Both the position numbers and the translations under genes were made by a program. The notes under the pieces are model-generated. The model saw only the letters and a list, made by a program, of their open reading frames with translations. It searched no databases and was not told where the DNA came from. A stretch of 64,000 nt of DNA from Methanospirillum hungatei (lineage in GTDB: Archaea > Halobacteriota > Methanomicrobia > Methanomicrobiales > Methanospirillaceae), in the NCBI RefSeq assembly GCF_019263745.1, contig NZ_CP077107.1, positions 62,001 to 126,000 on the forward strand. Reading direction: 5' to 3'. Shown piece by piece: positions 1 to 64,000 of the stretch; within the stretch, counting starts at the first letter, position 1, and each line of letters begins with the position of its first letter.

Positions 1-602
1 CAGAGTTACTAGATTGTATTGAGAAGCAAACCAGTGGTTCAGTGGAAAAAGAGGATTTTTATCCGGTTCCCTGTGTTGTGCCGATCAGCGACTTTGTTGA
101 GGCATATACTGGTAAACCACAACTAAAGTTCACTGCTCATCAGCATTGTGGTGCAGCAACCTATGTCTTTGTCAGGGATAAGAAGATCGTCCCGATCAAC
201 CGCATGATAGATGTTGATGCATTCTTTGATTCCATCGAGCGGCTGACGACCCAACTAACATCTGCAGGACCTATCAGCCGGAAGATGGTCGCTATAAACG
301 GGATTAAGGAGCTCTATGGTTCGGTGAAGAAGAGCGAGGAGGGGGGACGAGAACTCTGGACCAGTCTTGGAAAGGCTCTCATTACTCATAACTTTGACTC
401 CCTTCGTGAGTTCCATTGGAATGCCCTCTTTATCGGAATGATGCATTTCATGGATAACTATAATTATGATGTTGAGCGGGTGAGCCAGTGCTGTATTCAT
501 TACGCAACACCGGATGGAACTCTGATTCCATTCTGTTCTTATAACAGTGGTCCGGTGTTCCGTGAAGAGGTATGGAAGAAATATAGTCAACCATTTGAAT
601 AA
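1..602 (+). CDS. C-terminal part of a tetraether-synthase-like radical SAM protein (5' end outside window)
   Basis: The reading frame is open from the first base, so the gene begins upstream; a GTG at 42 is internal. The visible ~200 residues carry a Pro-rich FYPVP stretch, then a Cys/His-rich HQHCGAATYVFV segment followed by IPINR, which I recognise from the C-terminus of the MJ0619 family. That family is multi-cluster radical SAM enzymes, first linked to pterin methylation and later shown to be tetraether lipid synthase (Tes), which joins archaeol tails into GDGT membrane lipids. The next gene is a RimK-type ligase, as MJ0619 is followed by the ligase gene MJ0620, which supports the assignment. 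The radical SAM CxxxCxxC core is not visible here, so the function rests on the tail and the neighbourhood. Confidence 0.7.
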   Translation, partial: ELLDCIEKQTSGSVEKEDFYPVPCVVPISDFVEAYTGKPQLKFTAHQHCGAATYVFVRDKKIVPINRMIDVDAFFDSIERLTTQLTSAGPISRKMVAINGIKELYGSVKKSEEGGRELWTSLGKALITHNFDSLREFHWNALFIGMMHFMDNYNYDVERVSQCCIHYATPDGTLIPFCSYNSGPVFREEVWKKYSQPFE

Positions 603-621
603 ATTTCCTTTTTCGTGTCTT

Positions 622-1413
622 ATGATAACCATTATTCCAAAACCAACCGATATTCCATCTGACAATTCCACCCGGATGGTCATGGATGAGTTTGATCGGA
701 TGGGATATCCGTACCAGGTCAGGTTTTTAGAAGCCATTGATCCATTTTCAGATGACCTGTCAGGAGCTACTATCTGGGCCTGTGGAATCAGACAGAATGG
801 TCATAATTTTGAGTCTCTTCAGGCTCTTTCGCTAAAAAACCGGATTATTAACTCCCCGGAGAGTATTGTCACCTGTGCAAGTAAAGTGATGACATCAGCC
901 CTTCTGGTGCAGCACGGGGTACCGACTCCGACAACCTTTTTTACCGAATCACGGACTCTGGCAGGTCAGTTCATAAAAAAACATACGAAAGCCGTATCAA
1001 AGCCGGTATATGGATTTGACGGAGTGGGTATTCACCTGGTTGAAAGTGAGGGCGATCTTGGGGATCCTCCTTTCTACCTGCAGGAGTATGTGCCAAATGA
1101 CCGTGACTTCCGGGTGTTTGTCATCGGCGATCAGGCTGTCGGGGCAATAATGCGTGTATCTGATCACCTGACTCACAATATTCATCAAGGGGGCTGTGGT
1201 AGTGCTATTGACATCCCAAAAGAAATGGCGAAAATAGCAGTTCAGGCTGCACATTGTGTTGGTGTTGATTATGGTGGTGTCGATCTGCTCGCCTACAATG
1301 GTTCTTATGTTGTTTTGGAAGTAAATGGAACGCCTAACTGGCATTGTATGCAGGCACCAATCCCACAACTTCTTGCGGAATATCTTATTTTACAGGATAA
1401 ACAGAATCAATAA
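622..1413 (+). CDS. RimK-family ATP-grasp alpha-L-glutamate ligase (MptN-like candidate)
   Basis: A 263-residue ATP-grasp protein. The lysine/nucleotide region is around VSKPVYGFDGVGI, the YLQEYV segment follows, and the metal-binding end is VLEVNGTPNW. These are typical of RimK-type ligases that add glutamate to a carboxylate acceptor. In methanogens the best known members are MptN (tetrahydromethanopterin glutamate ligase) and CofF (F420 gamma-glutamate ligase). The position directly after a Tes/MJ0619-like gene matches MJ0619-MJ0620 (mptN), so a pterin-modifying role is inferred; substrate cannot be read from sequence. An upstream in-frame ATG at 547 would overlap the previous gene by 56 nt and add non-homologous residues, so ATG 622, 20 nt after the previous stop, is preferred. 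No clear ribosome binding site precedes it. Confidence 0.75.
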   Translation: MITIIPKPTDIPSDNSTRMVMDEFDRMGYPYQVRFLEAIDPFSDDLSGATIWACGIRQNGHNFESLQALSLKNRIINSPESIVTCASKVMTSALLVQHGVPTPTTFFTESRTLAGQFIKKHTKAVSKPVYGFDGVGIHLVESEGDLGDPPFYLQEYVPNDRDFRVFVIGDQAVGAIMRVSDHLTHNIHQGGCGSAIDIPKEMAKIAVQAAHCVGVDYGGVDLLAYNGSYVVLEVNGTPNWHCMQAPIPQLLAEYLILQDKQNQ

Positions 1414-1428
1414 TAGGAGAGGATGTCT

Positions 1429-1713
1429 TTAGACACCCATTTCTATCTCTTTTAACGTGCGCTCAGCAAGTTCATGCATCCGATCAGCCATTCGTGCTGC
1501 TGATGGGTTATCTACCTCACGCATGGCCTTTGCGATGGCATTTCCCAGGACAAAAATTGCATATTTATGCTCTACCTTACTCCGGTGTGTCTGGGAGGGC
1601 GTAATCTCGAGGGCATCATATTCAGAAAAATCAGCCTCAGGGTTCTGCTCCTGGAGATATTCGCGGACATTTGTGAGCATGGTATGCAAGGAAATTAGTT
1701 CTTCTTTATGCAC
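1429..1713 (-). CDS. UPF0058 family protein
   Basis: A 94-residue acidic, helical protein starting MHKEELISLH, with the conserved HKYAIFVLGNAIAKA segment in the middle. It matches the archaeal UPF0058 family, whose biochemical role is unknown. The GTG start at 1713 is supported by a GGAG ribosome binding site (complement of 1722-1725) at 8 nt spacing, and an AT-rich TATA-like stretch lies near 1747-1755. It lies downstream of dnaG on the same strand with a 59-nt gap, so the two may be cotranscribed or this gene may use its own promoter. Confidence 0.85.
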   Translation of the reverse strand: MHKEELISLHTMLTNVREYLQEQNPEADFSEYDALEITPSQTHRSKVEHKYAIFVLGNAIAKAMREVDNPSAARMADRMHELAERTLKEIEMGV

Positions 1714-1772
1714 ACTTCTGTCTCCACAATAATGTTGGTGGGAAAAATATAAAAAAAATAGCCTGAAACCAA

Positions 1773-3089
1773 CTATCTAAAAGGAATGAGCCGAATGGTT
1801 GCCGGAAGACGTACAATTCCCGTAAAGGATGGTGCTGCAAGATATCTGATTCCATGTGTGAAACATTGATCTAAGAGATGTTGGTTTACTTCCTGGTCGA
1901 TAATAACTCCTTCTAAGTCATGTTCTATTGTTCCAAGTTTTTCTTCAATATCTCCGGCAGGAAGTTCAGTTTTAATTTCACCTCCAAGCCCAATGAGTCT
2001 GGCCGTCCCACGATTTTTTACTTCCCTGATATGAGAAAAAACGGTTCGTGGTCGTTCTTCTGAAAGTTCAGAATCTGAAATACTATGAATTTCTTCTGCT
2101 GAGCATTCTAAAAGAGATTCGGTCTCAACACATTCCTCTGATTGTTCTAAAATTTGTTCATTTTTTTCAGTCTTGATCTGATCCTCTTCAACATTTTCCT
2201 CTTTTTTTATTTCACTTTCACGGATTATAATCTCTTGTTGCTGGTTTTGAGTAGCGAAATATTCTGAAATCCTATCTTCAAGAATATATTCAATAGGGAT
2301 CTTGTTTCGGAGGGCCTTAATGATCTCTTTTCGAGAAAGATCTTCAACAGATTCTCCTCTGGTGGGATATGCAACAAAATCAACATCGGTCACTTCAAGA
2401 AGTTCACGTAGAATGAGATCCCCACCCCGATCTCCGTCGAAGAATGCTGTTGTAGTCTTTTTCCGGCACATCTCAATTATTGTTTTAGGTATACTTGTTC
2501 CTTCAACTGCGACGGCATTTTTTATTCCTGCCCGAAGCAGGTTGATAACATCTGCTCGCCCTTCAACAACAATGATAGCATCTGAGATGAGGACATTAGG
2601 GCCGGCTGGAACATTGTCAGGTCCTATTGTCGCAATCTTTTCTATCCGCTGGCTTTCGCGGACTGCGTCAATGAGTGACTCTGGATCAATACCTGGTTCT
2701 TCAAACTCAAGAAGTAAAGCTTTTGCACGTTCGATAATTTGGGTGCGTTTGGTAATTCTGACGTCTTCAATAGATTGAACTGAGATTTCTGAACTGCAGG
2801 GACCTACCCTGTTTATGGTCTCCATGGAAGCAGCAAGAATTGCAGTTTCAGCCCGATCAACAGAGGTTGGTATAGTTATCTCACCATATGATTTGCCTAA
2901 CTTGCTCTGGACCTTAACATCAATTCGCCCAAGCTTTCCCTGTCGCTGAAGCTCACGAAGTTCTAGTTCTGATCCAAGCAGTCCTTCGATCTGACCAAAA
3001 ATTGCCCCTACAACATCAGAGCGATCTACCACCCCGTCGGTCTGAATAACCAGATGAATACGATATTTAGTTGTATCCTGTTCATACAC
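1773..3089 (-). CDS. dnaG: Archaeal DnaG (Toprim domain protein, exosome-associated)
   Basis: 438 residues. The N-terminal third is the archaeal-specific DnaG region. The Toprim domain spans about 168-245, with catalytic Glu in IVVEGRADV (about 176) and the metal-binding DGDRGGD motif at 218-224. Residues ~285-350 are a Glu-rich low-complexity linker, followed by a conserved C-terminal domain of about 80 residues. Archaeal DnaG is known both as a poly(A)-binding subunit of the RNA exosome and as a candidate primase; the sequence does not decide between these. The GTG start at 3089 is supported by GGAGGG (complement of 3097-3102) at 7-nt spacing. Confidence 0.93.
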
Positions 3090-3150
3090 TCACGAACCCT
3101 CCGTCTGTGATGGAATGAATCATATGTATCGGTGATTCATCTACCAGAAA

Positions 3151-3158
3151 GTATATAA
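3151..3158 (-). promoter_or_regulatory. TATA box for dnaG
   Basis: On the minus strand this reads TTATATAC. A transcription start about 25 nt downstream would give a leader of roughly 35-40 nt carrying the strong GGAGGG ribosome binding site of dnaG. Prediction from motif and spacing only. Confidence 0.5.
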
Positions 3159-3190
3159 GAATTAGGTTTGGGATATTGGAATCAGCTACA

Positions 3191-3547
3191 TTACTTATTT
3201 GCTGATAGGTCGATTAGCTGTTGACGCGAGATACCGGTGATCTGAATCTTTTTTACTGATGCTGTATGTCCGGATATAATTGTCACGGCATTTTTTGATA
3301 TATGCAGTTGGCTGGCAATGAGTTCGATTATTGCTTTATTTGCTTTTCCTTCCATTGGAGGAGCTTTTACAGAAATTCCAAATGCTTTTCTCCATGAGTT
3401 ATACCCATCAGGAAATATTGATTGTTTACTTCCAGCTGAAACCTCGACAGTAATTATTATTCCATCTGATGTGACCTGACAAATGTCATCAGTGGGTTTC
3501 TTATCATCTGATTCGTTTCTTTTTTGTTTTTCTGTTTTTCCATACAT
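3191..3547 (-). CDS. UPF0235 / DUF167 (YggU-like) family protein
   Basis: 118 residues. A charged Lys/Asp-rich N-terminal tail of about 25 residues precedes the family core: VEVSAGSKQ, then KAPPMEGKANKAIIELIA, then SGHTASVKKIQI. This is the small alpha/beta fold of DUF167/UPF0235, conserved in bacteria, archaea and eukaryotes without an agreed function. It lies behind the dnaG promoter on the same strand but dnaG has its own TATA box, so it is probably a separate unit. The long run at 3606-3617 (TATATATAT-like) could be its TATA box, giving a leader of about 30 nt. Confidence 0.88.
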   Translation of the reverse strand: MYGKTEKQKRNESDDKKPTDDICQVTSDGIIITVEVSAGSKQSIFPDGYNSWRKAFGISVKAPPMEGKANKAIIELIASQLHISKNAVTIISGHTASVKKIQITGISRQQLIDLSANK

Positions 3548-3672
3548 TGAGTGACCTAATTTTTTACATACAGAATCCTGATGTTCGAATTGTCTGCTTC
3601 ATTAAGTATATATATCTTATATCTCATTGTAAAAATTAGAACCGTATTTCAATAATCATATTATACTTGTCT

Positions 3673-3688
3673 GATTATTCGAATAATC
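3673..3688. promoter_or_regulatory. 16-bp perfect palindrome upstream of the large sensor kinase
   Basis: GATTATTCGAATAATC is a perfect inverted repeat without spacer. It lies 109 nt before the kinase start and 126 nt beyond the start of the divergent UPF0235 gene. It could be a dimeric repressor or activator operator. In AT-rich intergenic DNA short palindromes also arise by chance. Confidence 0.3.
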
Positions 3689-3796
3689 TCAAAATAAATA
3701 TGTGCTCTGGAATATGGAATTCTTAATAGGAAAATTTTACGTTAAGTGATCTCAGCTTGCTGAATAGTTAGATAATACTCCACAGGGATTTATGGA

Positions 3797-6700
3797 ATGA
3801 AAAAGGAAATTCATGTTCTTTATGTTGACGATGAACCTGCCCTTTTGGATATTGTACAGACATTTCTTCAAATCACAGGAGAATTTGTTGTAACAACTTT
3901 AGATACTGCTGATTCTGCATTACTTTTAATTAAGGAGCAGGCTTTTGATGCAATAGTTTCTGATTATCAAATGCCAGATATGGATGGGATTGAATTTCTA
4001 AAAAAAGTCAGGGGGTCAGGAAATTCTATACCATTTATTATATTTACTGGAAAGGGTCGGGAAGAAGTTGTCATTCAAGCTCTCAATGAGGGGGCTGATT
4101 ATTACCTGCAGAAAGGTGGGGATCCAAAATCTCAATTTACTGAACTTGCTCATAAAATCCGGCTTGCAGTACGACAAAGAGGATTAGAGTCTTCTGTAAG
4201 GGATTATGAACGTCGGGAAGCCGATATTCTAAATTTTCTCCCTGATGCAACATTTGCAATTAATACTGAAGGAATTGTTATAGCCTGGAACCAGGCCATG
4301 GAAGAAATGACTGGTGTAAGTGCTTCTAAAATTTTAGGAAAAGGCGATTTTGAATACTCTATTCCTTTTTATCAGGAACGTCGCCCTATGCTGATTAACC
4401 TTGTTTTAAAAGACGATCCGGTTATCTATAGGACATATTCATCAATTAATCGAAACAGAGACTTAATTTCTTCAGAAATCACGATTCCGTCCTTTCATGA
4501 AGGTACCGGAGCATCGTTTTGGTTTACCGCATCCCCGCTCTATGACAATGAAGGGAGGATAGCAGGGGCAATTGAGTCTATCCGTGAAATAACTGACATT
4601 AAGAGTTCAGAGCAAAACCTTATCCGCAAACATGAAGAACTTCAGGCAGCTTATGAGCAGATATCAGCCACTGAAGAAGAACTTCGTGCAAATTATCAAG
4701 AAATAATTCAAAAAGGAGAAGAACTCGAAAAGAAAGAACAGCACCTTCGTGCAATAACCAACAATATTCCTGGAGTTGTTTATCGGTGTCATGTTCGTTC
4801 TGATAATAAACTACGGATAGATTTTATCAGTACAAAAAGTCTTGAAATACTAGGTCTTGAAAGTAATCCCGTTATTTTCTATGACGTATTTGTTCAGGGT
4901 ATTGATGATTATGATCGCCCTAGATTCATCAACATGGTTAACCAGGCGATTTTACTAAAAATTCCATTTGATTTTGAAGGGAAGTATGTCAAACCATCCG
5001 GAGAAAGAATCTGGATAAAGTTTGTATCAAGCCTGGACATAAACCAAGAATCTCTTCTTTATAATGGTATTATTTTTGATAATACGGCATTAAAAGAGCA
5101 GGACGAAACGAGGCGGTTTCTAGCTCATGTTCTTGATAATTCTCCGGCATCTATCACTGTTCATGATTTTGATGGAAATATGCTTTATGCAAATGAAAAA
5201 ACCTTTGAATTGCATGGCTATACTCACGAAGAGTTTCTCGCTAAAAATCTTCATGATATTGATGCCCCAGATAGTGAGCTCTTGATACATAATCGGCTTG
5301 ATGAGGTTTTTAAAAACAATTCACTGGAATTTGATGTACATCATATCCGTAAAGATGGATCACTTATTCCTCTCCATGTCAACTTGAAAAAGATAGTATG
5401 GAGAGGAAAGAATGTCCTGCTCAGCATTGCGACAGACATTACCGTACAAAAAAGAGTCGAAGAGGAACTGAAAAAAAAGGCAGAAGAACTCAATTTAAGG
5501 ACAAGACTTCTAACCGTACTCCTTGAAACAGTTCCTATTGGTGTATTTATGGTAGAGGCTCCTTCTGGCAGAGCCCTGATTTCTAATCAAGCAGCAACCA
5601 GGTTGCTTGGCCGGGGTGTATTACCAGATACATCGGAAAAAAATCTTTCCGAAAAGTATGAGGCATATAGAATTGGAACCTCTCAAAAGTACCCTGCATC
5701 GGAAATGCCGATAATTCAGGGGATGTATGGGAAAAGCAGTCATATTGATGATATGGTTGTTGTCCGTCCAGATGGTACGCAAGTTCTTTTAGAAGTTTTT
5801 GGAAATCCAGTAACTGACAATCATGGACATATCATCGCTAGCCTGGTTAGTTTTATTGATATAACTGAACGGAAAAGAATTGAAAATCTATTAAAAGAGA
5901 GTGAAGAGAATGCTCGTGCTCTTATAAATGCTCAAAAAGAATCTATCTTTATGATGAAACCGGATGGGACAATATTATATGCAAATGATACTATGGCCTA
6001 TCGGTTTGGGTATTTTGCACAGGATCTCATTGGTAAATGCGTATATGATCTTGCTCCTGCTGAAGTATCGGAAAGGAGAAGAGAGTATGTTGATCGAATG
6101 ATGCAAACTCGAGATACTGTCCACTTTATTGATCAAAGATTTGGAAGGATAATGGAAAATTATCTCTATCCAATCCTGGGAAATGATGGAGAAGTCTCAC
6201 GTATTGCAGTTTATGGACGCGACATTACAGAAAAACAGGAAGCAGAACAGCAAATTGCGGAAAGTGAAGAAAAATACCGAAGTGTGGTTGAACAAGCTCA
6301 TGATGGTATTGCAATTGTTCAGAATAATCTTCTGGTGTTTGTAAACGAAGCGTTTGCTTACATGTCAGGGTATGATCAGAATGAATTAATGGGAATGTCC
6401 TATTTAGAGTTCATACAAGAAAAAAACATATATGAGGTGAAAAATTATGTCGATGAGACTCTTCTCTGCATGGAAAAACCAACAAGTCGAGAGATAGATC
6501 TCATACGAAAAGACAAAACAACCTTCACTGTTGAAGTGAATGCAGCGGGTATATCTTATAATGGTACCCCTGGTTGTCTTTTTTTAATACGTGATATCAG
6601 TGACCGGAAGCATGCAGAAGAACTTCAGAAAAAAACTATGAACCTGCTTAATGAAGTTCAGAGGATTTCAAAAGTAGGAGGATGGGAGATTGATGTTCAA

Positions 6701-7666
6701 TCTGGACGTATCTCCTGGACTGAAGAAGTGTACCATATTCATGGTGTTGGGCATGAATATGATCCAAATGATCTTCAGAAAAACATTTCATTTTATGCCC
6801 CTGATGATGCCAGAATAATTGAAACTGCATTTCATCGAGCTGTGAATGAAGGAATACCTTATGATCTGGAACTGAATTTTATCCAGAATGATGGAAAGCA
6901 GATCTGGGTCAGAACCATGGGAAATCCGGTTTTTGAAGGTAATAAGGTTATTAAAGTGACCGGAAATATCATGGATATCACTGAAAGGAAACATCTCGAG
7001 TTATCTCTTCGGGAAGCATTATTGAAATTGAAAGTCCTTACTGGAATTACTCGTCATGATGTAGTAAATGATTTGAGTGTAATATATCTCTCTCTCGATA
7101 TGATGCGGGAATCTGATGATGAAGCAATAAAACATGAATACCTCTTAAAAGCAGTAGATGCAGTAGACATTTTGAAAAAGACAATTGAGTTTACCCGGGA
7201 GTATGAAAATTTTGGTTCTGTTTCAAGTAAATGGGAAAATCTCCTGGAGATTGTAACCGGAGCTCAATTGGATGTTGCTTTGACAAATATAAAGACGGAT
7301 ATTTCTCTTCCTTCTAATCTCCAATTGTATTCAGATCCTATTATCAGAAAAGTATTTACTACACTGTTTGAAAATTCATCCAGGCATGGAGGTAAAAATC
7401 TCTCAAAAATTCGCATATTTTTACAGGATGTTGGTATGGATACCTTAATTGTATATGAAGATGATGGTATTGGTATACCAGAACAGGAAAAAGCTTTAAT
7501 TTTTAATCACGGATATGGAAGACATACAGGTATCGGATTATTTCTTGTTCATGAGATTTTATCGATTCTTGGGCTTTCAATCCGGGAATGCGGAATTGAA
7601 GGAAATGGAGTCAGATTCGAAATTTTTGTTCCAAGTGGCTCATACAGATATCAGAATTCCATTTGA
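3797..7666 (+). CDS. Giant cytoplasmic hybrid sensor: REC, seven PAS domains, histidine kinase
   Basis: 1289 residues without membrane segments. Residues 1-120 are a response-regulator receiver (phospho-acceptor Asp56 in VSDYQMP; acidic pair DDE at 11-13). Seven PAS/PAC units follow between about 135 and 1070, each ending in the typical (I/N)T(D/E)xK-like linker, with a coiled coil at ~270-315. The kinase has an H-box of the TRHDVVNDL type (His about 1086) and an HATPase domain with the N-box around TLFENSSRHGG, DDGIGIP and GIGLFLVHE. This RHD-type H-box is common in methanogen kinases. An N-terminal rather than C-terminal REC implies that it is itself a phosphorylation target within a phosphorelay. 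The gene is monocistronic; no partner regulator with a DNA-binding output lies nearby. Ligands of the PAS domains are unknown. Confidence 0.92.
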   Translation: MKKEIHVLYVDDEPALLDIVQTFLQITGEFVVTTLDTADSALLLIKEQAFDAIVSDYQMPDMDGIEFLKKVRGSGNSIPFIIFTGKGREEVVIQALNEGADYYLQKGGDPKSQFTELAHKIRLAVRQRGLESSVRDYERREADILNFLPDATFAINTEGIVIAWNQAMEEMTGVSASKILGKGDFEYSIPFYQERRPMLINLVLKDDPVIYRTYSSINRNRDLISSEITIPSFHEGTGASFWFTASPLYDNEGRIAGAIESIREITDIKSSEQNLIRKHEELQAAYEQISATEEELRANYQEIIQKGEELEKKEQHLRAITNNIPGVVYRCHVRSDNKLRIDFISTKSLEILGLESNPVIFYDVFVQGIDDYDRPRFINMVNQAILLKIPFDFEGKYVKPSGERIWIKFVSSLDINQESLLYNGIIFDNTALKEQDETRRFLAHVLDNSPASITVHDFDGNMLYANEKTFELHGYTHEEFLAKNLHDIDAPDSELLIHNRLDEVFKNNSLEFDVHHIRKDGSLIPLHVNLKKIVWRGKNVLLSIATDITVQKRVEEELKKKAEELNLRTRLLTVLLETVPIGVFMVEAPSGRALISNQAATRLLGRGVLPDTSEKNLSEKYEAYRIGTSQKYPASEMPIIQGMYGKSSHIDDMVVVRPDGTQVLLEVFGNPVTDNHGHIIASLVSFIDITERKRIENLLKESEENARALINAQKESIFMMKPDGTILYANDTMAYRFGYFAQDLIGKCVYDLAPAEVSERRREYVDRMMQTRDTVHFIDQRFGRIMENYLYPILGNDGEVSRIAVYGRDITEKQEAEQQIAESEEKYRSVVEQAHDGIAIVQNNLLVFVNEAFAYMSGYDQNELMGMSYLEFIQEKNIYEVKNYVDETLLCMEKPTSREIDLIRKDKTTFTVEVNAAGISYNGTPGCLFLIRDISDRKHAEELQKKTMNLLNEVQRISKVGGWEIDVQSGRISWTEEVYHIHGVGHEYDPNDLQKNISFYAPDDARIIETAFHRAVNEGIPYDLELNFIQNDGKQIWVRTMGNPVFEGNKVIKVTGNIMDITERKHLELSLREALLKLKVLTGITRHDVVNDLSVIYLSLDMMRESDDEAIKHEYLLKAVDAVDILKKTIEFTREYENFGSVSSKWENLLEIVTGAQLDVALTNIKTDISLPSNLQLYSDPIIRKVFTTLFENSSRHGGKNLSKIRIFLQDVGMDTLIVYEDDGIGIPEQEKALIFNHGYGRHTGIGLFLVHEILSILGLSIRECGIEGNGVRFEIFVPSGSYRYQNSI

Positions 7667-7775
7667 TATTCTGTAATCGTGATGATTATTGAGGTCGAAT
7701 GGTAAATTATCTAATTTTAATAATATGATAGCAATTTTCTAAATATGAAATGCATAACAAGCTGTAGAAATGATT

Positions 7776-7805
7776 AAACATTGTAATTATTGCAATGTTT
7801 TTCAA
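7776..7805 (+). terminator. Probable transcription terminator hairpin after the sensor kinase
   Basis: An inverted repeat (AAACATTG ... CAATGTTT, extendable inward with one G-U pair) is followed directly by a T-rich run. It lies 110 nt past the kinase stop and before the cstA promoter. A stem this AT-rich is weak, so it may instead be a cruciform or operator. Confidence 0.35.
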
Positions 7806-7892
7806 AATTTTCAAACGTTCGCGTAATCTTTGAAAGAGTGATTCATATAATTTATTATCTTTCTTATCAAATGTTCATCCTGGTTTGAAAAC

Positions 7893-9704
7893 TTGAATGC
7901 ATTTATTATTCTCATTATTGCCCTTTGTATTTTTGCTCTTGCTTACCGATATTATGGGCTTTTTATTGCGACCCGAGTATTGGAACTGGATGAAAACAGA
8001 AAGACTCCGGCAGAGTCATTTAACGACATGCAGGATTATCACCCCACAAATAAATATGTGCTTTTTGGTCATCATTTTGCTGCAATTGCTGGAGCCGGGC
8101 CACTAATCGGACCAGTTCTTGCTGCCCAGTTTGGGTACCTTCCTGGTCTTATCTGGATTCTTATCGGTGCAGTCGTTGCCGGAGCGGTCCATGATATGGT
8201 AGTACTCTTTGCATCAGTAAGGTTTGATGGGAAAAGTCTTTCCCTGATTGCCGGTGAACTTATTGGAAAACGTGCCGGACTTATTGCTTCACTTTCAATT
8301 CTGTTCATTCTGATGTTAACTCTGGCTGGATTGTCTCTTGCCGTGGTCAAAGCACTCTTCATGAGTCCAGTAAACACTTTCACTATTCTTGCCACAATAC
8401 CCATTGCTCTCCTCATGGGAGTGTATCTGTATCGGTTTAGGCCCGGAGATATTCTTGGTGCTTCGCTCATCGGGCTGGTCCTCCTTATCGTGGTAATTCT
8501 AGCCGGACCGTTTCTAGGGCAGATACCAATCATTTCAAGCTGCCTAACCCTTGGTGAAACACCACTCCGGTTATTGATCCCAACATACGGTTTTATTGCT
8601 GCAGCTCTTCCGGTCTGGCTTTTGCTCTGTCCTCGGGATTATCTCTCAACCTTCTTGAAAATTGGGACCATTGTTGTCCTAGCTATTGGTGTTTTCATAA
8701 TCCAACCAGAAATTCACATGCCTGCTGTTACCGAATATTTCGATGGTGGTGGCCCGGTTATTCCGGGATCTGCCATTCCGTTCCTTTTCATTACCATTGC
8801 CTGTGGAGCACTATCCGGGTTCCATTCAACCATAGGGACCGGTACAACCCCGAAGATGATTTCAAATGAACGGGATATCTATTTTGTCGGATATGGAGCC
8901 ATGCTCATGGAAGGATTTGTCTCAATCATGGCGCTCATTGCAGCTTGTGCCTTAATTCCAGCTGATTATTTTGCAATCAACGTTGCTCCTGCTGTTTATC
9001 ATACTCTTGGAATAGTACCGGTCCAGCTTCCTGAACTTGAAAGTCTGATTGGAGAAAATCTTGCCGGAAGAACCGGGGGTGCTGTGTCCCTTGCGGTTGG
9101 AATGGCTGCAATTTTTGCCAGAATACCCATTTTTGAAGGGCTTCTGTCATATTGGTATCATTTTGCTATCATGTTCGAAGCTGTTTTCGTTCTTACCGCT
9201 GTTGATACCGGGACCAGGGTTGGGAGATATCTTTTGCAGGAATTACTAGGTCAGGTAGTTCCAAAGTTTCATGATCGGAAATGGATTCCTGGAGTAATCA
9301 TTTCTAGTTTTATCTTCACCTTTTCATGGGGATATCTCCTCTATACTGGTGAAATTTCTACAATCTGGCCACTATTTGGTATGTCAAACCAACTTTTGGC
9401 TGCAACTGGGCTTATTATCGGAACTACTCTTCTTATAAAAATGGGGAAACAAAAATACATGTGGATAACGGCTCTTCCTGGACTTACCATGATCCCTATT
9501 ACCTTTTATGCAGGGTATTTGAATATTCTGAATTATCTAAATATGCATTCATCACAAGGATATCTTTTAACTGGGATATCTATTATCCTCATGATTCTTC
9601 TTGCACTTGTCCTAATTGAAGCAATATACAACTGGTATGACCTTTTACTGGTTGAGAGAAAAGATCCTCGTCGTCCAACTCCGGTTGTATTACCACAATC
9701 ATAA
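7893..9704 (+). CDS. cstA: CstA family carbon-starvation transporter (peptide/pyruvate permease)
   Basis: 603 residues with about 15 hydrophobic membrane segments. The N-terminal family signature is clear: ESFNDMQDYHPTNKYVLFGH, GPLIGPVLAAQ and a following GAVVAGAVHD segment; later GFHSTIGTGTTPK and LFGMSNQLLA are also typical. CstA proteins import peptides or pyruvate in bacteria; the substrate here is unknown. The start is TTG at 7893; the nearby ATG at 7897 is out of frame. A TATA-like CATATAATTTA at about 7845 would put transcription start close to 7872-7877, giving a very short leader. The C-terminus is cytoplasmic and Arg/Pro rich. The gene stands alone. Confidence 0.92.
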   Translation: MNAFIILIIALCIFALAYRYYGLFIATRVLELDENRKTPAESFNDMQDYHPTNKYVLFGHHFAAIAGAGPLIGPVLAAQFGYLPGLIWILIGAVVAGAVHDMVVLFASVRFDGKSLSLIAGELIGKRAGLIASLSILFILMLTLAGLSLAVVKALFMSPVNTFTILATIPIALLMGVYLYRFRPGDILGASLIGLVLLIVVILAGPFLGQIPIISSCLTLGETPLRLLIPTYGFIAAALPVWLLLCPRDYLSTFLKIGTIVVLAIGVFIIQPEIHMPAVTEYFDGGGPVIPGSAIPFLFITIACGALSGFHSTIGTGTTPKMISNERDIYFVGYGAMLMEGFVSIMALIAACALIPADYFAINVAPAVYHTLGIVPVQLPELESLIGENLAGRTGGAVSLAVGMAAIFARIPIFEGLLSYWYHFAIMFEAVFVLTAVDTGTRVGRYLLQELLGQVVPKFHDRKWIPGVIISSFIFTFSWGYLLYTGEISTIWPLFGMSNQLLAATGLIIGTTLLIKMGKQKYMWITALPGLTMIPITFYAGYLNILNYLNMHSSQGYLLTGISIILMILLALVLIEAIYNWYDLLLVERKDPRRPTPVVLPQS

Positions 9705-9817
9705 TGTCATGTGGAAAAAGCATTATTGGGCTCCTCATTGAATCTGCCTTAAGGATGAAAACTGATATCCCATCTCTATATATAGCGAGTGATATGAAAA
9801 TTGAGACCTTTGAAACA

Positions 9818-9825
9818 TTTATATA
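9818..9825 (+). promoter_or_regulatory. TATA box giving a probably leaderless mRNA
   Basis: A perfect TTTATATA lies 29 nt (box start to ATG) before the secreted protein starting at 9847. With the usual archaeal TATA-to-start distance of about 25-27 nt, transcription would begin at or within a few bases of the ATG. There is no ribosome binding site in between. Confidence 0.6.
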
Positions 9826-9846
9826 CATTCACTTTGACTTTTCATT

Positions 9847-10818
9847 ATGAACTATATGAATCATGGTAACAAAACCCTGACTGCTGGTTTTATAAAAAAA
9901 TTGATTATCGGAATAACTCTTTGTTTTCTAATATCTCCTGCCTTTGCTGTGACATCAGAGAATGCAATAATCTACGATTTACCATTATTCGACAATTATG
10001 GTCCGGCATTTGCAACATGGTCCGGAAGTGAAAAACCTCTTGGAAATGCCCTGCTTAAAGGAACAATAACTCTGGATAAAAATCAGTATAATCCTGGAGA
10101 TAAAGTAAAAATAAAATTGGATTTGGTCTTTAGTGCTACTATTATCGCCGGAACAAAAGGTGCATTAATGCATGAATTGGGATATGATACCTGGATGCTT
10201 GATACAAGTGATTTCCTTGGATTTGATGTCGAATTAGGGCAGATAGAAGGAGAAGAATACATGGGTATTGGAAACGGGCAGGAAATTCCTCCACTTATGA
10301 TGCGGAATATCTCCCACACGTACTATTATGATATTCCTGATTCAGCAATTCCGGGAACTTATAATGTGAATGCTTACATTGAGAATTCAGATTATAAGAC
10401 TAATCCGGTCACCATCACTATAGGGAATGCTGGAAAAACTATAGAATCATACCCGAATGAGGGATTATCTGGTTTTTCAGGTTTGGTATTGTCAAAAGAT
10501 TTCAATGAAGAAACAGGTGAACCAATCGCTGTATCTGATGTTTTTTCCCGGAAAGACAAGCGAATCTGTGCCCTTGTCAGTTTCGATTCGATACCCTCTG
10601 ATGAGATACTGGGCTGGAATTGGTATGATCCGAATGGAGATTATTATATTACCGATACACTCCTAGCGGAAAAGGGTTGGGACTGGGCATGTTATTATAT
10701 TGATATCAAGGATTATGAGGAGGCTCTGATCCCAGGTGTGTGGACTATTGATTTCTTATACAATGAAGAAGTGTTGGATACGAAAACATTTACCTGGGTG
10801 AATGAAACCTTAAACTAA
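9847..10818 (+). CDS. Secreted protein of unknown function
   Basis: 323 residues. A signal peptide (positive residues, then LIIGITLCFLISPAFA, cleavage near residue 35) directs it outside the cell. The mature part has beta-rich sequence with two regions: residues ~70-200 resembling an Ig-like/cohesin-like fold (KGTITLDKNQYNPGDKVKI, PGTYNVNAYI) and a C-terminal region that includes ALVSFDSIPSDEILGWNWY, GWDWACYYIDI and PGVWTIDFLYN. The PGDKV...PGTY pattern is typical of extracellular beta-sandwich modules. I do not recognise a named family and see no C-terminal anchor. It has its own promoter and is convergent with the thioredoxin gene at 10902. Confidence 0.75.
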   Translation: MNYMNHGNKTLTAGFIKKLIIGITLCFLISPAFAVTSENAIIYDLPLFDNYGPAFATWSGSEKPLGNALLKGTITLDKNQYNPGDKVKIKLDLVFSATIIAGTKGALMHELGYDTWMLDTSDFLGFDVELGQIEGEEYMGIGNGQEIPPLMMRNISHTYYYDIPDSAIPGTYNVNAYIENSDYKTNPVTITIGNAGKTIESYPNEGLSGFSGLVLSKDFNEETGEPIAVSDVFSRKDKRICALVSFDSIPSDEILGWNWYDPNGDYYITDTLLAEKGWDWACYYIDIKDYEEALIPGVWTIDFLYNEEVLDTKTFTWVNETLN

Positions 10819-10901
10819 TGAAAAAAAATTTGCGCTTCACTCATAATTTTTATTGCATTTTTCATTAAGTCTTCATATAAGGTTCTTTTTTCTTTCCCTA
10901 T

Positions 10902-11363
10902 CTATCTGGTTATAACGTAATAACTGGAGATGATAGATTTTAAATGATGAATAATATCGCTACTCCCGGTTATTCCGATATCCCCATAAAAGATTACTGG
11001 ATAGTGGATTTCATTCTTATTAAATTGTTTTTTGTATTCAGTGAATAACTGGTGAATTTCTCCAGGTGACACCAGATTGCGGTAACGAACTATTATTCCC
11101 GGATTCTTACGTTCAAAAGACTGGAGGAATTCTCGCACATCTTTACATGATCCACAATGAGAGCTGTAAAAGAATTCTATTGGAAATTCAGAATTTGAGA
11201 CAATTGTGTGATTAGTTGATGTTGATTTAGTTAAAGTGTCAGGTGAAATATCTGTTCCATTTTTATAAAAAATAGCAGCTGCACATGCAGGCGTAATTAG
11301 AAAAATAAAAATCATAGTTAATCCGAATATCAGAAGTATACGTTCGTTTCCAGAATAATTCAT
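10902..11363 (-). CDS. Exported thioredoxin-fold protein (CGSC active site)
   Basis: 153 residues. An N-terminal hydrophobic segment (about 9-29) acts as signal peptide or anchor. A thioredoxin-like domain follows, FFYSSHCGSCKDV with Cys70/Cys73 in a CxxC, an acidic/aromatic helix, and the cis-Pro region YPVIFYGD. It closely resembles the thioredoxin half of the next gene upstream (11415-12587), which has FFYSPLCSSCHKV and VPVVFIGN. It is therefore probably an extracytoplasmic thiol oxidoreductase fed with electrons by that CcdA-like protein. The gap between the two is 51 nt on the same strand, so they likely form one operon. Confidence 0.85.
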   Translation of the reverse strand: MNYSGNERILLIFGLTMIFIFLITPACAAAIFYKNGTDISPDTLTKSTSTNHTIVSNSEFPIEFFYSSHCGSCKDVREFLQSFERKNPGIIVRYRNLVSPGEIHQLFTEYKKQFNKNEIHYPVIFYGDIGITGSSDIIHHLKSIISSYYVITR

Positions 11364-11414
11364 TAATATTAGTCTATTTTTTTCAATATAATGATTGAGA
11401 TATAAAGGAGAAAA

Positions 11415-12587
11415 TTATAGGAATAAAGGGATCAATATGATGAAACCCATCAGGACCATAATTACTCCGATAATGAAGCGGATCTGACTTTTTCTCTCAT
11501 CTCTCCAGGAATTAAGTTTTTCAGGCGATAATCCAAAAAGAACCAGAAGGAGTATAAAAATAAGGGGCAGTATTACTACGAAATTATATGCAAGAAGGTA
11601 AATAATCCCTTCTTTAAAATCCTGGTAAATCATTCCGAGGATTGAAATATATATCCCGACTGTACAGGCCATACCATATAATCCGGTCAATCCCCCAACA
11701 ATAAATCCTGCCGGAATACTTGCAATCTTTAGATATTTAGAAATTGAGCTCTTTTTCGACTGAGGAATTGAGAAGAGCGCTTTTGGATTTTTAATAATAC
11801 CATCCCTTATCTGAAAAATCCCGGCAATTATTGCGATGATAGCTGCAATGATCAGAAAGATTTGTGCAACTCCTGGAAGCTGGATGACTGAAAAAATCGC
11901 AAATCCGGACAAAACTCTGACTAGGAAAAATGCAATAATATATGCAGATCCGACTAATAATATCGTTTTTCTGGAATCAACAGCCATAAGTGAGACCAGT
12001 AACAAAGCAAGAACCAACAGTCCGCATGGATTAAATCCCTCCCCAAGAGCAGCCAGAAGAAGTATCACAGGATTAACCATGACGGGATCTTCAAGTGAGG
12101 TAATATTCGATATGTTATTGGTCGTATCACTGACATGAAATTTCTCTACCGTCTGTTTAAAATCAGAAAATATCCTATCCTCTCCGATAAGTACTTCATT
12201 TCCAATGAAAACAACTGGAACAAACAATTTCTCATTCGGGTGTAATTTTCTAAATGTTTCAAACAAGAGAATGTCATCCTGGTTGTCACCGATATTATGG
12301 TATTGAAGAAGAATTTCTGGGTGTTTTGATTCATACTCTTCAATAAAAGGCATTACTTTATGGCAGGAACTACACAGAGGACTATAAAAAAAATGAACTG
12401 CTGCCGGATTTGGCGTACTTACCGATGGATTCATTGATTCTGCCATACATTCTCCTTGAAAGAGAAGAATGAAAATGCAGATAACTATTCCCATCGAGTA
12501 AATTTTGGAGGTAACTATTTTTTTTTCTAACGTCATCATTGTACCGTTCTTCAATCTATTGACATCATGTTTTTGGTTGATCATCAT
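11415..12587 (-). CDS. Thioredoxin-CcdA/DsbD-like fusion, transmembrane thiol-redox protein
   Basis: 390 residues. A signal anchor (about 33-48) leads to an external thioredoxin domain (about 62-150, CxxC Cys72/Cys75). Residues 168-390 form a six-helix CcdA/DsbD-type membrane domain with the two signature cysteines: NPCG (Cys188) in the first helix and Cys308 (GMACTV) in the fourth. Such proteins carry reducing equivalents from cytoplasmic thioredoxin across the membrane to external thioredoxins, for cytochrome maturation, disulfide isomerisation or oxidative repair. The thioredoxin is N-terminal, opposite to bacterial DsbD. Several Met codons lie early in the frame (residues 1, 2, 17, 18, 32), so the true start may be up to 31 codons later. 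A TATA-like ATATAT lies at 12636-12643 on this strand. Confidence 0.87.
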   Translation of the reverse strand: MMINQKHDVNRLKNGTMMTLEKKIVTSKIYSMGIVICIFILLFQGECMAESMNPSVSTPNPAAVHFFYSPLCSSCHKVMPFIEEYESKHPEILLQYHNIGDNQDDILLFETFRKLHPNEKLFVPVVFIGNEVLIGEDRIFSDFKQTVEKFHVSDTTNNISNITSLEDPVMVNPVILLLAALGEGFNPCGLLVLALLLVSLMAVDSRKTILLVGSAYIIAFFLVRVLSGFAIFSVIQLPGVAQIFLIIAAIIAIIAGIFQIRDGIIKNPKALFSIPQSKKSSISKYLKIASIPAGFIVGGLTGLYGMACTVGIYISILGMIYQDFKEGIIYLLAYNFVVILPLIFILLLVLFGLSPEKLNSWRDERKSQIRFIIGVIMVLMGFIILIPLFL

Positions 12588-12958
12588 AAATTAGGTCTGG
12601 TAGGCATAATTTCATTGTCATCAACTGTTTATGTAGATATATGATCAATCCTATGCAAGAAATGGACAGTGGGATGTGGATTAAAAAAAAAGCGGATCTC
12701 ATTTTTCATTTCATTATTATGAACTAAAGCTCAAAAGGCTTCACAGATAATAAATGGATTAGTACCTGGGATTGATAAAGATATTTTACACCATTCATTC
12801 ATAAATTTTTTATTATTACACAAATGAGTAAAATAAAATAAAAAATTTTGAAAAGATCATTTCTAATCACTGATTTATTGAGGAAAGTTGTATGTCTTTC
12901 CAACTCTCATCTTTCATGGGATTTATTCAATCAGATCATCAATGGAGGAATTATACGG
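12588..12958. other. Divergent intergenic region, no gene seen
   Basis: 371 bases separating the thioredoxin-CcdA gene (minus) from the ACT-domain gene (plus). Very AT-rich, with TATA-like stretches on both strands (about 12636 minus; about 12826-12846 plus). A strong GGAGG ribosome binding site at 12944-12948 serves the plus-strand gene. No convincing short gene or RNA. Confidence 0.5.
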
Positions 12959-13633
12959 GTGTCAGAAGAAAACCTGAAGGCAGTTTGTATATATGCACGT
13001 AATCAGAAGGGAGTTTTGAAAGATATTTCTGGAACTTTTGCAGACCATAATGCGAATATTGTTATGATCCATCTTGAGAGCATACAGGGAAGGGCTGAGG
13101 ATGTTTTTGATGAGCTCTATGTCGAGTATGAGGGAGATGTCGATCAAAATCAACTCATGAGTGCACTTCACGAATTATCCGGAGTGAAAGAAGTAATCCA
13201 GCATATTTCTTTTGGTGATATATATGGGAAGCGGGTTATCATTATTGGTGGCGGAGCCCAGGTAGCCCAGGTTGCCATGGGTGCTGTTAATGAAGCTGAC
13301 AGGCATAATATTCGTGGAGAACGCATATCTGTTGATACAATTCCATTAGTTGGAGAAAAAACGCTCTCACAAGCAATAGATGCCGTGACACGGCTGCCCA
13401 GAGTTGAGATCCTGGTTCTTGCCGGATCAATTATGGGTGGATCAGTGTCAGACGCGGTTGAGCGTGTAAAGGTATCTGGTATACCCGTCATTGCGCTCAA
13501 CATGGCAGGAAGTGTTGTAAAGCATGCAGATCTTGTAGTAACAGATCCAATTCAGGCAGGAGTATTTGCAGTTATGCATGTATCTACTATAGCAGTGTTT
13601 GATGTATATCGAGTACGGGGGAGAAAATTCTGA
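12959..13633 (+). CDS. ACT-domain protein, predicted amino-acid-responsive regulator (DUF5612-type C-terminus)
   Basis: 224 residues. The N-terminal ~75 residues form an ACT domain (AVCIYARNQKGVLKDISGTF, then ANIVMIHLES), the small ligand-binding fold usually responding to amino acids. The rest is an alpha/beta domain with a glycine-rich loop (VIIIGGGAQVAQVAMGA) and VLAGSIMGGSVSDAVE. It resembles a family restricted to methanogens and relatives; its exact role is unknown. An upstream in-frame TTG at 12848 would add 37 poorly conserved residues. The GTG at 12959 has a perfect GGAGG at 12944-12948 (10-nt spacing) and starts just before the ACT fold, so it is preferred. The downstream Sua5 gene appears translationally coupled. 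Confidence 0.8.
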   Translation: MSEENLKAVCIYARNQKGVLKDISGTFADHNANIVMIHLESIQGRAEDVFDELYVEYEGDVDQNQLMSALHELSGVKEVIQHISFGDIYGKRVIIIGGGAQVAQVAMGAVNEADRHNIRGERISVDTIPLVGEKTLSQAIDAVTRLPRVEILVLAGSIMGGSVSDAVERVKVSGIPVIALNMAGSVVKHADLVVTDPIQAGVFAVMHVSTIAVFDVYRVRGRKF

Positions 13634-13665
13634 AGATTGATATTGACCGGGCCTTACAAGTTCTG

Positions 13666-14208
13666 ATGCATGACGGACTCATAGTCTATCCTACAGATAC
13701 ATTGTATGGACTTGGAGCTGATGCTCTCTCTGATGAGGCAATAATAAAAATTTTTGAAGCGAAGGGGAGGGAATATCACAAACCGATTTCCATAGCCGTA
13801 TCAGATTCTGACATGATTGGAGCTGTGGCAGGTGTTGATGAGATCGCACAAGCATTTATAGATGAGTTTCTCCCAGGTCCTGTCACTATCATTCTTCCGG
13901 CAAGAAATATCATATCTCCTCGTTTGACTGCAGGAACAAAGAAGATAGGGATTCGGTATCCAAATCATGAGGTTGCCCTTGAGATCATATCCCGTTTTGA
14001 TAGTCCGATAACGGCTACAAGTGCAAATCTTTCAGGCGGTCCTGATCCGGTTTGTTTGGAACTTTGTAATGTACCATATGATTGTGTGGTAAATGTAGGA
14101 GCTCTTCCTGGAATTCCTTCAACCGTTGTCGATCTTGTTGAAATGGAGATAGTTCGTGCCGGTGTAGAAATTGAGTCTGTTGCCGCATTTTTAGCTAAGT
14201 GGTCATAA
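13666..14208 (+). CDS. Threonylcarbamoyl-AMP synthase (Sua5/YrdC/YciO family)
   Basis: 180 residues from the ATG, with the family signature YPTDTLYGLGADA, KGREYHKPISI, PGPVTIILPA, IGIRYPNH and TATSANLSGG. The enzyme makes threonylcarbamoyl-AMP from threonine, bicarbonate and ATP, the first step of t6A37 formation on tRNAs reading ANN codons. The family normally has a helix before YPTDT that ATG 13666 would cut away. The frame stays open upstream and reads KIDIDRALQVL from a CTG at 13630, which overlaps the previous stop as CTGA and has GGGGGAG at 13617-13623 (6-nt spacing). The real start is therefore probably the non-standard CTG at 13630. The next gene starts within its stop codon. Confidence 0.9.
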   Translation: MHDGLIVYPTDTLYGLGADALSDEAIIKIFEAKGREYHKPISIAVSDSDMIGAVAGVDEIAQAFIDEFLPGPVTIILPARNIISPRLTAGTKKIGIRYPNHEVALEIISRFDSPITATSANLSGGPDPVCLELCNVPYDCVVNVGALPGIPSTVVDLVEMEIVRAGVEIESVAAFLAKWS

Positions 14209-15137
14209 TGAATCCGGTGCGACTTCGTGATTTTATAAAAGATAAAAACGGCTGGTATTATGCAGTTGCTGCCTATGATAATACCTCCAGAATCGGTTCT
14301 GTTCTTCGGTATATTCCTGATTCATCCGGAGACCGGATAGATAATTCGGGAATCCGGTACCGAAAAGTAGAATTTGATGAAGCGTACCAACTCATTGAGA
14401 AATTACACCCCGAGTGGGTTGATCTCGTTCACAGGATCCCGTATGATAATATTGAAGAGGTATTAAAGCCGGATGAGAGGATAGAAGCAGTAGCAGCTCA
14501 ATATCCAAAAGCAGCAAAACTTGTAAAAACTCTTCGTCTTCCTCCCTGTTCATTTGGTGTTACTGGTTCTCTTCTCTGCGGATTGGGAGGTGAGAACTCT
14601 GATATTGATGGAGTTGTGTATGGAGATGCGTTCAGACATGCTCAAAAGCAACTAAACAGGTCATTTCGGGAAGGCTACATCGAAGCGTTAAGTGAAGAAC
14701 TCTGGCAGACAGTGTATAAGAAACGAAATCCTGAAACATCATATGATGAGTTCATTTTGCATGAAAAAAGGAAATTTAACCGTGGTCAGGTAGACGGGAC
14801 ATATTTTGATCTGTTATATACCCGTGCATATCATGATCTTCCCGGGTTTACTATGCATAAAGGAACTATTCTAGGCAAAAAAACAATTGAGGCAATAGTG
14901 GTAGATGATCAATTTGTTTTTGATAGTCCTGCTATATATGAGATAGATCATCCAGATATTTCCCGGGTGCTGTCATTTACCCATACATACACGGGTCAGG
15001 CCTTTAAAAGTGAACAAATCCAGGCACAGGGAATCATTGAACAGCATGGCAATGAAAAATGGCTGATTGTGGGGACAACCAGAGAAGCAAAAGGGGAGTT
15101 TATCCGGTCATTGTCACTTCTTGAACAGGAAGGATAA
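14208..15137 (+). CDS. Predicted nucleotidyltransferase (COG1665-like)
   Basis: 309 residues. The nucleotidyltransferase-fold signature is GSLLCGLGGENSDIDGVVYG at about 121-140, a variant of GS...G...SDxD, with a further acidic YFDLLY near 200 as the likely third carboxylate. It resembles archaeal predicted nucleotidyltransferases of the DNA polymerase beta fold (COG1665), with an N-terminal and a C-terminal domain of unknown role. Substrate unknown. The start ATG at 14208 shares one base with the Sua5 stop (TAATG), giving tight coupling; an alternative GTG at 14199 overlaps more. The 3' end overlaps the convergent Cas4-like gene by 24 nt. Confidence 0.75.
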   Translation: MNPVRLRDFIKDKNGWYYAVAAYDNTSRIGSVLRYIPDSSGDRIDNSGIRYRKVEFDEAYQLIEKLHPEWVDLVHRIPYDNIEEVLKPDERIEAVAAQYPKAAKLVKTLRLPPCSFGVTGSLLCGLGGENSDIDGVVYGDAFRHAQKQLNRSFREGYIEALSEELWQTVYKKRNPETSYDEFILHEKRKFNRGQVDGTYFDLLYTRAYHDLPGFTMHKGTILGKKTIEAIVVDDQFVFDSPAIYEIDHPDISRVLSFTHTYTGQAFKSEQIQAQGIIEQHGNEKWLIVGTTREAKGEFIRSLSLLEQEG

Positions 15138-15812
15138 GGTCTTTGGCTTATTTTTTTCACATTTTTCGTAGTATTTACAAGAATCACATGGCGGATGAAG
15201 CGGTTTAGAGGGAAACAGTCCTCGATCAACATCTTGTATCTGGCGAATTATCTGTATCAGTCGTCTGCGATCCTTTGGTGTTGGTTCATAATACCTGATG
15301 ATTCCAGAGGGAATATACTCAATATACATTCCCTTTAACCTTTTTGCAGATGTCTCTTCGATGCATATAAGAAGAGCGGCAGTTCGAATGGCATCATCCG
15401 GCCAGCATCCGTTCTTTGGGGCTGTTGTGCATCTTGTGAGAGTGTATTCTCCTGATAGTGCATCATATTTATCCAGAAGGCCATATATTCCGACTTTATC
15501 AGATTTAACTGTTATATCCGTTTCTGTCCATGGCCTGATGGGAGTATGAGTCATTGCACATATACAGGAGGAAAGAAAACTTCGTGCATCTGGAGATATA
15601 TCTGGTTGGATAAGAATTATCATATTCCAGATCTCTTCCTCTGTGTGGTCAGGATATGCGCATGAGACCTGTTTGCAAACAGTATATGATTCGGATGGTT
15701 TAAATTTCAATTCTTTATGGAAGTAATACTGTCGGGGACAGTGATAAGCTCTTATAATAGACGATATTGCAATATTACTCATAATGTTCATGTCTGGCTT
15801 ATTTTCGGTCAT
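15114..15812 (-). CDS. Cas4-like (RecB-family) Fe-S protein with degenerate nuclease motifs
   Basis: 232 residues. The four cysteines that ligate the Cas4 Fe-S cluster are present: one in IIRAYHCPRQYYFHKE near the N-terminus and three in PPCDSCKYYEKC near the C-terminus. The central region lines up with the PD-(D/E)XK core: GIYGLLDKYDAL keeps the first Asp, but the segment expected to read like VEYKTG is TLTRCTTA, so the Glu and Lys appear lost. The QxxxY-type helix is also altered (DDAIRTAALLICIEE). It is therefore probably not an active nuclease. There is no CRISPR array or other cas gene in the window, so this is a solo Cas4-type protein. The start is among MTENKPDMNIM, upstream Met chosen. 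Function unknown. Confidence 0.65.
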   Translation of the reverse strand: MTENKPDMNIMSNIAISSIIRAYHCPRQYYFHKELKFKPSESYTVCKQVSCAYPDHTEEEIWNMIILIQPDISPDARSFLSSCICAMTHTPIRPWTETDITVKSDKVGIYGLLDKYDALSGEYTLTRCTTAPKNGCWPDDAIRTAALLICIEETSAKRLKGMYIEYIPSGIIRYYEPTPKDRRRLIQIIRQIQDVDRGLFPSKPLHPPCDSCKYYEKCEKNKPKTLSFLFKK

Positions 15813-15843
15813 TTTATTGGAGTTGGTATCAAATAGGTGAGAG

Positions 15844-16134
15844 ATGGCATCAAATGAAATTCAGGTAACCATCCCTCCTAATGTAGAACCGGTCTACAGT
15901 AATATGATCCAGATTGCCTATAAAGAGGATGAATTTACGTTTCTCTTCCTTCATCAGATTCCTGGAATTAATCAGGCAAGAGGAAAAGCAGTTGTGAGCA
16001 TTAGCCCAAATCATGCAAAAAATCTTCTTGCAGTTCTACAGAGAACAGTTGGAGAATATGAACAAAAATTCAGAACTCTTGAGGCTCCACAAGAAAAACA
16101 GCAGAACGTTACAGCAATGACTGGATATTCATAA
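15844..16134 (+). CDS. DUF3467 family protein
   Basis: 96 residues. The core is VEPVYSNMIQIAYKEDEFTF, then VVSISPNHAKNLLAVLQRTVGEYE, typical of DUF3467, a small beta-rich family of unknown function found in archaea and bacteria. The last ~20 residues are a Gln-rich tail. The ribosome binding site AGGTGA is at 15835-15840, only 3 nt from the ATG. It is divergent from the Cas4-like gene (31-nt gap) and convergent with the acetate-CoA ligase gene (15-nt gap). Confidence 0.85.
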   Translation: MASNEIQVTIPPNVEPVYSNMIQIAYKEDEFTFLFLHQIPGINQARGKAVVSISPNHAKNLLAVLQRTVGEYEQKFRTLEAPQEKQQNVTAMTGYS

Positions 16135-16149
16135 AAAAAATTTTTGGAA

Positions 16150-18216
16150 TTAGTATACTCCCTGTGCCTTAACCCGGTAGATCTGGTAGAGCAGTCTTCC
16201 AACAACCCGGTACATCATATCCAGTTCTTCGAAACTTGGAATATTGTGTGCATGTAGGATATGTCTGCCACGATCCATGGATGCTCCTCCAAGCAGTGTC
16301 GGAATGATTCTCTTGTCTGTTGATTTTGAGAGCTTAAGGATCTGGTTTGCCAGTTGTTCGGATGAGAGAATGTTGTTTGGGAATCCGACAATAAAGCACA
16401 TGTCCCAGAGTGCATCATTCTTTGCAAGCACTTCAAAGGTCTTTTCAAATCTGGCTTCTGTTGCGTCACCAAGAAGGTCAATCGGATTTCCACGGTTCCA
16501 GAATTCTGGAAGGAATGAATCCAATTCTTTTACCAGATAATCTGGTAGATCAATCATCTTGATTCCATACCTTTCGGTATAATCTGATGAAAGCACTGCA
16601 AATCCTCCGGCATTGGTAACGACGATGGCACGGCGACCTTTGGGGTACCTTTTCGGATGAGAGAGCATTTCAGCTGCAAGGAATGCTCCGGTCAGGGTGT
16701 GGACCAGAAGCACACCGGATTTTCTAAAGGCTTCAACATATACATCATAAGATCCTGAGAGGGATCCAGTATGTGATGCTGCTGCTGCCTGACCTCGTGC
16801 AGATGATCCGGCTTTTAATGCCACGACTGGCTTGTGTCTGGAGACTTCACTTACAATCTCCATGAAAGCTTTGCCGTTTTTGATCTGCTCGATGTACATA
16901 ATGATTACTTTCGTTTCAGGATCTGCTGCGGCTGCCCTGAGGTAGTCAAAGAAATTTAGGTCTGCCTGGTTTCCAACAGAGACAACAAGTGAGAATCCAA
17001 TATCCTTGGTAAGGGACCAGTCTACAACAGTGTTTACAATAGCACCACTCTGGGAGATAAATGCAATGTTTCCTGGATTAGGAGACTGTGCTACATATGT
17101 GGTATCAAGACCTATTGGTGGGATAATAAGTCCAAGACAATTTGGACCGACAATTCTGGTTCCATAACGGTGAGCAATCTCAACAATACGTTCTTCCAGC
17201 ATCCTGCCTTCTTCGGACATCTCCTTAAAACCGGCAGTGATGACAACTGCAATCTTGACTCCCTTCTTTCCACACTCTTCCATAACCCCGGGAACGTGCC
17301 GGGCAGGAACAGTGATCACTGCAAGATCAATCTCTTCTTCTGGAATATCCAGAACGGTCGGAAAAGCTTGTAGACCTTGAATAGTGTCACGTTTATTATT
17401 GATTGGAAAGACCTTGCCAGGGAAATGGAGCAGGTTATGCATAACGGCATATCCCATCTTATTCTTATCATCTGATGCACCAATTACAGCAACAGATTTT
17501 GGCTTGAAATATTCTGGAGGCACTGGTTCAAGGTCAACAGTGTCAAGAAGATGGATATTATCATCCATGATGACACGTGCATCAACTGCACATGCACCAG
17601 AGTCATACAATCTGATTGGGTTGATGTCAAATTCCCGAAGATCTTTTTGATCTTCAAACATTTTGCAGACGTTTTTGATAATCTGAATCAGGCACTCTTC
17701 ATCCTTGGGTTTTGAACCTCGGTACCCGGTTATGAGTGGATATGAGTCAATATCAGTGACCATTTTCCTGATCTCATCTTCGTCAATTGGAAGAATACGA
17801 AGTGTGACATCTTTCATCAGTTCGACGAGGGTTCCACCAATACCAAAAGTGATGACTTTCCCAAATGTCGGATCGGTTTTCCCACCGATAATAAGCTCAA
17901 GTCCTGGAGCGGCCTGATTTTCTACGATTACTCCGTGAATGTCTGCGTTTGGATTGTAAGCACGGGCATTTGCTACAATCTGATTAAAGGCTGATTGGGC
18001 GGCTTCTTTTGTACCGACACCGACAATGACACCACCTGCATCGCTTTTATGGCTGATGTCGGGTGAAATAATCTTCATGACCACAGGAAAACCGATAGTT
18101 TCTGCTGCAGATCCAGCATCTTCAGCTCTGGTCACGATGCGATACTTTGGTGTTGGTATTCCGTATTTAGATAGGAGATCATATCCTTCAGATTCACTGA
18201 GCATCCATTCTGTCAT
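16150..18216 (-). CDS. ADP-forming acetate-CoA ligase (acetyl-CoA synthetase), fused beta-alpha subunits
   Basis: 688 residues. The N-terminal ~220 residues are the ATP-grasp beta part (GFPVVMKIISPDISHKSDAG, KTDPTFGKVITFGIGG, DINPIRLY). From about 235 the CoA-binding Rossmann part begins (SVAVIGASDDKNKMGYAV) followed by the succinyl-CoA-synthetase-like ligase domains (IVGPNCLGLI, AFISQSGAIV, and the conserved SHTGSLSG). It interconverts acyl-CoA + ADP + Pi and acid + ATP + CoA; acetate or another short acid is the likely substrate. The start is supported by GAGGT (complement near 18221-18226). It is divergent from the AMP-forming enzyme at 18429. A direct repeat of TGCCGG (18237 and 18245) lies in its leader and could be regulatory. 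Confidence 0.9.
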   Translation of the reverse strand: MTEWMLSESEGYDLLSKYGIPTPKYRIVTRAEDAGSAAETIGFPVVMKIISPDISHKSDAGGVIVGVGTKEAAQSAFNQIVANARAYNPNADIHGVIVENQAAPGLELIIGGKTDPTFGKVITFGIGGTLVELMKDVTLRILPIDEDEIRKMVTDIDSYPLITGYRGSKPKDEECLIQIIKNVCKMFEDQKDLREFDINPIRLYDSGACAVDARVIMDDNIHLLDTVDLEPVPPEYFKPKSVAVIGASDDKNKMGYAVMHNLLHFPGKVFPINNKRDTIQGLQAFPTVLDIPEEEIDLAVITVPARHVPGVMEECGKKGVKIAVVITAGFKEMSEEGRMLEERIVEIAHRYGTRIVGPNCLGLIIPPIGLDTTYVAQSPNPGNIAFISQSGAIVNTVVDWSLTKDIGFSLVVSVGNQADLNFFDYLRAAAADPETKVIIMYIEQIKNGKAFMEIVSEVSRHKPVVALKAGSSARGQAAAASHTGSLSGSYDVYVEAFRKSGVLLVHTLTGAFLAAEMLSHPKRYPKGRRAIVVTNAGGFAVLSSDYTERYGIKMIDLPDYLVKELDSFLPEFWNRGNPIDLLGDATEARFEKTFEVLAKNDALWDMCFIVGFPNNILSSEQLANQILKLSKSTDKRIIPTLLGGASMDRGRHILHAHNIPSFEELDMMYRVVGRLLYQIYRVKAQGVY

Positions 18217-18428
18217 GTATTACCTCTGGGTGTTCGTGCCGGAGTGCCGGCTTCAACAAATGACGTATGGCTATTCGTCAAATACTTCACTTACGATGTG
18301 AACCATTCAGACATATAAAGAATGTGTATTTGTCGATCACGGATAATTTAGTAAAATAATAAAGAATTTAAGGAATTGTCCATGATAAATAATGATAATT
18401 GGAGTGAAGAACTATCTCAACTGAAGAG

Positions 18429-20306
18429 TTGCAAAAGCCTGAGCAAAAAGTGTATTATCCAGACCCTTGTTACAGGGAATCGGCTCTGATTCACGATTAT
18501 AACGAATTATATCATGAATTTGAAAAAGATCCTGATGCCTTCTGGCGCAGAATCGCATCAGATCTTCTCTGGTTTAAGCCATGGGATAAAGTCCGCGTCT
18601 GGGAGCATCCCCATGCCAGCTGGTTCACCGGTGCAGAGCTAAATATTACTTATAACTGTCTGGAGCGGCATGTCAATAATGACCGGAGAAATAAAGTAGC
18701 AATATTTTGGGCTGGCGAAAATGGGAGAGAACGTATCTTTACTTATTACCAGCTCTATAAAGATGTCATGCGGATGGGTAATGCTCTTAAATCGCTCGGT
18801 GTTCAGAAAGGTGACCGGGTCTGCATTTACCTTCCTGGGATTCCTGAACTTGTTGTCTCGATGCTCGCATGTGCAAGGATTGGTGCTGTTCACACAGTTG
18901 TTTTTGCAGGATATGGTGCCAAGGCTCTGAATGAACGTATTACCGGTGCAGGGGCCAAGATAGTTATCACCGCAGATGCTTCAGTCCGTCGTGGGGGGAG
19001 TATCCCATTAAAACCAATCGTGGAAGAAGCCCTGATTCATGCTCCTACTGTCGAAAAAGTGATTATTCTCAGGACACAGGAACCAAAAGTCGGATTGCTT
19101 GACGACTTTGAACTTGATTATGAAGAACTCATCAATCAGGCAGACCGATATTGTGAACCGGTTCATGTTAATTCTGAGGATCCACTTTTTATTCTTTACA
19201 CATCCGGTACGACTGGAGCTCCAAAAGGTATCGTTCATGCAGCCGGTGGCTACATGGTCGGTGCATATTACACAACAAAATATGTTCTAACTCTTCGTGA
19301 GAATGATGTCTATTGGTGCACAGCAGATCCCGGTTGGATCACTGGTCACACCTATGGGATTTATGGTCCCCTGCTCGTGGGTGGAACTATCTTCCTCTCT
19401 GAATATACCCCGGATTATCCTGATGCTGGCATCTGGTGGAAACTTGTCGAGGATTATGGAGTAACAATATTTTATACTGCTCCGACTGCAATCAGGATGT
19501 TTATGCGAATGGGAGAGGAATGGCCTCAAAAATATGATCTTTCTTCTCTCCGCCTTTTAGGCTCGGTTGGTGAACCACTCAATCCTGAAGCATTTGAATG
19601 GTTCTACAAATACATTGGTAAAGAAAAATGCCCAATTCTTGATACCTGGTGGCAGACTGAAACCGGTATGCACATGGTTACGACAATGGTCGGTCTTCCA
19701 ATGAAACCCGGCTTTGCTGGCAAACCTATTCCTGGTGTTGTTGCAACAGTTGTTGATGAACTAGGAGAGCCAATACCACCAGGTACTACTGGTTATCTTG
19801 CAATCAAAGAGCCATGGCCATCTATGATGAAAGGAGTGTACCAGAATGATGAGCGGTACCGCCAGTACTGGAGTTTTGGAAAGTATGGATATTACAGCAG
19901 TAATGACCTGGCTGTCATGGATGAAGAAGGTTATATCATGTTACTTGGCCGTTCGGATGATATCATCATTGTGGCAGGACATAATGTGGGAACAGCTGAA
20001 ATTGAAAGTGCGCTTGTGTCACATAGTGCCGTTGCAGAGGCCGCTGCAATTGGAAAACCTGATCCACTGAAAGGTAATATTATCAAAGCGTTTGTCATTC
20101 TTCGAAATGGAGTGGAACAAACACCCAAACTAATCCATGACCTGAAATATCATGTCCGCATTATGCTTGGACCCATTTCCGTCCCCGCAGAACTTGATTT
20201 TGTAGACAATTTACCAAAAACCCGAAGTGGAAAGATAATGCGACGTGTTTTAAAAGCAAAAGAGATGGGTATGGATCCAGGCGATATATCTACTCTGGAT
20301 GAATAA
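18429..20306 (+). CDS. acs: AMP-forming acetyl-CoA synthetase
   Basis: About 625 residues. Adenylate-forming motifs are all present: YTSGTTGAPKGIVH near 257-270, WWQTETGMH, the YYSSNDLA and GRSDDIII core, and the C-terminal PKTRSGKIMRR with the acetylation-prone catalytic Lys. It makes acetyl-CoA from acetate with ATP to AMP + PPi, the usual route of acetate assimilation in methanogens that need acetate for carbon. Start choice is difficult: TTG 18429 has no ribosome binding site, while GGAGTGA at 18401-18407 lies 6 nt before an ATC at 18414, from which the frame reads (I)STEELQKPEQ, a typical N-terminus. A stop at 18405 limits any extension. The opposite-strand neighbour is the ADP-forming enzyme. 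Confidence 0.93.
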   Translation: MQKPEQKVYYPDPCYRESALIHDYNELYHEFEKDPDAFWRRIASDLLWFKPWDKVRVWEHPHASWFTGAELNITYNCLERHVNNDRRNKVAIFWAGENGRERIFTYYQLYKDVMRMGNALKSLGVQKGDRVCIYLPGIPELVVSMLACARIGAVHTVVFAGYGAKALNERITGAGAKIVITADASVRRGGSIPLKPIVEEALIHAPTVEKVIILRTQEPKVGLLDDFELDYEELINQADRYCEPVHVNSEDPLFILYTSGTTGAPKGIVHAAGGYMVGAYYTTKYVLTLRENDVYWCTADPGWITGHTYGIYGPLLVGGTIFLSEYTPDYPDAGIWWKLVEDYGVTIFYTAPTAIRMFMRMGEEWPQKYDLSSLRLLGSVGEPLNPEAFEWFYKYIGKEKCPILDTWWQTETGMHMVTTMVGLPMKPGFAGKPIPGVVATVVDELGEPIPPGTTGYLAIKEPWPSMMKGVYQNDERYRQYWSFGKYGYYSSNDLAVMDEEGYIMLLGRSDDIIIVAGHNVGTAEIESALVSHSAVAEAAAIGKPDPLKGNIIKAFVILRNGVEQTPKLIHDLKYHVRIMLGPISVPAELDFVDNLPKTRSGKIMRRVLKAKEMGMDPGDISTLDE

Positions 20307-20317
20307 TCATCCAACTC

Positions 20318-20325
20318 TTTATATA
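20318..20325 (+). promoter_or_regulatory. TATA box of the TBP gene
   Basis: A perfect TTTATATA, 30 nt from its first base to the ATG of the TBP gene. The spacing predicts that transcription starts at the ATG, giving a leaderless message. No Shine-Dalgarno-like sequence is present. A TBP gene controlled by a canonical TATA box would let TBP act on its own synthesis. Confidence 0.65.
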
Positions 20326-20347
20326 CTGTTTTAATAGATTTATAACC

Positions 20348-20908
20348 ATGTCTGCAACTCCAGATACTTCGCTCCGGATAGAAAATATCGTGGCATCAGC
20401 GAAGATTTCTGAATCCCTTGACCTCCCTCAAATTGCATCGAGTATAAAAGATGCAGAATATAACAAAAAAAGGTTCCCGGGTGTTGTGATCAGGATGCAG
20501 AATCCAAAGATTGCGGCATTAGTTTTTGGGTCAGGAAAAGTGGTTCTTACCGGGGCAAAAAGTGTTGAAAGCCTGAACAAGGGTCTTGAAATATTAGGTG
20601 ACCTGTTACGTTCTTTGAATATTGAAATTGCGCAGGAACTAACGTATAAAATTCAGAACATTGTCACTTCTGCTGACCTAGGATCAGGAATTAATCTGAA
20701 TAAGATAGCAGTCGGATTTAATCTTGAACGAATTGAGTATGAACCAGAGCAGTTTCCAGGTCTTGTATATCGTCTTGAAGAACCAAAAGTAGTTGTTCTT
20801 CTTTTTGGGTCCGGAAAACTTATCATCACTGGTGGAAAAGAACCCGAAGATGCGAAGAAGGCTGTTCTTAAGATAGTTGACGATTTGAAAGGGCTTGGTC
20901 TATTATAA
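20348..20908 (+). CDS. tbp: TATA-box-binding protein
   Basis: 186 residues with the two pseudo-symmetric repeats of TBP: RIENIVASAKI ... RFPGVVIRMQNPKIAALVFGSGKVVLTGAK, and KIQNIVTSADLG ... QFPGLVYRLEEPKVVVLLFGSGKLIITGGK. The C-terminus lacks the acidic tail seen in some archaeal TBPs. TBP nucleates archaeal transcription at TATA boxes together with TFB. It is preceded by a canonical TATA box and followed by a strong hairpin terminator, so it is a single-gene transcription unit. Confidence 0.97.
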   Translation: MSATPDTSLRIENIVASAKISESLDLPQIASSIKDAEYNKKRFPGVVIRMQNPKIAALVFGSGKVVLTGAKSVESLNKGLEILGDLLRSLNIEIAQELTYKIQNIVTSADLGSGINLNKIAVGFNLERIEYEPEQFPGLVYRLEEPKVVVLLFGSGKLIITGGKEPEDAKKAVLKIVDDLKGLGLL

Positions 20909-20921
20909 CTTGTGGATAATT

Positions 20922-20955
20922 AATCTGAATTTATAATTCAGATTCTATATTTTTA
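20922..20955 (+). terminator. Terminator after the TBP gene
   Basis: A perfect 10-bp inverted repeat (AATCTGAATT / AATTCAGATT, 20922-20931 with 20935-20944, 3-nt loop) is followed by a T-rich run at 20945-20954. It starts 13 nt after the TBP stop codon. Confidence 0.6.
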
Positions 20956-20959
20956 TATA
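20952..20959 (+). promoter_or_regulatory. TATA box of a candidate non-coding RNA
   Basis: TTTATATA follows the TBP terminator. No plus-strand protein gene follows; the predicted start 25-30 nt downstream falls right at the base of the structured region at 20982-21066. Confidence 0.45.
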
Positions 20960-20981
20960 CAATAAAATTTATTGTATTATA

Positions 20982-21066
20982 GTACCGCTATCCGGGGGAT
21001 TTATTGTGTTTTTGTCACAAGGATACGGCGATTTGAATATATCCATGGGGCTCTGGCCTCATGGAA
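20982..21066 (+). ncRNA. Candidate structured small RNA between TBP and rpiA
   Basis: Two helices can be drawn. First: 20985-20987 and 20989-20993 pair with 21026-21028 and 21021-21025 (one bulged C), and inside it TTGTG (21004-21008) pairs with CACAA (21016-21020) around a 7-nt loop. Second: 21042-21051 pairs with 21056-21065, 10 bp around a TCTG loop, including one G-U pair that exists only in the plus-strand transcript. The block is richer in G+C than the AT-rich flanks, has a TATA box at the right distance and T-rich sequence after it (21080-21090). I do not recognise a known RNA family. Confidence 0.4.
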
Positions 21067-21118
21067 AGTAAATTCATAGAATTTTCTCTTACACTCTGAT
21101 CATTGAATCTGATTTTGA

Positions 21119-21823
21119 TTATAATCCGATGATTCTTGGTCCGTTTTCCTCTCCGATTATTACAGTTGTCTTATGTGTAAATTCTGCAAATATTCCGCAA
21201 CAGACTACTCCGGGAATCATATTAATTACTGTCTCCAACTGCATCGGATCCAGGATGGTAATCGGCTGATAGTCTAAAATAATATTACCATTATCTGATA
21301 TAACCGGTCCATCTTTCTTAACACCTTCACGAACCTGAATAGTACCTCCCATTTGGTTGAGACGATTGAGAACATGAGGAAGAGAAAAAGGGACTATCTC
21401 AATGGGGATAGGACCAGTCAGATCTGCACAGAGTTTTGAAGGATCTGCAACAATTATTATTCGTTTTGATGCATCTGCGATGATTCGTTCCCTGACATGG
21501 GCTGCACCTCTGCCTTTGATTAGACGAAGTTCAGAATCTATCTGGTCTGCACCGTCGATGGTGATGTCGATTGTTTGTACCTGTTCAAGGCCAACCAGAG
21601 GAATTCCAAGTGCTCCAGCTCTCATCATGGTCTGAAGAGAAGTGGGTACTCCATATATAGAAAGTCTTTCCGCAGAAATTCGCTCTTTTAGCCTTGCCAT
21701 AGTAAAGGCTACAGTAGAACCTGTTCCAAGTCCAACAATCATCCCATTGGAGATATAATCTGCGGCTTTAAATCCCGCTCGTTGTTTCGCTTTATCTTGT
21801 AGTGATAATTCTGTATTACTCAT
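21119..21823 (-). CDS. rpiA: Ribose-5-phosphate isomerase A
   Basis: 234 residues. Substrate-binding motifs are clear: GLGTGSTVAF near 31-40, TIDGADQID near 88-96, KGRGAAHVRERI near 103-114 (catalytic Glu), and the C-terminal GEENGPRII. It interconverts ribose 5-phosphate and ribulose 5-phosphate, supplying ribose for nucleotides. The start is supported by GAGGAAT in the leader (complement near 21827-21833). It follows surE on the same strand with a 53-nt gap, so they may be cotranscribed. Confidence 0.95.
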   Translation of the reverse strand: MSNTELSLQDKAKQRAGFKAADYISNGMIVGLGTGSTVAFTMARLKERISAERLSIYGVPTSLQTMMRAGALGIPLVGLEQVQTIDITIDGADQIDSELRLIKGRGAAHVRERIIADASKRIIIVADPSKLCADLTGPIPIEIVPFSLPHVLNRLNQMGGTIQVREGVKKDGPVISDNGNIILDYQPITILDPMQLETVINMIPGVVCCGIFAEFTHKTTVIIGEENGPRIIGL

Positions 21824-21876
21824 TGTAATTCCTCTGACATTGAATCATTTCAGGCATTTCGAGTGTTTTTTGCGTA

Positions 21877-22713
21877 TTATGATAAGAACATCCTTCGAAG
21901 TTCTTCTGATCCAGAATATGCTGTACAGTCAAGTGTGATAGGAGTAATTGAGATATTTCCTTTATGAATGGCGTGAACATCAGTTCCTTCCGGAGCATCG
22001 GTAACCAATGGGCCGTTTATCCAGTAATAGGGTTTTCCACGTGGATCCAGGCGCTTTTCAACACCTGTTACAAATAAATGTTCAGCAAGATGTGTGATTT
22101 CATATCCCCCGGTGATGACTGAGGGGACATTGACATTTAGAACATGTGTAAATGATGGGAATCCTTTCTCCAGTATTCGGGTTATAACTTCTTTTACAAC
22201 GCCTTTGGATTCAGAGAATCGATCTGCCAGATGTCGTGCATCTTCAAATTTCTCTTTTTGATCCTCTATTTGTAATGAGAATGCTACAGCGGGATATCCA
22301 TGATTTGCTGCCTCAAGAGCAGCTCCGACCGTACCGGAAGTCGTGATTGCCTCGAAAGAAAGGTTCTCTCCTATATTTATTCCTGAAACGACAAGATCTG
22401 GCTTTACATTGAGTGCAAAAAGTGCCAATATGACGGAATCAGTGGGTTTTCCCCCGACTGCATATGCAGTTATTTCACCGCGGTTTACTGTATTTACTCT
22501 AAGTGGTTCAAAAATTGAAAGAGACCGCCCAACAGCACTCTGCTGGGTTGCCGGAGCACATACAATAACATCCGCCCATCCACTCAGGGCATCATAGGCA
22601 GCCCATAATCCCTCGGAATTAACTCCGTCATCATTCGTAAGAAGGATACAAGGCTTTCGATTCACAATAGAATAATGAGTCGCTCTCGTATCAGGAGGGG
22701 ATCCTGAAATCAT
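21877..22713 (-). CDS. surE: SurE 5'/3'-nucleotidase
   Basis: 278 residues. The metal-binding LLTNDDGVNSEG lies near 23-34, followed by APATQQSAVGRSLS, GKPTDSV, VVSGINIGENLS and GTVGAALEA, all SurE signatures. SurE is a metal-dependent phosphatase acting on nucleoside monophosphates. It has about 15 extra residues before the usual start; an in-frame GTG at 22663-22665 would give VNRKPCILLTNDDG, the normal N-terminus, but neither start has a strong ribosome binding site. It is divergent from mfnD. Confidence 0.93.
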   Translation of the reverse strand: MISGSPPDTRATHYSIVNRKPCILLTNDDGVNSEGLWAAYDALSGWADVIVCAPATQQSAVGRSLSIFEPLRVNTVNRGEITAYAVGGKPTDSVILALFALNVKPDLVVSGINIGENLSFEAITTSGTVGAALEAANHGYPAVAFSLQIEDQKEKFEDARHLADRFSESKGVVKEVITRILEKGFPSFTHVLNVNVPSVITGGYEITHLAEHLFVTGVEKRLDPRGKPYYWINGPLVTDAPEGTDVHAIHKGNISITPITLDCTAYSGSEELRRMFLS

Positions 22714-22839
22714 GTATCCCGATTATTAGTTCTCCTGCTTCATAAATGGATGAGCAAACCCCTCATATGGAGGTTTCCTTATAACAACCTGATACGTTGA
22801 ATCGCATTATTTTTTTCCTGATCCTGCAAACTAGTAGCG

Positions 22840-23739
22840 ATGAATATTCTGATTGCTGAATATACTGTCAGTCATGATCCGACCTTAGCACCAGAAGGTC
22901 GCGCCATGCTCGATGTACTGACAAATAGTTTTACAAAAATAGGATATGCTGTTTACTGTCCGGAAGAAAGAAAGGACTTTTCTGAAGAGATTGCCAGACT
23001 CGGAAAGATATGCGATGAAGGGATAGTTATTGCTCCTGATTATCTGCTTGCACGGTTTACGAAAAATCTTGAGGATGTGACAAGAAATATCGGATGCAAC
23101 TCGTTCTCAATAGCTGTGTGTGCTAATAAACGCAGGACCGGTCAGATCTTGCAATCACATGGGATTGATGTTCCAAAGGAGGTTTCATCAGGGAAACGAA
23201 TCGTAAAACAGATCTCTGGATGTGGAGCTGTGGGTGTCAGACTGACTGATGGTCCGGCAGGAGATGGTGAATTTGGTCAGGAATATATCGATGGAGATCA
23301 TTTTTCAATGAGCCTTGTTGGTGGTCGGGTCGTTGGTGAGGTCTGTCTCTATTATACTGGTGAAGGTCCGCTGCTTCTGGCATTGAATAAACAGGATATC
23401 AGGTTTAATTCGGATGGGACTGTCGTATATCTCGGGGGAAAAACTCCGGTGGATCACCCAAGAAAGCAGGAGATGTATGATTGTGCCCGGAAGGCGCTTG
23501 AAGTACTTGGCTGTCAGGGATATGTTGGGATAGACATGGTGGTAACACCTGACCGGATTGTTGTTGTTGATGTAAATCCCCGACCGACAACCAGTATTAT
23601 CGGGATTGCTGCCTGTATGGAAGAAGAGATTGCTCAGGTTCTATTAGATGCATCGTATGGTAAATCACCCGCATCAGTGCATCTCTCCGGCCAGGCATCA
23701 TATACATCCGAGGGTCAGGTCACATATGATAGGAGTTGA
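22840..23739 (+). CDS. mfnD: Tyramine--L-glutamate ligase (ATP-grasp), methanofuran biosynthesis
   Basis: 299 residues, ATP-grasp type of the COG1821 family: ANKRRTGQILQSHGIDVPKE, a QEYIDGDHFSMSLV segment and a C-terminal metal site VVVDVNPRPTTSI. The family includes MfnD, which joins glutamate to tyramine to form gamma-glutamyltyramine, an early step towards methanofuran, the first C1 carrier of methanogenesis. Assignment is supported by the adjacent mfnF, whose start overlaps its 3' end by 14 nt. No clear ribosome binding site precedes the ATG. Confidence 0.85.
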   Translation: MNILIAEYTVSHDPTLAPEGRAMLDVLTNSFTKIGYAVYCPEERKDFSEEIARLGKICDEGIVIAPDYLLARFTKNLEDVTRNIGCNSFSIAVCANKRRTGQILQSHGIDVPKEVSSGKRIVKQISGCGAVGVRLTDGPAGDGEFGQEYIDGDHFSMSLVGGRVVGEVCLYYTGEGPLLLALNKQDIRFNSDGTVVYLGGKTPVDHPRKQEMYDCARKALEVLGCQGYVGIDMVVTPDRIVVVDVNPRPTTSIIGIAACMEEEIAQVLLDASYGKSPASVHLSGQASYTSEGQVTYDRS

Positions 23740-24649
23740 TATTGGTGGGGCAAACCTGAAAGTTGTCGATGAGAGGGGGGCACATATACACTACTGTCCG
23801 CTCTGGAAAGAGACACCAATCCGGGAGATACTTCGGGGATATTCATCAGCAGAAAATGCAGCTGTCGTAATGAGCGGCGAACTTGCAGATTGTTTCTCAT
23901 CTAAACAGGAAGGTGTTGAATTCATCGTTGCAGCAGTAAAGGATGTTTTTCCCCGTGCTTTGTTTTATGGTACTGATGGAACTTTTCATACAACTCCAGT
24001 CGGCGAACTTGCTGCAGCAAACTGGTTGGTGATGGCTGATGTCCTTCGGGACAGATATTCAGATGCTCTGCTTGTTGATATGGGGAGTACAACAACAGAT
24101 ATTATACCTCTGAATGCCTGGGATCATTTAAAAGGTCAGACTGATTATTCTCGTCTGAAATCCAGGCTGCTTGTTTATTATGGTCTACTGAGAACTCCTG
24201 TGTCTTCACTTCTCCGGACTGTTGATCTGGAAGGTAGTCAGGTAGGAATAAGTACTGAATACTTTGCCTGTTCCGGAGATGCTCATGTACTTGTGAATCT
24301 GATTTCATCTGATGAGTATACCACCGCAACCCCCGATAGCTGTACCCCTTCACGTGAGGATTGTCTCCGACGTATGGCCAGGATGGTATGTGCTGATGTT
24401 TCTGAAGTAGGAGAGTCAGCAATTCTCAATATAGCTGAAGCATATATCCGGGAAGAACAACTTCTCATAACCACTACAATCAGGACTGTGATGGAAAAAT
24501 ACCATTGCACCCGGATTCTTGCTGCCGGTGTTGGATCTGGTGTTTTATCTACCTGGTTGGATGCTATCGATCTTCATCAAGAAATGGGTTCTCTTTCTGA
24601 TGCAATGCCTGCATGGGCAGTCCGGGAGGCAATGTTACGAACCGTTTGA
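23726..24649 (+). CDS. mfnF: Methanofuran biosynthesis condensing enzyme MfnF (COG1548 family)
   Basis: 307 residues. The actin/hydantoinase-like ATPase fold shows at IGVDIGGANLKVV near the start, VDMGSTTTDIIPL near 120-132, and GVGSGVLSTWL near the end. This is the COG1548 family, annotated as an H4MPT-linked C1 transfer protein and identified as MfnF, which couples the furan amine unit to gamma-glutamyltyramine in methanofuran synthesis. ATG 23726 is chosen because it begins directly at the conserved fold; an upstream in-frame ATG at 23648 would extend far into mfnD. The stop overlaps the next start as TGATG. Confidence 0.85.
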   Translation: MIGVDIGGANLKVVDERGAHIHYCPLWKETPIREILRGYSSAENAAVVMSGELADCFSSKQEGVEFIVAAVKDVFPRALFYGTDGTFHTTPVGELAAANWLVMADVLRDRYSDALLVDMGSTTTDIIPLNAWDHLKGQTDYSRLKSRLLVYYGLLRTPVSSLLRTVDLEGSQVGISTEYFACSGDAHVLVNLISSDEYTTATPDSCTPSREDCLRRMARMVCADVSEVGESAILNIAEAYIREEQLLITTTIRTVMEKYHCTRILAAGVGSGVLSTWLDAIDLHQEMGSLSDAMPAWAVREAMLRTV

Positions 24650-24873
24650 TGCTATCTCTTCTGCTTTTTTTATGTTCAATTGGATTAACTATCCTTCTCT
24701 GGATCTTTGGATTTCCTTTTTTCTTTTTATTTCTATTTATTCCATTGATACCATTGTTTGGGCGGGATCAGGAGATCTTGGTCTGCCCGATTTGTGGATG
24801 GCAAACGAATAGAAATGAACGATATTGCCCATATGACGGGGAATTACTGGAATTAAAGAAAAAATCATTGTGA
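24649..24873 (+). CDS. Small membrane protein with C-terminal zinc ribbon
   Basis: 74 residues. Two closely spaced hydrophobic segments fill residues ~2-43, rich in Leu and Phe; a cytoplasmic tail then carries CPICGWQTNRNERYCPYDG, a zinc-ribbon-like Cys pair plus a further Cys. Its start ATG overlaps the mfnF stop by one base (TGATG), so it is translated with the methanofuran genes, but a role in that pathway is only a guess. The 3' end overlaps the convergent gene by 9 nt. Confidence 0.65.
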   Translation: MLSLLLFLCSIGLTILLWIFGFPFFFLFLFIPLIPLFGRDQEILVCPICGWQTNRNERYCPYDGELLELKKKSL

Positions 24874-25443
24874 TGATCTCCATAATGATTGTTGCCCATA
24901 TTGTTTGGTAGGTTGTAGGGGATGTATCGAAGGTGGTAGAGAGATACATTCGTGCAATGTTTTTTGTTTTGCACATTTATTACCTGCTATAGTCTTCCGG
25001 GTTTTATCAGTGAGAATGATATATCGATCTGATAGTAATCCTAGTTGTTCAATGATATGGTCGTGGTTGACTGATAGGATTACTACCGGGGCAATATGTC
25101 GTGCATGAGTGATACATTCTTCTGCAAGGAAATGAATGTTAGATTCATTTTCCTCAATATGATCCCTGGAGTACTGAATGAAGAGCACACCTGAATCATC
25201 TTTTTTCATCGCCCCAATAAGACCTGCCAGTCCCTCAATCCGTCTGAAATATATCCGATGTTTGAGATGGGACGGAAGAATCAACAATGGTTCATCATAT
25301 CCAAAAAACAGATAGGTTATCGGGCTGTGAATGGTCTGAACCGGACCTGAAACTAAGGCTTGTTGTAAATCCCTACTTGGTGCAACATAAATGGAGAATG
25401 TATTCTGGTTTATTTTTTGAAGTGTATCATATCGTCCAGTCAT
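24865..25443 (-). CDS. Conserved-looking protein of unknown function
   Basis: 192 residues, no signal peptide or membrane segment. The sequence alternates beta and alpha elements (YLFFGYDEPLLILP, GVLFIQYSRDHI, APVVILSVNHDHII, SDRYIILTDK) and may be a nucleotide-binding-like alpha/beta fold without a Walker A motif. The last 35 residues are basic and low in structure. I do not recognise a family. It lies alone, between the methanofuran operon (convergent) and tRNA-Thr. Confidence 0.6.
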   Translation of the reverse strand: MTGRYDTLQKINQNTFSIYVAPSRDLQQALVSGPVQTIHSPITYLFFGYDEPLLILPSHLKHRIYFRRIEGLAGLIGAMKKDDSGVLFIQYSRDHIEENESNIHFLAEECITHARHIAPVVILSVNHDHIIEQLGLLSDRYIILTDKTRKTIAGNKCAKQKTLHECISLPPSIHPLQPTKQYGQQSLWRSSQ

Positions 25444-25689
25444 AACGTGAGGTTTTTGTTTTGAGTATGTAAAGATTATTCAAACAGGGTGAAAGTGAAA
25501 GAACAATGTGATAGAGTTAATCTTAACCGCTCTCCTCAATATAGGTGATGGAATCTTCTTCAATAGACAGATCTTAACATCTGTAATTATTGATAGTGTT
25601 GAAAATTTTGAACTAATTTATTCATATGATGATAAAAAAGTTATTCTAGGAACACCATTTAAAACAGTCATTTTGAACTTTAGTATGGA

Positions 25690-25761
25690 AGCCGCTGGAG
25701 GGACTTGAACCCTCGACCTGCTGATTACGAATCAGCCGCTATACCGCTAAGCCACAACGGC
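25690..25761 (-). tRNA. tRNA-Thr (anticodon CGT)
   Basis: On the minus strand a full cloverleaf can be folded: acceptor GCCGTTG with CAGCGGC (one G-U), D arm, anticodon stem GCTGA/TCAGC around loop TTCGTAA, and a T arm with GGTTCAAGTCC. Anticodon CGT reads ACG codons. The 3' CCA is not encoded, the discriminator base is T, and no intron is present. Confidence 0.93.
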
Positions 25762-25970
25762 GTGCCCTTAATATACGCACCCTATCTATTAAAGAATATC
25801 TCATCTCTAAATCCTTTAGCTAGTCGCGAAATACTCTATCAATAATCCATTACTATTTTAATATCCGTTTCTAATTATGCAACCTTCCTAGAAATAATCA
25901 CAAAATAGAACATATATGGTAATATTTAAACAATTTCATAATATCTTGAAAATATTTTACAGAATTCACT

Positions 25971-25978
25971 ATATAAGT
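25971..25978 (+). promoter_or_regulatory. TATA box for the secreted TPR protein
   Basis: ATATAAGT within ACTATATAAG, 55 nt before the ATG at 26026; predicted leader of about 30 nt including the ribosome binding site AGGTGAT at 26010-26016. Confidence 0.5.
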
Positions 25979-26025
25979 ATTAAAAGAAGAAACTATTTCT
26001 CTATAAATCAGGTGATATATAAGGC

Positions 26026-27927
26026 ATGAAGATCGGAGCAATACTCCCGGTTCTTGCAATAATTCTCCTGTCAATAATGACGATAGGAGTTGTTGCAGAA
26101 GAGAATGTCACGGGATCCGGGTGGTACGATCAGGGGCTTGCAGCCTTTGAAAGTGAAAATTACGAAGAGGCAGTTACAAACTTCCTGAAAGCAGTAGAAG
26201 AGAACCCAGAGGATGAACAGGCCCTGTTCAAACTTGGTGGTTCATATTTAATGTCTGGCGATGTTGAATCAGCCCTGTATGCATTCCAGAATGTTACTAC
26301 AATAAATCCTGAAAATGGGAATGCATGGAGTAATATCGGTATGATTTACCTTGTCGGTAAGGAAAAACCAGATCCAGTCCCCGCTCTTGAAGCATTGACT
26401 CAGGCGGTTGAATACACACCTGATGATGCAGGTATCTGGATTAACAAGGGAATTGCACACCTTCTCAATACAGAATCAGATTTAGCGTTAGAATCATTTA
26501 ACAAGGCAATTGAGATCATGCCGGATAGTTCTCGTGCATATTACTGGAAAGGTATTACTCTCTCTGATCTCGGTCAGCCCGAAGAATCCCTGGAAGCGTA
26601 TACCAAGGCAATTGAACTCAATCCTCAGTTTAAGGATGCTTTATATGCAAAAGGAATTGCAGAAAGTGCTCTTGGTAAATTTGATGAAGCAGAAGCAACT
26701 TTCAACGAAGTACTGACTATTGAAGGTGATTACTCTGAACCATTCCTTACTGTTGGCAGCGATTCTGACGTATGGGACCGGAAGGGAAGAATTCTCTTTG
26801 AGGTTCGCAGTAACCCTGATGAAGCACTTGTTGCATTCAATAAAGCAATCGAACTCAATCCGGCAAATGCAAATGCTCTCTACTACAAGGGACGTGTTTT
26901 ATACGATCAGGATGATCTGACCGGCGCAATATCAGCATTTGACGAAGCAATTGCAGCAGATCCAACCATGGGTGTTGCACATTACTGGAAAGGTCAGGTT
27001 TACATCGACCAGAGTGACCGTTCAGGAGCAATCGCAGAATTCAGAACTGCAACCGAGTTAAATCCCGGTCTTGCCGATGCATGGTACTATCTCGGTGGTC
27101 TCTTAAGTGATGAAGGTTCCTATGAAGAAGCAACCACTTCACTTGACAAAATGATTGAGATTAGGCCAGATCTTGCTGATCCTTATTATCTGAAAGGATT
27201 GACTCAGTACCAGCTTGATAACTATCAGGATGCAGAAGATTCACTTGAACAGGCAACCATGCTTAACTCAACTCAGATGACTGACGATGACCGATCTAAG
27301 GCATTCTATACTCTTGGATTATCAAAGGTTCAGAATGATGACAATCAGGGTGCATCTGAAGCATTTGCTGAAGCGGTCGTTCTGAATGCATCTAATGCAG
27401 TTGCTTGGAATGACTATGGTGTTGTTCTCAATGAGCTTGATAACCATGACGAGGCTCTGAAAGCGTTTGAAGAAGCAATAGGAATTTCTGCAGAGAATGC
27501 TGAATTCCACTACAACCTGGGAACAACCCTCAATTCACTTGAAAAACCTGAGGAAGCAATAGCATCCTTTGACAAGGCAATTGAAATTGAACCAAGTCCG
27601 CGTGCATATCTTGCAAAAGGAATGGCTCTGCTCATCCTTGAGAACTATGAAGAAGCTCTCGGTGCTTTCGAATCTGCAATTGCACTTGACGATACAAAGG
27701 CAGACCTCTGGGCACAGAAGGCATTAACTCTCTATAAACTGAACAGAACCGATGAAGCACTAGCAGCAATAAACAAAGCACTCTCTTATGATGAGTCCTG
27801 GCAATATGCTCTTGATCTCAAAGCTCTAATTGAAAATCCGGAAAGTGGAAACACAACCGAATTACAATCAGATGCACCAGCTTTAGAAATGAATGAGTCT
27901 GAGGAATCTTCTGAGAACTCAAACTAA
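26026..27927 (+). CDS. Exported tetratricopeptide-repeat (TPR) protein
   Basis: 633 residues. The N-terminal signal peptide (MKIGAILPVLAIILLSIMTI, cleavage near residue 25) is followed by about 15 TPR units of 34 residues from ~33 to 600, with recurrent A.LxLGxxL...AxxxFxxAIELxP patterns. The last ~30 residues are Ser/Glu-rich. TPR arrays are protein-binding scaffolds; here the array would lie outside the membrane or be lipid/membrane attached. No catalytic domain. It has its own promoter and ribosome binding site (AGGTGAT). The next gene encodes a second long TPR protein without a signal peptide. Confidence 0.88.
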   Translation: MKIGAILPVLAIILLSIMTIGVVAEENVTGSGWYDQGLAAFESENYEEAVTNFLKAVEENPEDEQALFKLGGSYLMSGDVESALYAFQNVTTINPENGNAWSNIGMIYLVGKEKPDPVPALEALTQAVEYTPDDAGIWINKGIAHLLNTESDLALESFNKAIEIMPDSSRAYYWKGITLSDLGQPEESLEAYTKAIELNPQFKDALYAKGIAESALGKFDEAEATFNEVLTIEGDYSEPFLTVGSDSDVWDRKGRILFEVRSNPDEALVAFNKAIELNPANANALYYKGRVLYDQDDLTGAISAFDEAIAADPTMGVAHYWKGQVYIDQSDRSGAIAEFRTATELNPGLADAWYYLGGLLSDEGSYEEATTSLDKMIEIRPDLADPYYLKGLTQYQLDNYQDAEDSLEQATMLNSTQMTDDDRSKAFYTLGLSKVQNDDNQGASEAFAEAVVLNASNAVAWNDYGVVLNELDNHDEALKAFEEAIGISAENAEFHYNLGTTLNSLEKPEEAIASFDKAIEIEPSPRAYLAKGMALLILENYEEALGAFESAIALDDTKADLWAQKALTLYKLNRTDEALAAINKALSYDESWQYALDLKALIENPESGNTTELQSDAPALEMNESEESSENSN

Positions 27928-28014
27928 CCTTCTTTTTTCCCGAAAGTTCAACTATACTCGTGCTGATAGGTACATAATCTGCAGATACACATCTGTAATT
28001 ATTTCAGGGCCCTT

Positions 28015-29859
28015 ATGCACATGAATGAAAAAGAACTGATAATGATCAGAGCTGCTCATCATGCCAAACATGAAGAGTTCGATCTGGCACTTTCCTGTAT
28101 ACAGATGATTCTGGATGAAGATCCTGATGATTCCGTCGCTTGGTTTAATAAAGGATATACTCTCCATTTATCCGGAAAATTAGATGAAGCACGGGATTTG
28201 TTTCTGGAGTTGAATGAGCAATACCCGGAAAAAACAGATGTTTGTTTTGAACTTTCCCTCCTTGCAATTGATACCGGAAATCATGATGAAGCAGAAGAGT
28301 ACTTAAACAAATGCATCATGCTTGAGCCATTGAGTCCACAACCACGGATAGAACTCGCAAGAATGTTGTATGAAGCTGGAGATTATGAAAGATCAAAAGA
28401 AATTTTTACTGAAGCCCTTGTCTTTGATCCTGAAAATGGTCTTATCAGGATGTACCTGGGTTTGATATCGGTTCATTTGAAAAAACCAGATGAGGCAGAA
28501 CGTTGGTACCTGGAATCTCTGGACCATGATCCGGACAATACTGAAATCCTTTTTCATTGTGCCCGGTTATATGAGGAACTTGGAAGACGGGATGATGAGA
28601 TTAAATGTTACAATCGTCTGATTGAGATTGATCCTGAACAAATAATTCCCTGGTTGAAAAAGGGAATGATCTATCTGATCGCTGATGATCTTTCCAAAGC
28701 AGTCCTCTCTTTTCGGATGGCTGCCCGATTGGACACAGAAAGCCATCTCCCCCATCTGCTTCTTGGGCTCGTATACAACACCCTCGATAGGCATGAAGAT
28801 GCGATCACCTCACTTGAAAAAGCGGTTGCATTATCTCCTGAACCAGACATTCTGTTGCAATATGGGCGTGTATTAGGTTCATCATTTCAATATAAGAGAG
28901 CATTGGAGATTTTTGACTCTGTACTACAGGTACGACCGGATGACAGCACTGCTGCAGAAGGATATGCCCGAACACTTTATCATCTGCACCGGTGGGAAGA
29001 TCTGATTTCATTTTGTGAAGAGCGAAGAGAAGAGGATTCTGACAATCCATTCTGGGTAACTACGATTGCACGGACTCTTGGATGGCACAAAGATGATCCA
29101 GATATGGGAATTACCATTTTAAAAGATTGGGCTGATGCTCATGTCGGGACACAGGCGTATCTGGTTCTGGCTGATCTACTCGTTCATATTGGAAGATATG
29201 ATGATGCTAGGGAGACCTTGTCGTCTTTGGTACATGATTATCCAGACGATATGCAGATATTATACCGGTATTCATCGCTTTTGGCACAGATGAAAGAATT
29301 TGATCTGGCAGCTGAGCAGTTTGAAAAATTAATAGCTGAAAATCCACGAGAAGGAAACCTTGCTTATCTGGCAGGACAGGCATATGAACAGGCCGGTGAT
29401 CCAGACCGGGCGATTGACCTTTTCTCAAATGCACTGATTGCAATGCCGGATAATGCGGAGGTCTGGTTAGCTCGTGCACGTGTTTTGTTTGAACTGGGTC
29501 ACTTTCATGAAGCAGGTGTAAACGCTCGTCAGGCAGCAGAGCTTGATCCTGATTGGTTTGATGCATTCCTTCTAAAGGGAATGGCAGAAATCCAGGCTGA
29601 AGAGTATGAAAAAGCTCGAATCAGCTTGACCCGTGCAACAAATCTTGATCCAGAGAATCCGGAAGGCTGGGGTTACCTGGGTGATGCTCTTCTTTTATCT
29701 GGTGAGGAACCGGTAGCAAAAATATGTTATGAACGATCACTGGCGCTTGATCCTGATGATAGTAGGGTTTTGGACGTTTATAAGACCTGCATGAATAACC
29801 TTCTTGATCGAGCTGGAGAGGATCACCCTGAAGAACCTATATTGGATGAAAATCCGTAA
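28015..29859 (+). CDS. Cytoplasmic tetratricopeptide-repeat protein
   Basis: 614 residues made almost entirely of TPR helices (about 15-16 repeats, e.g. [27 protein letters not shown]-type units and a regular run from 480 to 600), acidic overall, no signal peptide or membrane segment. It is a scaffold of unknown partner. The start may be the ATG at 28015 or the one two codons later. It precedes rfcS by about 95 nt on the same strand and may belong to the same transcript. Confidence 0.87.
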
Positions 29860-29954
29860 TATATAGAGTACGAGAGATCAGGGTATCTGGTCAGATGAAA
29901 TCTTCACCATTCCATATTGATAGTTCAGGTACCATTCCGGAGGATATTATTGCA

Positions 29955-30926
29955 ATGGAAGAATCACATGCTATTTGGATAGAAAAATACAGGCCCAGAG
30001 TACTTGAGGATATTATTGGACAGCAGGAAATCATTGAGCGATTACGTTCCTACGTCGCTAAACGAGAGATGCCTCATCTACTCTTTACCGGAAATGCAGG
30101 GACTGGAAAGACTACAGCTGCAGTAGCATTGGCCCGTGAATTTTTTGGTGAAGACTGGCAGATGAATTTTAGGGAGCTGAATGCATCTGATGAACGAGGT
30201 ATTGACGTTGTCAGAAACCAGATCAAACAATTTGCCCGGACATCTCCGTTTGGAGCATCAACATTTAAGATTCTTTTTCTGGATGAAGCAGATGCTCTTA
30301 CCACTGATGCTCAGTCAGCTCTTCGGAGAACAATGGAGACCTACGCTCAGACTTGCCGGTTTATTTTATCCTGTAATTACTCGGCGAAGATAATTGATCC
30401 TATCCAAAGCAGATGTGCCATTTATCGGTTCAGACCCTTAGGAAGACATGCAGTAGCTGAGATGGTCCAAAGAATTAGTGCAGATCAGAACCTGACAGTG
30501 AGTGAAGAAGTCATCGATGCAATTTTTTATGTTGCACAAGGTGATATGCGAAAAGCCATTAATGCCCTTCAGGGAGCCGCAATACTTGGTCGTGAAATCA
30601 GCCCTCCCATGATTTTTGCCATTACTGCAACAGCACGGCCTGAGGAGATTGACGATCTTATCGATCTTAGTATTGCAGGAAATTTTCTCGGAGCTGGGAG
30701 TGCACTTCAGGCACTTCTCCATGACCGGGGTATTGCTCCCCAGGAATTGATCGGACAGTTATACCGTGCAATTATTAAACGGGATCTATCAGAGACCATT
30801 AAAGTCCGACTCATTGATGCCCTTGGTGAAACCGACTTCCGTTTATCTGAAGGAGCCGGAAGCGATATTCAGATGCAATCTCTCATCGCAAAATTTGTGA
30901 TGTACTGTGGAAATAATTCAAGATAA
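29955..30926 (+). CDS. rfcS: Replication factor C small subunit (clamp loader ATPase)
   Basis: 323 residues. AAA+ motifs: WIEKYRP, Walker A GNAGTGKT (46-53), Walker B LDEADALT, the SRC motif ([10 protein letters not shown]) with the arginine finger, and the C-terminal collar domain. It loads the PCNA clamp onto primed DNA together with RfcL. An upstream in-frame ATG at 29895 would add 20 residues, but ATG 29955 has a perfect GGAGG at 29939-29943 (11-nt spacing) and gives the conserved [15 protein letters not shown]-terminus, so it is preferred. The 3' end overlaps the first cheW by 20 nt. Confidence 0.93.
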
Positions 30927-31410
30927 TTCAGGTTCCAAACCATCTGGAGACCTTGTGCCTGATTCAGACCTGTTGATATTTCTTGTTCAGGATGTCAGAA
31001 TTGGGATTCCTGCTGTCATGATTGACCATGTTTTCCGGATGGTCGCAGTAACTCCACTCCATGAGGCTCCACCAGGAATAATTGGTATTATAAATTATCA
31101 TGGTGAGATTTTTCCGGTTTTTTCTTTTAGAAAATATTTTTCGTTACAAAACAAGTCTCTTTCACCCAAAGATTATCTTCTTATCGTTCAAAGTGAGCGG
31201 TCTCTGGCCATCATTGCAGATTACATAGAGGGGGTTTTTAATTTATCTGGAGAAATTATTCCGCCCGAAAAAATAGACCCTGGAATTCAAGGTATAACCG
31301 GATTCTATCGCTGTAAAGACGGACTGCTTGTGGTTACTCATCCTCAAGATCTGATAAGTCTTACAGATCAAAAGAAAATTCAAGCAATGAAAGAATTCCT
31401 GGCAATATGA
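30907..31410 (+). CDS. cheW: CheW-type coupling protein (first of two)
   Basis: 167 residues. A CheW SH3-like domain covers ~20-150 ([58 protein letters not shown]). CheW links receptors to the CheA kinase in chemosensory arrays. The GTG start lies inside rfcS, overlapping it by 20 nt, so translation is probably coupled; the stop overlaps the cheR start as ATGA. It differs strongly from the second CheW (32935), as expected for the two distinct CheW proteins (WspB and WspD) of Wsp-type systems. Confidence 0.87.
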
Positions 31411-32924
31411 ATGAAAAATTTGATAAAAATGTTCTAATTGAAGTTCAACAATTCATTCTTAAACACACCGGGATTCTTTTTGATGATGATCATCTTCAGG
31501 ATCTTAACCGACACTTAACCTCTGTCTGTTCGGATTTGAATATTCCATTATCATCATGTATTCATTATATGAAGGATTCATCTCTGAACAATCAATTTGT
31601 TGATGCTCTTGTCCACCATATCACAATTGGGGAAACCTATTTTTTCAGAGATAAAAATCTGTTCTTGTATCTTCGGGATTATTTGTTTCCTGATCTCATT
31701 CAAAAAAGAAGATCTGAAGGAAAATTATTTATTCGGATATGGAGTGCTGCCTGTAGTAGTGGTGAAGAACCATATTCTCTTGCTATTCTTCTTAATCATC
31801 TTCTTTCTGATATCAATTCCTGGGACATTTACATCCTTGGTACTGATATTAACCAGAAGATGCTAGAGCGGGCACGAGTTGGAATATATTCCCGATGGTC
31901 ATTTCGGGACGATCCAATCTTACCAATTGGACAATATTTTACTCCGTATCCTGATAACCGGATGAAAATTAATGAATCCATTAAAAAAATGGTACGATTT
32001 GAACGAATGAACCTCATCAGAGACACACATTTTTTTCACGGACTTGGCCCTTCATCACTTGACATAATTTTTTGCAGGAATGTTCTGATGTATTTTTCAA
32101 AGAATCAATCCCGTGATGTTGTTTCACATCTCATATATTCGCTTCGAACAGGAGGTTTTCTAATTGTATCCCCGCAGGAAATTGGTATTGTTTCAGGACA
32201 AAAAATACAATTATTGCACCATGGATCAGTCTTTCTTCATGTTAAAAACAGTCCGAAAAAAATTGTACCTGAAAAGACTCTCGAAATGACACCTGATTTA
32301 AATACAGATATAACCCAATTTGAAATTGAGCCCGTTAACCTAGAATTTCAGGAAGAAGAAATATCTGATGTATTTAGATCTGTTCCTGATTATGATATCA
32401 CTGATGGAGTACAACCTTCCAATAATCATTCCTTGGAAGAGAAAAATTCTTTTAATAGTTTTTTTGATGAAAATAAACTTCAGGAAACTGGTATCATAAT
32501 TGAGCGTAATAGTATTGCTCAGAATAGGTTAGCATTAAAACAGATTGAGGCGATAATCAGAGAATATGCCGGAGCAAGAGAGTATGAGAAGGCACTTGGA
32601 TGGAGTGAGCGGTTAATAGCACAAGATCCTTTGCATCCACGGGCATATTTATTAAAGGCAGCGATTTTAGACGAACAAGGGTTGTATGTTCAATCTTTGC
32701 AAGTTCTTCGCCAGTCTCTGTATGCAAATCCTGATTATCTTCCTGCCCACCTGGCAATTGCCGGCATCTATTCAAAGATAGGAAAACCAGATCTTGCCAA
32801 GCATCACTATAATATCGCAGTTGACATTTTGAATATGATGGATGAGGACAAGGTTTTGGAGGAAACAGAGGGTATCTCTGCGAGCAAAATGAAAGAGATG
32901 ATACATTTGTTACTAAAAGGATAA
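31407..32924 (+). CDS. cheR: CheR methyltransferase fused to TPR domain (WspC-like)
   Basis: 505 residues. The CheR domain (1-~270) has the N-terminal helical part, then HHITIGETYFFRDKNLF, SAM motif WSAACSSGEEPYSLA at 112-126, GTDINQKMLERAR and IFCRNVLMYF. It methylates glutamates of receptors. A linker of ~110 residues with low complexity leads to two to three TPR units (about 385-490: AREYEKALGWSERLIAQDP, AYLLKAAILDEQGLYVQSL). A CheR-TPR fusion is characteristic of Wsp and Frz-like alternative chemosensory systems. The start overlaps the preceding cheW by 4 nt. Confidence 0.9.
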   Translation: MNEKFDKNVLIEVQQFILKHTGILFDDDHLQDLNRHLTSVCSDLNIPLSSCIHYMKDSSLNNQFVDALVHHITIGETYFFRDKNLFLYLRDYLFPDLIQKRRSEGKLFIRIWSAACSSGEEPYSLAILLNHLLSDINSWDIYILGTDINQKMLERARVGIYSRWSFRDDPILPIGQYFTPYPDNRMKINESIKKMVRFERMNLIRDTHFFHGLGPSSLDIIFCRNVLMYFSKNQSRDVVSHLIYSLRTGGFLIVSPQEIGIVSGQKIQLLHHGSVFLHVKNSPKKIVPEKTLEMTPDLNTDITQFEIEPVNLEFQEEEISDVFRSVPDYDITDGVQPSNNHSLEEKNSFNSFFDENKLQETGIIIERNSIAQNRLALKQIEAIIREYAGAREYEKALGWSERLIAQDPLHPRAYLLKAAILDEQGLYVQSLQVLRQSLYANPDYLPAHLAIAGIYSKIGKPDLAKHHYNIAVDILNMMDEDKVLEETEGISASKMKEMIHLLLKG

Positions 32925-32934
32925 TTGAGAAATT

Positions 32935-33477
32935 ATGACCGGATTATTTCAGCAGCCCGAATGTGAGGATGCTAATATTTTACTGGAACGAGCCAGATGT
33001 CTCGCAGAGCCACTTGGACAAAAAGAAAAAACAGGAGAAGGATTAGATGTACTGACATTCTGGCTCAATGGTGAACGATACTGTGTTTCGATGAAGTATG
33101 TCCGGGAAGTTACACTATTACGAGCACTCACAACACTTCCCGGAACTCCTGATTTTATCCTGGGAATTATCAGTATACGTGGCAGGGTTGTTTCAGTAAC
33201 AGATTTACGTGTTTTTTTTAATCTGCCAAGAAAAGGCCTATCTGATTATAATAAAATTATTGTGTTATCCGGAGAGGGTATGGAATTTGCTATACTTGCA
33301 GACCAGGTAGATGGCGTCTCACATCAAATCCTCTCTCATCTTGGTCCTTTACCTGAAACAATTAGTGGAATCGGCAAAGATTTTCTTGAAGGTGTTTTTC
33401 CAGGACCTTTGATGTTAATTAAAACCGAAGCTGTACTGAGTCATCCTAAATTGGTGGTACGAAGTGCTCAGATATGA
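32935..33477 (+). CDS. cheW: CheW-type coupling protein (second)
   Basis: 180 residues. CheW domain at ~35-170: VLTFWLNGERYCVSMKYVRE, GTPDFILGIISIRGRVVSVT, EFAILADQVDGV. It starts 10 nt after cheR. A 30-residue N-terminal extension precedes the fold. It is followed by a 115-nt gap with an independent ribosome binding site before the receptor gene, so a second promoter may lie there. Confidence 0.9.
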   Translation: MTGLFQQPECEDANILLERARCLAEPLGQKEKTGEGLDVLTFWLNGERYCVSMKYVREVTLLRALTTLPGTPDFILGIISIRGRVVSVTDLRVFFNLPRKGLSDYNKIIVLSGEGMEFAILADQVDGVSHQILSHLGPLPETISGIGKDFLEGVFPGPLMLIKTEAVLSHPKLVVRSAQI

Positions 33478-33592
33478 TATTTTCCTAGGTGAGAATATGG
33501 CAGTATGTAAACGGTAAAGATGAGAATTAACTGGTACGAATACGATATTGTTGAACAAAACAGTATTTGATTTTAATTGAAAGAGGGAATCA

Positions 33593-36067
33593 ATGAGTAT
33601 TATTTCACAATTAGATAATATAAAAATTGGAAAAAAGTTAATTGGCGGATTTTTTTTTGTTATTGTCCTGATGTCTCTGGTAGTTGTTGCCTGTTTTTTA
33701 AGTGTTGATCGATTATCCATGGAAATGGATCAGCTCTATTCAGAGCAAACAGTACCTCTGATGCAGACTGGGAATATGGAATCTTCTTTACATTCTATTC
33801 GTGCACTTGTTTTTCGTTCACTCTCTATCCCTGAAGAGCGTGAACAGGATTTTGGTCGGGTAAATACAGAAATATCAAATGTAGAATCAATAATTGCAGA
33901 TTTTAAAGATATCCCACTTAGTGATGAGCAAAAGAATATTCTCAATACATTTGAAGATCAGTGGATTCGGTATAAATCTGCCGCTCTTTCGGTATTTGAG
34001 CTTGAAAAAAGTGGAAAAGAGAAAGATGCCATATTATCTGTTATGAATGGTGGTGAACATGCTGAGGCACGACGGGCGACAGAATCAACATTTTCAGCCT
34101 TGAAAGATTCACTTATTTCTGATGCACAAAGAACTATTCATAATAGTTCAAATGAGACGAAAACTCTTGCTCTAATCATGTTTACTCTCGGAGCCGGGGT
34201 AATTATTCTTTCAATAATTATTGCATTTATCCTGACCAGGAATATTACACGACCTCTTGATGAGCTCATTGAGGTTGCAACACGAATTGGACATGGAGAT
34301 AGTTCCGCTCGAATTGTTTTTCATCGGAAAGATGAGATCGGATTACTTGGAGAATCTGTCAATGATATGAGTAAAAATATCGCTCATATGGCTACTGATG
34401 CTCATTCTCTCACTGATGCAGCGGTAAGGGGAGAATTGTCTTACCGGGCTCATGCTGATGATCATGAAGGTGATTATAAAAAGATTATTTCTGGTATTAA
34501 TGCAACCCTTGATGCCTATCTCAAACCGATGAAAATCACTGCATCCTTTATTGATGAAATAGCTCATGGGGAGATCCCTCAACCTCTTGATTCACCGTTT
34601 TCCGGTTCATTTGAAGAAATCAGGATTAATCTGAACAATCTTGTCACTGTTCTGAATAAAAGAAATACTGAAATTGAATTGTTAATTGAAAATGGAATTG
34701 CCGGCAATCTTGATTATCGGGTTAATGTATCTGAATATACCGGATATAGCCGGAATATGTTTGAAGGCATTAATAAGATGCTCGATTCAATCATTGGCCC
34801 GTTAAATGTAGCAGCAGAATATGTAGAACGAATCTCACATGGTGATGTTCCAGCCCGGATATCTGATGAATATCATGGTGATTTTAATGAAATTAAAAAT
34901 AATCTGAATCAATGTATAGATGCTATCAATTATCTGATTGAAGATGCCGGGATGCTGACACAGGCAGCAATTGATGGAAGACTTGAGACCCGTGCTGACG
35001 CTGCCCGACATATGGGCGATTTCAGAAGAATAGTTGAAGGGGTCAATTCCACCCTTGATGCTGTAATTGAGCCGATACATGAAGTTATGAGGATTTCCGG
35101 AGAATATGCAAATGGAAATTTCACTGCACGGGTGGATGAAACCCTGCATGTGAAAGGAGAATATATCACATTAAAGGATGCCCTCAACCGGATTGGAATA
35201 GAACTTTCCAGGATGATGACTGTCATCAATGAAGAGTTATATCAGGGCGTGAATGTCCTTTCATCTGCATCCACAGAAATTTTATCCGTTACAGCTCAGT
35301 TGTCCTCCAGTACAGCAGAAACAGCATCAGCCGTGAATGAGACCTCTGCTACGGTAGAAGAAGTCAGGAAAACCACTGAAGTGACCAACCAGAAAGCGAA
35401 AAATGTTGCTGAAAAGTCCCAGGCAGTTAATCAGGTGGTGAAAAACGGTCAGACATCTGTTGAAGAGATAATTACCGGAATGAATCACATCAATCAGCAG
35501 ATGGAATCCATTGCATCGAATGTAATCCGTCTTTCTGAACAAAGTCAGGCTATTGGGGAGATCATCGTCAGTGTGACTGACATTGCAGAACAGTCCAATC
35601 TGTTAGCTGTCAATGCCTCTATCGAAGCTGCAAAAGCAGGTGAATTTGGGAAAGGATTTGGTGTGGTTGCACTAGAAATTAAAAGTCTTGCTGAGCAGTC
35701 AAAACAGGCGACAACGAATATCCGGAATATTTTAACTGACATTCAACGAGGAATCAGTTCTACTGTGATATCAACAGAGCAGGGAACAAAGACTGTGGCA
35801 GTCGGGATGAAACTGACAAAAGATGCTCAGGAGGCGATAGTTGTTCTTTCCCAGAGTATTGCAGATACCGCCAGGGCAGGTGTTCAGATTACTGCTTCTA
35901 GCCAGGAACAGGTCGTTGGTATGGACCAGATATCCATCGCAATGGAAAATATCCGGACTGCTGCCCAGAATAATCTGGAAGTAACCAGACAGGTGGAGAA
36001 GACTGCACGGGATCTTCATGATCTTGGAAATAGTCTGAAAGAAATTACCGAACGATTCAGGGTATAA
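33593..36067 (+). CDS. Methyl-accepting chemoreceptor with poly-HAMP region
   Basis: 824 residues. Topology: TM1 ~15-38, an extracellular four-helix-bundle-like sensor ~40-185, TM2 ~190-212, HAMP ~213-266. Then about 290 residues of tandem HAMP-like repeats (recurring GxYxxI...NxxLdxxxxPl and [10 protein letters not shown] units), followed by the signalling helices ~560-824 with the tip [20 protein letters not shown] at about 664-683 and [12 protein letters not shown]. Gln/Glu pairs suited to methylation flank the tip. No C-terminal pentapeptide for CheR. Ribosome binding site GAGGG is 5 nt from the ATG. The ligand is unknown. Confidence 0.93.
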
Positions 36068-36079
36068 GCGGAAAGAATC

Positions 36080-38473
36080 ATGGCCGTGCAGGATGATGAA
36101 TTCTTAACCCGCCTTCTTGCAACCTTTCGGGAGGAAGCAGCCGACCATCTTCAGGCAATTATTTCAGGTGTTCTTGATCTTGAAAAAAATTCAACTTGTA
36201 CGCAATCAGTTGAGATAGAGCCTGTATACCGAGCAACTCATAGTCTGAAAGGAGCTGCACGTGCTGTAGGACTCAAAGATATTGAATCTGTCTGTCAGCA
36301 TTTGGAATCTGTTTTTTCAGCAGTTCGGAAAGGAGATTTTATCCTACAATCTGAAGAATTTGATCTTGTGCATCAGGTAATATCCACGCTTGAGGCTCTT
36401 CTTGCGGGAGATACCGTGGTGAAAGCAGGTCCACTGATTTATAAACTAAAACAAATAGTTCCAATTTCAGGAGCATCTCAAAAATCAGGAACAACCAGTA
36501 TCCAGATTTCTGATTCTTCACATCATCAACATGCTCAGATACCTAAACAAGCTGAATACTTATCCCAACCATTACCATTATCATCTGCAATACATCCAGA
36601 ACAGGCAGACGTTATTAAGGAAACACAAATCAAACACGATAAATCTGATAAACTCTGCGAAGACTCCCCATCAGAGTTGCGATCTCAATTTGTTCCGTCT
36701 TTGACACAGGCAAGCACAACTGTTCGTATATCTGAAGAACGCCTTCGATCCTTGTATGAAGTCACTGATGATCTGTTGTCATACCGGCTTTCTTCCGGAG
36801 TTCGTCTTTCTGATTTAAAAGAGATTGCACAGATTATCCGGACATGGAGGTGGAATATGAACCGGATAGAAGGCGATGTTTCTCATCTGAAGCGTCAGAT
36901 TTTGGATAATCAGGATTCCATTGAAAGATTAGTATCATTTATTGATGTGACTCGGGATTTGATAGGAAGTTGCGAAACAAAACTTGATTCAACTATCAAA
37001 TCAATGATTCAGGATCAATATGAGATGGATTCTGTCATCACTGGCCTTATTGAAAATATCAGGGAAGTAGTACTCACTCCGTTCTCCACCCTTTCTGATT
37101 CATATCCCCGGATGATACGTGACATTGCAAGAGAACAGAATAAACAGGTAAATCTTTCTATTTCTGGCTCTGATATTGAAATTGATCGGAGAATTTTGGA
37201 GATTATCAAAGATCCAATGATCCATATTCTTCGGAATGCAGTTGATCATGGTATAGAACCGGCGGACTTGAGAGTCAGTATGCATAAACCACCAGGGGGA
37301 GAGATCTCTATTGAAATAGTCCATAATCGGGCGAATCAGATAACAATTACTGTGAGAGATGACGGACAAGGAATTAATACGGATGCTGCGAGTGAGGCTG
37401 CTGTTGAAAAAGGTTTTATTACACGTGAAGAAGCAGAACGGATGCCTTCAGATCAAAAAGCATTGTTGGTTTTTCGTTCAGGATTTTCTACCTCAAAAAC
37501 AGTATCAACGGTTTCCGGTCGAGGTCTTGGCCTTGCGATAGTCCAGGAGAAGGTTAACCAGATTGGTGGTAGTATTGATATCAAAACTATTCCTGGAAAA
37601 GGAACAACCTTCTCACTTAACATACCTGTAACCTTGTCAACATTCAGAGGACTTTTAGTATATGTAGAAAACCGACCATTTTTTTTCCCTCTTGATCAGG
37701 TTGAACGGGTGTTGATTCCGGATGCAGATGATATTTCTACTATTGAGGGACGTACTGTCATTCAATTTGAAGGTCAATTAATTCCGGTAGTTATGCTTAA
37801 TTCGATTCTTCAATTACCCGGTGGATCAGCAGAGCCAGAAGATGCACGTTCTTTTGTGTTGATAAATAATCAGGGAAAGGTTTTTGGGCTTATCGTTAGC
37901 CAGATATGTGGTGCTCAGGAGATTGTTGTCAGGGGACTGGGTCCACAGTTAAAAGAAGTTCGCTTCATCAGTGGCGTGGCTATTCTGAATAATAATACTG
38001 TTGTACCGGTTTTGCAGGTCGATGATCTTGTCCAGGCGATGCAGGGTGTGGACACAACAGTTGGAATGAAGAATGATCTCTCCTCCTCATTATCCGGAAG
38101 ACAAAAAATAATGGTGGTGGAAGATTCAATCACCTCCCGCATGCTTCTTAAAAATATCCTTGAAGGTTCTGGTTATGAGGTAGAGACTGCTGTTGATGGA
38201 TTAGATGCATTTACAAAGTTGAAGACAACACAAGTAGATCTTGTTGTATCAGATGTAGATATGCCACGAATGAGTGGTTTTGTCCTGACAGAAAAAATTC
38301 GTTCTGAAAAAAACCTTGTTGATCTTCCGGTAATACTGGTTACATCGCTGGATTCCAGGGAAGATCGGGAACATGGAATTACTGTCGGGGCAAATGCATA
38401 TATTATTAAATCAAGTTTTGATCAAAGCAACCTCATTGACGTGATCAAGCGATTGATAGGTGCGGGAAGATAA
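36080..38473 (+). CDS. cheA: CheA histidine kinase fused to receiver domain (WspE-like hybrid)
   Basis: 797 residues. The Hpt domain has the phospho-acceptor His54 in RATHSLKGAARAVG. A ~150-residue Gln/Ser-rich linker lacks an evident P2 domain. Dimerisation helices start at ~215; the HATPase has HILRNAVDHGIEP, VRDDGQGIN and GRGLGLAIVQEKV; a CheW-like regulatory domain follows (LVYVENRPFFFPLDQVERV); the C-terminal receiver (~672-797) has VVEDSITSR and the Asp in VVSDVDMPRM. Fusion of CheA to a receiver is typical of Wsp and Frz-like systems, where the receiver tunes kinase output. Its stop shares a base with the cheB start. Confidence 0.93.
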   Translation: MAVQDDEFLTRLLATFREEAADHLQAIISGVLDLEKNSTCTQSVEIEPVYRATHSLKGAARAVGLKDIESVCQHLESVFSAVRKGDFILQSEEFDLVHQVISTLEALLAGDTVVKAGPLIYKLKQIVPISGASQKSGTTSIQISDSSHHQHAQIPKQAEYLSQPLPLSSAIHPEQADVIKETQIKHDKSDKLCEDSPSELRSQFVPSLTQASTTVRISEERLRSLYEVTDDLLSYRLSSGVRLSDLKEIAQIIRTWRWNMNRIEGDVSHLKRQILDNQDSIERLVSFIDVTRDLIGSCETKLDSTIKSMIQDQYEMDSVITGLIENIREVVLTPFSTLSDSYPRMIRDIAREQNKQVNLSISGSDIEIDRRILEIIKDPMIHILRNAVDHGIEPADLRVSMHKPPGGEISIEIVHNRANQITITVRDDGQGINTDAASEAAVEKGFITREEAERMPSDQKALLVFRSGFSTSKTVSTVSGRGLGLAIVQEKVNQIGGSIDIKTIPGKGTTFSLNIPVTLSTFRGLLVYVENRPFFFPLDQVERVLIPDADDISTIEGRTVIQFEGQLIPVVMLNSILQLPGGSAEPEDARSFVLINNQGKVFGLIVSQICGAQEIVVRGLGPQLKEVRFISGVAILNNNTVVPVLQVDDLVQAMQGVDTTVGMKNDLSSSLSGRQKIMVVEDSITSRMLLKNILEGSGYEVETAVDGLDAFTKLKTTQVDLVVSDVDMPRMSGFVLTEKIRSEKNLVDLPVILVTSLDSREDREHGITVGANAYIIKSSFDQSNLIDVIKRLIGAGR

Positions 38474-39522
38474 TGATTCGTGTTCTCCTGGTAGATGACT
38501 CTGAAGTAACACTCATGGTTCTTCAGAGTATATTAGAAAAAGAACCAGATATATCAGTAATCGGGCGAGCGAAAAATGGCCGGGAAGCCATCGCTTTAGC
38601 ATCACGATGGGCTCCTGATATAATCACGATGGATATCAACATGCCTGATTTGGATGGTTTTGTCACAACCAGAAAAATCATGGAAAATACACCCACACCC
38701 ATCATTATTGTGAGTGGCATTGATAATCTTGAGGAAATTCGTGCTTCGTTTCGTGCCGTTGAAGCAGGAGCGCTTGGTGTATTTCGAAAACCACCGGGAT
38801 ATGACGATCCCGAGTTTAGGTCCGCTTCATTAGAACTCATTTCTGCAATCAGAACCTTTTCTGAAGTCAAAGTGATCAGAAGAAGGAGTTCAGGTAATAA
38901 TGGGAACCACGACGAACCAGAAAAAATTACCGTCCCGTTTCGAATAAGTCAGGATATTCGCGTTGTTCTGATTGGGGCATCTACAGGAGGGCCTCAAGCG
39001 GTTCAGGAGATTTTACAGAATATGAAACCTGATTTTTCTCTTCCTATGGTTCTTGTTCAACACATGTCCCCCGGGTTTATTGAAGGATTAAGTCTCTGGC
39101 TGAAAGAATCAACCGGTTTTCAAACCAAAATAGCTGAAGAAGGGGAAATAATAATACCAGGAGTTTTATATATCGCACCTGATGGGAAGCATACTGGGAT
39201 TACCTCTGATCTCTCCATCGAGTTCTCAAACACGGAACCAGAACATAATCTTCGCCCTTCTGTTTCTTATCTTTTCAGATCTGCTGCAAAAAATCTGGGA
39301 TCCAAGTCTCTTGGTGTTTTACTGACAGGAATGGGTTCTGATGGAGCAGAAGAACTCCTACAGATCAGACAAAAGGGTGGCTGCACTATTATTCAGGACC
39401 GGGAAAGCTCTTTTGTTTATGGTATGCCTGGGGCAGCTGAAGCAAGACATGCAGGAATGTTTTCTCTCCCACCAAAGCAAATTGCTGAATTTTTGCATTC
39501 AATATCATTAAGGAGTTTATAG
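38473..39522 (+). CDS. cheB: CheB methylesterase with receiver domain (WspF-like)
   Basis: 349 residues. Receiver at 1-125 with phospho-acceptor Asp54 (ITMDINMPDL). Methylesterase domain at ~160-345 with catalytic triad Ser170 (IGASTGGPQ), His197 (VQHMSPG) and Asp290 (TGMGSDGA). It removes methyl groups from receptor glutamates and is activated by phosphorylation from CheA. Start ATG at 38473 shares a base with the cheA stop (TAATG). Confidence 0.94.
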   Translation: MIRVLLVDDSEVTLMVLQSILEKEPDISVIGRAKNGREAIALASRWAPDIITMDINMPDLDGFVTTRKIMENTPTPIIIVSGIDNLEEIRASFRAVEAGALGVFRKPPGYDDPEFRSASLELISAIRTFSEVKVIRRRSSGNNGNHDEPEKITVPFRISQDIRVVLIGASTGGPQAVQEILQNMKPDFSLPMVLVQHMSPGFIEGLSLWLKESTGFQTKIAEEGEIIIPGVLYIAPDGKHTGITSDLSIEFSNTEPEHNLRPSVSYLFRSAAKNLGSKSLGVLLTGMGSDGAEELLQIRQKGGCTIIQDRESSFVYGMPGAAEARHAGMFSLPPKQIAEFLHSISLRSL

Positions 39523-39524
39523 AG

Positions 39525-40877
39525 ATGACAGGTTCATATAAGATACTTGTCGTAGAAGATAGTAAAACTCAGGCCGATTTACTTTGTTATTACCTGACTC
39601 AAGCAGGATATCATGCTATCCCGGTAGATTGTCCGGCATCGGCATTTACATTATTATCAGACTCTTCAGTTGATCTTATACTGACAGATATTATTATGCC
39701 AGGAATGGATGGATATGTTTTTTGTCATACCTTACGCAATGATCCAAAATATTCCTCTATTCCTATTGTTTTTGTATCGCAGCTTTCAGATCCTGCAGAT
39801 ATTATAAAAGGGCTGTGTTGTGGGGCGAATAATTTTATTATAAAACCTGTCCGGAAAGAGCAACTTATTAGCGAAGTAAACAATATTTTTTCGCTAAAAA
39901 TGAATGCATCGCAGGGACATGAAGATGCTGGAGGGGTTCTGCCCTTTCATTATGAGAATCACACCTATTCCATACGCTCATCCCGGTATGATCTGTTAAG
40001 AATTCTCTTATCAATATATCAGACTGCCGCCCAAAAAAATTCTGAACTTGAACAAACCACCCGTGAATTGAATGATTTTTCGCAACATCTGGAAGAACTA
40101 GTCAAGGAACGAACACAGGCTTTATCAGTTACGAATGAGATTGTAGAACACCTTCTGATGCAGAGAACAGAACTGATAACCAGGATCGGCCATGATTTAA
40201 AAACTCCGTTGACACCTCTGTATGCATTTTTACCATATTTGTTACGTAAAGAGACAGATCCAGACAAAAAGGAGATTCTTTCCCTTCTCGTAAAGGATGT
40301 AACAGTGCTCAAGCAATTAGTTGAACGTATTTTAAAAATGTCTCATATTTCAATCGACTCGTTCTCCGAGGAGAAAACAAATGCTGATATTCATCTGATT
40401 TCACTTGAAGTCCTGGGTAACCATTCATATCTGATTGAGCAAAAAGGAATTCAGGTGAAAAATTACATTCGGCCACTATCATTTTGCAAAATATCACACT
40501 TTCACATTATGACTATAATGGAAAACCTTGTCTCTAATGCTATTAATTATAATTCAGATGGGGGAACAATCACGTTATCTTGTGAACAGGAAGGATATAA
40601 CCAGGTTCTTACGATAGAGGATACCGGAATTGGTCTTACTTCAGAACAAACTGTCAGAGTGTTTGAGGATTTTTATAAGGCCGATGAATCGAGACATGAC
40701 CATAATGCACATGGCCTTGGATTGTCAATTGTAAGGCGAATCGTGACATTGTATGGGGGCTTTGTATCAGTATATAGTCCAGGTCCAGGCCGTGGGTCCA
40801 CATTTCAGGTAGTACTACCTTATCCTGAAAAAGAATCCTATGATATGAATATCCAGAATGGGGAAAATAATGGATAA
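39525..40877 (+). CDS. Receiver-histidine kinase (HDLKTPL type), cluster output candidate
   Basis: 450 residues. Receiver domain 1-125 (VVEDSKTQAD, Asp about 53 in LTDIIMPGMDGY). A conserved but unnamed segment follows (~135-170: YENHTYSIRSSRYDLLRILL...NSELE), then a coiled coil, a HisKA domain with H-box IGHDLKTPLTP (His about 223) and an HATPase (NLVSNAINYN, TIEDTGIGL, GLGLSIVRRI). No membrane or PAS domain. It starts 2 nt after cheB and has AGGAG at 39511-39515. Likely phosphorylated by CheA on its receiver, controlling its own kinase; the downstream partner is not in the window. Confidence 0.9.
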   Translation: MTGSYKILVVEDSKTQADLLCYYLTQAGYHAIPVDCPASAFTLLSDSSVDLILTDIIMPGMDGYVFCHTLRNDPKYSSIPIVFVSQLSDPADIIKGLCCGANNFIIKPVRKEQLISEVNNIFSLKMNASQGHEDAGGVLPFHYENHTYSIRSSRYDLLRILLSIYQTAAQKNSELEQTTRELNDFSQHLEELVKERTQALSVTNEIVEHLLMQRTELITRIGHDLKTPLTPLYAFLPYLLRKETDPDKKEILSLLVKDVTVLKQLVERILKMSHISIDSFSEEKTNADIHLISLEVLGNHSYLIEQKGIQVKNYIRPLSFCKISHFHIMTIMENLVSNAINYNSDGGTITLSCEQEGYNQVLTIEDTGIGLTSEQTVRVFEDFYKADESRHDHNAHGLGLSIVRRIVTLYGGFVSVYSPGPGRGSTFQVVLPYPEKESYDMNIQNGENNG

Positions 40878-42171
40878 TTCAGAATATTGTCCGGTTTCTA
40901 TCCTTGTTGCTGAGGATAGTAAAACTCAAGCTGAAATTCTAAAACATCTGCTCAATAATGCCGGGTATGACGTAAAAGTGGCATATAATGGACGAATAGC
41001 TCTTGAAGAAATACATAAGAAACTTCCGACTATTGTTCTGACTGATGTAATAATGCCTGAAATGAACGGATATGAATTATGTAAAGAGATTAAATCAGAT
41101 CCAAAGACCCGGCATATTCCAGTTATCCTGGTTACTCAGTTATTTGATCCTGGTGATGTTCTTTCCGGTCTGGAATGTGGAGCAGATAATTTTATTATCA
41201 AACCCTATGATTCAAAATATCTGTTAGACCGTATTCAGGTAGTCTTGGCAAATCAGTCCTATACTATTGATGAACCTGATATAAGTATGGTACCGGTTTT
41301 TTACTCTGGAAAAACTCATGAGATAGCTTCGAGCCGACAACAGATTTTAAATATTCTTCTTTCAACGTATGAAATAGCCATTTCCAAAAATAATGAACTC
41401 ATCGAAGCAAAAGACAGACTTGCGTTGGTAAACGATCAACTAAGTGATGCAAATGATGAACTTTTGCGTATGAATGATGATCTCAAAAATGAGATCGCAG
41501 AACGCAAACGGGTTGAACAATCCCTCTCAATGGCAAATAAAAAACTTGGTCTGCTGTCATCAATCACCAGGCATGACATGAAAAATACCATGATGGCACT
41601 GCTTTCGTATAATGAACTGGCCCGGATGGATAATGTTGATAATCCATTTACCCAGTATCTTCAGAAAGAGTCCATGCTGTTATCCCGTCTTTCTGCTCAG
41701 ATTGAATTTACACGGCTTTATGAAGAATTAGGTGTAAAAGGAGCAGTATGGATTCATCTTGAGAATCTCATAACCAAAATGAGTTCGTCTTTTTCACAGA
41801 TTATGACACAAATTAGTCCCAGTATTGTTTCGTACGAAATATTTGTAGATCCTCTCATTGAAAAAGTGTTTTATAATCTGTTTGATAATGCTATTCGTCA
41901 TGGGGAGAGAGTCACTCGTATTACAATATCAGCAAATGAAAGTGAAGGTTTTCTTCACATCTTTATTGCTGACGATGGTATAGGTGTTGCTGATGAAGAT
42001 AAAGAAAAGATATTCGGGCGGGGGTATGGGAAAAATACTGGTCTTGGATTATTTCTGGTTAGAGAAATACTTTCAATTACTAGCATTACCATAGCAGAAA
42101 CCGGAAAAAAAGACCAAGGTGCTTGTTTCAAATTGAGTATTCCAAGGGTTCACTTTCGAAAAGGCTGTTAA
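40870..42171 (+). CDS. Receiver-histidine kinase (RHD type), cluster output candidate
   Basis: 433 residues from ATG 40870 (an ATG four codons upstream, at 40858, is also possible). The receiver domain (VAEDSKTQAE, Asp in LTDVIMPEMNGY) and the following segment (PVFYSGKTHEIASSRQQILN) closely resemble those of the preceding gene, so the two arose by duplication. The kinase half differs: its H-box is of the SITRHDMKNTMMALL type (His about 234), as in the giant kinase at 3797, with LFDNAIRHG, ADDGIGV and GLGLFLVREIL. The start overlaps the previous stop. It ends the chemosensory cluster. Confidence 0.88.
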   Translation: MDNSEYCPVSILVAEDSKTQAEILKHLLNNAGYDVKVAYNGRIALEEIHKKLPTIVLTDVIMPEMNGYELCKEIKSDPKTRHIPVILVTQLFDPGDVLSGLECGADNFIIKPYDSKYLLDRIQVVLANQSYTIDEPDISMVPVFYSGKTHEIASSRQQILNILLSTYEIAISKNNELIEAKDRLALVNDQLSDANDELLRMNDDLKNEIAERKRVEQSLSMANKKLGLLSSITRHDMKNTMMALLSYNELARMDNVDNPFTQYLQKESMLLSRLSAQIEFTRLYEELGVKGAVWIHLENLITKMSSSFSQIMTQISPSIVSYEIFVDPLIEKVFYNLFDNAIRHGERVTRITISANESEGFLHIFIADDGIGVADEDKEKIFGRGYGKNTGLGLFLVREILSITSITIAETGKKDQGACFKLSIPRVHFRKGC

Positions 42172-42231
42172 GGATAAAATCATACAAATACCCCCTCTTT
42201 CACATTCATGTTTTGTTAAGTTTTGATAGTT

Positions 42232-44352
42232 ATGGCATCAGCTAAAGATATGGATTCAGTAGAAATAACAGATCGTGACGCAGACTGGCATCGGTTTTTA
42301 AAGACACGATATAAAAAAGAGCTGGATGAATTATCCCGTGAATATCCGTATACACGTTCACTTTATATCAATTACCGGGATATTGAGAGTTTTGGTAAAA
42401 CAGGAACAGAACTTGCGGATGAACTCTTAGATAATCCTGGAAAAGTTATCGGTGATATTAAGGATGCTATCAGAACTCATAGACTTGTAAAAACCCGGAA
42501 AAAAGAAGAACAACCTGACATTAATGTACGGTTTATTAACCTTCCCCGGAAAATTGCAATCAGAGAGATACGATCGGATCATATTGGGAAATTTATTAGC
42601 GTTGAAGGGATCCTTCGGAAAACCACTGAAGTCCGACCACGAATTACTCTTGCTGTATTTCGCTGTCCCTCTGGTCATCGGACTGTGAAAGCCCAATCTT
42701 ATGGTCCTTTTGTAGAACCTGACGGATGTCAGGCTGATGGATGCACTCAAAAAAAGCTTGAACTGATTCCACGGTTTTCCCGGTTTGTTGATTCCCAAAA
42801 ACTCAGAATACAAGAGTCCCCGGAGGGTCTTCGTGGAGGAGAACAACCACAGACAATTGATCTTGATGTAACAGACGATATTTGTGGTATTGTAGCTCCT
42901 GGAGATCGTATTGTCGTCAATGGCATCCTCAGATCCATGCAGCGGAATTCTTACGGAACTAAATCTACCATTTTTGATATTTACGTAGAATGTAATTCTA
43001 TCGAGGTGGCAGAAAAAGAGTTTGAAGAGGTTAATATCAGTGAAGAGGATGAAAAAGAGATCCGGAGTCTATCAACCGATCCAAATATCTATCGGAAAAT
43101 TGCACATTCCATCGCTCCGACCATTTATGGTGTTGATGATGTTAAGGATGCAATCGCTCTTCAGCTGTTTGGTGGAATTGCCAAGGAGATGCCTGATGGG
43201 AGCAGACTACGTGGAGACATTCATGTTCTGTTAATAGGAGATCCAGGAATTGCAAAATCTCAGATGCTTCGGTACGTTGTCCGGCTCTCTCCTCGTGCTA
43301 TTTATACCTCCGGACAATCCACGACCTCTGCAGGTCTTACTGCCACTGCGGTAAAGGATGAATTTGGAGATGGACGATGGACACTTGAAGCCGGTGCTCT
43401 TGTTCTTGCTGACATGGGTGTTGCCTGTGTAGATGAGATGGATAAGATGGAAAAGCATGATCGGAGTGCTCTTCACGAAGCGATGGAACAACAGTCTATC
43501 TCGGTTGCAAAAGCAGGAATTACTGCCACTTTGAAATCAAGGTGTGCTCTTCTTGGTGCTGCAAACCCAAAATATGGGCGGTTTGATGATTTTGTTCCAA
43601 TTGGTGATCAGATCAATATGCCACCATCCCTTCTTTCACGTTTTGATCTCATTTTTGTCCTGACAGATAAACCAGAACATGAACGTGATCTTGCAATTGC
43701 TGAACATATTATTAAAGCACACAGTGTTGGAGAACTTATTGCTCAGCACACCCGTGATCCCATCCCTGGTGTGGATGATGAATACATCACCGAACAGTTA
43801 AAACCAGTCACTCCGGAGATTGATCCGGCGATGTTCCGGAAGTATGTTGCATATGCTAAACGAAGTTGTTTCCCCCGGCTTGAGGATGAGGCTCGTGAGG
43901 CTCTGATTGCATACTATATGAAATTACGAGATCTTGCTGATGCCAACAAACCTGTACCGGTTACTGCCAGACAACTCGAAGCTATCGTCAGATTAGCAGA
44001 AGCATCTGCTCGGATCAGACTTTCGCCTATAATAGAAAAGAGTGATGCAGAGCGGGTAATTACTATCATTGATACCTGTCTCAGACAAGTAGCTTATGAT
44101 CCATCAAGTGGGTCTTTTGACATTGATATGCTCGCAACCGGAGTGTCAAAAAGCAAACGGGATCTTATTAGGACTATTAAGCAGGCTATACGGGATATTG
44201 CTGATGAAAATGGTCGTGCACATAAACCAGATGTCATTGAAATTGTACGTCAACAGGGTTTTGACCGTGATGAAGTTGAGCGACAACTCACTGCAATGCT
44301 CCGTTCTGGAGAAGCCATGGAGCCAAAACATGATGTGGTTAAGCTGATATAA
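42232..44352 (+). CDS. mcm: MCM replicative DNA helicase
   Basis: 706 residues. The N-terminal domain carries a zinc site around Cys145, His149, Cys166 and Cys171 (CPSGH ... CQADGC). AAA+ motifs: Walker A GDPGIAKS (336-343), Walker B CVDEMDK (399-405), sensor-1 LGAANPKYGR and arginine finger LLSRFDLIF. A winged-helix-like region ends the protein. It forms the hexameric replicative helicase. A TTG at 42223 would add three residues; ATG 42232 is chosen. It has no intein. It follows the chemosensory cluster with a 60-nt gap. Confidence 0.96.
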   Translation: MASAKDMDSVEITDRDADWHRFLKTRYKKELDELSREYPYTRSLYINYRDIESFGKTGTELADELLDNPGKVIGDIKDAIRTHRLVKTRKKEEQPDINVRFINLPRKIAIREIRSDHIGKFISVEGILRKTTEVRPRITLAVFRCPSGHRTVKAQSYGPFVEPDGCQADGCTQKKLELIPRFSRFVDSQKLRIQESPEGLRGGEQPQTIDLDVTDDICGIVAPGDRIVVNGILRSMQRNSYGTKSTIFDIYVECNSIEVAEKEFEEVNISEEDEKEIRSLSTDPNIYRKIAHSIAPTIYGVDDVKDAIALQLFGGIAKEMPDGSRLRGDIHVLLIGDPGIAKSQMLRYVVRLSPRAIYTSGQSTTSAGLTATAVKDEFGDGRWTLEAGALVLADMGVACVDEMDKMEKHDRSALHEAMEQQSISVAKAGITATLKSRCALLGAANPKYGRFDDFVPIGDQINMPPSLLSRFDLIFVLTDKPEHERDLAIAEHIIKAHSVGELIAQHTRDPIPGVDDEYITEQLKPVTPEIDPAMFRKYVAYAKRSCFPRLEDEAREALIAYYMKLRDLADANKPVPVTARQLEAIVRLAEASARIRLSPIIEKSDAERVITIIDTCLRQVAYDPSSGSFDIDMLATGVSKSKRDLIRTIKQAIRDIADENGRAHKPDVIEIVRQQGFDRDEVERQLTAMLRSGEAMEPKHDVVKLI

Positions 44353-44414
44353 TTTTCTCGAAATTGATATGATGATGAGAACCCTGTTAACAGGAGCGGT
44401 CTATTGTATAAGGT

Positions 44415-45188
44415 ATGATGTTTCCACTGGTGCAATACCGATCTGCACCCCGCATTTTTCTTGTTTTTATGATCTTTCTCATCTCTCTTCTTGTTTGCGG
44501 TGGCGGGTGTGCTGTATTTGCTGAAAAGATCTCAACAACTCTTACTATCGGTACAGATCCGGTAGATCCTGGAGAAAGCCTCCCGTTCACGGTTTCTGGA
44601 ATCCTGACCGATGGCGATGGAAATGTTATGGGTAACAAAAAAGTAACGCTTGAACAATTAAAATCAGATGATCCAAATAGCGAGTATGAATTTCTTGCTG
44701 TCGCTACCACAGATATTGATGGTGTATATACATTCAAACGACCAGAAGCAGCCCCAGCGGAGTTTCTTCGTGTAAAGTTTAATGGAAATTCTCAGTTTGA
44801 GGGATCAGTAAGTGATATTGTATCTGGTCATATTACGAAGGAACCGCAAGTAAAAACTGGTGTTGTTCCTGCCGTAGCAAAATCGAACACATTAATAACT
44901 GCAAAAGCATCACCATCCAATCCCTCTCCAGGACAGACTGTATCTATAACCGGACAGCTTATGGGAGAAAATGGAACTCCTCTTGAAGGAAAAAAAGTTA
45001 TCTGTGAATCTTCAGACCGTGTTGGTACCAGAAGTGATTTTTCAATCCTTGGAATTTCAACAACGGATAAAAACGGATTTTTTAAATTTACTGTAGGTGG
45101 TGGTTCAACAACGACATATATTCAGGTTCATTTTGCTGGTGATGATTCTTATGAAGAATCATTCAGTAATTTGATAGTCGTTTTATAA
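44415..45188 (+). CDS. Secreted protein with two Ig-like (big-type) domains
   Basis: 257 residues. Signal peptide (hydrophobic ~14-36, ending near CAVFAEK). The mature part has two beta-sandwich repeats: TLTIGTDPVDPGESLPFTVS with DIDGVYTFKRPE, and TAKASPSNPSPGQTVSITGQ with DKNGFFKFTVGG and HFAGDDSYEES. Such modules are common in methanogen surface proteins. Function unknown. It is related to the opposite-strand protein at 48668-49423, which ends in FAGDDGYSPS. The ribosome binding site AAGGT overlaps the start region; ATG 44418 is an equally possible start. Confidence 0.8.
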   Translation: MMFPLVQYRSAPRIFLVFMIFLISLLVCGGGCAVFAEKISTTLTIGTDPVDPGESLPFTVSGILTDGDGNVMGNKKVTLEQLKSDDPNSEYEFLAVATTDIDGVYTFKRPEAAPAEFLRVKFNGNSQFEGSVSDIVSGHITKEPQVKTGVVPAVAKSNTLITAKASPSNPSPGQTVSITGQLMGENGTPLEGKKVICESSDRVGTRSDFSILGISTTDKNGFFKFTVGGGSTTTYIQVHFAGDDSYEESFSNLIVVL

Positions 45189-45206
45189 CCTATTTTTTAA
45201 TTCATT

Positions 45207-45986
45207 TTAAATCTGGTCATAATTTGCTTTTTGCATATCCTGGTGAACAGGAAATTCTGCCCGAATTGTGTCGGCTTCAGAACCCTTCACTTCATAGAAG
45301 ATAAGTTCTTCAAGATCGCTCCCTCGTGCCCTGATTGTTCCGTCAGGTCCTGCAATACATGATCCTCCAGTGTATACATCAACAGGAGTTGTTCCAACAG
45401 TATTAATTGAAGCTACGAAGGTTTGGAATTCTGCCGCTCTACTGGTTGTAAAAAGGTTGAAATGTTTCAATCTGGCTGCAGGCCATGCAGATGGTACGAG
45501 CATCAGGTTCACTCCCTTATTTCTATATGCCTGAAAGAGTGTAGCAAATCTGAGATCATAACATATAGCAAGTCCAATTTTACAGGAATCGAAAGAAAAA
45601 ATTCCAAGAGAATCACCCGGGGCATAATATCGATCCTCACTCGCCGGAGAAAAAAGGTGAATTTTTGAATATGTGGCACATGTTCGGCCATCAGGACCAA
45701 TAGCGATGCAAGTATTTCGTGGAGGTCCATTTCTTTTTTCCCGAAATGATCCGAGGATACCAATGCTATAATCACGAGCAATTTCCCGTAATTGTGATAT
45801 TTCCTCTTCAGATTCATCAAAGGTCCATGAAGTATCATTTGGATCCCAGCCGGTTAAAAACTGCTCTGGAAAAGCGATAAATGAGGCATCTCCTTCCACA
45901 GCTTCTGCAACACAAGTCCTGATTTTTTTCAGACCAGATAATGGATCATTCCAACAGGGAGTCATCTGAGCCAGACAGAGGATCAT
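45207..45986 (-). CDS. Carbon-nitrogen hydrolase (nitrilase/omega-amidase superfamily)
   Basis: 259 residues. The catalytic Glu-Lys-Cys triad is visible: Glu41 (AFPEQFLTGW), Lys108 (YSKIHLF) and Cys142 (LAICYDLRF). This is the C-N hydrolase family, which cleaves amides, nitriles or carbamoyl groups. It is closest in style to small stand-alone omega-amidase-like enzymes that hydrolyse ketoglutaramate, but substrate is not determinable here. It converges with the secreted Ig-like gene (18-nt gap) and is divergent from the copper ATPase. Confidence 0.9.
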   Translation of the reverse strand: MILCLAQMTPCWNDPLSGLKKIRTCVAEAVEGDASFIAFPEQFLTGWDPNDTSWTFDESEEEISQLREIARDYSIGILGSFREKRNGPPRNTCIAIGPDGRTCATYSKIHLFSPASEDRYYAPGDSLGIFSFDSCKIGLAICYDLRFATLFQAYRNKGVNLMLVPSAWPAARLKHFNLFTTSRAAEFQTFVASINTVGTTPVDVYTGGSCIAGPDGTIRARGSDLEELIFYEVKGSEADTIRAEFPVHQDMQKANYDQI

Positions 45987-46075
45987 ATTCTATTATCTGG
46001 TGTTATTCCCAGAAATGAGTTTTCGGGTGACATTTATGTGATTGAAAATCATCTATCTGGAAGATAGGTGTAACC

Positions 46076-48661
46076 ATGGAGGAGGAAAAGAAAAAAGAGG
46101 TAGATCTCCAAATTTCCGGAATGCATTGTGCAACATGTGCGATATCAGTTGAAAAAGGACTTGCGGCTACTCCCGGAGTTATGGAATCTAAGGTAAATCT
46201 TGCAACAGGAAAAGCCAGGATTTCATATGATCCATCTCAGGTCAGTCTTCATGATTTAACACATGCAGTAGAAAAAAGTGGATTTTCGGTGAGTCATGAA
46301 AAAATCATCGTTAAGGTAGGTGGTATGACCTGCGCTTCTTGTGTTCAAACTGTGACTCATGCCCTTCTGACGTTGGAGGGCATTATATCTGCTGATGTAA
46401 ATCTGAACACCGAACGAGCATATGTTACCTACAATCCTTCTCTTGTTGGTATAGGGGATATCCGGAATGTAATAATTTCAGCAGGATATCAGTTTCTTGG
46501 GACTGACCGGGATAAAGAAGATGAGAGTGATAAAATTCGTGAACGCGAGTTATCTAGTCAGCTACGAAAAATAATCCTCGGATTTGCATTATCCCTGCTC
46601 ATGATGGGAATGATGTATATCCCGTCACATGATATGCACCTTATTTCATATCTCCAGTTTATCATTACCACTCCTGTATTAATCTGGCTGGGAAGTCCCA
46701 TATTTCGAGCAGCATTCACTTCTCTTCGAAATAAAACCCTGAATATGGATGTTATGTACGCCATGGGAATTGGGGTGGCGTATGGTGCAAGTGTCCTTGG
46801 AACTTTCTCAATTATCCTTGACATGAGTACCTTGTTTTATGAAACTGCCCTTATGCTTACGGCGTTTTTAATGCTTGGACGATATCTTGAGGCCAGAGCA
46901 AAAGGGAGAACATCTTCTGCAATTAAATCACTGATCGGACTTCAAGCTGAATCGGCATCAGTAATTCGTGATGGTGAAGAAAGAGAAATTCCGGTTCAGG
47001 ATGTACTCCCAGGTGATATTATTCAGATGCGAACAGGAGCCAGGATTCCTGTAGATGGGGTAATTTTTTCTGGGTCAAGTTATGTGGATGAATCCATGGT
47101 AACTGGTGAACCGCTTGCCGTGTTTCGGGAATCTGGTCATGAAGTTATCGGAGGAACTTTGGTTACTACTGGGGCATTTCAGTACAAAGCAACAAGAGTC
47201 GGGTCTGATACAATGCTTGCTCGTATCATCAGACTTGTGGAAGAAGCTCAGGGATCCCGTCCTCCTGTTCAGCGACTTGCAGATTATGTTGTGGCATGGT
47301 TCATTCCAGCTGTCCTGCTCATTGCGGTTCTCGCATTTTCGTATTGGTATGGGATCCGTGGAATGGACCTCCGGTTCTCATTACAGACTATGATTGCTGT
47401 TCTTGTTGTTGCCTGCCCTTGTGCTCTGGGTCTTGCGACACCAACCGCTGTGACGGTGGGTATCGGCCGAGGAGCGGAATTTGGAATACTTATTCGGAAT
47501 GGTTCTGTCCTTGAGATTGCAAACAAAATTACTCTTGCCTTATTTGACAAAACCGGAACAATTACACAAGGGAAACCAGTTGTCACCGACGTCGATTCAT
47601 TCACAGGAAATCCCGGTTTACTCATTTCTATGGCCGCATCTTTAGAACATCTTTCTGATCACCCAATCAGTTCCGCAATACTTTCCAAGAGTAAAGAAGA
47701 AGGTATAATTCCTGCTGAAGTTCAGGATTTTCAGACGGTATCCGGAAGTGGACTTTCGGGTATTATTGCAGGAGGCATTGTTCGTCTTGGTGTCAGAGAT
47801 TATATCCTCTCATCCGGCCTTTCTCTTACTCCTCCACAGGATGCAATACATACTCAACGTGAACGGGAGGGAAAAACAACTGTTCTTGTATCGAGAGATA
47901 GTTCTATCCTCGGTCTTATTTCCATAGCAGATCAAGTGAAACCAGAGGCTGGATCTTGTGTACGGATTTTGAACGAGATGGGTATCAGATCCGGGATGGT
48001 GACTGGTGATAACAAAGTGACGGCTGACGCTGTTGCATCGATGGTCGGTATCCATGAAGTGTTTGCCCGTGTTCTTCCGGAAGGGAAAGAACAGGAAGTA
48101 TCACGGGTACAGAAATCAGGAGATGTGGTTGCTTTCATTGGGGACGGAATTAATGATGCACCAGCACTCGCACGTGCGGATACAGGAATTGCGATTGGAT
48201 CAGGAACTGATATCGCCATTGAAAGCGCCGATATTGTCCTTGTCCGCGATTCGTTAATTCACATACCTGCGGCGATTCAGTTGGCTCGTAAAGTTATGGG
48301 TCGGATTCGATTGAATCTATTCTGGGCTTTTGCATATAACATAATCCTTATTCCTCTCGCTGCAGGCATCCTTTATCCTGTTATCCTGTTCAAACCAGAA
48401 TATGGAGCGTTGGCAATGGCCTTTTCCTCAGTCACAGTTATCAGTCTTTCTCTTCTCCTCAAGCGGTACATTCCTCCAGCACTCTCTTATATTGAAAGGG
48501 AAAATCATAGCAAAAAAGAACTGGAAAAAGATCCCATCTGTGGAATGATGGTGGATCCAAAAACCGCTCAATATTGGTCTGATTTCAATGAAAAGAGATA
48601 TTATTTTTGTAATAAAGGATGCAAAGAAACCTTTGATTCAAATCCAGAAAAATATAAATAA
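46076..48661 (+). CDS. copA: Copper-translocating P1B-type ATPase with C-terminal YHS domain
   Basis: 861 residues. Two N-terminal metal-binding HMA domains, each with GMxCxxC (Cys18/Cys21 and Cys86/Cys89). Membrane domain with eight expected helices and the CPC motif at about 446-448. TGE actuator loop, phosphorylation site DKTGTITQG (Asp about 491), GDGINDAPALARAD hinge. Residues ~818-861 form a YHS domain (DPICGMMV, CNKGCKETFDSNP), an extra metal-binding module seen in some CopA/CopB lineages. It exports Cu(I). The ribosome binding site is AGGTG. No copper chaperone or regulator gene is adjacent. Confidence 0.95.
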   Translation: MEEEKKKEVDLQISGMHCATCAISVEKGLAATPGVMESKVNLATGKARISYDPSQVSLHDLTHAVEKSGFSVSHEKIIVKVGGMTCASCVQTVTHALLTLEGIISADVNLNTERAYVTYNPSLVGIGDIRNVIISAGYQFLGTDRDKEDESDKIRERELSSQLRKIILGFALSLLMMGMMYIPSHDMHLISYLQFIITTPVLIWLGSPIFRAAFTSLRNKTLNMDVMYAMGIGVAYGASVLGTFSIILDMSTLFYETALMLTAFLMLGRYLEARAKGRTSSAIKSLIGLQAESASVIRDGEEREIPVQDVLPGDIIQMRTGARIPVDGVIFSGSSYVDESMVTGEPLAVFRESGHEVIGGTLVTTGAFQYKATRVGSDTMLARIIRLVEEAQGSRPPVQRLADYVVAWFIPAVLLIAVLAFSYWYGIRGMDLRFSLQTMIAVLVVACPCALGLATPTAVTVGIGRGAEFGILIRNGSVLEIANKITLALFDKTGTITQGKPVVTDVDSFTGNPGLLISMAASLEHLSDHPISSAILSKSKEEGIIPAEVQDFQTVSGSGLSGIIAGGIVRLGVRDYILSSGLSLTPPQDAIHTQREREGKTTVLVSRDSSILGLISIADQVKPEAGSCVRILNEMGIRSGMVTGDNKVTADAVASMVGIHEVFARVLPEGKEQEVSRVQKSGDVVAFIGDGINDAPALARADTGIAIGSGTDIAIESADIVLVRDSLIHIPAAIQLARKVMGRIRLNLFWAFAYNIILIPLAAGILYPVILFKPEYGALAMAFSSVTVISLSLLLKRYIPPALSYIERENHSKKELEKDPICGMMVDPKTAQYWSDFNEKRYYFCNKGCKETFDSNPEKYK

Positions 48662-48667
48662 TAATTT

Positions 48668-49423
48668 TTACTCATATACCGTAATTTTTAATGTTCTTGA
48701 GGATGAAGGACTGTATCCGTCATCACCAGCAAATACAGATTCGATCTGGACAGATCCTTTTTCGACTACGGGAAGACCGAATGAATATTCACCATTCATA
48801 TCTGTACTTATCGATCCGGCCTCTCTCCATTCAAGGATGCCTCCAAAAGCACATCCACCAAGACAACCCACAGGGCTTGACGCTAATTGATAAGTGATGA
48901 CTTTGTTAGGAATTCCTTTTCCTTCACTATCCGTTAATCTCCCTTTAAAAGTCACATAATCACCTGTTTTAGGAAAAGTCGGCCAACCACTTAAAGTCAG
49001 TGCAGTCTTTTTTGGTTCATTTCCAGGAATTGCTTGAACAGATACCTTTTCGCTATACACTCCGGTGTATAAAGCTTCAAATCCCCAGTCTCCTCCAACA
49101 TCAGCTATCTGATTATATCGAAACGTTCCATTTGATGCAGGTTTTGCAAGCATAAACGCATCTGCATGTGATCCTGGTGGCGCGGAGATGAGGATGACAA
49201 CATCAGAAGGATTTGTACCATATAATGAGTGATCTATTCTACCGGTCAGAGTGATTTTATCACCGATTATTACCTCGTCTGTTAATTCTTCTAATGTAAC
49301 CAGTGCTGTCGGATTTGTTGTTTCTTTAAATTCTTCTAATGTTGCACATGCAGGTTGCATGAATATAAAAAGTGCACAGATTAGGAGAATCAGAAAAGAA
49401 GTTATTTGCATGTCAGTTCCCAT
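48668..49423 (-). CDS. Secreted Ig-like domain protein
   Basis: 251 residues. Signal peptide (SFLILLICALFIFMQPACA, cleavage near residue 27). The mature part carries two or three beta-sandwich repeats with the patterns IGDKITLTGRIDHS, KTGDYVTFKGRLTDSEGKGI and FAGDDGYSPSSSRTLKITV. It shares FAGDD and the G.P..K pattern with the secreted protein at 44415. Possible TATA box on this strand around 49440-49452 (the 12-bp palindrome GTAATATATTAC). Function unknown; it is convergent with copA, 6 nt from its stop. Confidence 0.78.
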   Translation of the reverse strand: MGTDMQITSFLILLICALFIFMQPACATLEEFKETTNPTALVTLEELTDEVIIGDKITLTGRIDHSLYGTNPSDVVILISAPPGSHADAFMLAKPASNGTFRYNQIADVGGDWGFEALYTGVYSEKVSVQAIPGNEPKKTALTLSGWPTFPKTGDYVTFKGRLTDSEGKGIPNKVITYQLASSPVGCLGGCAFGGILEWREAGSISTDMNGEYSFGLPVVEKGSVQIESVFAGDDGYSPSSSRTLKITVYE

Positions 49424-49586
49424 CGCATCCCGTATATGTAATATATTACCGTATGGGCTTATCAGGTTTGAGGAAGATAATCCTTTAAACCCTTTTTGTG
49501 AAATGAGCTGATCTGTGAATCACATCACATCTGCAGGAATGTTCGGTAAAAACTCCGTAAAAAAGGAATAATGAATATACTCGAAA

Positions 49587-50351
49587 TTATTGAGATTTCA
49601 GATAAGCATGAGCCCGCTCGATAAACCCTGACACATCTCCTGATCGTACTGGTCTTCCTTCAAACCAGGGATCTACAAAACCCGGAGTAAGGAGATGAGC
49701 AAGAAGTTGCATTTCTCGAATACTATACTGACCAGGTGAAGTTTCACTATCAATATAACAATAGGTGTATTGGGACCCAAATAAACAAAGAATTGGTCTG
49801 GCATATCGGAACAGAGTGCCGGTCACGCTCATAATGATTGGATAGGGACATTCTGCAGTTATTCGAAGAAGCCGAATGAGATCATCGTTTGATTGCGGTT
49901 GTACTGCTATTTTAACAATGTCTCCAAAAGAATGTAGTTCCTCAATCAGGTCTTTCATCTCATTATCGCTTGGCATCCGGTTCTGATGACATGATGCAAT
50001 AACCTTTTTATTACGGTCTTTCATGATCTGAGCATGATCCCTGAAACGGATTTCAAGATCTACCATATCAATATTTGATAAATGAGGCTCGATCTTTTCC
50101 AAAAGACTGTCTGGCCCTCCGGCATATGCACCACCCTCATTACTGCTTCGAATGGTGATTATAATCGGCCCCTGGAATTTGGTACGAAGGGTGTGCAATG
50201 CATCCCCGATAGGCTCTGTAATCATATCAAGACGGACCTCTAGGGCATCAGCTTCTGTGATCAATGGAGATTGAAACTCACGCGGACTTGATAAAGAAGC
50301 GATAATATGAATAATCCTGTTTGAATCAGATTTCAAAGCCTCTGAGCTCAT
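49587..50351 (-). CDS. aroD: 3-dehydroquinate dehydratase (type I)
   Basis: 254 residues. A type I DHQase fold: ADALEVRLDMI near the start, catalytic His in ASCHQNRMP, Schiff-base Lys in DIVKIAV, MSVTGTLFRYARPILC and the terminal SPGQYSIREM. It converts 3-dehydroquinate to 3-dehydroshikimate in aromatic amino acid synthesis. Its start is immediately adjacent to the upstream tldE stop, so it is the last gene of the lonB-tldD-tldE-aroD run. No other shikimate gene lies in the window. Confidence 0.93.
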   Translation of the reverse strand: MSSEALKSDSNRIIHIIASLSSPREFQSPLITEADALEVRLDMITEPIGDALHTLRTKFQGPIIITIRSSNEGGAYAGGPDSLLEKIEPHLSNIDMVDLEIRFRDHAQIMKDRNKKVIASCHQNRMPSDNEMKDLIEELHSFGDIVKIAVQPQSNDDLIRLLRITAECPYPIIMSVTGTLFRYARPILCLFGSQYTYCYIDSETSPGQYSIREMQLLAHLLTPGFVDPWFEGRPVRSGDVSGFIERAHAYLKSQ

Positions 50352-51635
50352 TTATGCTCTCCCAATAACGGTCATTCCGGATAATCTGACTGATGGCATT
50401 ATCATAGATCCAAGTGTTCGAGTCTCTGTGCTGCAGCCTTCAATTTTATGGAGTAGGTCAAAAATATTTCCTGATATCATGCCGGTTCTGATTGGTTCAT
50501 GTAATTCTCCATCCTGCGCATAAAATGGAGATGACAATTCTACAGAAAAGTCTCCGGACATTGGATTTGCAGTATGAGCACCAATGAGATCGTGAACAAA
50601 TATTGCCTTTTCAGAGAGAACATCTGATTCGGGACCTTTCAGAATAAGGTTATGGTTTCCAATTGCAGGTGCTCCTGATTGACCAGTTCTTACTGCACTA
50701 GCGGTAGGTGTTTCATTATACCGGTATGCAGTGCGAAGATCATATGCAAAGGAATGAAGTATTCCGTTTTCAATAAATGGGAGAACTTTTACTGGCATTC
50801 CTTCACCATCCCAAGCACAATTTGCCACACCACGTTTGTCCATAGGATCATCTATGAGTGATATGGTTTCTGATGCTATAGACTGACCAATCTTGTCAGA
50901 AAAAAATGAACGACCGGTATGGACATTCCGACCGGATAATGCAGGGACTACTGCTGCCTCCAGAAGTTGGGTAATCGCCATGGGTGAAAGAACCACATCA
51001 TACGATCCTGATGTAATTTCTTTCCCTCCTTGTCCTTTTGAAGCAAAAAAGGCAGCATCTTCTCCGGTTTTTTCTGGATGAATATGATCAAGGTTCCATG
51101 ACGTATCTGATTCATACCCCGTTGAGGTACCTGCAATCATTTCGAGACTGACATGAACCTGTGTTCCTTTTGCAGAATATTCAAGTCCATGGCTGTTCGC
51201 GATGGTGTGTTCAGAAATCCCAAGAGATGCTGATCCTGATGTTATATCCGCAGTATATGATTCAGATCCTGATTTTAACCGTTCAATAAGATTCAATATG
51301 AGATCTGGATCTGGTTTTATCCGGGGATCAAATGCATGAAGTGTTTTATCTATGGAATCTGGTTTTGGAAGACCATTCCACGGTATGTGATCAGCAAATT
51401 TTGCGCTTGCAAGTGCTGCATCAAGACATTGTTTCCACGTCTTTGGATTATCTGTACAAGAGACACCCACTTTTCCATTTGTGATGACGCGTATAATAAG
51501 TCCTGATCCCCTGGATTTACTCCCGATGGCTATCTTATCCTGTTTCAGGTCCGCTCCAATGGATTCTGATGACGCAAAGAAAATTTCAGTCTCATCAGCC
51601 TGTTTATTTGCAGCTTTGAGTATCTCATCAATCAA
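50352..51635 (-). CDS. tldE: TldE/PmbA-like protein, partner of TldD
   Basis: 427 residues. Typical TldE/PmbA sequence: RVITNGKVGVSCTD, GSYDVVLSPMAITQLLE, GRSFFSDKIGQ, SASAVRTGQSG and the C-terminal RTLGSMIMPSVRLSGMTVIG. It lacks the HExxxH metal site found in TldD, as expected for the non-catalytic partner. In bacteria TldD-TldE digests unfolded peptides (CcdA antitoxin, microcin B17 precursor). The start overlaps tldD by 8 nt. Confidence 0.94.
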   Translation of the reverse strand: MIDEILKAANKQADETEIFFASSESIGADLKQDKIAIGSKSRGSGLIIRVITNGKVGVSCTDNPKTWKQCLDAALASAKFADHIPWNGLPKPDSIDKTLHAFDPRIKPDPDLILNLIERLKSGSESYTADITSGSASLGISEHTIANSHGLEYSAKGTQVHVSLEMIAGTSTGYESDTSWNLDHIHPEKTGEDAAFFASKGQGGKEITSGSYDVVLSPMAITQLLEAAVVPALSGRNVHTGRSFFSDKIGQSIASETISLIDDPMDKRGVANCAWDGEGMPVKVLPFIENGILHSFAYDLRTAYRYNETPTASAVRTGQSGAPAIGNHNLILKGPESDVLSEKAIFVHDLIGAHTANPMSGDFSVELSSPFYAQDGELHEPIRTGMISGNIFDLLHKIEGCSTETRTLGSMIMPSVRLSGMTVIGRA

Positions 51636-52962
51636 TCTCGCACCCCCCGACTATAGCCTTTTCTAACAGAAGATGGGGTGATCCATCAGTAACCGGAACA
51701 GTTTGTCCTCCTTTTCCGCAATATCCGGGATGGAGAGCAAGATCATTTCCTACCAGTGCGATGGTATGTAGTGTCTGTAAAATTTCCCCTGATAATGATA
51801 CATCTCGGACCATCGTTGTCAATTCACCATTCTCAATTAAATATCCATATTCTGCGTTGAATTGAAACATTCCGCGTCCAGGATCGACTTGTCCGCCCCG
51901 GGATCCTTTAAGTAGAATTCCAGAATTACATTCGGAGATAATCTCATCATATGACGCATCTCCATTTTCAATAAAGGTGTTACTCATCCGGACAATCGGT
52001 TCAACACCGGGCATCCCTCTGCAATGACCAGCATCTCCGTTTCCAATCGCTGAAAGGGTCTCTTTTGAATGGAGATATGCCTGGAGAATCCCATTTGAGA
52101 TGATCTCAGTCCGTTTGGTTTCAGATCCTTCGTCATCTACAGGACAAAATCCAAATTCGGAAAGTGATGGATCGTCTACGATTGTTAAAAGGGGTGATCC
52201 TATACATTCATGAATTCTATCTTTCAGGATTGAACTTCCTTCTTTTACCAAGTCACCTTCAGATGCATGACCAACTGCTTCATGAGCAAATACGCCGGCA
52301 AGTTCTGGGTCAAGAACAGCTCTTAATATCCCTCCCTTGGCAGGTTTGGCATCAAGCAGTTTTTCTGCTCGTTCTGCAGCTTCTCTGGCTAGATCCTGAC
52401 GGTGTTTGATATTCAAACCTGAAATCGTATGATCCCGTTCATAACCCATTTGAACCACTCCTGAACGGGAAGCAACTGCCATTACTGAAAAACCACATCG
52501 ACAGAGATGATAATCATAGGAATGCCCAAGACAGTCTGAAAAAGTTACTTGCTCATCTTTCTCGATATAGTTAATTCGTCTGCTGACGATGTTCGTGCCC
52601 TCTGTTGCTTTGTACATGTCAAGGAGAATGGCGACTTTCTCATCAAGACTAATATCTGCGGGATTTTCCTTCATCTTCGGTATTGCGTGGAGTTTTGAAG
52701 ATGTTTCCTGGATAGGGATGTGGATATTAGTAACCTGTGATGCAGATATTGCTTCTTCAATGAGTGTATTGGATAGTTTTTCAGAGTCTACTTCCTGGCC
52801 TGATATGGAGAAAACTCCCCACCCTTTTTCACCGAGTACTCGGATTACTGCCTTATCAAAAAAAGAAGAACCTGCCTGTTCCACTTTACCATTATCAACA
52901 TCAATCTGAGTTACCTCTCCGGTCACCCTTCTGACGTCATAGTATCGATACGGTTGAGACAT
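51628..52962 (-). CDS. tldD: TldD zinc metalloprotease
   Basis: 444 residues. The metal-binding motif HEAVGHASEGD (HExxxH) lies near 230, followed by QVDPGRGMFQFNAEYGYLIE and the C-terminal GGQTVPVTDGSPHLL. It is the catalytic half of the TldD/TldE heterodimeric peptidase. Its start shares a base with the lonB stop (TGATG on the minus strand), indicating tight coupling with the Lon protease. Confidence 0.94.
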   Translation of the reverse strand: MSQPYRYYDVRRVTGEVTQIDVDNGKVEQAGSSFFDKAVIRVLGEKGWGVFSISGQEVDSEKLSNTLIEEAISASQVTNIHIPIQETSSKLHAIPKMKENPADISLDEKVAILLDMYKATEGTNIVSRRINYIEKDEQVTFSDCLGHSYDYHLCRCGFSVMAVASRSGVVQMGYERDHTISGLNIKHRQDLAREAAERAEKLLDAKPAKGGILRAVLDPELAGVFAHEAVGHASEGDLVKEGSSILKDRIHECIGSPLLTIVDDPSLSEFGFCPVDDEGSETKRTEIISNGILQAYLHSKETLSAIGNGDAGHCRGMPGVEPIVRMSNTFIENGDASYDEIISECNSGILLKGSRGGQVDPGRGMFQFNAEYGYLIENGELTTMVRDVSLSGEILQTLHTIALVGNDLALHPGYCGKGGQTVPVTDGSPHLLLEKAIVGGCEID

Positions 52963-55004
52963 CAGACAACCGTCCGGGTAGCAGGAATTTCAGTCCCCAG
53001 TATAGAACTGGTTGTTGACCATGCAATTGTTTTAAGTTTGTCCAGGAAGAGTTCACGGTTGTCAGGAACAAGAGCAATCTTAAGGACTTCGTCAATCTTC
53101 TCAACCGGAATTATTTCAATGGATGAAATAAATTCATCTTCGATGAGAACGTCTCCTAGATTTGCTTTTGGAATGAGTACTTTTCTTATACCTGCCCGTG
53201 CTGCTGCTTCAATTTTATAGGTAACTCCACCAACCGGCAGAACATCCCCTCTGACTGACAAAGACCCAGTCATCGCAATATCCTGTCTTACCGGAATAGA
53301 TTCAAGAGCGCTAATTGCAGCAGTTGCAACCGTAATGGATGCTGAATCTCCTTCCACCCCCTGATATGTTCCAATGAACTGAATGTGAATATCAATATTT
53401 CTGATATCTTTTCCAGTAAACCGTTTCAGGATAGCTCCCACGTTTTTAATGGATTCCTGGGCAATCTCTTTTAACAAACCGGTAGCAATAATGTTTCCGC
53501 CATCACCTTGTGCCGGAGTTATTGCAGCCATAATTGGAAGTACTGATCCTGCATCACTTCCCATAACTGCAAGACCATTCACTCTTCCGATTTCTGTCCC
53601 TTCAACCACAGCAAGTTCATATTCACGGGTTCTTCGAATCATTTGACCGGATATTTGGTCTTCTATAGACCTTGCAGTCTTTTTCGCTTCAAGGACATGG
53701 CGACGAGTAGTAAGTTCTGCTCCTTCTTGTCGTGCAAGATCTCCGGCAACACGAATAAGTCCGCCCATATCCCGAAGTTTCAGGGTCAGGTATCCTTTCC
53801 GGTTCGATCGTCTTTTCGCTTCATGGATAACTTCATCAATTGCACTCCGGTCAAAGTGAGGGATCATACCATCATTTTTAATTTCCTGGGCAATGAACCG
53901 AATAAATTTCTCCCGATTCTCAGGCGTGTCCGGCATGGTATCTTCCATATATATTTCGTATCCATTCCCTCTGATTCGTGACCTGAGAGCAGGATGCATA
54001 CCTTCTACTGCATCCAGATTTCCAGCTGCTACCATGACAAAGTCGCAGGGAACCGGTTCTGTTCTGACCATTGCCCCGGATGATCTTTCACTCTGCCCGG
54101 TAATTGCAAATTCTCCTTCCTGCATTGCAGTAAGAAGGCTTTGCTGTGATGGAAGGCCAAGGGTGTTTATCTCGTCAACAAAGAGAACACCTTTATGTGC
54201 CCGGTGAATTGCTCCAGCTTCAACCCGGTCATGTGCAGGTGTTTCAAGTCCTCCGGATTGAAACGGATCATGCCGCACATCACCCAGCAGGGCCCCGGCA
54301 TGTGATCCTGTTGCATCAACAAAAGGTGCTGTTGCGGTTTTATCATTCGTGACGATGAGTTTTGGGACCATCTGCTCCTCACGCGGGGTAGCATACCGTA
54401 ATGCCATGAAGATAAATGCTGCAGCAATGATACCCATGAGCCATTGATAGGTGATGAATGCATATCCGATGATACCGATCATCAGAATCATAATCAGAGT
54501 ATTTCTAAATTGAATCTTCTTTTTGGCCTCTGCTTTATGAGCACTGACGATCTCTTTCCCTCTGCCAGATTTTACCGTTCTGATAATTGGCTCATTCTGA
54601 TCATCAGAGTTTGGGTACGCCAGAATGTCCTGCATCTCTTCCTTTGGCAATAACTCAGCCATTGCTTTTGCAAGCATTGATTTTCCAGTACCTGGCGTTC
54701 CGATCATCATGACATGTCGGCGCTGAGTCGCCGCTTTCCTAATCACTTCTACTGCATGCTCCTGTCCAATGACCTGATCAATGAGTTTTTCTGGAACCGT
54801 AACTGATCGGGAAGAGCCATCATCAACCTGTTGGTCTGGTTCATTATCTGAGGTTCCGTTTGCTCCTTTTGCTTCTGCAATTGGCGCATCTGTTTCTTCA
54901 CTCTTGTTATCGGTAGTCAAAGTTTCCGGAACAGGTTCAATATGGTCTGTATCCGGAGTATCTGAAAAATTTTCTTTCTCCGATGGTTCGTTCACCCGAT
55001 TCAT
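52962..55004 (-). CDS. lonB: Archaeal membrane-anchored Lon protease (LonB)
   Basis: 680 residues. A ~65-residue acidic low-complexity N-terminal tail, unusually long, precedes the AAA+ domain: Walker A GTPGTGKS (102-109), then two membrane helices inserted at ~168-186 and ~188-205, and Walker [10 protein letters not shown]. The C-terminal protease domain has the Ser-Lys dyad, Ser in [10 protein letters not shown] near 553 and Lys in [14 protein letters not shown] near 596. It degrades membrane and misfolded proteins. The leader has AGGTG. It is divergent from prs. Confidence 0.95.
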
Positions 55005-55089
55005 TATAATCTCGACACCTGCAATACCGTTCGTGGTAATTATTTCATGGACAATTGTTTAAGTACTTTCAGCAAATGGTTATGGAATT

Positions 55090-55929
55090 ATGAAGGTTGT
55101 CAGTACGCAACGGTCTCAGGTTCTGGCTGGCCGACTCGCAACTGCTCTGAATATCCCGGTAATTGATACCAGATGGCAGAAATTTCCAGATGGAGAGATT
55201 TATGTGCGTGCAGTGCAGCCCGCAGAAAAAGTGATCATTTGTGGGAGTATTCTAACAAGTGATGATCTTATTGAGCTTCTACTGCTCAAAGACATCTTTT
55301 CTGAATCAGATATTACTCTGGTTATTCCCTATATGGGATATGCACGACAGGATAAGCAGTTTAATCCAGGTGAACCTCTTTCAGCTCGGGCAATCGCCCA
55401 GATCCTTGGAAGTAACACAAAACGAGTATATACTGTAAATATTCATGAAAAAACTGTCCTTAATTATTTTCATACTGAAGCGACAGATGTCTCATTGTCA
55501 GGTCCGGCTGCAGAATACATTACAACACTTTCATTGGATAATCCACTTATTCTTAGTCCGGATGAGGGCGCATTACATCTGGGACGAGATGTAGCCTCTC
55601 ATGGCTCCTGGGAATCCGATTATCTTCAAAAAACCCGTATCTCTGGCGATGAGGTAAGAATTGCACCTAAATCAATTCCTGTTTTAGGAAGAGATGTAGT
55701 AATTCTTGATGACATTATTTCAACTGGTGGAACACAGGCTACTGCTGCTTCCATGTTGCATGAACAAGGTGCCCGATCTATTCATACCGTTGGAATTCAT
55801 GGGGTGTTGGCATCGGGAGCTTACACACGGCTTATAAGTGCGGGTATTGTCTCAATTTCCTGTAGTGATACTATTGAACGTGCCTGCAGCAAATACTCTG
55901 CTGGATCTGTCATTGCAGGATATATCTAA
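55090..55929 (+). CDS. prs: Ribose-phosphate pyrophosphokinase (PRPP synthetase)
   Basis: 279 residues, shorter than bacterial Prs, as in archaea. Motifs: WQKFPDGEIYVR (ATP/pyrophosphoryl loop), MGYARQDKQFNPGEPLSARA, and the PRPP-binding VVILDDIISTGGTQATA near 203-219. It makes PRPP from ribose 5-phosphate and ATP. It overlaps no neighbour; nob1 starts 19 nt downstream. TTTAAGTA at 55058-55065 is a possible TATA box, with the start codon about 30 nt further, suggesting a near-leaderless message. Confidence 0.95.
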   Translation: MKVVSTQRSQVLAGRLATALNIPVIDTRWQKFPDGEIYVRAVQPAEKVIICGSILTSDDLIELLLLKDIFSESDITLVIPYMGYARQDKQFNPGEPLSARAIAQILGSNTKRVYTVNIHEKTVLNYFHTEATDVSLSGPAAEYITTLSLDNPLILSPDEGALHLGRDVASHGSWESDYLQKTRISGDEVRIAPKSIPVLGRDVVILDDIISTGGTQATAASMLHEQGARSIHTVGIHGVLASGAYTRLISAGIVSISCSDTIERACSKYSAGSVIAGYI

Positions 55930-55948
55930 TTTAATCTGGGATGGCCTG

Positions 55949-56434
55949 ATGACACAAAATCAATCATCAACGGTCATTATCCTTGATACCTCTGCTTTTT
56001 TTATTTCCATCCCTCTTTCTGGCAGATTGATGACCGTGAGGAAAGTAGTGAATGAATTAAAAGATTTGAGAGGAAAAGCACGTTTGGAGATTCTACTTTC
56101 ACAAGGGTTGATTATTAGTGAACCCGGACCAGATGCTATCGTAGCGGTACAACACGCTTCAGAAAAATCCGGTGATAATTCTGTTTTATCACCAACTGAT
56201 CTGGATCTTCTTGCTCTTGCTTTTGAGTTCCATGGAGAACTCTACTCAGATGACTTTGCGTTGCAAAATACTGCACAACATCTGGGAATTGTAGTTCATC
56301 CGCTCATACAAAAAAAAGCAGCGATCAAAACCTGGAAATTACGATGTGCCGGGTGTGGTGCTTACTATGACACTATGCCTGGAGATTCTCTCTGTAAGAT
56401 CTGTGGTGCCCAAGTAAGACGAAAAAATAAATAG
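55949..56434 (+). CDS. nob1: rRNA maturation endonuclease Nob1 (PIN domain plus zinc ribbon)
   Basis: 161 residues. PIN domain with acidic residues in [20 protein letters not shown] and [10 protein letters not shown], followed by a zinc ribbon CAGCG ... CKICG near the C-terminus. Nob1 cleaves the 3' end of pre-16S rRNA. ATG 55949 gives the normal N-terminus; the upstream in-frame codons would overlap prs. It is followed after 1 nt by the PRTase-like gene. Confidence 0.9.
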
Positions 56435-56435
56435 A

Positions 56436-57053
56436 ATGACGAAAATCTCTGTTCAGATGTCTACCCTGGATGAGTTGATACAAAAAGCCCGCCTCCTTCG
56501 AAGTGAAGGACATAGTCCTGGACAGATTGCTGATGAATTGTCTCTTTCTATGGAGACTGTGACCTGGCTTTTAACCCAGGAGAAAGGAGCGGTGACTCCA
56601 AAAGATGTTCACATTGACTGGACTGCTGTGAGTGGTGAATCGCAGCTTTTGTATGATAGTGCTATGATGCTTCTCTCGCGGTTCAAGTTAAAAAATCCTG
56701 GAGAGCCAGCACCGAATGTGTATGTTGGGATTGCAATATCCGGCATTCCTCTCGCAACATTGATGGCAGTTTCTGATGAAGTCAGAATTGGTATATATCA
56801 TCCCGCTAAACACGCGGGAGGTGACGAACCGATTGGATCGATGAGTGGTAATTTTGGAATTCGTGCCGGAGAACGGATTGTTGTTGTCGATGATGTCATA
56901 ACATCTGGAAATACATTACAGGAAGTAATTGGTTATATTAAAAGACATGGTGCGGTTCCTGTTGCCTGTTGTGTTCTCTTTGATAAGCGCGGTATTCGCG
57001 AGATTGACGGAGTTCCGGTTTACAGTCTGTTTAAGGTCTCCCGAATTGACTAA
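56436..57053 (+). CDS. PyrE-like phosphoribosyltransferase domain protein with HTH (GfcR-like)
   Basis: 205 residues. The N-terminal ~55 residues form a helix-turn-helix ([30 protein letters not shown]); the rest is a type I phosphoribosyltransferase fold with the PRPP motif [15 protein letters not shown] near 148-162. This matches COG0856-type proteins, orotate phosphoribosyltransferase-like regulators, including GfcR of haloarchaea that controls sugar catabolism. Whether this one is enzymatic or regulatory is unknown; its place after prs fits PRPP binding. An alternative start at the ATG at 56457 would shorten it by 7 residues. Confidence 0.85.
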
Positions 57054-57086
57054 CTGGTTTATCAATCAGGCAACCACTCACAATTA

Positions 57087-57093
57087 TTATATA
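57087..57093 (+). promoter_or_regulatory. TATA box of the thermosome gene
   Basis: TTATATA within TTATTATATAG. A start 25 nt downstream would give a leader of about 15-18 nt carrying GGAGG (57121-57125), which is 7 nt from the ATG. Confidence 0.6.
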
Positions 57094-57132
57094 GAACTTT
57101 AAATCCACCTGTATTGAAACGGAGGATATTCC

Positions 57133-58734
57133 ATGCTTGTTCAACAACCGGTAATCATTCTGAAACAGAATGTCGAGCGTACACAGGGCTATGAGGCCCA
57201 GCGCTCCAATATAGCAGCGGCAAAGGCACTTGCCGAGGCGGTTCGGTCAACATTAGGTCCGAGAGGAATGGATAAGATGCTCATTGATGGGACTGGAGAT
57301 GTAACCATCACCAATGACGGAATAACTATTCTGGATGAGATATCTGTTCAGCACCCGGGAGCGAAAATGGTCATTGAAGTGTCTCGTACACAGGATGAAG
57401 AGGTGGGGGATGGGACTACCACTGCGGTCATTCTTGTCGGGGCCTTAATGGAACAGGCAGAAGCTCTTCTTAACAAGAAGATCCATCCGACTGTTATCTG
57501 TCGTGGATATCGTATGGGAATGCAGAAGGCTCTAGAGATTCTGCAGTCAATGGCATCCAAAACTGATGCGTACAATAAAGATGTGATGAAGAAGATCGTC
57601 CTGACAGCAATTACCGGAAAATCAATAGAAGATGTCAAGGAAAAAATTAGTGAAATATCTGTTGAAGCGGTAATGAAGGTTGCTTCTAAAAATGGCAGCA
57701 AAATCACTGTTAGTGAAGATGACGTCAAGATTAAGAAGCATACCGGCGCTACTATGGATGACGCAGAACTTATTATGGGTTGTGTCATTGATAAGACCCG
57801 CGTCAATCAGGAGATGCCAAAACGCATCGCAAATGCAAAAGTTGCTCTTGTTCAAAATCCTCTTGAGATAAAGAAGACAGAAGTCAAGGCAAAAATAAAA
57901 ATTTCGAGCACCGATCAGGTTGAAGCATTTGCCGAACAGGAACGAAACACGTTAAAGGAGATGGCAGATGCTGTCGCAGCCTCTGGAGCAAATGTTCTCC
58001 TTTGTCAGAAGGGTATTGCGGATGCAGCACAGTTTTATCTGGCAAAAGCGGGTATTCTTGCAGTTGAAGATGTTCCTGAAGCAGACATGAAATTTGCTGC
58101 ACGTTCACTTGGCGCAACAATAGCAACAAAACCTGAAGACCTTAGAAAAGATATGCTTGGTATCGCAGCAAAAGCAGAAGAGCTTGATGATGCTGAGATG
58201 GTTGTTATTTCTGGTTCTAAAAATCCAAAGACAGTTACTATTCTTCTTCGTGGTTCTACCTACTACCTTGTCGATGAACTCGAGCGGGCAGTAGTAGATG
58301 CAACCCGTGTCGTTATGGATGCAATGGAAGATGGCCTGTTTGTTCCAGGTGGATCAGCGGTTGAGAGTGAACTGACAATTCGCCTCCGTGAATATGCAGT
58401 TCAGGTTGGTGGACGTGAACAGATTGCTATTGAAGCATATGCAGATGCATTTACTGCAGTTCCAATCACACTTGCCGAAAATTCCGGTTATAATCCAATT
58501 GACAAACTTGTTGAGCTGAAAAAGGCTCACGCCGATGGCAAGAAAAATTATGGTCTGAATGTATATACCGGAAAACTTGTCGATATGCAGAAAGAGGGAG
58601 TTATTGAGCCAATCCGGTGTAAGAGGCAGGCAATACAGAGCTCAGAAGAAGCTGTAGAGATGCTTCTCCGGGTTGATGATATGATGGTTTCACAATCTGG
58701 AAGAGGTTCAGGAATGCCTGAACCTATGGAATAA
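57133..58734 (+). CDS. Thermosome subunit (group II chaperonin)
   Basis: 533 residues. Chaperonin signatures: [51 protein letters not shown] (catalytic Asp) and the C-terminal [18 protein letters not shown]. The C-terminal tail is short ([12 protein letters not shown]) rather than the long Gly-Met repeats of some subunits. It folds proteins in double-ring complexes with ATP. A clean TATA box and GGAGG ribosome binding site suggest strong expression. No second subunit gene is in the window. Confidence 0.96.
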
Positions 58735-58740
58735 TCTTTT

Positions 58741-59169
58741 TTATTCTTCAATAGTTTTGTAAGGATCCGAAAGACGGTTTAAGCGCTGTTTTATATTTTT
58801 TTGCTCGAGTACATCAAATCCTTTAATCATAAAGTTGATTTTAGCAGCTTCACGTTCAAGTCTTTGATCTTCTTCTTCCAGTTTTTTAAGTACTTCTTGA
58901 AGCAATTCAATGACTTCAGGAGAAGTACGCATTCTTGTTCCTTTTAAAATATCAAAAACATCATCGAGGTACATTCCAGAGGCTTTTGCTATTGATACAG
59001 CAGAAAATCCTCTTAAACGTGCAAGTAAATCCGGAGGGAAAGGAACAGACCAACTTATTTTGCTCAGGTTTTGTTTTTCATCCTTATTTCTGAACAGAAC
59101 CATAATATCAACAGTAATTATATTGGCAATGTGTTCTGCAAATTGCAGCTTATAATAATTTATTCTCAT
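58741..59169 (-). CDS. Coiled-coil protein with helix-turn-helix-like segment, unknown function
   Basis: Up to 142 residues, but the first 22 (RINYYKLQFAEHIANIITVD) look like untranslated leader; an ATG at 59103 would start MVLFRNKDEKQNLSK and is probably the true start. The middle (PPDLLARLRGFSAVSIAKAS) resembles an HTH, and the C-terminus (EVIELLQEVLKKLEEEDQRL) is a coiled coil. It may be a small transcriptional regulator. It is convergent with the thermosome gene (6-nt gap). Neither start has a clear ribosome binding site. Confidence 0.6.
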   Translation of the reverse strand: MRINYYKLQFAEHIANIITVDIMVLFRNKDEKQNLSKISWSVPFPPDLLARLRGFSAVSIAKASGMYLDDVFDILKGTRMRTSPEVIELLQEVLKKLEEEDQRLEREAAKINFMIKGFDVLEQKNIKQRLNRLSDPYKTIEE

Positions 59170-59228
59170 TTACAATAGAAAAACATTATCTGTTATGTGA
59201 TTAAAGGAATTTTAAGAAATAACATATT

Positions 59229-59288
59229 GTCCGACCCTCTAAGATGGCAGGGGTGATCAACCGGGTCGGACTGGTATCGGTGATACCA
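59229..59288. ncRNA. Candidate structured RNA or terminator: two back-to-back hairpins
   Basis: GTCCGACCC (59229-59237) pairs perfectly with GGGTCGGAC (59263-59271), 9 bp around a 25-base loop. Directly next to it TGGTATC (59272-59278) pairs with GATACCA (59282-59288), 7 bp around GGT. On the plus strand five T residues follow at 59293-59297, like an intrinsic terminator. On the minus strand the second hairpin follows directly after the stop of the short Cys-rich frame. Strand and role are undecided. Confidence 0.35.
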
Positions 59289-59384
59289 CTAATTTTTAGA
59301 ACATGCATTTGCATAAGCATACTGGTTGGCCGGGCAAATATGCCGGGCACATTTGTCACGCTTTTCCTTACAGAAGTTCAACAA
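59289..59384 (-). CDS. Candidate tiny Cys-rich protein (31 residues)
   Basis: From TTG at 59384 the minus strand encodes LLNFCKEKRDKCARHICPAN then QYAYANACSKN, ending in TAG. Four Cys are spaced CX6CX4CX10C, and the Lys/Arg-rich start and aromatic/Ala-rich end look protein-like and could bind zinc or another metal. No clear ribosome binding site or ATG is visible. An opposite-strand frame (ATG 59303, 30 codons) is also open, so this remains a guess. Confidence 0.3.
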   Translation of the reverse strand: MLNFCKEKRDKCARHICPANQYAYANACSKN

Positions 59385-59473
59385 CGAACATCTGAATAGA
59401 TTTTTGAATGACGTGTGATATCCATCTTCGATATTATTATCAAACGGGAATGATAATAAAATAAGGTACTTGT

Positions 59474-59557
59474 GCCGAGGTAGTCTAGTCCGGGAAGGCG
59501 GTGGTCTCGAAAACCACTGGTGGCAACACCTCGGGAGTTCAAATCTCCCCTTCGGCG
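59474..59557 (+). tRNA. tRNA-Ser (anticodon CGA)
   Basis: Acceptor GCCGAGG pairs with CTTCGGC (one G-U). The anticodon stem GTGGT/ACCAC encloses loop CTCGAAA, anticodon CGA reading UCG. A long variable arm (TGGTGGCAACACCTC) and T arm with GAGTTCAAATC confirm the Ser type. No CCA is encoded and no intron is seen. Confidence 0.94.
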
Positions 59558-59623
59558 TATCTATTTTAGATAATAATTTTTATATATAAAAACCCATATG
59601 CTATACCACGATGGGTTGGGCTT

Positions 59624-62600
59624 ATGAAATTATGTAACAGGAATGGTATTGTTGGGATATTCATTATATCTCTCCTTGTGTTTGGCGGATTATCGTCAGG
59701 AGAAATTCCACCAATTAGCGTTCAGAATGCGCATACTACAATAAATGCAGATTTTTTTGTTGATATTCAACAGGGATCTGCCCCCCTAATGGTTACTTTT
59801 TCTAGTATATCTGGTGGGCTGATTGATCATTACGAATGGTCATTTGGTGATGGAGAAGTTTCTCAAGAAGGAAACCCGGTTCATATTTACTATGAGCCTG
59901 GAGTATATACTGTATCTTTATCAGTAATTGGGACCGGCGGTTCTGATAAAAAAACCCGAATTGGATATATAACTGTTGTTGAATCAGAAGCTGGAACAAC
60001 ATCGTATGAGGATTTGGAATCTCCTGAACATACGAATATTGAAGAACCTGGTGCTATTCAGAATGGTGATCTTATAGTTTCTGATCTGGCAAATCTCACT
60101 GATAATGAAACCGAATTATTTCATCAAACTGAATCAACACAGACAGAGATACCATCAAATGAATCAATAATCGAGTCTTCAATAGAAACCTCTTCTCCAG
60201 TAAATTCTGTTCATGCTGAAATGTCTGTAGTTGACTCTTCCGGAGTTGCTCCTCTAAAGGTCAGTTTTACTGATCATTCAACTGGTCCTGTTCACACATG
60301 GCTCTGGGACTTTGGTGATGGTACTTCTTCAGCAGCGTCATCTCCTGTTCATATTTATCAGAGTCCAGGGACATATAATGTGTCCCTTACTGTACAAGGA
60401 GATAGTGGAAAAGACAGCATTTTTAAATCTAGTCTTATTCAGGTTAGTGCTCCGGTTAAAGCAGGATTTCTTGGTGATCCGGTAAGTGGTGTTGCACCTT
60501 TGGAAGTATCATTTTCTGAGGAACTGACTGGATTAGCTCTTTCAAGGGAATGGGACTTTGGAGACGGGCACCATTCTGATGTCGCCAATCCAGTTCATGT
60601 GTATGACAAACCTGGTACATATGAAGTTAGTTTGAAAATAATTGGTTCACATAATGAAGACATTCTTACCCGGCCTTCTTATATTACTGTTAAGCCCGAT
60701 CTTCCTCCACCAACTCCAGTCCCAACCCCTATTCCAACCCCTTCTTTTACTCCTGTTCCTGAGTCAGATTTTTCAAACATCCCAGATGAATATGAGGAAA
60801 TACCTCTGGTGACTACTCCTGAACCAACTCCTGAAATACCGAATTCATCTGATTTCCTAACAAATACTTCTGCACCCAATATTCTTCCTCCAGTCGCTGA
60901 TTTCATTATTAGCACCACCACTGGTCCGGCCCCCTTTCCTATAGTATGTACTGACAGATCGTCTGGTGATATCACAGAATGGATCTGGGATTTTGGTGAT
61001 GGAAAGATCCTTAGAGGAAAAAATCCCACTCATACTTATTCACAATCTGGGATATACTCAATTACACTCATGGTGAAAGGACCAAATGGAAAAGATGAAA
61101 TTAAAAAACCTTCGGTTATTTTAGTTACTTCTCCACAACCTACTCTTCAGGCAGAATTTACAACGAACAATACTTCTGGAGATGTTCCACATAAAGTATC
61201 ATTTACTGATGAATCTTCAGGTATTATTAACGGATGGTCATGGCAATTTGGTGATGGAGCAAACTCTACAGAACAGAATCCAACACACATATATACAAAA
61301 CCAGGAACCTATGATATTACTTTAGCAGTAACTGGTCCGGATGGAACAAAACAGGTGAAGAAGGAAGGACTTGTTGTCGCAACATATACTCCCATACCTA
61401 TCAGAGCAGCTTTTTCAAGTCTTCCCATCTCAGGTGAGGCACCTTTAACGGTTGCATTTTCTGATAAATCTGTCGGAGATATGAGTTCATGGGTCTGGGA
61501 TTTTGGAGATGGGAGTATATCTGAAGAACAAAATCCTGTTCACATCTATTCGAAACCAGGTATTTACACCGTATCTTTGCTAGTGAGTGGCCCTGGTGGT
61601 TCAGATGTTGTTAAGAAAGTTGATATGATATCTGTTCTCGGATCCGACATATCTCCTGAATTAGTAATAAAGGCTGATCCCGCGGAGGGCACTGCCCCAT
61701 TAACCGTGATATTTAATAAGAGTACAATTGGCAATGAGGTTGGATTTTTGTGGACTTTTGGAGATGGTTCTGTTTCTTCAGAAACGAATCCGGTTCACAC
61801 ATATTTCAATCCAGGTCTTTATAATGTTAGTCTGACAATCCAGGATGAAGCAGGCAATAACAGGACTCTGACTAAGAATGAGTTTGTTAATGTAACAAGG
61901 CCAATCCCTCCACCTATCGCATTATATACATCCAATCTGACTGAAGGGAATACTTCATGTCCTATTCGGTTTACCGACATGTCTAAAGGTGATATAACTT
62001 CATGGTTATGGCAGTTTGGTGATGGTCAGAGTGCAACAACACAGGACTGTGTTCATTCCTTTACGAAACCCGGTAATTATACGATTCAACTTACGGTTTA
62101 TGGTCCGGGTGGAGAGAATACTGTTGTTGGTGAGCCGTTGATAATTCATTCTCAGGGTCCTTTAAACGTTATACCGATCCCTGTGGAGATTATGTCCCCA
62201 GAAAATCTGACTGAGTCTGGAAAACTCACGGTGGCAGAAGAAAAAAACCTTAATCCGGCAGAATGGAACAATTTCACAAAGAATAAAACTGAAACAATTC
62301 AGCACGAAATAAAGGAGAATGTATCAGGACCTTTTGTTATTTCTGAAATTATAGAAAATGAAACGGTTTTAAAGAGGAATGTCACAGAATCAGCAGAACA
62401 AGAGTTGCCAGATGTAATCACCAATGAATCAAAAAATGAAACAAATCATACGGTAGAAGAACCAGAAAAGTCTGACACGAAATTCTATCCGAATATTATT
62501 ACGGAAATACCAAGGATTGTTGCATCGACGAATACAGGGACTACACCACTCACTGTTCAGTTTTCCTCAAGCTGGGCAACAGAGCCAGGATCTTTCTTGT

Positions 62601-63853
62601 GGAATTTTAGTGATGGTTCAACTACCAATACGTCAGAACCAGAGCATACTTATCTTGAACCAGGAGTATATTCAATTCGTCTTATTCGAGAATATAATGG
62701 AGGGACACAGGAAATTATCAGTAATGATCTGATAAATGTAACTGATATTTCCTCTGTTCCGGTTGCTTCATTCTCAGCAACTCCTCTGTCCGGACCAGTC
62801 CCACTCAATGTTACATTCAAAAGTAATTCAAGTGGAATTATCTCTGAATGGATGTGGGACTTTGGAGATTCACGAAAAGATTTTGGAGAGGTGGTTTCTC
62901 ACACCTACACTCGGGCAGGTACCTATTCTGTAAGCCTACGTGTCAGCGGTCCAGGTGGATCATCTGAAGAAGTCAGAGAGGATTTCATTACCGTTGGTTC
63001 TCTGTTAACTCCTCCACAAGCGAAATTCAAAACCGATAAAAGAACTGGATTTGCACCTCTCTTGGTCAACTTTACTGATCAATCACTCGGAAAAGTAACA
63101 GAATGGTCATGGAACTTTGGTGATGGATCAACATCAAACGAACAAAATCCATCCCATGAGTTCAATAGTACTGGCATTTATTCAGTTACTCTTAAAGTAA
63201 CTGGACCTGCTGGAACAAATGCAATGAGCAAAAAGGGGTATCTGGTTGTATCTCCTTATCCTGAACCATTAATTGCGAAATTTAATCTAACTCCGTCTGG
63301 AGGGATCGTACCTCTTTCCATCCAGTGCACTGATACATCTACAGGAGCAATAAATCGATATTTATGGGAATTTGGTGATGGTGCAGTATCAGAAGATCAA
63401 CATCCGACACATCGGTTTACGCAGCCAGGATCATATATTGTATCATTAACAGTTTATGGATCATCAGGAGTCAGTTCAGCTGATCAGGTTGTTCATGTTG
63501 GACCTGTTCTCAAAAGTTCTCAGATTGGTTCATCTTCATCTAACATTTCCTTTAATACAAATGTTTCTAAATCAGGAGCATTTGAATCCTTTGAAGATGG
63601 TTTGTCAAAGCCTATATCGGATTTTGTCTTGAACCGAAAAAGTGGTAGGTTACCATTGAAAGTAACCTTTTTAGACAAATCTACCGGAACAATAGAAACA
63701 TGGCTTTGGAATTTTGGGGATGGTGAGTTTTCTGAAGATCAAAACCCCATTCATATGTACTCCAAAGCTGGAACATACACTGTATCACTTACCGTAAAAG
63801 GCCCATACGGGGTATCAACAAAAAAATATCGTGATGCTGTAAGAGTAATCTAA
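59624..63853 (+). CDS. Large secreted surface protein with 13 PKD domains
   Basis: 1409 residues. Signal peptide (hydrophobic ~9-26). Thirteen PKD domains can be counted by the WxFGDG or close-variant motif followed by NPxHxYxxPGxYxVSL. They are arranged as single copies near the N-terminus, then blocks separated by linkers: a Pro/Thr-rich linker near 360-420 (PTPVPTPIPTPSF) and an Asn/Glu/Thr-rich one near 860-960 with many NxT/S glycosylation sites. Variants include FSDG (ninth) and FGDS (tenth). No membrane anchor, sortase-like or catalytic domain. PKD arrays in methanogens build cell-surface or sheath structures. It ends directly against the convergent corA stop. Confidence 0.9.
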   Translation: MKLCNRNGIVGIFIISLLVFGGLSSGEIPPISVQNAHTTINADFFVDIQQGSAPLMVTFSSISGGLIDHYEWSFGDGEVSQEGNPVHIYYEPGVYTVSLSVIGTGGSDKKTRIGYITVVESEAGTTSYEDLESPEHTNIEEPGAIQNGDLIVSDLANLTDNETELFHQTESTQTEIPSNESIIESSIETSSPVNSVHAEMSVVDSSGVAPLKVSFTDHSTGPVHTWLWDFGDGTSSAASSPVHIYQSPGTYNVSLTVQGDSGKDSIFKSSLIQVSAPVKAGFLGDPVSGVAPLEVSFSEELTGLALSREWDFGDGHHSDVANPVHVYDKPGTYEVSLKIIGSHNEDILTRPSYITVKPDLPPPTPVPTPIPTPSFTPVPESDFSNIPDEYEEIPLVTTPEPTPEIPNSSDFLTNTSAPNILPPVADFIISTTTGPAPFPIVCTDRSSGDITEWIWDFGDGKILRGKNPTHTYSQSGIYSITLMVKGPNGKDEIKKPSVILVTSPQPTLQAEFTTNNTSGDVPHKVSFTDESSGIINGWSWQFGDGANSTEQNPTHIYTKPGTYDITLAVTGPDGTKQVKKEGLVVATYTPIPIRAAFSSLPISGEAPLTVAFSDKSVGDMSSWVWDFGDGSISEEQNPVHIYSKPGIYTVSLLVSGPGGSDVVKKVDMISVLGSDISPELVIKADPAEGTAPLTVIFNKSTIGNEVGFLWTFGDGSVSSETNPVHTYFNPGLYNVSLTIQDEAGNNRTLTKNEFVNVTRPIPPPIALYTSNLTEGNTSCPIRFTDMSKGDITSWLWQFGDGQSATTQDCVHSFTKPGNYTIQLTVYGPGGENTVVGEPLIIHSQGPLNVIPIPVEIMSPENLTESGKLTVAEEKNLNPAEWNNFTKNKTETIQHEIKENVSGPFVISEIIENETVLKRNVTESAEQELPDVITNESKNETNHTVEEPEKSDTKFYPNIITEIPRIVASTNTGTTPLTVQFSSSWATEPGSFLWNFSDGSTTNTSEPEHTYLEPGVYSIRLIREYNGGTQEIISNDLINVTDISSVPVASFSATPLSGPVPLNVTFKSNSSGIISEWMWDFGDSRKDFGEVVSHTYTRAGTYSVSLRVSGPGGSSEEVREDFITVGSLLTPPQAKFKTDKRTGFAPLLVNFTDQSLGKVTEWSWNFGDGSTSNEQNPSHEFNSTGIYSVTLKVTGPAGTNAMSKKGYLVVSPYPEPLIAKFNLTPSGGIVPLSIQCTDTSTGAINRYLWEFGDGAVSEDQHPTHRFTQPGSYIVSLTVYGSSGVSSADQVVHVGPVLKSSQIGSSSSNISFNTNVSKSGAFESFEDGLSKPISDFVLNRKSGRLPLKVTFLDKSTGTIETWLWNFGDGEFSEDQNPIHMYSKAGTYTVSLTVKGPYGVSTKKYRDAVRVI

Positions 63854-64000
63854 TTAGATCCACTTTTTAAATTTAAAAACAACTGCCATTCCGATAGTTA
63901 TGACAAGCATCATTCCAAATATTATCAGGTGCCCTAGTGGATGGTTTATTCCTGGAAGATAAGCAAAATTCATACCATATACTCCGGTTATAAATGTTAG
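63854..64000 (-). CDS. corA: CorA-family magnesium/divalent cation transporter, C-terminal fragment
   Basis: The last 48 codons and stop lie in the window; the gene continues beyond 64000. They read LTFITGVYGMNFAYLPG ..., containing the CorA signature GMN after the first transmembrane helix, then a second hydrophobic helix (LIIFGMMLVITIGMAVV) and a positively charged end (FKFKKWI). This is exactly the CorA tail. Its stop codon (63854-63856) directly follows the PKD protein's stop codon (63851-63853), so the two genes converge with no spacer. Confidence 0.9.
   Translation of the reverse strand, partial: LTFITGVYGMNFAYLPGINHPLGHLIIFGMMLVITIGMAVVFKFKKWI

What the first reader, a model, noticed from the sequence alone, without database searches (positions are those of the whole stretch)
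20952..21066. Orphan promoter followed by a G+C-rich structured RNA candidate
After the TBP terminator there is a second TATA box (20952-20959); its predicted start falls on the base of a bulged stem (20985-21028), followed by a 10-bp hairpin (21042-21065) whose G-U pair works only in the plus-strand RNA. No protein gene follows. This may be an unannotated small RNA beside the TBP gene.
Basis: partly seen in the sequence, partly recalled or inferred. Interest (0 to 1): 0.6.

Follow-up and report, generated by a model that had tools for sequence, protein, structure and literature searches.

The report
Conserved orphan small RNA beside tbp
Next to the TATA-binding-protein gene of a Methanospirillum-type methanogen lies a promoter and a roughly 50-base structured RNA that six related species have kept almost unchanged; in sister species the same promoter drives a regulator gene, so it looks like an unannotated small RNA, perhaps an mRNA leader that outlived its gene.

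Summary
The TATA box (20952-20959), bulged stem (20985-21028) and 10-bp hairpin (21042-21065) are all present, between tbp (+) and rpiA (-). The promoter and first stem are real and selected: six species of one Methanospirillum clade keep them at the same tbp/rpiA site, one copy per genome, with 25 of 27 core bases invariant while tbp four-fold sites are essentially randomised. TATA-to-RNA spacing is 21-23 nt in all six. The second hairpin is not conserved. There is no covariation: the paired bases simply do not change, except one pair lost in two lineages, where the stem instead extends outward.

The new fact is evolutionary. In four outgroup species the same promoter drives an MreA-family winged-helix regulator, with almost no leader. 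In one species (G010) the RNA is followed by an MreA-like gene whose likely GTG start lies inside the RNA's hairpin, with GGGGG upstream as a plausible Shine-Dalgarno. In the window's species and four others the gene is gone but promoter and RNA remain; G002 and G008 show no change across 85 nt of promoter plus RNA while the flanks differ.

Best reading: an unannotated, lineage-restricted small RNA, probably the retained leader of a lost regulator gene. Transcription and targets are unproven.

The parts
20348..20908 (+). tbp, TATA-binding protein gene (186 aa), upstream neighbour and synteny anchor
   Evidence: ORF; orthologues 85-99% identical at the same place in relatives
20952..20959 (+). 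TATA box (TTTATATA) of an orphan promoter; conserved context ATTCTATATTTTTATATAC 20942-20960
   Evidence: also present in the four species where the MreA-type gene follows
20959..20975 (.). AT-rich dyad ACAATA-AAATT-TATTGT between TATA box and predicted start; possible operator, sequence not conserved in G009-G011
   Evidence: sequence and alignment; significance not tested
20982..20984 (+). predicted transcription start (about 27-28 nt from the TATA centre)
   Evidence: inferred; TATA-to-TACCG spacing 21-23 nt in all six species (from alignments)
20984..21029 (+). conserved small RNA core: ACCGCTATCCGGGGGATTT...GGATACGGC; bulged stem 20985-20993/21021-21028, inner hairpin 21004-21008/21016-21020
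20994..21001 (+). invariant unpaired G-rich segment GGGGGATT; Shine-Dalgarno-like in G010 (6-9 nt before GTG GTG)
   Evidence: role inferred
21042..21065 (+). 10-bp hairpin, specific to this genome; possible 3' end structure
   Evidence: absent in relatives
21119..21823 (-). rpiA, ribose-5-phosphate isomerase A, convergent downstream neighbour
   Evidence: ORF; orthologues at the same place; name from sequence features and prior knowledge, not from a family scan here

Best explanation
A roughly 50-65-nt non-coding RNA is transcribed from its own TATA promoter between tbp and rpiA. Shown: the promoter and RNA core are strongly conserved at one site in six Methanospirillum species and no longer precede a protein gene in five of them. 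Inferred: the RNA folds as a bulged stem presenting the invariant GGGGGAUU segment unpaired. It arose as, or took over, the 5' leader of an MreA-type regulator gene, where the stem would cage the ribosome-binding site (GGGGG) and GTG start, as still seen in G010. After the gene was lost the leader was kept and works as a free small RNA, most likely by base-pairing or protein binding through the GGGGGAUU segment. No target was found.
For: Six of 12 genus genomes carry exactly one copy each, always beside tbp, with none in the reversed-pattern control. A covariance model over 232 Methanomicrobiales genomes gives six hits at E 3e-14 to 2e-19 and then nothing before 1e-4. 25 of 27 core bases are invariant across five lineages, against 1 of 31 tbp four-fold sites; tbp four-fold identity is only about 41-55% between lineages. 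G002 vs G008: 0/85 differences in promoter plus RNA vs 26/162 in the flanks (Fisher P = 1e-5; 0.011 with near flanks only), although neither has the gene. TATA-to-RNA spacing is constant. No shared reading frame or start codon: G002, G008 and G011 have no start where G010 has GTG. G010 keeps RNA plus an intact 138-aa MreA-like ORF; outgroups have the gene without the RNA.
Against: No transcript data. No compensatory change: 0 pairs with a double change, and 2 of 5 distinct sequences break pair 10-44. Folding energy of the core is near that of shuffles in most species. The inner hairpin is missing in G011. No conserved target: AATCCCCCGGA has 4 non-self copies in G000 against 2.1 expected. With the RNA part alone and near flanks only, the G002/G008 test is not significant (P = 0.11).
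Confidence: 0.55

Rival explanations
1. A relic: promoter plus 5' leader of an MreA-type regulator gene lost recently and several times; the leader acted only in cis (translation control of its own gene) and is now a decaying fossil.
For: The gene follows the promoter in four outgroup species and follows the RNA in G010. G009, sister of G010 (84/95 support), has lost it, so losses are repeated; G006 has lost gene and promoter. GGGGG and GTG in G010 look like a translation start.
Against: No significant trace of the gene remains downstream in any of the five gene-less species, which argues for old losses, yet the leader is unchanged. G002 and G008 share the gene-less state and still show 0/85 differences.
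Confidence: 0.25
2. A DNA element, not an RNA: a regulator binding site (inverted half-sites CCGYTWTCC / GGATACGG) overlapping the start site.
For: The two arms form an inverted repeat as DNA too; conservation is primary-sequence-like without covariation.
Against: Distance between arms varies from 24 to 27 nt, which would rotate the half-sites; the G-rich segment is conserved on one side only; there is no gene for such an operator to control in five species.
Confidence: 0.1
3. A short translated ORF (leader peptide or small protein).
For: G000, G009 and G010 share an in-frame GTG...TCA CAA GGA TAC GGC.
Against: G002, G008 and G011 have no start codon in that frame, and the frame ends after a few differing codons; third codon positions are conserved as strictly as the others.
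Confidence: 0.05
4. Trans-antisense to aRF1 (release factor) mRNA.
For: Three of the best hits outside the genus (G023, G027, G154) are the antisense strand of aRF1 codons NPPENG.
Against: In the species that own the RNA the codons are YYSKPPENG and complementarity is in general no better than at other places of the same locus.
Confidence: 0.01

Closest known systems
Methanoarchaeal intergenic sRNAs of Methanosarcina mazei (for example sRNA154, sRNA162; names from memory)
   Same: Short intergenic transcript with own archaeal promoter, structured, lineage-restricted.
   Different: No sequence or Rfam relation; no expression or target data here; different order.
MreA-family transcriptional regulator (NCBIfam NF053756; M. 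acetivorans MA3302)
   Same: An MreA-family gene sits behind the orthologous promoter in four sister species (113.5 bits against a cut-off of 100 for the G004 protein) and an MreA-like gene follows the RNA in G010 (84.1 bits, below cut-off).
   Different: Absent from this site in the window's genome; the RNA itself is not part of that family.
Orphan riboswitches and leader-derived sRNAs (general class)
   Same: Conserved structured leader with ribosome-binding site inside the structure in G010.
   Different: No ligand, no covariation, one location only, and the gene is missing in five of six species.

Membership tests
Any Rfam 15 family | covariance-model score above gathering threshold | tested here: not met
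   No match at gathering for the locus; best permissive match E = 2.7
Archaeal intergenic sRNA | own archaeal promoter with TATA about 27-28 nt upstream of the RNA start | tested here: met
   TTTATATA/TTTAAATA-type box with 21-23 nt spacer in all six species; TATA position about 28 nt upstream stated in PMC8553660 abstract. A sequence match, not a mapped start
Archaeal intergenic sRNA | discrete transcript | not testable with these tools
   no RNA data held
Archaeal intergenic sRNA | sequence conserved without a conserved reading frame | tested here: met
Structured RNA by covariation | compensatory base-pair changes | tested here: not met
   0 pairs with a change on both sides among 5 distinct sequences; 7 of 8 outer pairs never vary, so there is no power
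cis-regulatory leader of an MreA-type gene | regulated gene directly downstream | tested here: not met
   met only in G010; absent in G000, G002, G008, G009, G011
cis-regulatory leader of an MreA-type gene | ribosome-binding site or start codon inside the structure | tested here: inconclusive
   GGGGG and GTG GTG inside the structure in G010; start codon inferred, no proteomics

The most novel reading that the evidence does not exclude
An mRNA leader that outlived its protein gene: the promoter and leader of an MreA-type regulator were kept under selection after repeated loss of the coding sequence and now act as a stand-alone trans-acting small RNA, with G010 preserving the intermediate state.
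Probability: 0.3. Interest if true: 0.6.

Novelty: new member of a known kind. Interest (0 to 1): 0.42.

Why it matters
If transcribed, it adds a conserved small RNA to Methanospirillum, for which the literature search here turned up no described small RNA. The arrangement across species (gene alone, RNA plus gene, RNA alone) would be an unusually clear series for asking how a small RNA can arise from the leader of a lost regulator gene.

Tried and rejected
Rfam at gathering and permissive thresholds: nothing. tRNA scan: nothing at the locus. Viral-contig pattern scan: 16 scattered contigs, not examined further, taken as chance. Weak order-wide CM hits that were read lie inside protein genes such as antisense aRF1 and acs; the aRF1 antisense idea was tested in Methanospirillum and dropped. 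Target scan with AATCCCCCGGA: only about twice expectation in G000 and no shared target among species. Duplex with tbp mRNA: no common site. Remnants of the MreA-type gene downstream in gene-less species looked suggestive by eye but were not above shuffles. In one search the values for G010, G004 and G001 were taken on the wrong strand and are void; G010 was redone. Literature: no paper on small RNAs or mapped starts in Methanospirillum found in the held library.

Full report
Setting. The window lies in a complete 3.39 Mb genome of a Methanospirillum-type archaeon (a genome of the same genus, G011, matches a contig titled Methanospirillum sp. STE_32; G002 has 3,544,738 bases, which from memory is the size of M. 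hungatei JF-1). The finding sits in the 210-base gap between tbp (+, 20348-20908) and rpiA (-, 21119-21823), which converge. No tRNA or Rfam family lies there.

The observation. Every element described is in the sequence at the stated coordinates. Folding alone would not make a case: z = -2.3 for the plus strand, and the minus strand scores better, -4.2; the 50-nt core by itself is near shuffles in most species.

Conservation. A DNA search of 60 relatives found the 5' part of the block 20930-21085 (query positions 1-78 to 1-100) at 83-92% identity in five other genomes of the genus, all at the same tbp/rpiA site. The alignment shows the core TACCGYTWTCCGGGGGATT, a variable insert and then GGATACGG. 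The pattern CCGGGGGATT-N(5-30)-GGATACGG occurs exactly once in each of the six genomes and not in the other six. A covariance model finds those six at E 3e-14 to 2e-19 and nothing credible in the other 226 Methanomicrobiales genomes searched. Across five lineages 25 of 27 core bases are invariant; of 31 tbp four-fold sites comparable in all five, one is. The blocks were chosen after seeing the alignment, so the printed P value is not to be taken literally, but the contrast is large. The second hairpin (21042-21065) has no counterpart in any relative.

Structure. The stem CCG/CGG + UAUCC/GGAUA is kept in G000, G009 and G010. In G002/G008 and G011 the 5' arm is CCGUUUUCC, which breaks one inner pair, but there the stem extends outward (GUACCG/CGGUAC or CGGUAU), giving stems of similar stability (-11.4 to -13.9 kcal/mol). 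There is no compensatory change in the strict sense, and with 7 of 8 outer pairs invariant covariation cannot be tested. The inner hairpin is present in all but G011, with a shifted register in G002/G008.

What follows the promoter. In the four outgroup species G001, G003, G004 and G007 the same promoter block is followed, about 36-40 bases after the TATA box in G003, G004 and G007, by an ORF of about 137 aa (in G001 the match holds one stop). The G004 protein meets the NCBIfam MreA model (113.5 bits, cut-off 100); MreA of M. acetivorans is a global regulator of methanogenic pathways (PMC3600222, PMC12918732). In G010 the RNA comes first and then an MreA-like ORF of 138 aa (84.1 bits, below cut-off; MarR_2 in Pfam). 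Its only suitable upstream start is GTG GTG inside the RNA hairpin, preceded by GGGGG. In G000, G002, G008, G009 and G011 no such ORF follows and no significant remnant is left. G006 has neither promoter, RNA nor gene; in G005 the contig ends inside tbp. On an aRF1 gene tree the RNA-bearing species form one clade with G005 (86/76 support), G009 is sister to G010 (84/95), G006 is outside, and the four gene-only species form the outgroup. If the gene behind the G010 RNA is the same ancestral gene, it was lost at least twice within the clade while promoter and RNA stayed; a later arrival of the gene in G010 is not excluded.

Is the RNA selected after gene loss? G002 and G008 (tbp 97.3% identical) are both gene-less. 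Between them promoter plus RNA has 0 differences in 85 positions, the flanks 26 in 162 (Fisher P = 1e-5); with only the nearest flanks 8 in 112 (P = 0.011); the RNA part alone gives P = 0.11. This favours continued function, with moderate strength for the RNA part itself.

Mechanism. Shown: conservation, position, constant spacing to the TATA box, absence of a shared reading frame. Inferred: transcription from about 20982-20984, folding into a bulged stem that leaves GGGGGAUU unpaired, original role as a translation-control leader, and present role as a free small RNA acting through GGGGGAUU. A search for complementary sites found no excess and no shared target, so a protein partner is equally open.

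Novelty. A lineage-restricted archaeal small RNA candidate is a new member of a known kind. The series gene alone / RNA plus gene / RNA alone is the unusual part; if confirmed it would be a good example of a leader outliving its gene.

Noticed in passing
L005 / G010:C14 54362-54762: MreA-like winged-helix ORF directly behind the RNA, with probable GTG start and GGGGG ribosome-binding site enclosed in the RNA structure; the informative intermediate arrangement.
   Followed up: partly
window 20959-20975: AT-rich dyad ACAATA-N5-TATTGT between TATA box and start; G010 has ACTATAG-N9-CTATAGT at the same place. Possible operator, but AT-rich dyads are easy by chance.
   Followed up: no
G023, G027, G154 (L189, L191, L192): The RNA core resembles the antisense strand of the aRF1 codons NPPENG; coincidence after testing in Methanospirillum.
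   Followed up: yes
G000:C1 555734-556234, 1409822-1410319: Two further tbp paralogues in the window's genome, one of them with an in-frame TAG.
   Followed up: no
L282 (G008:C131) and L289 (G010:C36): AATCCCCCGGA, complementary to the RNA's G-rich segment, sits just behind the start codon of an ORF beginning MEIVKIPRMEK in two species; not among the sites found in G000.
   Followed up: partly
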